Below are positions 1 to 42,165 of a stretch of 42,165 bases of DNA, one piece after another. The position numbers and the translations under genes were made by a program. The DNA is from Candidatus Altimarinota bacterium (GTDB lineage: Bacteria; Patescibacteriota; Gracilibacteria; BD1-5; UBA6164), in the NCBI GenBank assembly GCA_028692735.1, contig JAQUWS010000006.1:1-42165 (forward strand), in the 5' to 3' direction. The number at the start of each line of letters is the position of its first letter. The stretch's first letter is position 1. The notes below the pieces were generated by a model. It was not told the DNA's origin and made no database searches. It worked only from the letters and a program-made list of their open reading frames with translations.

Positions 1-8
1 TATTAAAA

Positions 9-566
9 ATGAAAAATTCTAAAATTTCATGATATGCTGAAACATTTTTAATTGCTTGAATTAATCAAAATTTTTTAAACAGACATATTGACTTGCTTTA
101 TTATATGTATAAAATCAAGATTAATAAAAAAGAATTAAGAAAAAATTGAAAAACTAATAATCCATATTATGATTGGGAAGCAACTGAAATTAAAGAATTA
201 TACTATGTTTTAACTTGAAATAATATTGAGGAGTTAATAGTTGATGATATTTCATGTTTAATTATAAATGTTCAAGATAGAATAGAATTAATTTCACATT
301 GAGTTAGTCCATATATACTAAAGAGATTAGAAAAATTAAGATGAGATTCTTTATTTTATATGATATTACAAGAGATAAAAACACTTAAAGAAACATTTTG
401 AGAATACCTTTGACAATTTTTGGAAAAAAACAAACATGATTTCATGTGACTTAATGATAACTATAATTTTTTTAATAAAAGGTATAACAAATTATTATGG
501 AAAAAAGAAGAAGTTGAAACACTATATTGGGTACTATACTGAGAAAAAATAAATATAAAGTCTTAG
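9..566 (+). CDS. Hypothetical protein, LYxxLxGEKL-motif family (185 aa)
   Basis: I do not recognise this protein. Read with TGA = Gly it is a continuous 185-codon frame ending in TAG. The frame is open to the left edge of the window, so the ATG at 9 is the first visible start but the gene could begin upstream. The protein is charged, rich in Lys, Asn, Ile and Tyr, and has no signal peptide or membrane segment. It contains ELYYVLTG around residue 65 and ends with TLYWVLYGEKI; the next gene carries very similar LYYILFGEKL and LYFTLYGEKL segments, so the two are probably related products of a duplication. A soluble cytoplasmic protein is likely; no function can be assigned. Confidence 0.7.
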
Positions 567-610
567 TAAAATATAAATTAACAAAAAATATTATTTTTTA
601 ACAACAAATT

Positions 611-1363
611 ATGCTAGAAACAAGAAATGAAGAAAATATTTCATATAATGATATTATAAGTTGAATAGAATTAAGAAGTACTCAGATGTGAATAACTAAC
701 ATATCAAGAAAAGTAACAGAATACATTGAAAAAAACTTTATACACTTAGATATGGATGAGTCATATGAAAATAAAATAGCGTTATATTATAGTATAAAAA
801 CTAATCCAGCAATTATTGAAGAATTAAAAAATAATTGATTTAAAGATAAAGATTGTGAACAACTATATTATATATTGTTCTGAGAAAAACTATCAGATTT
901 AAAAAAACATATGGAAAATGTAAAGCAATGAGTTCTAGGTTTTATTGATTTAACAGTAATATCACAACAAAATCATGATATAAGAAATAATGTTCATTAT
1001 CTAAATCCTGATATTTCTAATCGTTTATGAACACTTAACTTAGAAAAGAAACAACAAATAGAAAAAGTAATATTGATGATATATGATAGACTAGTCACAG
1101 AAGAAAAAATAACAATTGAATATTTATTTTTAAACTATAAACAACTCTTTGAAAATATCTATTATACATTAAATGATATACCTAATATTTCAAATCCAAT
1201 TAAATCAAAAACAGATGCAAATACGATTTTAGCTAATTTTTGAGTAGATGAAAAAAGTTTATCTATATTATATTTTACACTATATTGAGAAAAGTTAGAA
1301 GAATCTAAGATTGTAAATATGTTAAACGTAGAAAAATTAACAAAAAATTGGGCAGCATTATAA
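611..1363 (+). CDS. Hypothetical protein, LYxxLxGEKL-motif family (250 aa)
   Basis: Unrecognised 250-residue protein in the same orientation as the preceding gene, 44 bp after its stop. It carries two copies of the motif shared with that gene: QLYYILFGEKL near residue 90 and ILYFTLYGEKL near residue 220. The central part is Asn- and Lys-rich and predicted helical; no secretion signal or transmembrane segment is visible. The ATG at 611 is the first in-frame start and lies in an A/T-rich leader without a Shine-Dalgarno motif. The TAA stop sits at the foot of a strong terminator hairpin. Function unknown; a co-transcribed paralog pair with the upstream gene is the best inference. Confidence 0.75.
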
Positions 1364-1399
1364 AAAATAGACTTAAACATTTGTTTAAGTCTATTTTTT
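1362..1399. terminator. Bidirectional intrinsic terminator
   Basis: Two 18-nt arms, 1362-1379 and 1382-1399, are perfect reverse complements, with A6 on one side and T6 on the other. It sits between two convergent genes (ends 1363 and 1391) and overlaps the last codons of both, so it can stop transcription from either side. Confidence 0.9.
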
Positions 1400-2836
1400 A
1401 TAATTCATTGCAACAGCACTTTCTTCTTTTAATCTCTTTTCGACTAATAAATCAGCTAATTCATTTTTTATTACATTTTTTGTTTTATTTCAAAGTTTTC
1501 AAGCTCAAGGATCAGATATTGTTATAACCAGTTTATTATCCTTTTGGAAATTATAAACACTTTGTTTTGTCATATCTCAATATATAGCAGTGTCTTTTCA
1601 ATCAAAGTATCATAATGTAGTTAATACTTTCTGTAATTCTCTAACATTTTGTGATACTTCTCAATACTTAGGAGTTCAAATTTTTTCTACTGTTGTAGAT
1701 GCTTGATTTAGCATAGCTAACTTAATTTCATCTACCTTCTTTTTATTTTTATCATCAATTTCCTTTTGATTTATGTATGCAACATAATCTTTTTTCATAG
1801 TTTCTCTTGTTTTAGGTCAGAAATATCAAGCTCACACTTCATTACCAGATTTTATTATATTTTTATTTAACTGATAACTTATAAGTATATTTTTTATACT
1901 AGAATAATCTCAATTAATATCTCATTTATAAAAAGTAAGCTCTTTTAGTTTAGTTTGTAAATTCTTTATATCTTCTTTACTAGAACTTGGATAAACGTAA
2001 GTTGTAAAAATATCTTTTGTTGTAGCTGTAGATGTTATTACTGCTTTTTTATGAGTACTATTTTCGGTTTTTGTTGTACTAGTTGTATTTACAACTAAAG
2101 ATTTATTGAAAAATCAATTTACTTCCTTTGTAGAAAATAATTTTCTTGTTTTTGCTCCCCAATATCAAGCTCAATAATCATTTTTTGATTTAATTATACC
2201 ATTTTCTATTTGGTATTTTATCAATATTGAAACTGTTTCATTATTATATTTTCAATCTAATTCTCATTTATATAATCAAAGTTCCTTAAGTTTTTTTTGT
2301 AATAACATAATATTGCTTTTTGATGATTCAAATCAAATATTTATATTATAAATATTTGGATTGTTTGTTGAAGATGTATTATTTAATGCAACACCATTTC
2401 ACATTTCAATTATTTGTCACTTAACCTTTCTTTTTCACCATGTTAAAGCTTTATCAAGTCATTCATCTCCGTATCACATCCAAACATCAATTCTATCATA
2501 ACTATATCATCTTTCTCAAGCTTCTACAATTGCTCATCATCTATCAGCAATTGTTCATGTTCAAAATCATTCTAAATAGATTTTAGTTCAAAAAGGGTAT
2601 TTAGATGGTCCAGCTAACATTCAATTATAAACTCAAACTCAAGAAGCTCATTTAACTCAATTTCAATTTAGTCTTATATCAGCTTCATAAGATCATCTTA
2701 AATAATGACTTTGATTAGGTAATGGAGAGTAATAAGCAGTAACTATAAAATATTGAGTTTCGTATGCATGTATTCTTGCTATAAAACTATTTACAGTAAA
2801 AATTAAAATTAACGCAATAAATATTTTATTAAACAA
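1391..2836 (-). CDS. Secreted 3D-domain protein with three peptidoglycan-binding-like repeats (481 aa)
   Basis: Starts at TTG (2836) and opens with a typical signal peptide (basic FNK, hydrophobic IFIALILIF, cleavage near HA-YE, residues 1-24), so it is exported. Residues about 33-135 match the 3D (three-Asp, double-psi beta-barrel) domain of MltA/YabE-type cell-wall enzymes: the YYSPLPNQ opening, GTIADRGGAI with D98, RIDVWMG with D116, and the DEGLDKALTWG end. Three PG_binding_1-like segments follow (about 168-230, 255-315 and 370-430), each with an LQKxLxxLGYF-type helix and a GAGYFGPKTRE-type end. Substrate is inferred to be murein, its own or a host cell's. No ATG gives the signal peptide, hence the TTG. 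A shorter paralog lies directly upstream in the same orientation. Confidence 0.85.
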
Positions 2837-2854
2837 AATATAAGTATTAAATTA

Positions 2855-2904
2855 TAAAAAGTTAAGTTATCTATTAAAGACACAATCAAAATAAAAACTT
2901 AACT
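2855..2904 (-). terminator. Likely intrinsic terminator, minus strand
   Basis: AGTTAAGTT (2860-2868) pairs with AACTTAACT (2896-2904). Read on the minus strand the hairpin is followed by a run of five T. It lies just past the end of the gene that stops at 2965. The loop is long (27 nt), so efficiency is uncertain. Confidence 0.5.
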
Positions 2905-2964
2905 AACTTAATAAATCTTAACATAATTAAGAAATTAAGTCAAAAATGAAGGAAAAAATTATTT

Positions 2965-3924
2965 TTATAGAATTATTTCTAAATAGTCAAGTATAGCCTT
3001 GGTTTTTTTATCTAGATTTGTTCTAGTTTTTAATTTTTTTATATCCTTTATTGTTTTTTGTATTTTTGTATTATACTTACTTCAGAGTTTGTTTTTTAAA
3101 GCATTTATCTTTATTTTTATATGTTCTCTTTCTATTTTACTTAAATTATTTTCATATTTTATTCATAATCAAAAATCTTCAGATAAATATTTAATAGTTT
3201 TTGGTCAAAAATATCATGCTGAATCATCATTTTCAGAAACTATAATTCATTTTTGAATTTGATATTTTATGATAATTGGTTTTATATTTTCATAAACTCA
3301 ATCTATTTCTCAATCATAAAATCAGATTTCTTTAAAATATTCTTGAACTTTTTGAATATCTTCTTTACTAGATTCTGGATTTAAAGACAATTTCTTGTAT
3401 GAATCTTCAGTTCATGTTTTAAATTCTAATGTAATCTTTGAATTTGAATCAACAATATATCATTTTAGCTTTTTAGATCACCAATTCTTAGCTCTTTGTA
3501 ATCACTCATCTCAAGCTCACATCCATATATCAATTCTAGTATCTTCATCATCTATAATTGCTCATCACCTATCTTCTACAACTCAAACACCATATCAATC
3601 AATATAAATTTTAGTTCAAAAATCATAAGTTTTTGGTGCTGCTATAGCTCAAGTATACACTTTTTTTCAAGATGCCATTCATACTCAATCTCAATTAAGA
3701 CGAATTTCATCTTCATAACTTCAAGTGATATATGATTCTTGATTAGGTAATGGAGAATAATATCATGTTACAACTAAATTAATTTCCTTTATAATTTTAA
3801 TTTTTTTATTTGTTGTAATTTTATTATTTGAATTAGTATCTCATGTTAAGGAATAAACTTGTGTGAAAGTTATTAGGAATATAATTCCTACATTAGTAAC
3901 TTTATTTAACAATCGTGATATCAT
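2965..3924 (-). CDS. Secreted 3D-domain protein with one peptidoglycan-binding-like repeat (319 aa)
   Basis: ATG at 3924 begins a signal-peptide-like N terminus (ISRLLNKV followed by hydrophobic GIIFLITF, residues 1-25). A 3D domain follows (about 55-165), recognisable from YYSPLPNQES, the VVEDRGGAI motif, RIDIWMGAGDEGL and a KNWG end. A single PG_binding_1-like unit comes next (about 195-255, LGFYDGEIDG-type core, then SAGYFGPKT), and then a Lys-rich tail of about 45 residues with no clear domain. It is a shortened paralog of the neighbouring 481-residue protein, with one repeat instead of three, and probably arose by tandem duplication. Role inferred as peptidoglycan binding or cleavage outside the membrane. 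Confidence 0.85.
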
Positions 3925-4147
3925 ATTGCATAATTAGTAATTAGCTTTTAATAATTAATAATTTTTTTCAAGAAGTAAGATATAATCTTTTTATATATTA
4001 TTAACTATTTTGTTCTAAAAGTAACCAATAATTATTTTAAGTATTAAATTATAAAATATATATGTAGGTCAATATTATAACAAGTTTTAATAAAAAACAA
4101 GTTTTTTTATATTGACAAATATAAAATATATTTTATGAGATTAAAAA
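3925..4147. other. Intergenic region, nothing coding seen
   Basis: This A/T-rich gap separates two minus-strand genes. It contains a perfect 16-bp AT palindrome (4121-4136) and an imperfect repeat of AACAAGTTTTAATAAAA, but no convincing ORF or RNA. It should hold the promoter of the 2965-3924 gene, but I cannot place it confidently. Confidence 0.4.
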
Positions 4148-5665
4148 TTAACTATCTATTTCATCTTGAATTAATGAAGCCTTTTTATAACTATCAGTGC
4201 TAATTTTTGAACTGGTTTCATGATAAACTTTTCTACTTTTATTTTTTTTATCAAAACTAGCATTTCATTTTATAAATTTTATTATTTCTTTTTCTATTCT
4301 TCTATTTAATTCATTTTCTCACATCCAATAAAAAGTCACTTTTATTTTATCAGTATCTATATATTCATACTTAGTTTCAAAAGTATCATTGCTTAATGGA
4401 TTAATTGTATTAAGTTTTTCCGTAAGCATTTTTAATAAAATCTCACTTTTTATATAACTTATTATTTCAAATATATCTTTTCAATCTCATAAATTAAGAA
4501 TAATATTAAAGATATTTTCTTTATTTTTGTAATTTTTTGCTAGAGAAACCTTCTCTTTGAGTAAATCTATATTTGGTATATTTATATCCTCTCATTCTAT
4601 TATTCAGTAATCATTTATTCTTCTTATAATCGTATTAATAGGAGTAATTTTAATAATTTTTCATCTTTCATCAGAGATTTTTATTATATCTCAAATATTA
4701 AATTTTTTTATCAATAATATACTTGCTACAAAAGATGAAATTACTTGTGAATTTATAAAGATTAATGATCAAGATACAAATATTAAGAGGGCATATAATT
4801 CAGGAAATAAATAAAATATATATCAAATAAAGAATAAAATTATAATAATTCAAAAAACTAAATTAAATGACTCTCAGAAGTTTTCATGTTTTTTAATAAA
4901 AGATTTATTTCTTACTAATAAAACCTTTATAAAATAAATAATTGTAAAAATTAGTATTGCAAAAAATAATATAATTAATTTTTTTTCTTTTTCTTTTAGG
5001 ATAGAAACTGTTTTTTCTTGTTTGAGTTTTACATATCAATTTAATACATTTGTATATTTTTCTTTCAATATATTATACGAAACTACTGTATCTGATAAGT
5101 CTTTCTCAAGTTGTTTCTTGAATTCAATTTCATTTAATAATTCTTGATTTTTAGTTTCTAAGTCTTCAAGTTGTTTTTTGACCTCTGTTATGCTTTTTCA
5201 TTCTTTTAATAAATTTATGTTTTTATTATTTTCTTCAAGCTTATTTGATAATTCTTTTAAATTATCTTGAATTTCAATAAGTTGAGTTTCGTTAATTTCC
5301 TTTTTTATATCAAGTTTTGTAAGTACTGATTCAATTGCTTCAATGTTTTTTTCTTCATCAGTTTTTCACATAAGTTTGTCGTACTCTTTATTTTTTATTT
5401 GAGTAGCTTTATCAATAATTGACGGAGAAGCTAATGTTAAAGCAGAATCAAGTTCAATTCAATCTTTCTTTAATTCTTCTTCTAAATCTATTTGAGAAAT
5501 TGATCATGAATTTAAGTTATCCATAATTTGATTTTCAAGATTTATTACTTGATTAATTAATCATGAATTATTAATTAATCAAGAATTTTCCAATTCTTCA
5601 CAATAAGTTTTAGAAAATATGCTTAATCCAATTGAAAAATATATCAATAAATATTTCTTTTTCAT
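4148..5665 (-). CDS. MscS-family mechanosensitive channel with N-terminal coiled-coil domain (505 aa)
   Basis: The ATG at 5665 starts a signal-like segment (KKKYLLIYFSIGLSIF, residues 1-18). About 240 residues of Glu/Lys-rich coiled coil follow, probably outside the membrane. Three or so hydrophobic segments come next, beginning near KKLIILFFAILIF. The conserved MscS pore-plus-beta region follows: SGSLIFINSQVISSFVASILL, KKFNIGDIIKI, GKIIKITPINT and a DINIPN motif. The C terminus is a charged cytoplasmic tail. MscS proteins release osmolytes on membrane tension; the large extracytoplasmic part resembles MscK/YbdG-type elaborations in plan only. The gene is the most upstream of a minus-strand block, with divergent bL32 on its other side. 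Confidence 0.8.
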
Positions 5666-5843
5666 AAAAAACAAGTATATTAGTAAATATCTTACATATA
5701 TTACCATATATATTTATAATTTGTCAAGAAAATTAAATATATTTTTAAATAAAAACTTGCATTTTATCTCTTTTTTTATAAAATTTGTGCGAACTAACAA
5801 ATTAGTATGATTTGTTAATGAGTTAATTTTTAATATAATAAAT

Positions 5844-6056
5844 ATGACATTTGCACCTACTAAAAAGAAATCTAAGTCTAAATCTGGTGAGAGAACAAGT
5901 GCTTGGATTAAAAGAACTGCAGAAAAATTAGAAAATAAAACTGCAATTAATAAAGAATGAAATTGATTAGCTCACTTTGTTGCAGCTGATGGTACATACA
6001 ATGGAAGACAAGTAATAAAAGTTAAAACTAAAGCAAAAAATGTAACGAGAATTTAA
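5844..6056 (+). CDS. rpmF: Ribosomal protein bL32, zinc ligands lost (70 aa)
   Basis: A 70-residue basic protein. Its N terminus (FAPTKKKSKSKSGERTS) and its C-terminal AHFVAADGTYNGRQV match the bL32 pattern, in which a His-x-Val-Cys-x-x-Cys-Gly-Tyr-x-Gly-Arg-x-Val segment is normal. Here no cysteine remains, so this would be a zinc-free (C-minus) form. The length fits the family (55-70 residues). It sits alone upstream of nusB and rnc, and bL32 genes often lie near rnc-type genes. The start is the only ATG in the frame. A hairpin terminator follows. The assignment rests on two short motifs and on size and charge. Confidence 0.72.
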
Positions 6057-6357
6057 TTTTAGTTATTTCTATGAAACTTTTTTCTTTGACTTAAATTCTA
6101 AATAAAAGCTTTATATCATATAAAGATTATTTATTGTCTATAATTTTATATTTTTTAAGATTATAGACAAAATAATAATTAATATATGTAATAACTTTTA
6201 AAAAAATTATTGCAAAAAAACAACAAAATCTTAAGAATTATGTGTAACATATTTATATAAATTTGATTATAATTTGATTTTGTTGAAACAAATTTATAAA
6301 AAATACTTTTACTATAATCAATTAGACTTTTTGATAGTAAAATTTAATAAAAAATAA
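6057..6357. other. Intergenic region between rpmF and nusB
   Basis: About 300 bp without a gene. It holds the rpmF terminator hairpin (6134-6170) and A/T-rich leader sequence before nusB. Several -10-like TATAAT variants occur, but none has a convincing -35 at the right distance. No small ORF of note. Confidence 0.5.
6134..6170 (+). terminator. Hairpin terminator after rpmF
   Basis: TTGTCTATAAT (6134-6144) pairs perfectly with ATTATAGACAA (6160-6170) around a 15-nt loop, with further A/T pairing outside. No long T-run follows, so termination is probable but not certain. Confidence 0.5.
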
Positions 6358-6825
6358 ATGTCACAAACATCTAGAAGACTTACAAGAAGACTACTTTTTC
6401 AAAAACTATTTGTACTCGGATATAATAAAATAACTGATGAAAAATTTTTTGATTTTTTTTATCAAGATGACATTACATCAATAGATGAAAAGTATTTTGA
6501 AGAAATGCAAAATTTGATAATTGAAAAAGAGGATATACTTATAAGTTTAGTAGAAAAATATGCACCAAAATTCAATATAGAAAAGATGAGTTTACTGTTT
6601 ATTATCCCTTTATATATTGCATTAACTGAAATGTTTTTTTTACAAGAAGAAATCCCTGCAAAAGTTTCAATTAACGAAGCTATTGAATTATCTAAGAAGT
6701 ATTGAGATTGAACAACAAAAAATTTAGTAAATTGAATACTAAACAATATTCTAACTGATTATGATAATTTAAAAACATATATTAAAGAATGACCATTTGA
6801 AAGTAAATTTTCATTTTTTAAATAA
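6358..6825 (+). CDS. nusB: Transcription antitermination factor NusB (155 aa)
   Basis: NusB is an all-helical RNA-binding protein that, with S10/NusE, joins the antitermination complex on rRNA operons (boxA). The family signature is clear in the C-terminal half: IPAKVSINEAIELSKKYGDG followed by KNLVNGILN, matching the usual INEAVELAKxYG...FVNGVLD. The N terminus SRRLTRRLLFQKLF fits helix 1 of the family, and the length is normal. The ATG at 6358 gives this complete N terminus. It is followed 27 bp later by rnc; a shared transcript is likely, and both act on rRNA maturation. Confidence 0.88.
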
Positions 6826-6852
6826 CAAATAATATTTTTTCAAGAAAATTAT

Positions 6853-7587
6853 ATGGTTGTAACAATAAATATAATGCAAAATAGAAAAGCAATAGATGAT
6901 GTATCATTTTTATTAAATTCACTACATATAAATTATAGAAATATAGAAGATTATATTAAGGCCTTTGTACATAAATCAATCGTAAATGAAAGACCTGATT
7001 TTATCCCAGAACATAACGAAAGACTTGAATTTTTATGAGATGCAGTACTAGAATTAGTTATTACAGACAATTTATATAGAGATTTTAAGGAAAAAAATGA
7101 AGGTGAATTAACAGATATAAGAAGTGCTTTAGTTAGGTGAAAAAACCTTGCATTGATTTCAAGAAAACTAGGGCTAAATAATTATCTATTTTTGTGAAAA
7201 GGAGAAGAATTATGATGATGAAGAGACAGTGATTATCTATTAGCAAATACATTAGAAGCCTTTATTTGAGCATTGTATATGGATTTATGAATAGATGATG
7301 CAAAAAAATTTATAAATACACATATATATACAACACTTGATGATATAATAGAAAATAAATATTTTAAAGATTTTAAATCACTAATTCAAGAATATGTACA
7401 AGCTGAATTTGATATAACTCCTACATATGAAGTTCTTCTAGAAGAATGACCAGATCATGATAAAAACTTTAAGGTATGAGTTTTTATATGAGAAAAACAG
7501 ATTTGAGAATGAAGTTGATCAAGTAAGAAAAAAGCACAAGAAGATGCTGCAAAAAATGCATATGAAACAAAAGATAAATGGAATTAA
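6853..7587 (+). CDS. rnc: Ribonuclease III (244 aa)
   Basis: Double-strand-specific endoribonuclease that processes rRNA and mRNA precursors. The catalytic domain shows HNERLEFLGDAVLE at residues 55-68 (its glycine is coded by TGA at 7036), then NEGELTDIRSALVRG and the second acidic motif LLANTLEAFIGALYMD. The C-terminal double-stranded-RNA-binding domain begins near LIQEYVQAEF and ends with SGSSKKKAQEDAAKNAYE. Length and domain order are those of the family. ATG 6853 gives a slightly long N terminus; an internal ATG at 6871 is an alternative. Between nusB and a yggT-family gene, in the same orientation. Confidence 0.93.
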
Positions 7588-7610
7588 AATAATTTATAAC
7601 AATATAAACT

Positions 7611-7904
7611 ATGATAGATATAATAAGCTTAGCAATTATTTTTCTAACTGAAATAATATTTTATATAATGGTTGTTGATATTATATTATCATGGTTAATG
7701 CTTTTTTGAGTTAGATTTAGACCAAAATTTATATCTGATATACTAGATCCAGTATATTCTTCAATCAAATCAATTTTACCAACAACTTTTTGACCTCTTG
7801 ATTTTACACCTATAATAGTTATTATGATAATATATTTTATCAGAGCAATTGTTATATTATTGAATCCAGGAGTATTAAAGACAATAGAAAAATTTTTGAA
7901 CTAG
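7611..7904 (+). CDS. YggT-family membrane protein (97 aa)
   Basis: Small integral membrane protein with two hydrophobic segments: about residues 4-32 (ISLAIIFLTEIIFYMVVDII) and 65-85 (FTPIIVIMIIYFIRAIVILL). The pattern SWLMLFGVRFRPKFISDILDPVYSSIKSILPTT, followed by FGPLDFTPII, is typical of the YggT family (normally about 95 residues, with a P-hinge and a DFSP-like motif before helix 2). YggT proteins are linked to osmotic tolerance and, in some lineages, to division-site or SepF-associated functions. Here the gene lies immediately upstream of an ftsW/rodA gene, which fits a cell-envelope role. Confidence 0.78.
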
Positions 7905-7931
7905 TTTAAACGTAGTAAAAATAAAGAATAT

Positions 7932-9176
7932 ATGTCAAAACAAGTAGATTATAAGTTATTTTTTGTAGTCGTTGCTTTAGTTGTATTTTGAATGATTATG
8001 ATTAGTTCTGTATCAGTATATCAATCATTTAAAGTAACAAGTAATATGGTTAAACTCTGACTAACAGATGAACCATATAATTATTTTTATGTGATAAGAA
8101 ATATATCACATGTTGTTATTTCTTTTGCAATTTTATGAATATTGGTAAAAGTTCCATATACTTATTTTGAAAAAAATGCTAGATATATATATTATTGAAG
8201 TTTGGTGTTGATGATCTTAGTATTAGCAATGTGAATTACTTTAAAATGAGCAAGATGATGGATAAGTATTCCTTGAATTCCTTTTACCATTCAGCCAACC
8301 GAGTTTCTAAAATTTAGCTTCATAATCTATCTAGCATATTTTTTTAAGAAGATAAAACATAAACTACATACTTTTCAAGATTGATTTATTCCTTTTTTAT
8401 TTATTCTTTGAACAGTTGTTTTTCTTGTTTGATTACAACCTGATTTTTGAACTATCATGCTTATGGTACCAGTTGCAACACTTATGTTTTTCGTTGCATG
8501 AGCAAATGTTAAATATATTTCAATGCTTGTACTTTCTTGATTTATTTTAATTTTTACAGTATATAGTATATGAGATTATGATAAAACCACATGAAAAAAC
8601 TTAAATAAATTATGATATATTACACAAAGAATTGATAACTTTTTAAGTGATGAAAAATCATCAATAGAAAACAATACTATCAATTATCAGACAGAGCAAG
8701 CAATTATAGCAATTTGAAGTGGTTGATTTGGATGATTAGGATTTTGAAAATCAATACAAAAATTTTGATATTTACCAGAAGTACAATGAGATTTTATATT
8801 TTCAGTTGTTATAGAAGAGCTTTGATTTGTGGGAGCACTTGTTATAATTTGTTTATATCTTTATATATGATATAGATGAGCATATATAGCACTTAGATCA
8901 AAAGATTTATTTGCAAAATATGTCGCAGTAGGTATGACCTCCCGGTTTATAATGCAAGCTTTTATAAATATGTGAGTAAATTTAAACATAGTTCCACTTA
9001 CATGAATTACACTACCATTTATTAGCTATGGTTGATCAAGTTTACTTACATCAATTATGTGATTAGCAGTTGTATTAAATATATCAAGATATATTGAGCA
9101 AAGAGAATTTTCAACAAAATCTATATGAAATTCTAGAAAAGTTATGAATTTTTTAAAATTTGATAATAAAAAATAA
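7932..9176 (+). CDS. ftsW: FtsW/RodA-type peptidoglycan glycosyltransferase (414 aa)
   Basis: Polytopic SEDS protein that polymerises lipid II glycan strands during division or elongation. About ten hydrophobic segments run through the sequence. Family motifs are visible: the GARGWISIPGIPFTIQPTEFLKF loop region, the VGLQPDFGT segment, YQTEQAIIAIGSGGFGGLGFGKSIQK, the LPEVQGDFIFSVVIEELGF loop, and the C-terminal PLTGITLPFISYGGSS. The FtsW-like order and the 414-residue length support FtsW over RodA, but I cannot fully separate the two. ATG at 7932; the stop lies 9 bp before mutS. A SEDS gene implies that this cell builds its own septal peptidoglycan. Confidence 0.87.
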
Positions 9177-9185
9177 TAATTTACT

Positions 9186-10415
9186 ATGCAAGAAGAAGAA
9201 AAACAAACATCAAATGAAGTACTTACTCCAGCAATGAGACAATACAAAGAATTAAAAGAAAAATACAGTGATGCAATTCTATTTTTTAGGATGTGAGATT
9301 TTTATGAGATGTTTTGAGAGGATGCATTAATTGCACACAATGTACTTGGAATAGCAATAACATCAAGAAATAAAAATGCAAAAAATCCAGATTTATTAGC
9401 TTGAATTCCATATCATGCAAAAGAAAAATACTTACCTAAACTTGTTGAAGCATGATATAAAGTAGCTGTAGCAGAACAAGTTTCAGATCCAAAATTAAAA
9501 TGAATTGTTGAAAGGGAAGTACAAAGAGTAGTAACACCAGCAACTTTGTATCTAGAATGAGAAGAATATGCAAAAGAAAATATATCAAATTATATTATTT
9601 CAATAGTTTATGATGAAACAAAATATGGTTTAAGTATTCTTGATTTCTGAACAAATAAATGGGTAACAGCAGAGTTTGATACTTTTGAGAAATTGTCATT
9701 ACAAATTTACAAAATTTCACCCAAAGAAGTCATCCTAGAAAAAAAACTTTTTTCTGATGAATCAATTAAAGAGTTGCTAAGTAAAAAATACTCATTGAAT
9801 ATCTACTATTTTGAATGAGAAAAAGAAAGTAAAGAAAAATTACTTTCACATTTTTGAGTTAAAAATCTTTCTTGATTTGGCTTAGATTGAAAACTAATGG
9901 CAATAAAGGCAAGTTCATTACTTCTTGAATACCTAGAATTAAACCAAAAATCAAGTTTGGATTTTTTACAAAGCTTATCTTATGAAACATTTTCAAATTA
10001 CTTAGATTTGGATGAGTCAACTATAAGAAATCTTGACTTAATCTACAACTTTGCAACGAAATCTCACAAAGTATGAACTCTTTTCTGAGTACTTGATGAT
10101 ACAAAAACAGCTATGTGAACTCGATACCTAAGAGAGGCTATATTAAAACCATTACAATCAAAAGAGGAAATAGATTCAAGGCTAGATATGGTTGAAGAGT
10201 TTTTAAATAATCCAGTTTTACTTGATAAAGTACAAAACCACCTAAAATACGTATCTGACATAGATGCTATACTAAACAGACTTGCATTAAACAGAAGCTG
10301 ACCAAAAGACCTACTAAACCTAAAAAAATCCCTAGAAGAAATTCTTGAAGTTTTCAAACTTATAGAACAAGAGGGAAGTGAGAAATTAAGGAAGTTATTA
10401 GTGGATAGTGAATAA
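9186..10415 (+). CDS. mutS: Truncated MutS: mismatch-recognition half only (409 aa)
   Basis: Clear DNA mismatch-repair MutS N terminus. Residues 13-50 include the mismatch-probing motif GDFYEMF (F39, E41), followed by the domain I segment AIT-SRNK and GIPYHA, the connector domain, and the start of the core (GTRYLREAILKPLQ near residue 310, then DIDAILNRLALNR). Full-length MutS is about 800-870 residues. This frame stops at 409, before the clamp, and lacks the whole Walker A/B ATPase and dimerisation part. No ATPase motif appears in any frame before holA. The last residues and the stop lie inside an inverted-repeat element (10407-10576). It may be a decayed gene or a DNA-binding remnant; normal repair activity is unlikely. 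Confidence 0.88.
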
Positions 10416-10576
10416 CTAATAAATAATAGTTAAAGTAGCCAATACTAATAATCTTTTTCATAATTCTGGAACAATTCCGAAATGAATTCAGTTTTATATC
10501 TAATGTCATTCTGAATTTATTTCAGAATCATCTAATATTTTTCCTACATTATTTTATCAGTTATTAACTATTCACT
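10407..10576. repeat. MITE-like or REP-like palindromic element at mutS 3' end
   Basis: Imperfect terminal inverted repeats (10407-10422 and 10561-10576, 14 of 16 positions matching) enclose about 140 bp of sequence visibly richer in G+C than the surroundings. Inside are a perfect 8-bp hairpin ATTCTGAA/TTCAGAAT (10508-10515 and 10521-10528) and a GGAA/TTCC hairpin near 10466-10480. Elements with ATTCTGAA-type hairpins recur in many genomes as small non-autonomous repeats. The left end supplies the mutS stop codon and the right end touches the holA start. Identity as a mobile repeat is inferred from structure; a copy count elsewhere was not possible. Confidence 0.5.
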
Positions 10577-10581
10577 GACCT

Positions 10582-11508
10582 ATGCTATACCTATTTACCT
10601 GAAACAACGAATATCTTGTAAAAGAAGAAATCAAAAAATGGAAAAACCATTTTTTGGAAAAATACTGAGATTTTAACTTGATTCATATAAAAAATATAGA
10701 AGACCAAGATAAAACATCTTTAAGTGGTAATTTACTTGCTTCTAGTTTTATGAGTGAAAAAAAACTTGTTATAATAGAAAACATAGAGAAACTAGAAAAA
10801 GATGAACAAAAAAAAGAATATTTTATGTCAATTTTCTCAAAAATTCCTGATGATAATATCGTATTATTATCATCAAATTCACTACAAGAAAGAAGCCTAC
10901 TATACAAAAAATGCCTTGAAGTTTGAGAAGTAAAAAGATTTGATATAAAAAATATATATGAAACAAAATCATTTATAGAAAAAAAATACAATTGAAATAT
11001 AGAACAAAAAGCTATTGATAAAATTGTTTCATACAAATCAAATAACCTTGCAAAAATCATAAATGAACTTGATAAACTCTTTATCACAAAAAAACAAGTA
11101 AAAGAACAAGATATAATTGATTACATCATACCAGAATTTGAAGAAACTATTTTTGTACTAGTTGATAAGATATTAAATGAAGATAAAAAAAATCTTTTCA
11201 AAGATTTAGATATAATCCTAGATAATATAGATATCTATGCTTTCTATAATATGCTTATCTGAAACTTAAGAAATATAGTTTATATACAATTTTTAAAACA
11301 ACTTTGAAATAAAAAAGAATCAATTATCAAAGATTTAGCTCTATGAAATAGATGATTTTTAGTAGATAAAAAATACAAATTATCAAACCAAAATTTATTT
11401 AAACTATACTTTGATTTCATAGATTTTGACCAAAATATGAAATATTGAAAACTAATATGAAGCTCAAAAGAGGATTTAAAATATGAATTACAAAAAATAT
11501 TGATTTAA
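10582..11508 (+). CDS. holA: DNA polymerase III delta subunit (308 aa)
   Basis: Clamp-loader delta subunit, which opens the beta sliding clamp. The N terminus LYLFTGNNEYLVKEEIKKWK is the usual delta opening (hydrophobic strand, then G-x-(D/N)-x-(Y/F)-L). SFMSEKKLVIIEN and the DDNIVLLSS segment form the strands of the RecA-like fold. A helical lid region follows (NNLAKIINELDKL, then EETIFVLVDKIL), and the C-terminal collar domain contains YNMLIGNLRNIVYIQ. No Walker A is expected in delta, and none is seen. Length is normal. It begins six bases after the palindromic element that ends mutS; the ATG at 10582 is the only suitable start. Confidence 0.82.
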
Positions 11509-11526
11509 AATTAAATCAATATTTTT
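11493..11526 (+). terminator. Intrinsic terminator after holA
   Basis: A perfect 16-bp stem (11493-11508 with 11511-11526) ends in T5. The left arm overlaps the last codons of holA. It closes the nusB-to-holA run of plus-strand genes. Confidence 0.8.
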
Positions 11527-11591
11527 GAAAAATAGGAAAATATATTGTACAATATATTCAAAAATAAATTTAATTTTGCAATACTAAAAAT

Positions 11592-12884
11592 ATGCAATTA
11601 CCTAATAACAGAAAACTACAAGAAAAAAATAAACAAAATATTGTAACAGATCCACAAATAAATTTAAGTATAAATTGAAAAGTTGATAAATTAATTAAAC
11701 CTGAACGTGAGTTAGTTCTAGACCTTTTAGAAAGTGATTCACTAAACATATATGACTGTGTTTTTATAATAAACTATATTGAAAACAATAAAAATATTGT
11801 ATTACATAATGATAAATTAAAAAAATCAGTTTTTAATCTAGAAAACTTTAGAGGGGCAAACAAAAAAATTTTTATTTCAAATTTAAAAATAGTTATTCAA
11901 GAGTTTTGAAATATCAGCCTCAGAAAGTTATCAGGTTTAATCTACATTCTACATACTGAAAAACCTTGGGAATTCATAAAAAAAATCTCATACTTAAAAA
12001 GTGTATGACTTTCAAGTATTAAAGAAATAAGTAATTTTAAATTTGAATTATGATTAGTAAAAACAAATGAATTACTTGAAAGATTAAATATATTAAAACA
12101 ATTAGGATTTGATAAAATCAATGATTTGATTGAACTAAAAGATCTATTATTTAGTGCAAACATTGATAATTTAAGATTTATAAATAATGAAACAGATATA
12201 AGAAAAAAAAGTGATTTATTAAAAATAAAAAACATATTAATTCACTGAAAAACAGATAATTTAAGAATTATAACAAAAGATTTAAAGATAAATAATATTG
12301 ATGATATACTCAATCTAGATGAAGTCATTAGAAAAGCAAATTCTGACAATTTAATTATTTTACTTAAAATATTTAATAAAGAAAACTCAAAAGATTTAAG
12401 ACTATTACCAAATATTTTGAAATATATAAACCCTAAAGATTTAAGCGAAGAATCTGTATTAAACTTAATTAAAGAAATTGTAATAAACAAAAAGAAATTA
12501 AAGGTGGATTTAAGTAAAATAAGAAATAATGAAATAATAAAAAATAATTGATTAATAGTTGTATGAGTTTGCGATAAATGTGAAGAATTACACATAAGCA
12601 CATTTTTTGAAAAAAATATTTCTTGCTGATTAGTTTTTTTAAATTGAGTGTTAATATGACATGTTAAAAATAAAAACATAGAATCTTTTATAAGTTATGT
12701 AGATTATAACCCATTAAAAAAATGATGAATTTACACATTAAAAAATTGAAATAAATTAGATGTCTGAATCAATAACTTTGATGAAATTGAGGTAAGGTTT
12801 TTAAGAAACAGTGATTTAAATGAAGCTGAAATGGATATTTGAATAAAATATATGCAGTATAAATACAAAAAAATACAAAAATAA
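11592..12884 (+). CDS. Helical-repeat protein of unknown function, paralog 1 (430 aa)
   Basis: I do not recognise this family. The protein has no signal peptide or membrane segment. From about residue 85 to 310 it consists of degenerate repeats of about 30-33 residues with the pattern NLxxIxxxxGIxxxxDLxxLxxIL, each likely two helices around a conserved glycine turn. After a linker comes a C-terminal domain of about 110 residues (HISTFFEKNISCG, then VFLNGVLIGHV, ISYVDYNPLKKGGIYTLKNG, EVRFLRNSDLNEAEMDIGI) that recurs almost motif for motif in the next gene. The ATG at 11592 follows a terminator, so it begins a new unit. Superhelical repeats usually bind protein, RNA or DNA; the partner is unknown. 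Confidence 0.75.
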
Positions 12885-12890
12885 AATAAA

Positions 12891-12917
12891 TTGACAAATA
12901 TTATTTTATTGTAAAAT
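12891..12917 (+). promoter_or_regulatory. Putative sigma-70-type promoter for 12945 gene
   Basis: A consensus TTGACA at 12891-12896 is followed 15 bp later by TAAAAT (12912-12917), about 28 bp before the ATG. Overlapping -10 alternatives exist (AAATAT at 17 bp, TATAAA at 20 bp), so the exact -10 is uncertain. Confidence 0.55.
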
Positions 12918-12944
12918 ATAAATAATATTTAGTAAGAATAATTA

Positions 12945-14318
12945 ATGAAGCAACTTAATGAATCAAATATAACTCAAGAAGATACTCTAGGAAATACAAA
13001 ATTAAGTAAATCAAAAGTGATTACTGATGTTAAAAATCAAGTAAATATAATTAATCAAAAAGAAGCTGATTTAGTACAAAGTATTTTAAAAAATAAAACT
13101 TGGACAAGAAAAGAAGTTGTTTTTTTATTTGATTATATTGTAAACGATAAACAACTAGAAATAGATAATAGATTATTTAAAAATATTGTACTTTCTTACT
13201 ATAAAAATAACAAAAAATTACATAATATTTTAAAAGCATCAAACGCTGAAAATATAAGAACTGTAATTCAAGAAGTTTGAATTAAGAAAACAGACGATTT
13301 AATTAAATTTCAGTATGTTTTGGACGCAAAAAACCCAACTGAACTAAAAGAAAAAGTAAATATATTACAAGATATCTGAATAAATAAAACACATGAAATT
13401 ATTGCATTTGAATATATTTTAGATCTTGTAAGTGTAGAAAATCTGAAAGAGATGATAACTATATTAAAAGATGCATGAATTAATAGTAAATCTGATTTCT
13501 TAAAACTCTCATCAGTACTAGCTAATTCTAGAGTACAAAATTTAAGAATCGTAATCACTAATTTATGAATAAAAACAGTAAATCAATTATTATGATTAAA
13601 AAATGTTATGACATCATCTGATCATGAAAATTTAAAAACAATAATTAATGATGCGCAAATTAGAGATTCAAATGATTTAAATGATTTATTAAATGTTTTA
13701 ATGTATTCAAATTCAAATAATTTAAAAATTTTAGTAAAAGAATTTTGAATAACTAAAGCAAAAGATTTAAAAGAACTATCTAATATACTAGCAAATATTG
13801 ATTCATTTTCTCTAAGAAAAAAAGAAACAGTTGAAATATTTAAAAAAATTGTTTTAGAAAAAAAATATTTTCATATAAATTTATCAAAATTAAATAATAT
13901 AACACCTGTCTTTTCAAAAAAATTGATAGATATCTGAACTTGTAGTGATGCTGAAATGTATAATGTGGATACTTTTTTTGAAGAAAAAATTACTTGTAAT
14001 TTTATCTTTGTAAATTGAGTTTTAATAGGACATGTAAAAGATAGATGAGAGAGTACATTTTTAAGTTATATCAACTTTAAATGACTTAAAAAATGATGAA
14101 TTTACACATTAAAAGGGGGAAATCACTTATCAATTTGATTTAATGCAATAGAAAATATTGAAGTAAAATTTTTAAGAAATAGTGATTTTTCAGAAAAAGA
14201 ATTAGATATATGAATAAGTAATATGTACAGAAAATCTAAGCGTTATAAACTAGAACTTTTTAACTATTTCGTTCATAAGTCTTTAAGGGAAAATAAAGAA
14301 GTTTGATTTTTTGACTAA
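12945..14318 (+). CDS. Helical-repeat protein of unknown function, paralog 2 (457 aa)
   Basis: Paralog of the preceding gene, with clearer repeats. After a polar N terminus and a KNKTWTRKEVVFLFDYI segment, six units of 30-33 residues run from about residue 100 to 300. Each fits NLKxxIxxxGIxxxxDLxxLxxVL, with GI or an equivalent at the turn. The shared C-terminal domain follows: VDTFFEEKITC, FIFVNGVLIGHV, FLSYINFKGLKKGGIYTLKGG, IEVKFLRNSDFSEKELDIGI. A basic tail finishes the protein. The layout resembles mTERF-, HEAT- or TALE-like repeat arrays in plan, but no family signature matches, so I call it unknown. It has its own promoter-like element and ends 3 bp from the convergent dus gene. Confidence 0.75.
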
Positions 14319-14321
14319 AAA

Positions 14322-15365
14322 TTATATATCAATATCTATTTTTGTAGTTATTACTCATAAATAATCTTTATATTCATTTCTTATCTCATTTATTACATTT
14401 TCCACATCAACTAAATTTTCTACACTTACAAGTTTTTTTCTAAAAACTTTAACTCAAGGAAAATTTTTTAGATAACATACAAGATGCTTTCTTATCTCAA
14501 GGGAGCCTTTTCTTTCTCATTTAGTTTGAGAAAGTTTCTGAGCATGAAAATACATTATATCAAGAATTTCTCACAAAGTAGGGAAGTATTGTCAATCAAT
14601 AAACTTTCATTTTTCCATCTCCTTTAGGAGAGTGGTAGAGGGATGAGTATCACTCAAAAACACCCAAGGATTTCAAAAAGTAGCTCTTCATATCATAAAA
14701 CCATCTAAACCTTTTACTTTATTCATACCATCTTCATAATTTTTTACATCACCATTACAAATCAAAGGTATTTTTATATGTTTTTTTAATTCATAAATTG
14801 GTTCAAAATTTGCAAATCATGTATAAGCTTGTTTTGCTGTTCTTCAGTGTACAGTCAAAAGACTTGCTCAAGCATTTTCAAGTCACTTAGCAAATCTTAT
14901 CAAGTTATCATCTCAATCAAAACCAAGTCTAGTTTTTACACTTATTGGTAATTTAGTTGCTTTATTCAACTCTTCAACTACTCTATAAGCTGTTTCTTCG
15001 TTTATCATCAAGCCAGATCAATGTCAGCTTTTTACTACTTTTTTAGCAGGACATCACATATTTACATCAATTCATGCTATATTATACCTTTCAATTATTT
15101 TTGCAGCTTTTGCAAAATTCTCAGGCTCTTTTCAAAAAATTTGCACAATTAAAGGCTCTTCTATTTTATCATGTTGCAACACAGAGTCAGCAAGAGTTTT
15201 TGAATAAACAAGTCAATCTGCACTATAAAACTCTGTAACGCACATTATATGAGGTGCAACTTTTTTCATAACTTGCCTATAAGCACTATCACCATATCAA
15301 TCCATAGGAGCTAAAAAACATAATTTTCATTGTTCCTCAATCAACTTTTGCCAAAAATCTTTCAT
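14322..15365 (-). CDS. dus: tRNA-dihydrouridine synthase, DusB-like (347 aa)
   Basis: FMN-dependent reductase that makes dihydrouridine in tRNA D-loops. Motifs in order: FLAPMDGYGDSAYR (residues 17-30, flavin barrel entrance), IDVNMGCPAKKV (99-110) with the presumed catalytic C105, SVKTRLG, the HGRTAKQAY segment, ICNGDV and GFMIGRATFGNP. The C-terminal helical RNA-binding part includes RKHLVCYLKNFPG. Length and order are those of the Dus family, and the NMGCP/GRT pattern is closest to DusB. The ATG at 15365 gives a complete N terminus. It converges on the helical-repeat gene with almost no gap. Confidence 0.9.
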
Positions 15366-15554
15366 AATACTAAACTAGCAATAAATAAATTTAGATTATA
15401 TTATTTAAATTATATGAAATGTAAAATTAAGTTAAACAAAATACAATTATTAAAAGTCAAGTTTTAAATATACAATATATATGATAATTAATTGCATTAT
15501 AGCAATATATATAGTAACATTTAATTATTGTACTTTAATAATTATTTTCATATT
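15366..15554. other. Divergent intergenic region
   Basis: About 190 bp separate the divergent dus and pilin-like genes, so it must carry promoters in both directions. It is A/T-rich with several TATAAT-like words, but I could not choose a convincing promoter pair. Confidence 0.35.
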
Positions 15555-18500
15555 ATGTATATTAAATATCTTAAAAATCATAAAATAGCATTCACATTAG
15601 TAGAATTAATAGTAACGATAGTAATATTAGCAATACTATGAACAATAGCTTTTATAAGTTTTCAGTGATATAGTAAAAATGCAAGAGATACACAAAGAAT
15701 AGCAGATATAAATCATGTTGAAAAAAGTCTATGATTATTTGTAGTAAATACATGATTTTATCCAATCCCAGATAAATCAAAAGATATAACATATATGTGA
15801 TGAACAGCATGGATAGAATGAACATTGTGAGATACAGTATTAAAAAACATAGATAAAGTAAGTAAAACACCACTAGATCCATTAACATTAAATGAATATA
15901 CATATAGTATAACACCATCAAAGACAGAATATCAAATAGGAGCAATAAGTGAAGTATGATGATTAGCAATGATAAATAAAACATATGCGGCAGATTTAAG
16001 TAAAGCAGTAGCATATATAAAATGAAATTATAATGAAAAGATAACAAGAGTACATTCATGAAATACAAATTTGATACTTGCTATGCCGAGTATCGTAATA
16101 ACTGACATAACTGATCCAAAATTAGAAAATATATTACCAAAGAAAATATTGGTATTTAATAATTACTGAAATATTCCACATTCATATAATCCAGCATGAA
16201 CATTAACATGAGAATTAGACTATAATCCAACAAATCTAGTTGTATATAGTGGTACAACAATAGATTTAACATCAAATTCAGACAAAATAGCATTTGTAAC
16301 AAACTTACAAGATGCATATAGTGGAACATTTGTGGAAAGTAATGCATCATATACCGAGTTGATGAATATAGATCCAGGAAGTGACTCAAATAGTGCAATA
16401 AGGTTACTAAATAGTTACATATCAAATAATGTATGATGAATAACATGACTACAATCGTCAATAGTGTATAATGATTGTACATTAGATGGAGAAACAATAG
16501 TTCATGGACAAACAATAACAGCATATAGTGAAAATAGTATATTAGTATGAGCAAGTTATGAATGTACAGATAGAACAATAGAAAGAAGTTGTAATAATTG
16601 AATATTAAGTTGAGATGACTCATATATATATATAACATGTATAAAATGAACACCAACAAATTGTACATCAAGTGGAAGCTATATGTATAACTGACATACA
16701 TATAGTATCCCAGCGTTAAATCACTGAGCAAGTGCAATAGATGTGATATCATCAAATGTAACAGAAACAACATGAATATATACATATACATTGACAAGTG
16801 TAATATGTAATGATTGAAGCTTAATAAATCCAATAGAAAGTTGAACAACAGCAGTCGTGAGTTGTAATACATGATATATAACAAATGGAACAACATGTGT
16901 ATGAGAGACATATACAGTAACATTGAGTGCAAATGGATGAACAGCATGAACAACAAGTGTAACATCAACATATAATGAAAGTATGCCAATAATAACAGTA
17001 TTACCAACAAAAGTTTGATACACATTTAATTGATATTTTAGCGCAATAAGTGGTTGAACAAAGTATTATAATGCTGATTGAAGTAGTGCTATAAATTATC
17101 TATTGACATCATGAACTACTTTATATGCTCAGTGGACAGCAAATACATATACAGTAACATTGAGTGCAAATGGATGAACTGCAGGAACAGCAAGTGTAAC
17201 ATCAACATACAATACAAGTATGCCAACAATATCAGTATTACCGACAAGAACATGATATACATTTAACTGATACTATAGTGCAACAAGTTGATGAACAAAA
17301 TACTATAATTCAGATTGAAGTAGTGCAACAAGTTATTTATTGGCATCATGAACTACTTTATATGCTCAGTGGACTGCTAGTACATATATTGTAACATTTG
17401 ATGCAAACTGATGAACTTCATGAACAACAAGCATTACAGTTACATATTGAACAGTAATGCCACAATTACCTGTTCCACCTTCAAGAACTTGATATACATT
17501 CAATTGATATTTTGATTCGCAAAGTTGATGAACAAAATATTATAATGCAGATTGAAGTAGTGCAATAATATATGATTTAATATCAAATCCTACATTATAT
17601 GCACAATGGATAGCAAATACATATACTATAACATTTAATGCAAATTGATGAAGTTTATGAACAACAAGTGTAATAGCTACATATTGATTAGATATGCCAA
17701 TATTAACAACACCACCTTCAAGAACTTGATATACATTCAATTGATATTTTGATTCGCAAAGTTGATGAACAAAATATTATAATACTGATTGAAGTAGTGC
17801 TAATACATTTAATTTAACAACAACTACGATATTATATGCGCAATGGTTACCAAGTACATATACAGTAACATTTAACGCGAATTGATGAAGTTTATGAACA
17901 ACAAATGTAATAGCAACCTACTGATTATCAATGCCAACATTAGAAACTCTACCAACTTATGCTTGATATACATTTATGTGATATTATTCTGCAATAACTT
18001 GATGAATAAAATATTATAATGCTGATAATAGTAGTGCAACAATTTATAATTTAACATCAAACACAACATTATACGCACAATGGTGAGCAACAATTTCAGC
18101 ATGTACTTGAATATGACAAGTAAAAACAGCAAATACTACATACTGATCTTGTGATTCTTCAGATATTATTGTTTGTAGTTGAAATGCTGCATGATATATA
18201 ATAGCTGCATGTAATGTATGAACAAATATATCATGAACATGAGTAAATTCATATTGATACTATTTTCAATGGTGAAATAACTGATGAACTCCTTCTTGAA
18301 ATATGACACCATCAACAACAAGAGCAAATGTAGTATGATACTGACCATTAAATTATTACAGCAATACTACATTTATAGGATGAGCAAGTTTACCAAACCC
18401 TTATGATTGGGCTGCATTTCCACGGAATACAAATTTATGGTGAGATGTGACTAATACTTCTGAAGCAAGACAATGACCATGTATAAATTGATATCATATA

Positions 18501-18770
18501 CCATCAAATGCTGAATGGACTTGAATAGTATGATCTTGATGATGGTGATCAAATTGAATAACTATTAGTAATACACTTAAACTTCCAATGGCGTGAGGTC
18601 GTAACCGGACTAATGGTAATATGTATTATCTAGGTACTACAGGTTTGTATTGGTCTTCATCAATTCTTAGTGGAGCCTCATATTATGCAATTTTTAGCTC
18701 AACTATAATTGATTCTAGTTATCGTAATGATCGTGCATATGCACATAGTGTTAGATGTATTAAAAATTAA
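15555..18770 (+). CDS. Giant pilin-like surface protein with InlB-type repeats and FISUMP-like end (1071 aa)
   Basis: The N terminus is a type IV prepilin signal: short basic leader, then KIA-FTLVELIVTIVILAILG, with likely cleavage before Phe14 and the Glu that pilins use. The first ~150 residues look like a pseudopilin head with a calcium-loop-like linker. A Cys-containing region follows (about 290-450). Then come five tandem InlB/Listeria-Bacteroides-type repeats of exactly 79 residues (DNA 16908-18092), each with TYTVTxxANGG, RTGYTFNGYY, GGTKYYNADGSSA and TLYAQW. The last ~200 residues resemble FISUMP domains (GYHIPSNAEW, LKLPMAGGRN, GLYWSSS, AHSVRCI). No minor pilin or assembly gene is adjacent. 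Likely an adhesin displayed on or as part of type IV pili. Confidence 0.87.
16908..18092 (+). repeat. Five tandem 237-bp coding repeats
   Basis: The word ACATATAC or a close variant recurs at 16908, 17145, 17382, 17619 and 17856, a spacing of exactly 237 bp. Each unit encodes one InlB-type repeat. Units 1 and 2 are most alike, and units 3 and 4 share SRTGYTFNGYFDSQSGGTKY, which suggests recent duplication or homogenisation. Confidence 0.9.
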
Positions 18771-18847
18771 TTTAATTTCTTTTTTCTTTACAAATAATAT
18801 ATTTAATTAAAATAATTAAATCTTAAATTAAATTAATGTAAAATTTT

Positions 18848-20860
18848 ATGAAAAAATACTACATACATACATTTTGATGTGCGATGAACACAGCAGATAG
18901 TGAAAAAATAAATATGATACTTACGCAATCATGATTTTTAAAAGTACAAAACTCAAAAGATGCAGATTTAGTTATTTTTAATACTTGTAGTGTAAGACAA
19001 AAATGAGAAGATAGAGTTTTTGGTCTTATAGATGATATAGTAAGAGATAATAAAAAGACAAAAACACACACAGTTGTTTGAATTACTTGATGTATGGTTA
19101 GAAAAACTTGAATTAATCAAAAGTACATAGAAGAAAAAAAAGAAAGAAATAGAGCAAAAAAAATAGAATTATTAAAAGATGAAAAGTGAATCTTTAATAA
19201 TGACGATAAACTATTTCCAAGGATAAAAGAACTAGATTTTACATTTAGAGTGGAAGAATTAAAATACTTACCATTGATTTTGTCTCATATATATGATGAA
19301 AAAATCTGACAAGATGATAAATATGATGATTATTTGAAAGCAAAACAATTAAGAGAAAATCCTTCATTAGCTTCAGTGATAATTCAAACTTGATGTGATA
19401 ATTATTGTACATATTGTATAGTACCATACACAAGATGAAAAGAATTTAGTAGAAGTAAGGACGATATAGTTTCAGATTGCAAAGAAGCAGTAAAAAACTG
19501 AGCCAAAGAAATCACTTTAGTCTGACAAAATGTAAATAGTTATTGAAAACAATTCGTAGATAAAAAACTTTGGAATGAAGAAAAATCAAACTGGAACAAA
19601 AAAGAAAAATTAAATATTTGAGTAGACCTAGATGATAGTTTAGTCAAAGTTTGGAACGATGAAATAATCTCAAATTACAACAAAAAATTTAATAAAAATT
19701 TAAAATTTGATGATATTATTACACATAGTTTTATTTGAGAAGAAGACTTAAAAAATGAATTTTTTGATTATTATTATAAAAACTTTTTTGATATAGATTT
19801 ATTTCATTGAGCTAAAGATGTTTTAGTAAAATTAAAACAAGAATGACATAATTTTTATGTGATAACATCAAGAGAAAAACAAGATATTGAATTAACATAC
19901 AAATACTTAAATAATAAATTTTGAGAAAACTTTTTTGAAAAAATTATTTTCACTAAAGAACAAGGAGAAGATAGAAAATGCGTTTTAGCAAACAAATATT
20001 TGATAGACTTAGTTATAGAAGACGCCCCTCATCATATAGATAATTATATAAAAAATACAAATTGTAAAATACTAGTTTTTTCTCAACCATGGAATAAAAA
20101 CATAAAAGAAGAAAATAATTTATATATCGTAAAATCTTGGCAAGATATATATGAAAAAATAAATAAAATTTATACTTTTAAATCCCCATTTAGAGAGTTA
20201 CTTGAAGAGATAAATAAAATTGATTGATTAGAAAGAATTAGGTTTACTTCAAGCAATCCACATGATATGACTCGTGATATACTTGATTCACATTTTGAAT
20301 TACCAAAAATGTGTAATTACTTGCATTTTGCACTACAATCATGAAGTAATGAAATACTTAAAAAAATGAATAGAAAACATTCTTATGAAGACTTTAAAAA
20401 ACAAGTAGATTATCTAAGATCAAAAGATCCATACTTTGCTATATCAACAGATATAATTGTATGATTTAGTTCTGAAACTGAAAAAAACTTTGATGATACT
20501 ATAAAAGCTTTTAAAGAATTAGAGTTTGATTTTGCTTACATTGCAAGATACAGCATAAGACCATGAACTATAGCTAGTAAATTATATCCTGATGATATTC
20601 CTGATGATATAAAAGCAAAAAGATGGCATAAATTAAATCAAGTACTACTCGAAACACTTACAAAAAGAAACAAGATGATGCTTTGAATTACACAAGAAGT
20701 ATTAATTTACTGAGAAAAAGACTGACAATTTTTTTGAAGAACAAAAAATTTCAAAGAAATATTTTTCAAAAAAAATCCCAAATACAAGATTTGAGATATG
20801 GTAAATGTTAAAATAACAAGCTTAGAAAGATGGGTTTTAAACTGAGAAATAATTAATTAA
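18848..20860 (+). CDS. miaB: MiaB tRNA methylthiotransferase with inserted HAD phosphatase-like domain (670 aa)
   Basis: MiaB adds a methylthio group to i6A37 of tRNA. The N-terminal UPF0004 domain has its three cluster cysteines (C11 in HTFGCAMN, C47 in NTCS, C82 in TGC). The radical-SAM motif CxxxCxxC is C183, C187, C190. ITLVGQNVNSYG (about 220) and, far downstream, LERIRFTSSNPHD and FALQSGS are the usual MiaB core; a TRAM-like domain ends the protein. Between them, residues about 255-443 are a complete HAD domain: GVDLDDS (D260, D262), ITSR (T340, S341), IEDAP (D392), then FSQPWN and VKSWQDI, as in NT5C-like 5'-nucleotidases. Usual MiaB is about 440-480 residues, so the insert explains the excess. 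A single open frame crosses both junctions. Confidence 0.9.
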
Positions 20861-21028
20861 AACTTAATTCTAATAATTTTTTTAAAACAGTTAACAAATC
20901 AACTAAAAAATAAAATGTCAATCAAAAAATATAAAAAACAAAAAATATTGATAAAAAATGAAAAAGGTTTAAAATAATAAAGATTTTCACAAAATGGCTT
21001 ATAATAAATAATACTTTATAAATTTAAA

Positions 21029-21832
21029 ATGAGAAAAATTCTTAAATTCGCATGAATTTTATTATCATTATACATACTTTTTTGTTTGTTTATAACATTA
21101 AATCAACAAAAACTTATATTTTTCCCATCAAAACAGATTTATGCACTACCAAATTACAATAATTTACAAGAAATAAGTATAAAAACAAATGATTGATTAA
21201 AATTAGATTGATATTACTTAGAAAATAAAAGTGATATAAATATACTATTTTTTCATTGAAATTGATGAAATTTAACTTTTAATCAAGCTTACATAGAATT
21301 ATTTAATGAATTATGATTTAATGCATTGTTTTTTGATTATAGGGGATATTGAAAAAGTGAATGAGATATAAAAAAAGAAGATGATTTATACATTGATGCA
21401 GATTCAGCATATAATTATTTAAAACAAAAATGAATAAAGGATGAAAATATGATTTTTTGGTGACACTCTCTTTGAAATGCACTTTCCATAAACTTAGCTC
21501 AAGATAAAAATTTATGTTGAGTAATCGTGGAATCAGCATTTTACTCTATGGACTATATGGCAAGATTGACTTATCCATACATGCCTACAAACATGCTTCT
21601 AAAATATCATTTTAGAAACGATGAAAAAATCAAAAATATAAAATCACCAATTATAGTGATTCATAGTAAAAATGATGAAGTCATAAATTATTCAAATGGA
21701 ACAAAACTTTATAATGAAGCAAATAATCCAAAATATTTTTTACAAACAGAAACTTCACATAATTATTGATTTCCAAAAAATGAAGAATTATACAAAAAAA
21801 CTCTTAAAGATTATTTAAGAGTTTGAAAATAA
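21029..21832 (+). CDS. Membrane-anchored alpha/beta hydrolase, BEM46/YfhR-like (267 aa)
   Basis: Serine hydrolase fold. One N-terminal membrane helix (residues 5-24) anchors it. The oxyanion loop is FFHGNGGN (75-81), the nucleophile elbow GHSLGN (S147), the acid D216 in HSKNDEV, and the catalytic His H244 in SHNYGF. The FFDYRGYGKSEG segment is typical of BEM46/YfhR proteins. Glycines of the elbow are TGA codons. Substrate unknown; lipid-like or peptide esters are commonly proposed for the family. It is convergent with the PilZ gene, and the last codons contain a hairpin that serves that gene as a terminator. Confidence 0.85.
21791..21824 (-). terminator. Intrinsic terminator for the PilZ gene
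   Basis: AAACTCTTAAA (21798-21808) pairs perfectly with TTTAAGAGTTT (21814-21824) around 5 nt. On the minus strand it is followed directly by a T-run, whereas on the plus strand it is not. It lies inside the end of the hydrolase gene. Confidence 0.75.
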
Positions 21833-22399
21833 TTATCTTTGTCTAATAAGTTTTATAGATGCTATTATTTGATCAATTCTTAATTGATCTTCACTAGATA
21901 AGTTTAAAAACTGTATTCAATAATAATTTCAATCAGAATTTATAAATTCATTTACTATTCTTCATTTTAACTCAAAAGACTCTACTCAAAGCTTAAAATT
22001 TAATTTAAAAATCTCTCAAATTTCTTTCATTTGTTTAGATAAAATCCTAATTCATCACAAGCTAATATTTGCTAAAACACATCTAGTTCTTTTACCACTC
22101 TCATTACTACGTAAAAAAACATCAATTTGCATATCTAAAATATTTTTACTTTCAACTCTATGATGTGCTCTTCTTTCTTCTAATATATTAACTCTTTTAT
22201 TAACGACTGGATTAGGTAATTTTTTACTAGTAATTGGCTTTTTTCAAAGATTTCATACAACTATAGTTTTTGGTATATCTCTTTCATTTAACTCAATAAT
22301 ATCACTCACTTCATTTCAAACATCTCATACTAATTGCTTTCACTCATTTTTTTCTCTTTTTGGAAGAAATGGAATCAAATTTCTTAAAGTATCTTTCAA
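21833..22399 (-). CDS. PilZ-domain protein, probable c-di-GMP receptor (188 aa)
   Basis: The C-terminal ~110 residues form a PilZ domain: the RxxxR motif is R77-A-H-H-R81 and the (D/N)xSxxG motif is N111-I-S-L-G-G116, the two elements that bind cyclic di-GMP. Later strands include FELKGRIVNEF and NYYGIQFLNLS. The first ~70 residues are polar with no known domain. There is no in-frame ATG; TTG at 22399 lies just downstream of a promoter-like element and is chosen, though further upstream non-ATG starts are possible. Two GGDEF proteins 15 kb away would supply the ligand. Targets in other bacteria include pili, motility and polysaccharide export. Confidence 0.85.
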
Positions 22400-22435
22400 A
22401 TTGTTATTATTAAAAAATAATTTATTACAAATATT

Positions 22436-22463
22436 AATATACTTAAAAAATATAAAATGTCAA
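22436..22463 (-). promoter_or_regulatory. Putative promoter of the PilZ gene
   Basis: On the minus strand TTGACA (22463-22458) is followed after 16 bp by TATATT (22441-22436). Transcription would begin around 22430, shortly before the proposed TTG start, which is why a start farther upstream is less likely. Confidence 0.6.
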
Positions 22464-22556
22464 GTATAATAAATCTTTCTTAACTATTTCTTAATCAAAA
22501 TGTTTACAAACTAAAAAATACTTATAAAATAACAATAATAAAATTAAAAAAAATAT

Positions 22557-23501
22557 ATGCTTATAGTTGTTTCTCCATTTTTAAAAAGCTTTGATGATAT
22601 ATGATTGACTTACTTTGTTCCAAAAGAATTAGAAAGTTATATAAAACTTGGTATTGTTGTTGATATCCCCCTACAAACACAGATAGTATCATGAGTTGTG
22701 CTAGATATGATAAATGAAACTAGCTTTGATAAAGACAAAATCAAACCTATTGTATCAATAAAATATGAAGAAGCCTTGCTTTATGATTACCAAATTAAAA
22801 CAATAAAATGGATTTCAAATTATTATTTTTGCAAGATTCATTCTTCACTTAACTTGTTTTTTCCAAGAAATTTAAAAGAAAAAATTGAAAAAATTAAACT
22901 AGATTTAAGCCCTAAAAAAAAGCTAGACTATATATTTAATTACAAAAAAACTCTAACAGAAAATCAACAAAATACAATCAACGAAATAGAAAATACTGAC
23001 AAAAAAATCATTTTTTATGGTATTACTGGCTCATGAAAAACAGAAGTTTATATAAATTTAGTAAAAAATTATCTAGACAAACAAAAGCAATCATTAATCC
23101 TAGTTCCAGAGATTATACTTAATAACCAAACATATGAAAGATTTAAAGAAATATTTTGAGATAATGTGCTTATGATAAATTCCTCAATTACAGAATCAAA
23201 AAAAACAAATAGTCGGATTGATATTTACAACAATAATGCGAAAATAATTATTTGAACTAGATCAAGTTTATTTTATCCTTATAAGGATTTATGACTGATA
23301 ATAGTAGATGAAGAACACGATTTGAGTTATAAATCAGAATCAACTCCAAGAATTGATACAAAAGAAGTTGTTTCATTTGTTGCAAATCAAAAAGATATAA
23401 AAACAATATTTGCATCATGAACACCAAGTATAAAAACAATATTTAAATGATTGAAAAATGAATATAAAATTATAAATTTACTTGATGAGTATAAAAATTA
23501 A
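22557..23501 (+). CDS. priA: Truncated PriA: N-terminal half of the primosomal helicase (314 aa)
   Basis: PriA restarts stalled replication forks. Here the N-terminal DNA-binding part and the first helicase lobe are present: Walker A YGITGSGKTEVY (K161), ILVPEI, the [23 protein letters not shown] block with DEEHD at 251-255, and motif III SGTPS (288-291). The frame then ends at NLLDEYKN. Full PriA is about 650-750 residues, so the zinc-binding insert and the second RecA lobe (motifs IV-VI) are missing, and nothing like them occurs before mscL. A helicase without its second lobe should not unwind DNA. Either a decayed gene or a fork-binding remnant; an assembly error is possible. Confidence 0.87.
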
Positions 23502-23510
23502 ACTTTTGAT

Positions 23511-23532
23511 TTTTAGTGTTTTTTTACTAAAA
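23511..23532 (+). terminator. Possible terminator after the priA fragment
   Basis: TTTTAGT (23511-23517) and ACTAAAA (23526-23532) form a 7-bp stem around a T-rich loop directly after the stop codon. Short and A/T-rich, so weak. Confidence 0.4.
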
Positions 23533-23566
23533 TATATTTACTTACTTACTTTCTAATTTTTTAGTT

Positions 23567-24175
23567 ATGAAAATCTTAGAAGAATTTAAATCTTTTGCTA
23601 TGAGAGGTAATGTTATTGATCTAGCTGTTTGAGTAGTTATTGGGTGAGCTTTTTGAAAAATAGTATCATCTCTAGTTGCTGATATCATAACTCCAACTGT
23701 TTGAGTTCTAGCATGATGAATAAACTTCACAACTCTATGATATACTATCTCTAGCATAAACTGACAAAATGTTACTATAACATATGGTAATTTTTTACAA
23801 AGCTTATTTGATTTTTTAGTTATAGCTTTTTCAGTTTTTATATTTGTAAAAATATTAAATAAAGCTCAAGAAAGATTAATTAAAAAACAAGAAAAACAAG
23901 AAAAAAATGAAGAAGTAAAGATAAGTGATGAAGTACTTTTATTGCAAGAAATTAGAGATTTACTTAAAGGTGAATCTAAATCAAAAAAAGAAGTAAAAGA
24001 AAAAGTTGCAGAAATAAAAACAGAAATAAAACAAGAAGATGAAATTAATACTCTAGAAAAAAGTGAAGAAAATACAAAAAATACAAAAAAATTACCAAAG
24101 ACAACAACAAAAAAAATATGAACAGACAAAGCTAAAAAGACGACATTAAAACCAAAAGCAAAAAAATGACAATAA
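23567..24175 (+). CDS. mscL: Large-conductance mechanosensitive channel MscL, long tail (202 aa)
   Basis: MscL forms a pentameric pore that opens near lytic tension. The N-terminal helix and TM1 are textbook: [38 protein letters not shown] (residues 6-43). A periplasmic loop follows (INFTTLGY to NGQNVTITYG), and then TM2 FLQSLFDFLVIAFSVFIFVKILNK (about 77-100). The family's cytoplasmic helix usually ends near residue 130-150; here a Lys/Glu-rich tail extends to 202, ending in a very basic KKTTLKPKAKKG. The bulk of the pore glycines are TGA codons. It lies between the priA fragment and the response regulator, and complements the MscS-like channel at 4148. Confidence 0.92.
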
Positions 24176-24208
24176 AATAATTATAAAGAATAAGAGAAAT
24201 AATAAAAT

Positions 24209-24871
24209 ATGGAAAAAATATACATAGTAGAGGATAACTTTTGAATACTAAAATCACTTGAATTATATTTAATAAACTCGTGATATGAAGTAATTATAGA
24301 AGAATCTTGAGAAAAAGCAGTTGAAAATATACTTGAAAATAAACCAGATTTAATAATTTTGGATATAAATCTTCCTTGAAAAAATTGACTTGAGATATGC
24401 AAAGAACTAAGAAAAACTATCACTACACCAATTATAATGCTCACAGCTAGAAATACTGAAACAGATAAATTAAATGCGTTTAATAGCTGAGCAGATGATT
24501 ATATAGCAAAACCATTTTCACCAAGAGAACTTTTAGCAAGGATTAAATCGATAAGTAGAAGAATCTGAAAAAAAGAAGAAAAGTCAAACAATATAAAATT
24601 TGATAACATTGAAATAAACCTAGATAAAATGAAAGTTTATATATCTTGACAGGAAGAGTTTTTTACAAAAAATGAATTTGATATACTAAAAAAGATAATT
24701 GAAGAATCTTGAAAAATAGTTTACAGACAAGAACTTATGGATTTGATAGGGTATAGTGAATACCTATTTGACAGAACCATAGATACACACATAAAAAACA
24801 TAAGAAAAAAAATCAAAAACAAAGATATTATTTTAACAGTTAGAGGAGAGTGATATAGGTTAAATACCTAG
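24209..24871 (+). CDS. OmpR/PhoB-family response regulator (220 aa)
   Basis: The receiver domain (1-115) has the acidic pair E8/D9, phospho-acceptor D52 in LIILDINLPG, T79 and K101 in AKPFSPREL. The C-terminal winged helix (about 128-218) shows FFTKNEFDILKKI, the recognition-helix region RTIDTHIKNIRKKI and the wing VRGEGYRL typical of OmpR/PhoB regulators. No kinase is adjacent; the only histidine kinase in the window is at 36222, 11 kb away. The final 200 bp of the gene are duplicated exactly at 25909-26108. The stop overlaps the end of the convergent hydrolase gene by 4 bp. Confidence 0.92.
24667..24866 (+). repeat. Direct 200-bp repeat, copy A
   Basis: Identical, base for base by visual comparison, to 25909-26108, at a constant offset of 1242 bp. 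It covers the winged-helix part of the response regulator down to the last shared codon before the stop. Confidence 0.93.
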
Positions 24872-24888
24872 TTACTCTCTTTTTTCCA
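24844..24888 (+). terminator. Terminator spanning the convergent gene ends
   Basis: GAGAGT...TAGGT pairs with ACCTA...ACTCTC, and T6 follows on the plus strand. The hairpin includes the stop codons of both the response regulator and the opposing hydrolase. On the minus strand no T-run follows, so it should serve mainly the regulator. Confidence 0.6.
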
Positions 24889-25767
24889 AACTTGCTTAAT
24901 TAAATTATCTATTACAGGATTATATTTTTCTGGTTGCTCAACCAAAGCTGCATGTCAAGCTTCTCAAATTGATATAATTTCTGAATTTGTATGTACTTCT
25001 TGTAATTTCTCAGCATTATTTTTAGAGTTTACAAAAGTTGAATCATCTTCACTATATAATATTGCTGTTTTTACATCAGGTATTTCAATATCTAAGTTTT
25101 CTTGTTCAAGTAGCAATTTAAATCTATCAGGCAATCAAGGGGTAACTCAAATAGAAGCCGCTTTTCTATGATTATTTATTCTTTTTTCTCATACATTATC
25201 TATGATAACCTGTCTTTTATCTATAAAATTATTTGAAAGAAAATGTTTTCTCTTTTCTCACAATAATCATCTATCTACTTTTCAAGCAAATCAAGACAAT
25301 ATCTTAAATATTTTATTATTTATATTTTTCTTAACAATTTCAGGCATATTTGGTAAAACTATATTATTTGCATCAGATACTCAATTTAATGATATATATA
25401 ACTTTACTTTTTTTCTTTCATCAGGTGTTAAAATATTTAATAATTCTCTGGATATTACTTCTCAAAAACTTAATCAACATAAAATAAATTCAGAATCTTT
25501 ATTTTGTTTTATATAATCATGAATTTGTCATAATACTTTTTCAAGATTAAATTCAGTTTTAGGCCAATCAAATGAAACAAATTTTGCTCAATTTGAATTA
25601 ACTATTTCTGGTAAATCTCATAATGCAAATTTACTTCTATGAATAAGTGATCACAAGTGAATAAAAATCTTGTTTGTTGGAATAATCTTATCATTAGAAT
25701 CCTTTGGACTTATCTCAGTTACTTTACAAAACTCATTTAAATTTGAATATTCTAAACGATTGACCAT
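24868..25767 (-). CDS. Alpha/beta hydrolase-fold protein (299 aa)
   Basis: Soluble hydrolase-like protein. Strand-turn motif IFIHLGS (34-40) fits the oxyanion region, GLSFGE holds the presumed nucleophile (S100), AILYSEDDSTF provides the acid, and GEAGHAAL near residue 270 the histidine, in the right order for an alpha/beta hydrolase. A long insert between strands (about 125-215, rich in Asn and Lys) looks like a lid. There is no signal peptide. The FVSFDWP and PxxxxP patterns do not point to a specific subfamily; substrate unknown. The ATG at 25767 is clear. It sits inside the 1.2-kb interval between the two copies of the 200-bp repeat. Confidence 0.8.
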
Positions 25768-25900
25768 AATCTAAAATTAAATAATAATAAATATATTATA
25801 CATAAAATAACTAATTATATCAAAAAAATGTGGTAGAATCTATCATGAAATACAACTTTTAGAAAAATAATATATACTAAAAAAAGTAATACTTAAATTC

Positions 25901-26113
25901 GTGATATGAAAAAATGAATTTGATATACTAAAAAAGATAATTGAAGAATCTTGAAAAATAGTTTACAGACAAGAACTTATGGATTTGATAGGGTATAGTG
26001 AATACCTATTTGACAGAACCATAGATACACACATAAAAAACATAAGAAAAAAAATCAAAAACAAAGATATTATTTTAACAGTTAGAGGAGAGTGATATAG
26101 GTTAAATAATTAA
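25901..26113 (+). pseudogene. Duplicated winged-helix fragment of the response regulator (70 aa)
   Basis: Copy B of the regulator's 3' end lies in a frame opened by GTG (25901) and closed by TAA (26111-26113). It would make a 70-residue protein consisting only of the OmpR-type DNA-binding domain from KNEFDILKK to GEGYRLNN, with no receiver. The nearby ATG at 25906 is out of frame. The exact identity with copy A implies a recent event. Because a strong terminator follows immediately, and the frame is intact with a usable start, expression as a free DNA-binding domain (a possible competitor of the full regulator) cannot be excluded; a dead duplicate is the simpler reading. Confidence 0.6.
25909..26108 (+). 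repeat. Direct 200-bp repeat, copy B
   Basis: Exact second copy of 24667-24866. Just before it, TCGTGATATGAA also matches a 12-base word near the start of the regulator gene (about 24279-24290), so this copy may derive from a regulator gene that lost its middle. Confidence 0.93.
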
Positions 26114-26146
26114 AAAGCAATTATATAGATAATTGCTTTTTAATTA
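26107..26146. terminator. Strong bidirectional terminator
   Basis: A perfect 18-bp stem (26107-26124 with 26129-26146) surrounds a 4-nt loop, with GC in mid-stem and A5/T5 runs. It separates the duplicated regulator fragment from the convergent 1284-codon gene and includes both stop codons. Confidence 0.92.
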
Positions 26147-29100
26147 TTTAAACATCATTTCCAAAATTCATCATAATGCTTTAATATCTCAATAAGGATC
26201 TCATCACTTCATTCAAGTAATAGCGTAAAAAATATGATTATATTTATCTTGAAATTCAAGATCAGAAATTTCATATTTTTTTCAATCAACATTTACAAAA
26301 ATTTGAGAGTTATTCAAATTAATACTCAGATCAAATCAATTAATCTTACTATTTCAATTATCAAATACATCATAAGAAACTTTTAGTAGTCAATTTTTGT
26401 TTTCTATGTCAGTAGTAGGTCTAAATTCATAGAAAGTATTTTTTCAAGATTCTCTTGATATTTTTATTATTTTAGCTTCATTATTCAAAAATTTTTCTCT
26501 TATTTCATTATCTATATCTCACATATAATCAATTCAAGAGTTTCTTAGCATTTTAGCAACATTTTTAATACTGACTTTTCATTTTAAAATTGACTCATAA
26601 TACGACTTAGAAATATATAGTTCTCAATTATTTCAATAATAATCAGTAAATTGAGTTTCTCAATCTGAAGTTTCAGAATTTTTTAATAAATCATCTTCAT
26701 TGCCAATAATCTTGAAATTATAAATATCATCAAATAATCAAACCAAAGCTTTTCTGTTTTTTGACGAAAAAGAATTAATTAATCAAGAAACTTCTTTTAC
26801 TGAATCTCAAAATTTATCAAGAGAACTTAATTCGCTTAATTTATATATATTTTCAGTTTCTCAGAGATTTTTAAATATTTTTTTCTCTAAAGATAATGTT
26901 TTTACTCATGAATTAATACTAACACTAGATGAAAAAAATGAATCTTCTTCTATAGAAATTCTTTTAAATCTTAATTCATCAATGTTTCATACTTTTATTT
27001 CTCTAATTATAAATTTAATAAATCATTTTTTTTCATTTTGATCTAGTCTATCAAATCAAATTACCTCAATATTTTTAAAACATTCAATCAATATTTTTGA
27101 TTCATCAATTCAAAGAGAATTTACATAATTTATAAGTGATTTATTCGATTCTTTTATTTTTTTACTTAATTCTTTTGGAGAATCTGTAAATAGATAAAAA
27201 TCATAATTTTTTGATACCAAATTTGCATCTGTTAACTTAGTTATTTCATTTCAAAAAGATAAGCTATATTCAAATATTTTTGTTGAATCATCAAATTTAG
27301 ATGAATTATCAGAAGAATATCATAATTTAAAATATCTGATTTTTTCAGCATTTTTTTCAATAAACTCAGCGTTTAAATTAAGCCAATCATCAAAGTATTT
27401 CAGATTTTCAGTTTTATCAAGCTTAGAAATTAGGTTTTTATCAAATTCTAGTCAAACCTTTTGTCATACACTATTAAGTTTTGGAACAATATTTTTAACT
27501 ATATCTCTATCTTTTTTTGTTTTTACAACTGATTGAAATACATTCTCATATGATGCAAAAGTTTCTCAACTTTCATTTGTTACATTCTGTCATAGATTTT
27601 CAGTAATTACAGTTGAAATTATAGGTAACAAAGTTCAAAAATTTAAGCTAGTTTCACTTTCTTTATCTCAGAAAACAAGACTTTTTGTTCACCAAGAAAT
27701 AGAGATTCATCATGTTTGTAAAATTTTTATGGTAAACCTATCTCATTTTCAAGATTTCTCAATATTGTTTATTCATACTCAAGCTCAACTAACTCAATTT
27801 TGATTTTCTACATTTAGTACAAATCATAATACATTTCAGTTTTTATCTTTTTTTATATTTTGAACATAAGAGAGTCTATTTATTACTTTTGTCCAATCAC
27901 AATATAATAAGTATTCAATTGCAGTATTTTCAGAAATCAAAATATCAAGTTTTGTAAATATATCTGTTCCAATTCATAAATTATCTTTATCTTTATCAAG
28001 AGATAATTTTGGTCATAATCTTCATCAAACACTCATTTTGATTATTGTATTTCATAAGAAATCTACATTGTTTTTATCTTTTAAATCAATAATATTTTTA
28101 GGTAATACAATTTTTCATCAATTAAAACTAAAACCTAAACTTAAAAATAACTCTTTATCTACCAAGTCTTTATTTGCTAAAGCGAATAATTTTAATGAAT
28201 TAATCGGTCCTAATGTAACAATATCTTCTTTTGTAATTGGTAAATTATATTTAATTCAAAGTTCTTGCATTATTTTTACTTTGTTTTTATCAGAAACTCA
28301 ATTAGTTTTAAACACATCAAACATTTTTATTATATCTTTTGAAATATTTCATGAAATATATTCTCAAGATGTTTCCAATCATTTTCAATGAGAAATTGAA
28401 GCTCAATATTGAGTATCTCAAACTTTTTTTTCTATTCATCAAGTTACAGAATATGTATTATTTGTTCATACATTAACTCATAAATTTAAATCAGTTCATC
28501 ATAATCAATCTCTAATATCAGAATAAACTGGAATAGAACTTCATTTTGTATCAAAAGACATTGTTCATCATAAAACTGTTCAAGGCTTAGAATATTTTTC
28601 TCAATCATTGCTAAGTTTTCATTTTATAACCTCACCTCAAAGCCTAACTCAAGCAACAGGGATCTCTCAACTTATTTTATCATATTTTCAATATACATTT
28701 GATTTTTCATCTAAATATCAATCACTATGAGTATAATCAACTGAAGGTCAATTATCTTTCATACTATATCATCATCAAATCATAGTTCATGTATTTTTTC
28801 AATCAGTTACAACTCAAACACTAGTAGACACATCTCAGTTATTTAAACTATGTTTAGTATCAAAACGTGATCAAGCTATTGCTTTTGTTTTTTTTCAATG
28901 ATTTTGAGCTCAAATCCTTCACTTTAAAGATCAATCTCAATTACCTCATAATTTTGCATTATAGATTTCATCCATATAAGTTCATATAGTTACATAATTT
29001 CAAGCTTTATCTAAATTATTTTTTCTTGAAGTAACTCTTACATCTCATGCATCATTAATTCAAAATCACACATTAACTCTCATTTCATCCTTTATTTTTT

Positions 29101-29998
29101 TAGTTGTTTGTGGATTATTTGTTATTCATCATTCTATATATCTTAAAAATCATCAAGCTTTTTCAGATAAAGCTTTTATATTTGATAATTTAAAATCCAC
29201 ATTTAAACTTCATTTAATTCAATATGTAAAATATACTAAATTTCAATCTCAAAAATCATAAAAAAATGGAACCATTATATCTTGAGGTGTTATATTTTGA
29301 TCTTGAGTTTCTTTTAAGTATAACGCTGATGTTGCAGCCATTGTAGCAATTATATATCTTTGTAATTCTCCCATAGACTTAGGCAATCCATCAAATACAG
29401 AAACAGCTATCATTTGAGCAGCATATTTATGAGACCATACATTTAGTATTCATCAACTATCACTTTGTACTTTTAACTCTTTTTTATCTCAAGAATACAT
29501 TAAACTTTCTGTATAATATGAATCCAAGAAGCTTTTAAAATTTTGAGGCAATTTTGATTCTACTGATTTTCAAAAATCAACAAATTTTCATAATAATTCT
29601 GATTCATGATAAACTTTTTTAGAATTATATGATTCAATAGAAGAATTGGTATTTTCATTTTTGTTAACAGACAAGTTTGATAAATTACCTTTAGTTTCCT
29701 TTTCTAAATCATCTAATTTTAAAGAATTTCAATTTCAAGCATTTTTTAAATCTTGAATTTTTTTTAATGCATTTTCAAGTCATACTAATCAAGAAACATC
29801 ATCTCTTTTTTTTATTAATCTTTCAAATCTAGAAATAAAAAGTTGATCTTCTCATCTATTTAAATCTATTTTTTTGTTATTTATTGTATTAATTATTTTT
29901 TGCATATCAAATTCTCTTAAATCAAATTTATCGATACTATTTGATTCTAAAACCTTATTTTGATTTTCATATAAATTCTCATTATTTTGATTTTGCAT
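26144..29998 (-). CDS. Very large glycine-rich protein of unknown function (1284 aa)
   Basis: One uninterrupted frame with TGA = Gly, from ATG 29998 to TAA 26144; I recognise no family. Residues 1-255 are polar and helical (RGEDQLFISRFERLIKKRDD, then ESELLGKFVDFGKSVES), with one hydrophobic stretch around RYIIATMAATSALYL. Residues about 258-550 are Gly/Ser/Asn/Thr-rich with alternating short strands (GTMIGGGYSMKDNG, GEVIKGKLSNDG, DLNLGVNVGTNN, YGASISHGKG), like a beta-barrel or beta-solenoid. The remaining 730 residues mix helical and beta segments without repeats. No N-terminal signal peptide is visible, so export by Sec is not evident. It is the largest gene in the window, preceded by short tandem repeats and divergent from tmRNA. 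Confidence 0.8.
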
Positions 29999-30026
29999 AT
30001 AAAATTATAAATTAATAATGTTATTA

Positions 30027-30075
30027 TATAAATAATAACATTATATAAATAATAACATTATATAAATAATAACAT
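30027..30075. repeat. 17-bp tandem repeat, about 2.9 copies
   Basis: TATAAATAATAACATTA occurs at 30027-30043 and 30044-30060 and nearly completely at 30061-30075. With the preceding AATGTTATTATATA it also forms a palindrome. It lies 30-80 bp upstream of the 1284-codon minus-strand gene, in its expected promoter area, so it may be an operator or a spacing-variable promoter; this is inference. Confidence 0.75.
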
Positions 30076-30141
30076 ATATAGATGTTAGAGTCAAAAAAAC
30101 AAAAAAATAACACAAATTTTATTATAAACAAAGATATTTTG

Positions 30142-30169
30142 TTGCAATAAGCTAAATTATCACTATAAT
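30142..30169 (+). promoter_or_regulatory. Promoter of tmRNA
   Basis: TTGCAA (30142-30147), 16 bp, then consensus TATAAT (30164-30169). The mature tmRNA 5' end at 30179 is about 10 bp downstream, which is ideal spacing with little or no 5' leader. Confidence 0.75.
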
Positions 30170-30178
30170 ATCTCATGA

Positions 30179-30644
30179 GGGGCTAAAATTTGGATTCTAC
30201 TAGGATACTAAGTTTTTGTTGTATGCTACTTGGGAGATGCTTATAACTTCCACAATCAACAATAAGCAAAAATAAATGCAAACAATAGAATTGCAAGAGG
30301 ATTGAACGCTTTTTTTGCAAAAGTTTCAACTCCTTCTTTTGCTCCTGTTTTAGCTTAATCGCCTAACTTGAGTAAAAGCAAGCAGTAGCCTCCTAATCGG
30401 ATGAGTGTCACTTGACCTGCTACACACTTTGATAGATTTTTATTTAGGGAGTTTATCATCGTACAAAAACTAAATCTAGATTAAAATTTTAATAAGTTTT
30501 TTATATAATCTAGTACCTCAAAAAATTTACTTTCTTGATTTTTTGTTTGTTTTCTATCAAGAAAAGTATCAAAGCAAACTATAGTAGTAGAAATACCTCG
30601 GAAACATTCTAGGACGGGAGTTCGATTCCTCCCTAGCTCCACCA
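30179..30644 (+). ncRNA. ssrA: Transfer-messenger RNA (tmRNA)
   Basis: tmRNA rescues stalled ribosomes and tags the unfinished protein for degradation. The 5' end GGGGCTA pairs with TAGCTCC before the encoded ACCA (7-bp acceptor stem with one G-U). The 3' end has a T arm with the loop TTCGATTC, as in tRNA. Pseudoknot-rich sequence lies between. The tag frame starts at resume codon GCA (30278) and reads ANNRIARGLN... to ...SFAPVLA, stop TAA at 30356-30358, 26 residues. It uses GGA for its one glycine and contains no TGA codon. The 466-nt length is somewhat above average but fits the family. Confidence 0.93.
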
Positions 30645-30648
30645 ATAT

Positions 30649-30676
30649 TTGACAATAATTAAAAATAAGATATAAT
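30649..30676 (+). promoter_or_regulatory. Consensus sigma-70 promoter
   Basis: TTGACA at 30649-30654 and TATAAT at 30671-30676 with a 16-bp spacer, 30 bp before the ATG at 30707. This is the best-matching promoter in the window. Confidence 0.8.
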
Positions 30677-30695
30677 ACTAATACCTTATTTTTTT
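30661..30695 (+). terminator. tmRNA terminator overlapping the next promoter
   Basis: AAAAATAAG (30661-30669) pairs with CTTATTTTT (30685-30693) and ends in a T-run. The TATAAT of the next gene's promoter lies in the loop, so tmRNA read-through and initiation of the next gene share the same DNA. Confidence 0.6.
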
Positions 30696-30706
30696 ATTAA
30701 AAAATT

Positions 30707-31219
30707 ATGACACCAAATCAAAACAATACATTGGATAATACTAAAAATCCAAATATTGCTAAATTAGACACACTTGATAATATTTTTTCATATTTATACC
30801 TTTCAACAAATTGAGAAAGTTGATTATCATACACAAGCTGGGAAGAATTAAATTGAACAAATTTTTCTGTTGCTTCAAATAATAAAGGATTAGCAAATAT
30901 ACATATACCTGTTCCGTGACAAGATAATATTACAATTAGTAATTGATATACATGAAAAGTTGAAGAATTAAAAAAACTTTTAAAATGAAAACATGTAAAA
31001 TTAATTTCTGAGAATATTTCAAGAGAATGAGCTGACTCATTAATTGATTTAAATATTACATGAAAAGGAAGAGATATAGTTATTGTTACAAATAATTTAC
31101 ATACAGATACTTATAATGTTTTTATTGTTACTCCGAATTGAGAAAAATTATCTATTCCATGAAGAACAATAAGTTGAGTAGAAAAAGAAGTTAAAGATTC
31201 AGTATGAAAAGCTTTATAA
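30707..31219 (+). CDS. Hypothetical protein (170 aa)
   Basis: I do not recognise this protein. It is 170 residues, polar and Asn-rich, with no signal or membrane segment. The N-terminal third is probably disordered (TPNQNNTLDNTKNPN). The middle and end show alternating hydrophobic strands (GLANIHIPVPG, HVKLISENIS, RDIVIVTNN, YNVFIVTPNG), suggesting a small beta-rich domain. A strong promoter and an unambiguous ATG indicate that it is expressed, as a single-gene unit between tmRNA and a terminator. Function cannot be inferred from the sequence or neighbours. Confidence 0.75.
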
Positions 31220-31338
31220 CTTTTATAAAATTACATTAATTTACATAAATTTTTATATAACTCAATAATTCATTCTATGAGTACAAAATATATTTGTATA
31301 AATATCTAAGAGTTCACGCTTGTCTCACAAAGTCTAAC

Positions 31339-31373
31339 AAAAAAAATAAACACAAAAGTGTTTATTTTTTTTT
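31339..31373. terminator. Bidirectional intrinsic terminator
   Basis: A8-TAAACAC (31339-31353) pairs with GTGTTTA-T9 (31358-31373) around a 4-nt A loop. It lies between the convergent ends of two hypothetical genes and fits both directions. Confidence 0.85.
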
Positions 31374-31397
31374 GATTTAAAAATCACCTATATTTTT

Positions 31398-31832
31398 TTA
31401 ATTTACAAACAACGCTATAACAGACTCTCTAGTATATCATACAACAAATTCTACATTTTTAAATACAGTTGATAAATCATAAGTACATGCAAAAATGCTA
31501 ATCATATGAGATCTAACTAAGCTCATATAATTAGCTTTAATTGCTTCTTTCTTTTTATCATCATTAACTAAACTTAACAAATCTTCTAATCATCTATTAA
31601 AATAATCATAATACATTCAAATAGCTATTTGTTTATTTTCTCAATTTAATTGTATAAGCAAAGTACGAAAACTTTGTAAATCAGTTAATTTAACTCAAAA
31701 TTTTGCTTCCATATTTGTGAAGAATTCACTTTTTGAATTATCATAACAAAAAGATAATAATTTAATAAATCTTAATTCTGATAAATCTTCAGCACTTTGA
31801 AAACTTTCATTTAATTTATCTAGTGATATCAT
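31398..31832 (-). CDS. Hypothetical helical protein (144 aa)
   Basis: Unrecognised 144-residue protein, mainly helical by pattern (SLDKLNESFQSAEDLSELRF, LTDLQSFRTLLIQLNG, LEDLLSLVNDDKKKEAIKAN), with no signal peptide or transmembrane segment. Hydrophobic residues at the C terminus (FKNVEFVVGYTRESVIALFV) could form a helix-packing surface. The ATG at 31832 is the first in frame. It is the downstream partner of the methyltransferase-like gene on the minus strand, 68 bp after its stop, and is followed by a terminator. Function unknown. Confidence 0.72.
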
Positions 31833-31900
31833 TAATAAATAATTAATAGTATAAATACTTTATATTAAGTTTTATGAAAAAGTCAATAATAATATTAATT

Positions 31901-32992
31901 TTACCTTAATTTTTCAACTATCAAGAAACCTATACTTCAAGTTGGTGTATTTGGATTTGTAGCAAAAAATTCAGTGCTAATATGATATTTATAAGTTTCT
32001 GGATCAAGCTTAGACAAAAATCATCTTATTTCATCAGGTGATCTATATATTAGTTTCCAATCAAGTATTTCTTCCATTACAAATTTTTGCCGTTGAGGAT
32101 GAGGGTTTGTATCAGATAATTTTAAGTAATTTCAAATTATAAGTTTTCATCAAACTTTTAATTGTTCAAACATAGCTTGAGTAATTCTTGGTGCAAATTT
32201 AGCAGGAATATAATCAAAAAGTCAGCTAGTATATGCTAAATCCATTTTAGCACCATCCAATAAGTTTGCCAATCTTTGTGTACTAAGTTTAAAAGCATTA
32301 GCTTCTTTTATAGTTACTCTATCATCCAATTCTTGCTGATGTAAATAATTTAATGTTTGAGGATCATTATCCAAAAGTGTAAAGTCTACTTTTTTATCAA
32401 AGTTTTGTAAAAATCATTGTACTTCTAAAGCAGGTCAACATGCAAGATTTAAAACTTTACTTCATTCTGGTAATCTTTTTAAAGTTTCATAAAGTGATTT
32501 TGCTCTCTGTCTTATACTTTCAGCAGTAGGAAAATCTAAAAATCATAAATTTGTAAGTCTTTCATAGTTATCTCATGGATTATGTTTTTCACAGCTTTTT
32601 TTCATAAGATGCATATCTCAAGCATATCAATATGGTTTTTCCAAAGCATGACGAGCTGAATCAGCGCTTCAAATTGATAAATCATAAAATTCATGTCAAA
32701 GCAAAGGAGCTATAAATGCAGAAGGATTTTCAATTTTATTTATTTCAAGTAATGCAATAATTCTTTTAATTGTATCTCTTATTGTATTTGCAATTTCAAC
32801 TCACATTGGATCAGTAACTATATCTATATCACTTTTTCTCAATGATTCTTGTTTTATTCAACTTAATGTTAAACATGCTGTATTAAGTATTTCCGTTATT
32901 TCAAGAGAAATAGCAGAAAAATCAATTGTATTTTCAGGTTGCTTTTTTTCTAAATCTGTTCAAGCAGAAACTAGTAACTCTTGTTTTTCCAT
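31901..32992 (-). CDS. Class I SAM-dependent methyltransferase-like protein (363 aa)
   Basis: The C-terminal half is a Rossmann methyltransferase: motif I VLNLACGPALEVQGF (residues 180-194), the acidic end of strand 2 in FTLLDNDP (D208), then LDGAKMDLAYTSG and GGKLIIGNY. The N-terminal ~150 residues are helical and contain KPYGYAGDMHLM (120-130), a segment typical of a group of methyltransferases that includes extracellular-factor (3-hydroxypalmitate methyl ester) synthases and Crp-linked relatives. No membrane segment. That group suggests a small-molecule or lipid substrate, but the product here is not knowable from sequence. ATG at 32992. Confidence 0.78.
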
Positions 32993-33301
32993 GTGTGAAT
33001 TTATTAAAATATAATTTTAAAAATTTCACTTAGCTAAGTAAACATTAATGTATTATAAATATATCTAATAAAAAATTTTATACAATGACTTTTTACTATT
33101 AATAAAAGAAAAAAAGATTATATTTGATAATTTATAACATAATCTAATTTGATGAAATTCAAATAATTTAATAATAAAATAATATAAGTTATTTTTATAA
33201 AAATAACTTTACAAATGTGAAAAATATTTGATAAATAAAGATATTGAAACTAATTTGTAACAGATTTTTTAAGATAAAATTAATATAAAGTATAAAAAAT
33301 A
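32993..33301. other. Intergenic region, about 310 bp
   Basis: A/T-rich, with no ORF of interest in either code. It contains a perfect 24-bp palindrome (33186-33209), which on the minus strand lies 100 bp past the small membrane-protein gene and may act as a weak terminator, and the unplaced promoter of the methyltransferase gene. Confidence 0.4.
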
Positions 33302-33586
33302 TTACTTTTTTACTTTTGAAAATATAAAATCATACAAAAGCTTAAAGAAATCATAAATAAAAAAACAAATTGAAATAACAATATAAAAAAGTGAAATCAA
33401 AAATAAAATATTTAATATTTCAAACTTATCAAGTTTTATTGATTTTCAAACTATGCAAGATTCATAATTTAGAGTATGAGCTAAATTACTACAACTAAAA
33501 TAACTAATTCATTGAATTATAAGTAAATATAAACACGTAATTCAAACCAATATAAAAGTATTAAAATATATTTTTCTATTTATCAT
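33302..33586 (-). CDS. Small two-helix membrane protein (94 aa)
   Basis: Unrecognised protein with two hydrophobic stretches, about residues 8-28 (FNTFILVGITCLYLLIIQGI) and 58-82 (ILNILFLISLFYIVISICFFIY). Between them is a polar loop with two cysteines (CSNLAHTLNYESC), possibly extracytoplasmic and able to form a disulfide; a short basic tail follows. The ATG at 33586 is the only good start. It is divergent from gltX, with 130 bp between the starts. It was visible only because TGA was read as Gly and the frame checked by hydrophobicity; the protein could be a minor membrane component of unknown role. Confidence 0.6.
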
Positions 33587-33717
33587 ATTTTTTTATTTCA
33601 AATAATAATTAAATATTACCTATAATATATTTTTTTTCAATAAAATTACTTAATTATCTTGCATTTTGTTTTAATTTTTGTAATATCATAAACAAATTAC
33701 TAATTAAAATACTAAAA

Positions 33718-35349
33718 ATGCTAGCAGATTTACTTTTTCCAGAGATAAAAGAATCAATTGAAGATATAACTAAAAAATATCCTAAAAGACCAAATTGACA
33801 AACAATAACCAGAATGTGACCAAGTCCTACATGATTTGTACATATTTGAAACGTATATTCAGCCATGCTTGATGACATATTTGGTCATAAAGATAATTGA
33901 ATTAATTTTTTAAGAATTGAAGATACTGATCAAAAAAGGGAAGTTGAATGAGCGAAAAACAAGATAGTTGATATAATGAAAAAATTTTGATTAATATTTG
34001 ATGAAGGACCAATCTGAGCAAATTATACTGATTTATGAGATTATGGACCATATATACAAAGCCAAAGAGAGTACATCTATAAAGTATTTGCAAAACATCT
34101 TTTGAGTGAATGAAAGGCTTATCCTTGTTTTATGACAGAAGAAGAATTAGCAGAGATTAGAGAACATCAAACTATATGAAGACAAGTTTCAGGTGTATAT
34201 GGTAGTTTTTCAAAGTGGAGAAACGCAACAGAAGAAGAAATAAAAAATGAATTAGAAACAAAAAAAGAATTTGTAGTGAGATTTAAATCACCTTGAAAAA
34301 TAGGGGATAGAGTAGTAGTAAATGATATGATTAAGTGAGATGTAGAAACAAATGATAACTTTTTAGATATTGTTATACTTAAAAAAACTGGAATTCCAAC
34401 ATATCATTTCGCTCATCTTGTGGATGATTATTTGATGTGAACTACACATGTTTTTAGGAGTGATGAATGGTTTGCTTCACTTCCACTACATTTGCAATTA
34501 TTTAAAGCATTTAACTATACTCCACCAAGATATATTCATTATGCACCACTTATTAAGCTTGATAATTGAAACAAAAGAAAATTAAGTAAAAGAAAAGACT
34601 TAGAAGCAGATGTAGAGTATTATTTTAAACTTTGATATCCTATAATTGCCATTATAGATTACCTTGCTAATATCATAAATGCCTGATATGAAGATTGGAG
34701 AAAAGAGAATACTAAAAAAAGCTTTAAAGACTATGATTTCAAAATAGAGAAAATGTCACAAGCGTGAGCACTAGTAGATATGGAAAAACTTGACTTTGTA
34801 AGTAAAGAATATATAGCAAATCTATGAATAGAAGAGTTGTTTAATGAATTTACAAATTGGGCAAATAAATATGATAATGAACTAATGAAGTTAATTAATA
34901 TTAATATAGACTATACAAAACAAGCACTTAACATAGAAAGAGAATTAGAAAAACCACCAAAAAGATTTTGTAAAATGAGTGATATTCCATCACAACTAAC
35001 TTTCTTTTTTGATGAAATTTATAAAAATTTAGATATCAATTTTCAAGAATTAATTCCAAATATAAAAAAAGAACATATTTCTAAGTTTTTAGCTAATTAT
35101 AAAGAATATTACAACTTAAATCAATCAAAAGAAGAATGGTTCTCACAATTAAAAGAAATAGCAGTAAATTCTAGTTTTGCAATAAACAATAAAGAATTTA
35201 TTGAATGAACTCATATTTGAAAAATTTGAGATGCAGCAATGATTCTTAGAGTTGTTTTATGTTGACAAAGAAATACTCCAGATTTATATGAAACTATGCA
35301 AACTATGTGAAAACAAAGAGTTGATACAAGAATTAACAAATTTATATAA
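33718..35349 (+). CDS. gltX: Glutamyl-tRNA synthetase (543 aa)
   Basis: Charges tRNA-Glu (and tRNA-Gln where an amidotransferase exists). The HIGH-type motif appears in TRMGPSPTGFVHIGN (31-45), the KMSKS equivalent is KLSKRK (288-293), and FLRIEDTDQKREVEGA, YHFAHLVDDYLM and GTTHVFRSDEWFASLPLH are class Ic GluRS signatures. The C-terminal helical anticodon-binding region ends with AMILRVVLCGQRNTPDLYETM. Length is slightly above the usual 460-500, through an N-terminal extension of about 25 residues. Glycines of SPTG and MG are TGA codons, which strongly supports UGA = Gly. ATG at 33718. Confidence 0.93.
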
Positions 35350-35382
35350 TTTTTGATTTAACAAAAAAATAATCTAATTACT

Positions 35383-35442
35383 ATGCCACTCCTAGCCTGA
35401 CCAGGAATCTCTCCGAGAAATAACATAAAATTTATAAACTAA
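35383..35442 (+). other. Short G+C-rich micro-ORF after gltX (19 codons)
   Basis: ATG at 35383 opens a 19-residue frame (MPLLAGPGISPRNNIKFIN). Bases 35384-35418 are far richer in G+C than anything nearby and use codons (CTC, GCC, CCG) rare in this window. There is no clear ribosome site. It could be a microprotein, a fragment of a former gene or an unrecognised RNA element; I cannot decide. Confidence 0.25.
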
Positions 35443-35456
35443 GACTTATAAACAAT

Positions 35457-35492
35457 AAAAAATACAAAAATTAATTAATTTTTGTATTTTTT
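35457..35492. terminator. Bidirectional intrinsic terminator
   Basis: A 36-bp perfect palindrome centred on AATTAATT with A6 and T6 flanks, between gltX and the convergent minus-strand gene ending at 35513. Confidence 0.8.
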
Positions 35493-35512
35493 AATATAAT
35501 ATTTAAGTACTT

Positions 35513-35986
35513 TTATTTCATAGCTCAAGTATTTACACTTCACATAATTCATTCTCATAATTTATCTATATCAACAGCACTTTTTGTAGCATCATTTAAT
35601 GTTTTTTGAGCAGAATCAATTGTTTCCTTTCATTTTTCAATTACTTCTTTTGCTTTATTATAAGTATCTTCAGCTCAAGATAAAGTTGTTCTTACGTTAT
35701 CTATTTTAGTTTTTGCAACATCAACTCAATTTCAAATTTCTGTTTTTACTTTATTTATATTAGGATCAATTTGATTTTTATATACACTTTGTCAAGAATC
35801 ACTTAAATCAAGCATTTTTCAAATAAGATAATCTCAAGCAACTCTAAGTTTAGTATTTAAATTTAAATAAAAAGGATGCTTTGATTCAAAATCTGCTATT
35901 TTATCTTGATACCAATTAACATATAAAAAGTAACCAAACAACGCTAATATTAAAAGAGCAAATAAATGTTTTAATGTAATTTTCAT
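35513..35986 (-). CDS. Membrane-anchored coiled-coil protein (157 aa)
   Basis: Unrecognised. The N terminus (KITLKHLFALLILALFGYFLYV, residues 2-23) is a single membrane anchor or uncleaved signal. The rest is Lys/Asp/Thr-rich with heptad-like spacing: KVKTEIGNGVDVAKTKIDNV, TLSGAEDTYNKAKEVIEKGKETI, then AQKTLNDATKSAVDI. That pattern suggests a long helix or coiled coil outside the membrane, like LEA-type or apolipoprotein-like repeats. A short Gly/Met-containing tail follows. The ATG at 35986 is unambiguous. It is divergent from the histidine kinase, sharing the 235-bp region that carries the heptanucleotide repeat. Confidence 0.7.
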
Positions 35987-36165
35987 TTTAAAAATATAAA
36001 TATATAAACTTTTAATTATAATAATTTGTTATACACAAAAATCAAGTTTTATTGCATTTTTTTGATTTTAATAAAATAATGTATAAAATAAAATAGACTA
36101 AAGCATAAAGCCAAAAGAATAAAGGATAATAATTTTTATTATTACAATTATTACCATCTTTTGTA

Positions 36166-36213
36166 TTTAATCTTTAATCTTTAATCTTTAATCTTTAATC
36201 TTTAATCTTTAAT
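36166..36213. repeat. Heptanucleotide tandem repeat (TTTAATC), six full copies
   Basis: TTTAATC is repeated from 36166 to 36207 in six uninterrupted copies plus a partial seventh, ending 9 bp before the ATG of the histidine kinase. Such repeats change length by slippage. Here a change would alter the promoter or leader spacing, not the reading frame. Confidence 0.92.
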
Positions 36214-36221
36214 TTAAACTC

Positions 36222-37529
36222 ATGTCCTTATCAAAAAAATTCTTTATTCTTTTTCTAGTAAGTATTTTATTTATTACTATAACAAATATAGTAGCTTTTT
36301 ATAGTTTTTATAATATATATTTAAAAGTCTATTTAGCAGAAAATATAAAAACAAAAAATCAAATCACACTAGATTATATAAATAGTATCATTGCAAAACA
36401 AACAACAGATGAAGTAGATGATATTTTTAATAATACTGAAATAGAATTTTTTGACTTACTTGAATCTAATAATTGAAAGATAGATTTAGAAAAATCATCA
36501 AATAGGGATATAGTAACTAATTACTTAATTAAAAGCTGATTGACTCCTAAATATATAGAAGAAATTCTTCCAACTGATAATTTTTCAAAAGTAGTAGAAA
36601 AAATAAAAGATATAAATTCTCCAGAATACAAATTTTTAAACAGACTTCTCATATCAATAATCTTAACAAACTTAACTGCAATATTAGTTATAATTATATG
36701 GATAGCTATTTTTACAAAATCAACAGTTTGACCAATAAAAAATATAACAAAAATAATAAAAAATCTTGATTTAACTAAAAAAACTAATCCAGAAATAGTA
36801 TACACAAAGCAAGATGAAATATGACTTTTAGTTTGAGCTATAAATGATTTAAATAGGAAACTACAGATCCAAGAATGAATAAAAAGTAAACTATTAGCAG
36901 ATATTAGTCATGAATTAAAAACTCCTATTACATCAATACAGTGTTATCTAGAATGAATTTCAGACTGAGTTATTAAACTTGATGAAAAGACTCTAAATTC
37001 AATAATTGAAGAAATGAAAAGACTCATAATTTTAGTAAATAAAATTATGGAATATGAAAAATTTGATAATCAAGACTTGAATGTAAAACTACAAGAAGAA
37101 GACTTACCATCACTTGTAAAAGAGATTGCAAACACTCATAAAAAAAGATTAGAGGAAAATAATCAAAGAATTAAGATAACATGATTAATCAATACAAAAC
37201 TTAAGCTTGATAAAAATCTATTTAAACAACTTGTTCATAATATAATATCAAATTTTTTAAAATACGCAGGACAGGGAAGTAATTTAACTATAAATATTAC
37301 AAAAAATTATATAGAATTTGCAGATAATTGAAAATGAATCCAATCAAATGAAATACAATTTATTACAGAAAAATTTTATCAATGAAAAGCAGAAGAAATG
37401 TGCAATATAAGAGAAAAATGAATTTGATTATGATTAAATTTAATACAAAAAATTATTGAAGCCCATAACTGGACATATAAAATAAAATCAGATATTGATA
37501 AATGATTTAGTATAAAAATTTATTACTAA
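36222..37529 (+). CDS. Membrane sensor histidine kinase (435 aa)
   Basis: Two membrane helices (about 5-28 and 143-165) flank a sensor region of ~115 residues rich in Asp, Asn and Ile. A HAMP-like linker follows, then the HisKA box ADISHELKTPITSI with phospho-acceptor H230, and a HATPase domain: N box LVHNIISNFLKYA, G1 FADNGKGI, the F box EKFYQG and G2 EKGIGLGLNLI. Most G-box glycines are TGA. It is a complete, normal-length orthodox kinase with no response regulator beside it; the OmpR-type regulator at 24209 is the only candidate partner in the window. The ATG at 36222 directly follows a heptanucleotide tandem repeat. Confidence 0.92.
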
Positions 37530-37538
37530 TAAAAATAC

Positions 37539-37566
37539 TTGACAAATATGAATTAATATGTATATT
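37539..37566 (+). promoter_or_regulatory. Putative promoter of the first GGDEF gene
   Basis: TTGACA (37539-37544), 16 bp, TATATT (37561-37566), 40 bp before the ATG at 37607. Confidence 0.6.
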
Positions 37567-37606
37567 TCACTTATACATTAATTTTATATTAAAAAAGTTA
37601 CAAATT

Positions 37607-38941
37607 ATGACGTTTTGAAAATTAAAAAATCAAGTAACTTCAAAGGAATTTAAATCAATATTGAGATTATGAACACAAGAACTAAATAGTTTTATTTTAA
37701 GATATACAAGAAAAATTCAAGAACAAGTAGCTGAAATATATTGAAATAAAGAAGAACTTATAAAAAGAACTAGTCCGATGTCACAAGAAATAGTAGATAT
37801 GGCAAAAGTAAATTTTGTTAAAATTTTTTTTTCAGTTATCACAGAAAAGTTTAGAAAAATGAAGTTTTATGACGAAGAAACTCTTTTAAATACTTTAGAA
37901 AAATTTTTAAATAAATATTTAAATTGAAGATTATATGAAAAAAATAGAGATAAAGTTAATATTGAAAATATTATAGAGAATGGAGAAATTATAGTTAATA
38001 TATTTAAAATAAACTCACAATGATTAGTGGATATGATGCAAATCAATTCTAATGATTGAAGAAAGATATTTTTAAAAAAAACAACTGATAACGAAAACAA
38101 CTGAATTGAACAAATTATTTTAAGAATACTAAATAATAATCAAGAAACTAATAAAAAACTTAACACTAAAAATTGCTATGAATTTCAAAAACTTACAAAT
38201 AAGATTTGAGCAATAGTTATAAATAGAATAGATTGAACAAAATTTATAATAACATTTAACAATTGTGATAACTTTAAATCTGAAATAATGGAAATTATAT
38301 GACACGATATAATTGAATTAATAAAAGATAAACTAAATGAAGTAATTTATAGATATACAAATAGAGTATCAAACTGTAAAAATTCAAATTATTTTAATGA
38401 AATATGAGAATCAAAAGATTATGCCGTTTTTGCTATAGACTTAAATAATTTTAAATATTTTAACGATACATTTTGACATACTCAGTGAGATATAGTTCTA
38501 AAAAAATTCTGAGAATTACTGAAGTCATGTATTAGAGAAAATGAGTGAGAAGTTATTCACTTATCATGAGATGAATTTGTAATAGTTATAAATATAAAAG
38601 AGAAAAATTCAAAAAACATTTTAGAAATAATTGAACAAAGAATACATAAAAAAATAGATGACTGATTTTTTAAAATACAATTAATAAATAAAGATTGAAA
38701 TTCTATTGAAAATAATATTTGATTTTCAATGTGAAAATTTTTAAATGAAAATAATGATACAAAATTAGTTGATTGATATTCAAAAGCAGACATGAACATG
38801 CTATCAACAAAACCCGAAGAATGATATTTATATAGAATAATTCAAGTAATGAAAACTTTATGAAGAGAAGATCAAAAAAAATGAATAAAAAATCTATGAA
38901 AGATGCTTGGTATAAATTTATTAATAACAGATAAAAAATAA
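37607..38941 (+). CDS. GGDEF-domain protein, probable diguanylate cyclase, paralog 1 (444 aa)
   Basis: The C-terminal GGDEF domain (about 270-415) has the metal-binding strand FAIDLNNFKYFNDTFGHTQGD and the active-site loop HLSGDEF (S320-F324), with Ser in the first position of the motif. The later strands read IGFSMGKF and SKADMNML. The inhibitory I-site RxxD is not intact (CIRENEGEV precedes the loop), so product inhibition may be absent. The N-terminal ~265 residues match no sensor domain I know; they are helical, with a middle beta part (NIIENGEIIVNIFK, then GAIVINRIDGTKFIITF). No membrane helix, so cytoplasmic. The paralog follows 63 bp downstream. Confidence 0.86.
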
Positions 38942-39004
38942 AATAATTTGATTTTATATGATAAATATGATTAAATATAATAAATAAAAAATTAATCAAT
39001 TATC

Positions 39005-40306
39005 ATGCATAAAAAAAAAGAATTAGATTTTTGAGAAAGAAGAGAAATTCTTAAACAATGAACTATATGATTAAATGAGCAAATAAAAAATTATTCAAAA
39101 AAAGTTCAAGATGCTATTTATATGTATTATTGACAAGATTGAATAGATAAACCTTCTGAAGAATTAATTTATCTCACAAAGTGAAAATTTCTAAAAGATT
39201 TTTTTTCAAGTTTAGAACTTAAATTTAAAAGAACTACTTTTTTTGATAAGAAAGTTCTACTTATTTTTATAAAAAATCTTTTAGAAAAATATTTTAACTG
39301 AGTAGAAAATCAAGATTGAAAGACTCAAATAAAAATATATAATGTATTACCGAAATGAAAAGGCATTCTTGATATTACTGAAAAAACAGATGATAATAGA
39401 ATGATTCATTTTAGCAATAATGAATTTATAAATAATTTTAAATGATATAATTATATAAAAGATTTAATTACAAAAAAAAGTTATATTGATTTTCAAGAAA
39501 TGGATACTTCATCATGATTAATTACTATTGATACATTTGATTCCTGAGAATATATATTATATTTTAAATGATTAGATGAATTTCAACTTGAGATTGTTCA
39601 AAGATTAGCTCATGATTTTATATGATTACTTAAATCAAAAATTACTGAAATAGAATACAGATATACAAATCCAATTACAAAATTGAAAAATATCAATTTT
39701 TTTATGGCTCAAGCAAATAAAAAAAATTATTCAGTATATGCAATAGACTTAAATAATTTTAAATATATAAATGACATATATTGACACAAACAGTGAGATA
39801 AAGTACTTAATAAATTTTGAGAATTACTAAAAAGTTGTATTAGAGAAAATGAATGAGAAGTTGTTCACTTATCATGAGATGAATTTGCAATATTGATTAA
39901 CTTACAAAAAGATGAAGATGAAAATTCTAAAATTACACAATCAATAAACACTAGAATAAAAAAATTAATAAATTCAAGTTGATTTGTAATTGAGTTAAGA
40001 AATCCTGAAACAAATGAAGAAGATTTAATAGAAATAGGTTTTTCAACCTGATTGTATGAGAATAAAAATAGAAATCAAACATTAGAAGTATGTTACAGTA
40101 ATGCAGATATTCTTATGTATGAAAATAAGTGAACAACATGATTAGAACATAGAATCATTAAGTTATCAAAAAGAATAAAAGAGGAAAATGAGCAACTTAG
40201 AGTAATTCAAAACTTATCAACACAATTTTGATTTGATGTTATAACTAGAGATGATTGAAGTTTTTTAGTTATTCCAAAAAGCTCTGAATGAACACTTTTA
40301 AATTAG
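39005..40306 (+). CDS. GGDEF-domain protein, probable diguanylate cyclase, paralog 2 (433 aa)
   Basis: Close relative of the preceding gene: YAIDLNNFKYINDIYGHKQGDKVLNKFGELL, then the identical CIRENEGEV and HLSGDEF (S290-F294), a GFSTGLYE strand and YSNADILMYENKG. It has the same kind of N-terminal region without a known sensor motif (RREILKQGTIGLNEQIKNYSKKVQ aligns with the first paralog's start) and a longer C-terminal helix plus tail. The I-site is again degenerate. Lacking a membrane segment, it is probably cytosolic. Tandem duplication is the evident origin; the divergent N-terminal halves suggest different inputs to one c-di-GMP pool. The TAG stop overlaps the convergent dedA-type gene by 4 bp. 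Confidence 0.86.
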
Positions 40307-41049
40307 TTAAAAGTTGAATCTAATTCTTCATTTTTTTCTTTTACATAATCCATAAACTCTTTCTTCTTAAATTTATAAATGTAAAAAGAAACTAATAAAG
40401 TTACTCAAATCATTATGTATATCATATAATCAATAATAATTTCATAATAACTTGCAAATAAAACTCAAAGTACAACTATCGTAATAGCCCGAATAATTGA
40501 TCAAATACAATTATATATAAAAAAAGATTTACTATTCATTCACATACTTCAAGCAATAAAAGGAAGAAATGCTCTTGTTAAATTATGAAATTTTCATAAT
40601 GTAATTCATGCAGGTCACCATTTTTTTATTCATTTCTTTAGATATTTTACTTCTGTAAGTCATATTCCAAACCAATTTCAATACTTTTTAAAAAACGTAT
40701 CTCCATAATAAACTCAAAGTACATATCATATATAGTTACTTATAATAGCTCAAATTGAAGCTATTGTAATTACATATATTAAATTAGTTTGATTAATTTT
40801 AGCAAAAAAACCTCATACAATTAGTAATACATTTTGTCAAGGGACAACAACTCATAAAATAGGAAAAGATTCAATTAATCAACTTAGAAAAACGATAACA
40901 TAATTCCAATTTCATAAATTATTTATAATGGCTTGAATCCAATCTATAAAAGCCTTAGCCCACTCTGGTTTAATAAGTGAAATTATTCATAATGCAATTG
41001 TGAGAAAAATAAGAAATTTCATCAAATAATCAATCAATTTTACAAGCAT
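40303..41049 (-). CDS. DedA-family membrane protein (248 aa)
   Basis: Polytopic membrane protein of the DedA/VTT family, implicated in lipid (undecaprenyl-phosphate and related) recycling across the membrane and in membrane-potential homeostasis. The family core is present: ESFPILGVVVPGQNVLLIVGGFFA, ISNYIGYVLGVYYGD, FFKKYGNWFG, then KKGWPAGITLGKFHNLTRAFLPFIAGSMGM, followed by two more hydrophobic helices. The C terminus is charged (KKKEFMDYVKEKNEELDS). Length and order are normal. The ATG at 41049 is clear. It converges on, and overlaps by 4 bp, the second GGDEF gene. Confidence 0.88.
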
Positions 41050-41184
41050 TTTATATGTAATTTAATAATAATTATTTAATAATAATATTTTTTTATATAT
41101 AATTTACAAGTTTATTTTGATTTTTTATTTTTTTTTTGTATGATATATTTTGCATTAAAAATGTGAAAAAGAGTAAAATTATTC

Positions 41185-41214
41185 TTTACAAAATAAAACA
41201 TTTTACCCTAATAA
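41185..41214 (+). promoter_or_regulatory. Possible promoter of secF
   Basis: TTTACA (41185-41190) and TAATAA (41209-41214) with an 18-bp spacer, 23 bp before the secF ATG. The match is weak. Confidence 0.35.
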
Positions 41215-41236
41215 TTTATTATTTTAATTGAAGTGT

Positions 41237-42165
41237 ATGTTGGATGTAATAAAAAAAAGAAAAAAATACTATACAGTATCTATTATATTAACAATTTTTG
41301 CATTATTATTTATTTTTGTTTTTAAATTAAATCTTTGAATAGATATGACATGAGGAACTCAAACTGAGTATATATATAATACAGATATAAATATAGAAAC
41401 AATTAGAACAGATATAAATAGTATAAAAAATGAAATACAATTGAATTGAAAAAGTGTTATTAATTCTATAGATGTTTATAAAATAACTTGAGAACAAAAG
41501 TTTGATATTATTGCATGATTTGATAGTAGTATAGATGATACAAATTTAGAAAAACTAAAAAATGATTTTAGAACAAAAGCTTTAGAATCATTAAAGAAAA
41601 CAGACCCAGAAATAATAGAATCACAATACATAAATATATGAAAAAGTTTCTGAGATTATATTAAAAATACAGCTATTCTGACATTGATTCTTACAGTTTC
41701 ATGAATTGCAATCTATCTAGCATGGGCATTTTCATGAATATTAACATGATGGAAAATTATTATGTCATTTTCTTCAATTGTTATTATAACATTATTTCAT
41801 GATGTTATAGTTGCTTCAGGATTTTATGTTTTTACATCAAACTTTTTACCTGACTTTAAAATAGACACCTTCTTTGTAACAGCACTTTTAACCATTTTAT
41901 GATATAGTATAAACGATACAATTGTTGTTTTTGATAGAATTAGAGCAAATTTAAAATTACATACAAAAAAAGATAAGAAAAAATTAAATGAAATAATTAA
42001 TTTATCAATCAATGAAACTCTAGCTAGAAGCTTATATACTAGTTTTATGGTTATAATCGTATTAATAGCAATTTTAATATTTTGACCAATTACAATAAAA
42101 TGATTTGTATTAACTATGATATATTGAACACTAGTTTGAACATATAGTTCTATATTTATAGCAGC
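41237..42165 (+). CDS. secF: Protein translocase subunit SecF (5' part, at least 309 codons)
   Basis: SecF with SecD uses the proton motive force to help Sec-dependent export. TM1 (about 14-32) ends in LNLGIDMTGGTQTEY, the first conserved motif (usually GxDFxGG). A periplasmic domain of ~110 residues follows. Then come the helix bundle with [31 protein letters not shown] (D4-type motif) and [20 protein letters not shown], the SecF hallmark, followed by [16 protein letters not shown]. The window ends inside the last helices, so the 3' end is not seen. The ATG at 41237 is the first in frame. No secD lies upstream within the window; it is separated here or located elsewhere. Confidence 0.93.

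Follow-up and report, generated by a model that had tools for sequence, protein, structure and literature searches.

The gene at positions 18848-20860 of the analysed stretch (the window, 42,165 nucleotides of contig JAQUWS010000006.1 from Candidatus Altimarinota bacterium) raises the question of what a complete phosphatase-like domain is doing inside a tRNA-modifying enzyme. An earlier note had read this gene as a MiaB radical-SAM enzyme with an entire HAD domain nested in frame. Here we examine whether that architecture is real, how the domain came to its position and what the fused protein may do.

Architecture of the fused gene

The 670-codon frame is open under NCBI table 25, in which its 28 TGA codons are read as glycine, and it is broken when read with table 11. 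The features of the encoded protein are as follows, all on the + strand:

18848..20860, +, fused gene, MiaB with nested NT5C/HAD domain, 670 aa, single open frame in genetic code 25
18854..19111, +, UPF0004 (MTTase) N-terminal domain, residues 3-88 (Pfam 5.7e-23), carrying the auxiliary-cluster cysteines C11, C47 and C82
19394..19417, +, radical-SAM motif CxxxCxxC, residues 183-190 (C183, C187, C190)
19523..19549, +, GQNVNSYGK motif, residues 226-234, ending the barrel strand that precedes the loop
19571..19594, +, loop extension WNxEKSxW, W242 to W249, both of these Trp being invariant among the 33 MiaBs aligned from the order
19601..20176, +, inserted NT5C-type HAD domain, residues 252-443, 192 residues (PF06941; empty site in G001-G004; fold match)
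19625..19633, +, HAD motif I, D260-L-D262, both Asp invariant (14/14)
19865..19873, +, HAD motif II, T340-S-R, with T in 13/14 and S in 1/14
19976..19978, +, HAD motif III Lys, K377, invariant in 14/14 inserts and 86/86 stand-alone relatives
20018..20023, +, HAD motif IV, E391-D392, D392 invariant (14/14), position 391 being D or E
20183..20506, +, second half of the radical-SAM barrel, residues 446-553 (Pfam)
20678..20854, +, TRAM domain, residues 611-669 (Pfam 4.8e-9)

The Radical_SAM match (4.9e-25) is split into two stretches. UPF0004, the barrel and TRAM are all found by Pfam, in agreement with the earlier reading. The cysteines and HAD residues named in that reading (C11, C47, C82, C183, C187, C190, D260, D262, T340 and D392) were all correctly identified, and K377 completes the HAD set.

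With regard to the type of methylthiotransferase, the protein scored 390 bits against the TIGR00089 subfamily model (cut-off 251), and its best NCBIfam equivalog was MiaB (TIGR01574), for which it reached 353.5 against a cut-off of 355.3; the unfused MiaBs from two genomes of the same genus scored 355.6 and 360.3, above that cut-off. It fell far under the respective NCBIfam cut-offs for MtaB and RimO. The top Foldseek match was 7mjz (E 2.3e-34). All six MiaB cluster cysteines are conserved in the fusions, with C11, C47 and C82 invariant in 14/14. The order UPF0004-barrel-TRAM and the six cysteines are thus shared with the characterised tRNA-2-methylthio-N6-dimethylallyladenosine synthase MiaB (TIGR01574; 7mjv/7mjz), to which the window protein adds a 192-residue HAD domain after the GQNVNSYG strand. 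MiaA is encoded in the genome of the window (PF01715, E 1.3e-76) and in 11 of the other 13 genomes with the fusion. With UPF0004, the radical-SAM barrel, TRAM and MiaA all found, methylthiolation is the predicted activity of the MiaB part.

A chimeric contig, a misassembly or an artefact of reading TGA as glycine can for practical purposes be dismissed as the source of this architecture. The draft genome is indeed fragmented (98 contigs), and the frame is open under code 25 only. However, the same architecture recurs on separate contigs in fourteen genomes, and TGA is the main glycine codon all along the gene.

The inserted HAD domain

The insert was originally placed at about residues 255-443; the domain stands, and its borders are better drawn at 252-443, as judged by alignment with the empty sites, between WNxEKSxWN and KSPFRELL. 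Taken by itself, the insert matches PF06941 (NT5C) with an E-value of 3.1e-12 and 47.2 bits (cut-off 24.8), which bears out its suggested NT5C-like nature, and four further inserts (L007, L010, L011 and L012) likewise exceed this cut-off. D260, D262, T/S340, R342, K377 and D392 are kept across 14/14 inserts, despite an identity to the window copy of just 40-45% for most of them.

The structure predicted for the HAD domain alone reached a pLDDT of 90.7 and a pTM of 0.87. In the model of the full-length protein (pTM 0.59), short linkers flank the domain on both sides, as judged by secondary structure. The best fold matches were bacterial and human deoxyribonucleotidases (3bwv, Z 17.9, rmsd 2.5, 166 aligned; 4mwo, Z 16.7, rmsd 3.1, 179 aligned), at about 20% identity to solved structures. 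HADs with different substrates scored nearly as high (Z about 15), and the fold therefore does not fix the substrate. N416 and W431 are conserved as in NT5C-type deoxyribonucleotidases, so that the insert has the fold, the four HAD motifs and these two residues in common with the 5'(3')-deoxyribonucleotidases (PF06941; 3bwv, 4mwo, 1z4i). It differs from them in being nested within another enzyme and in having 16 near-invariant positions of its own, which occur in less than 25% of 86 other NT5C-like proteins. These positions often lie in the cap region or beside motifs III and IV (V268, Y277, K280, G297, L301, D375, H395, Y400). Such a pattern suggests a specialised, selected enzyme with a specialised pocket or surface; as stand-alone NT5C proteins seldom have these residues, the insert may act on something other than dNMP.

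The HAD part is also under purifying selection: dN/dS was 0.058 for HAD and 0.084 for MiaB in L065-L067, the sole close pair in which both parts are unsaturated, the divergence of other pairs being too high for a meaningful ratio. In a genome of the same family (G035), one 399-aa frame (L083) fuses an HD_3/YfbR-like deoxynucleotidase domain to an NT5C HAD domain. This second fusion points to nucleotides and fits a role in nucleotide metabolism.

Distribution of the fusion and empty sites

Of the 77 genomes of the order searched with a profile built from the inserts, 14 carry the same HAD domain in the same loop of MiaB. Ten of these come from two genera that group together, which leaves fewer than 14 independent cases. 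The strong matches in these 77 genomes all reached at least 249 bits and lay inside MiaB, whereas the remaining matches scored about 90 bits or less and lay outside MiaB. The fusion was present in all eight g13 genomes surveyed. Among 380 genomes drawn from the phylum there was no strong match except the window's own, and among 84,980 species genomes the strong matches were Gracilibacteria carrying the same fusion, other matches being stand-alone NT5C proteins of Bacillota, Patescibacteria, archaea and others. A pattern survey of other orders, in which 11 of 29 MiaB loci could be read, found no nested HAD in the readable loops.

The distribution is patchy even at close range. Four congeners (G001-G004) have a MiaB loop without HAD; in G004, whose MiaB is 78% identical over the N-terminal part, the counterpart of residue 251 is followed within a few bases by that of residue 444. 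The relatives thus show one of two states, the nested form or a HAD-free loop, and MiaB and HAD as separate neighbouring genes, the arrangement that would have spoken against a true fusion, was not seen. The suggestion that the loop after GQNVNSYG would tolerate the insertion is likewise supported. No described MiaB into which a phosphatase is inserted or fused came up in the literature searched, and the earlier note likewise knew of no such protein.

The loop as an insertion hotspot

The same MiaB loop, which is exposed, has received other sequences as well. In three genomes (G037, G055 and G054; loci L035, L037 and L038) it holds a nuclease-like domain of the DUF559 family (E-values between 1.5e-29 and 5.9e-34, whole proteins). 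Inverted repeats surround the insert of L038 (34-base arms, 74% complementary) and that of L037 (16 bases, 88% complementary); flanking inverted repeats were looked for and not found at L035. Six more genomes have short repeat-like additional peptides in the loop (L015, L016, L017, L021, L025 and L050), of which that of L021 is an imperfect palindrome, and a similar-looking insert is seen in the MiaB loop of L236, outside the order. The loop is thus an insertion hotspot in the order and seems to be a place at which additional domains naturally settle.

DUF559 is common in the order, with as many as 15 copies in a single genome. The fifteen matches of G033 are spread over many contigs, several with near-identical scores, which suggests an expanded family of repeated genes.

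In-frame palindromic elements are known from genes of Wolbachia (PMC4224334). The Wolbachia/Rickettsia elements (WPE-like inserts in addA, addB and priA) illustrate that in-frame repeats can be tolerated within conserved genes (PMC4224334), and they resemble the short and the inverted-repeat-flanked inserts in the MiaB loop of the related genomes. The HAD insert differs from them in being a conserved enzyme domain, and no flanking inverted arms were found at its junctions.

Origin and spread of the insert

To trace the insert, its phylogeny was compared with that of the host protein. In a MiaB tree from which the insert columns had been excluded, the HAD-bearing rows formed no clade and at least five changes were needed; a single clade was rejected (AU p 0.00036). 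The inserts themselves formed one clade (support 100/99) against 49 stand-alone proteins, and were distant from every stand-alone NT5C found. Inserts in one clade on MiaB backbones that are not a clade indicate a single origin of the domain, followed either by transfer between MiaB genes or by repeated loss.

Between these two courses we lean towards transfer, given the count of about 16 losses against 5 gains on the MiaB tree and the common tip of the empty loops of family f1. An insertion ancestral to the order that was cleanly lost many times is possible though doubtful. In its favour, the insert tree does not reject arrangements compatible with vertical descent (AU p 0.24-0.27). However, besides the number of losses it would require, the f1 empty loops mostly share the tip [GN][IL]GKSPF, a sequence that is unlikely to be recreated by one clean deletion after another, and the insert of G046 groups with that of the window, yet the MiaB of G046 is firmly native to family f2. 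The genome of G044 belongs to family f2, but its MiaB is placed among those of family f1; this may reflect gene transfer or a contaminating contig.

Several other sources were considered for the insert and rejected. A phage origin had no support, viral contigs yielding only two matches of 24% identity and phage records one of 28%. The composition of the window's insert resembles that of the host gene (GC 0.20, glycine mostly TGA), which argues against a recent foreign origin. An intein was also discarded, because what is inserted is an entire HAD enzyme and the family search matched no splicing-domain family.

Function of the fused protein

On balance, with moderate confidence, we favour a bifunctional protein in which a working MiaB methylthiotransferase carries a tethered but chemically uncoupled NT5C-type phosphatase acting on a small 5'-nucleotide; both activities, the type of substrate and the lack of chemical coupling are inferred. 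The MiaB part, with both Fe-S sites, barrel and TRAM intact, would most likely 2-methylthiolate tRNA at i6A37, as MiaB usually does. The HAD domain would fold independently in the loop after the GQNVNSYG strand, held by its short linkers, and would most likely remove the phosphate from a small 5'-nucleotide (dNMP- or NMP-like) by the Mg2+-dependent HAD mechanism with an Asp nucleophile. Having arisen once, the insert would have reached, or persisted in, several lineages of MiaB, since in this order the loop takes up insertions and the barrel stays undisturbed.

Covalent joining of a HAD phosphatase to a second enzyme has a parallel in MtlD, the bifunctional mannitol-1-phosphate dehydrogenase/HAD phosphatase (7ocn, 7ocs), which was among the fold matches. 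In MtlD the HAD is N-terminal (chain range about 2-228), whereas the window protein has it nested in a loop; its two parts have no known substrate in common.

Loops after the strands of TIM-type barrels lie on the active-site face. The position of the insertion, its short linkers and the insert-specific invariant residues, many of them in the cap or beside motifs III and IV and thus suggestive of a dedicated substrate or docking surface, could therefore be taken to mean that HAD acts in the MiaB reaction itself, by gating or tuning tRNA access, by sensing a nucleotide or by dephosphorylating a tRNA end or damaged tRNA, so that the two activities are coupled. We consider this unlikely. Close congeners and most of the order manage without HAD, unrelated DUF559 domains occupy the same loop, which means that position alone is no argument for coupling, and the full-length model (pTM 0.59) does not resolve the interdomain placement. 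The earlier note had also named 5'-deoxyadenosine as a possible substrate. As this by-product has no phosphate group that a HAD phosphatase could cleave off, the proposal is not supported and was rejected on chemical grounds.

We give equally little credence to a reading in which HAD is a passenger that the protein tolerates, selfish or neutral, which spread via a permissive loop with no benefit from its enzymatic activity. The hotspot would suit such a passenger, given its short repeat-like peptides and its three DUF559 domains, two of which have inverted-repeat arms, as would HAD-bearing MiaB backbones that form no clade (AU p 0.00036). On the other hand, catalytic residues kept in 14/14 inserts despite their divergence, the low dN/dS and retention in every g13 genome surveyed all speak against it. 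The bifunctional, uncoupled protein remains our preferred reading.

Other genes in the window

Four further genes of the window were also noted. At 9186-10415 (+) lies a MutS of 409 aa with domains I-III only, no ATPase domain being found; the short form is conserved as frames of 400-441 aa in six relatives, and in the window it is followed by a DNA polymerase III delta-like gene. A PriA-like protein of 314 aa at 22557-23501 (+) has only the 3'BD and DEAD domains, and frames of 317-321 aa occur in four relatives. The product of the frame at 15528-18770 (+), 1080 aa long, has an N-terminus of the prepilin type and contains Listeria-Bacteroides repeats, with matches in five stretches. At 26144-29998 (-) a 1284-aa frame is open in code 25 and has no Pfam match.

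Implications

The fused protein is a new domain architecture assembled from known families and no new kind of enzyme. One could extend the picture to a loop that is a standing landing site in Gracilibacteria and nearby Patescibacteria, for nuclease elements with inverted-repeat arms, short palindromic repeats and one phosphatase domain; the latter would then have turned into a second, conserved active site, travelled between the MiaB genes of separate families and coupled tRNA modification to a phosphatase step. Taken as a whole, we regard this scenario as a speculation with rather long odds against it.

For annotation, it should be underlined that MiaB in these organisms can be 670 residues long and is at risk of being named after the wrong domain. 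More generally, the fused gene, set beside the empty sites of congeners, is a clear example of an entire enzyme residing in a loop of an enzyme of the translation machinery and kept there under selection. It points to a route to nested domains in which DNA enters a permissive loop in frame and, seldom, a useful domain stays. The same loop has received a nuclease-like domain and repeat peptides in relatives, and thus amounts to a natural experiment on the origin of nested-domain enzymes.
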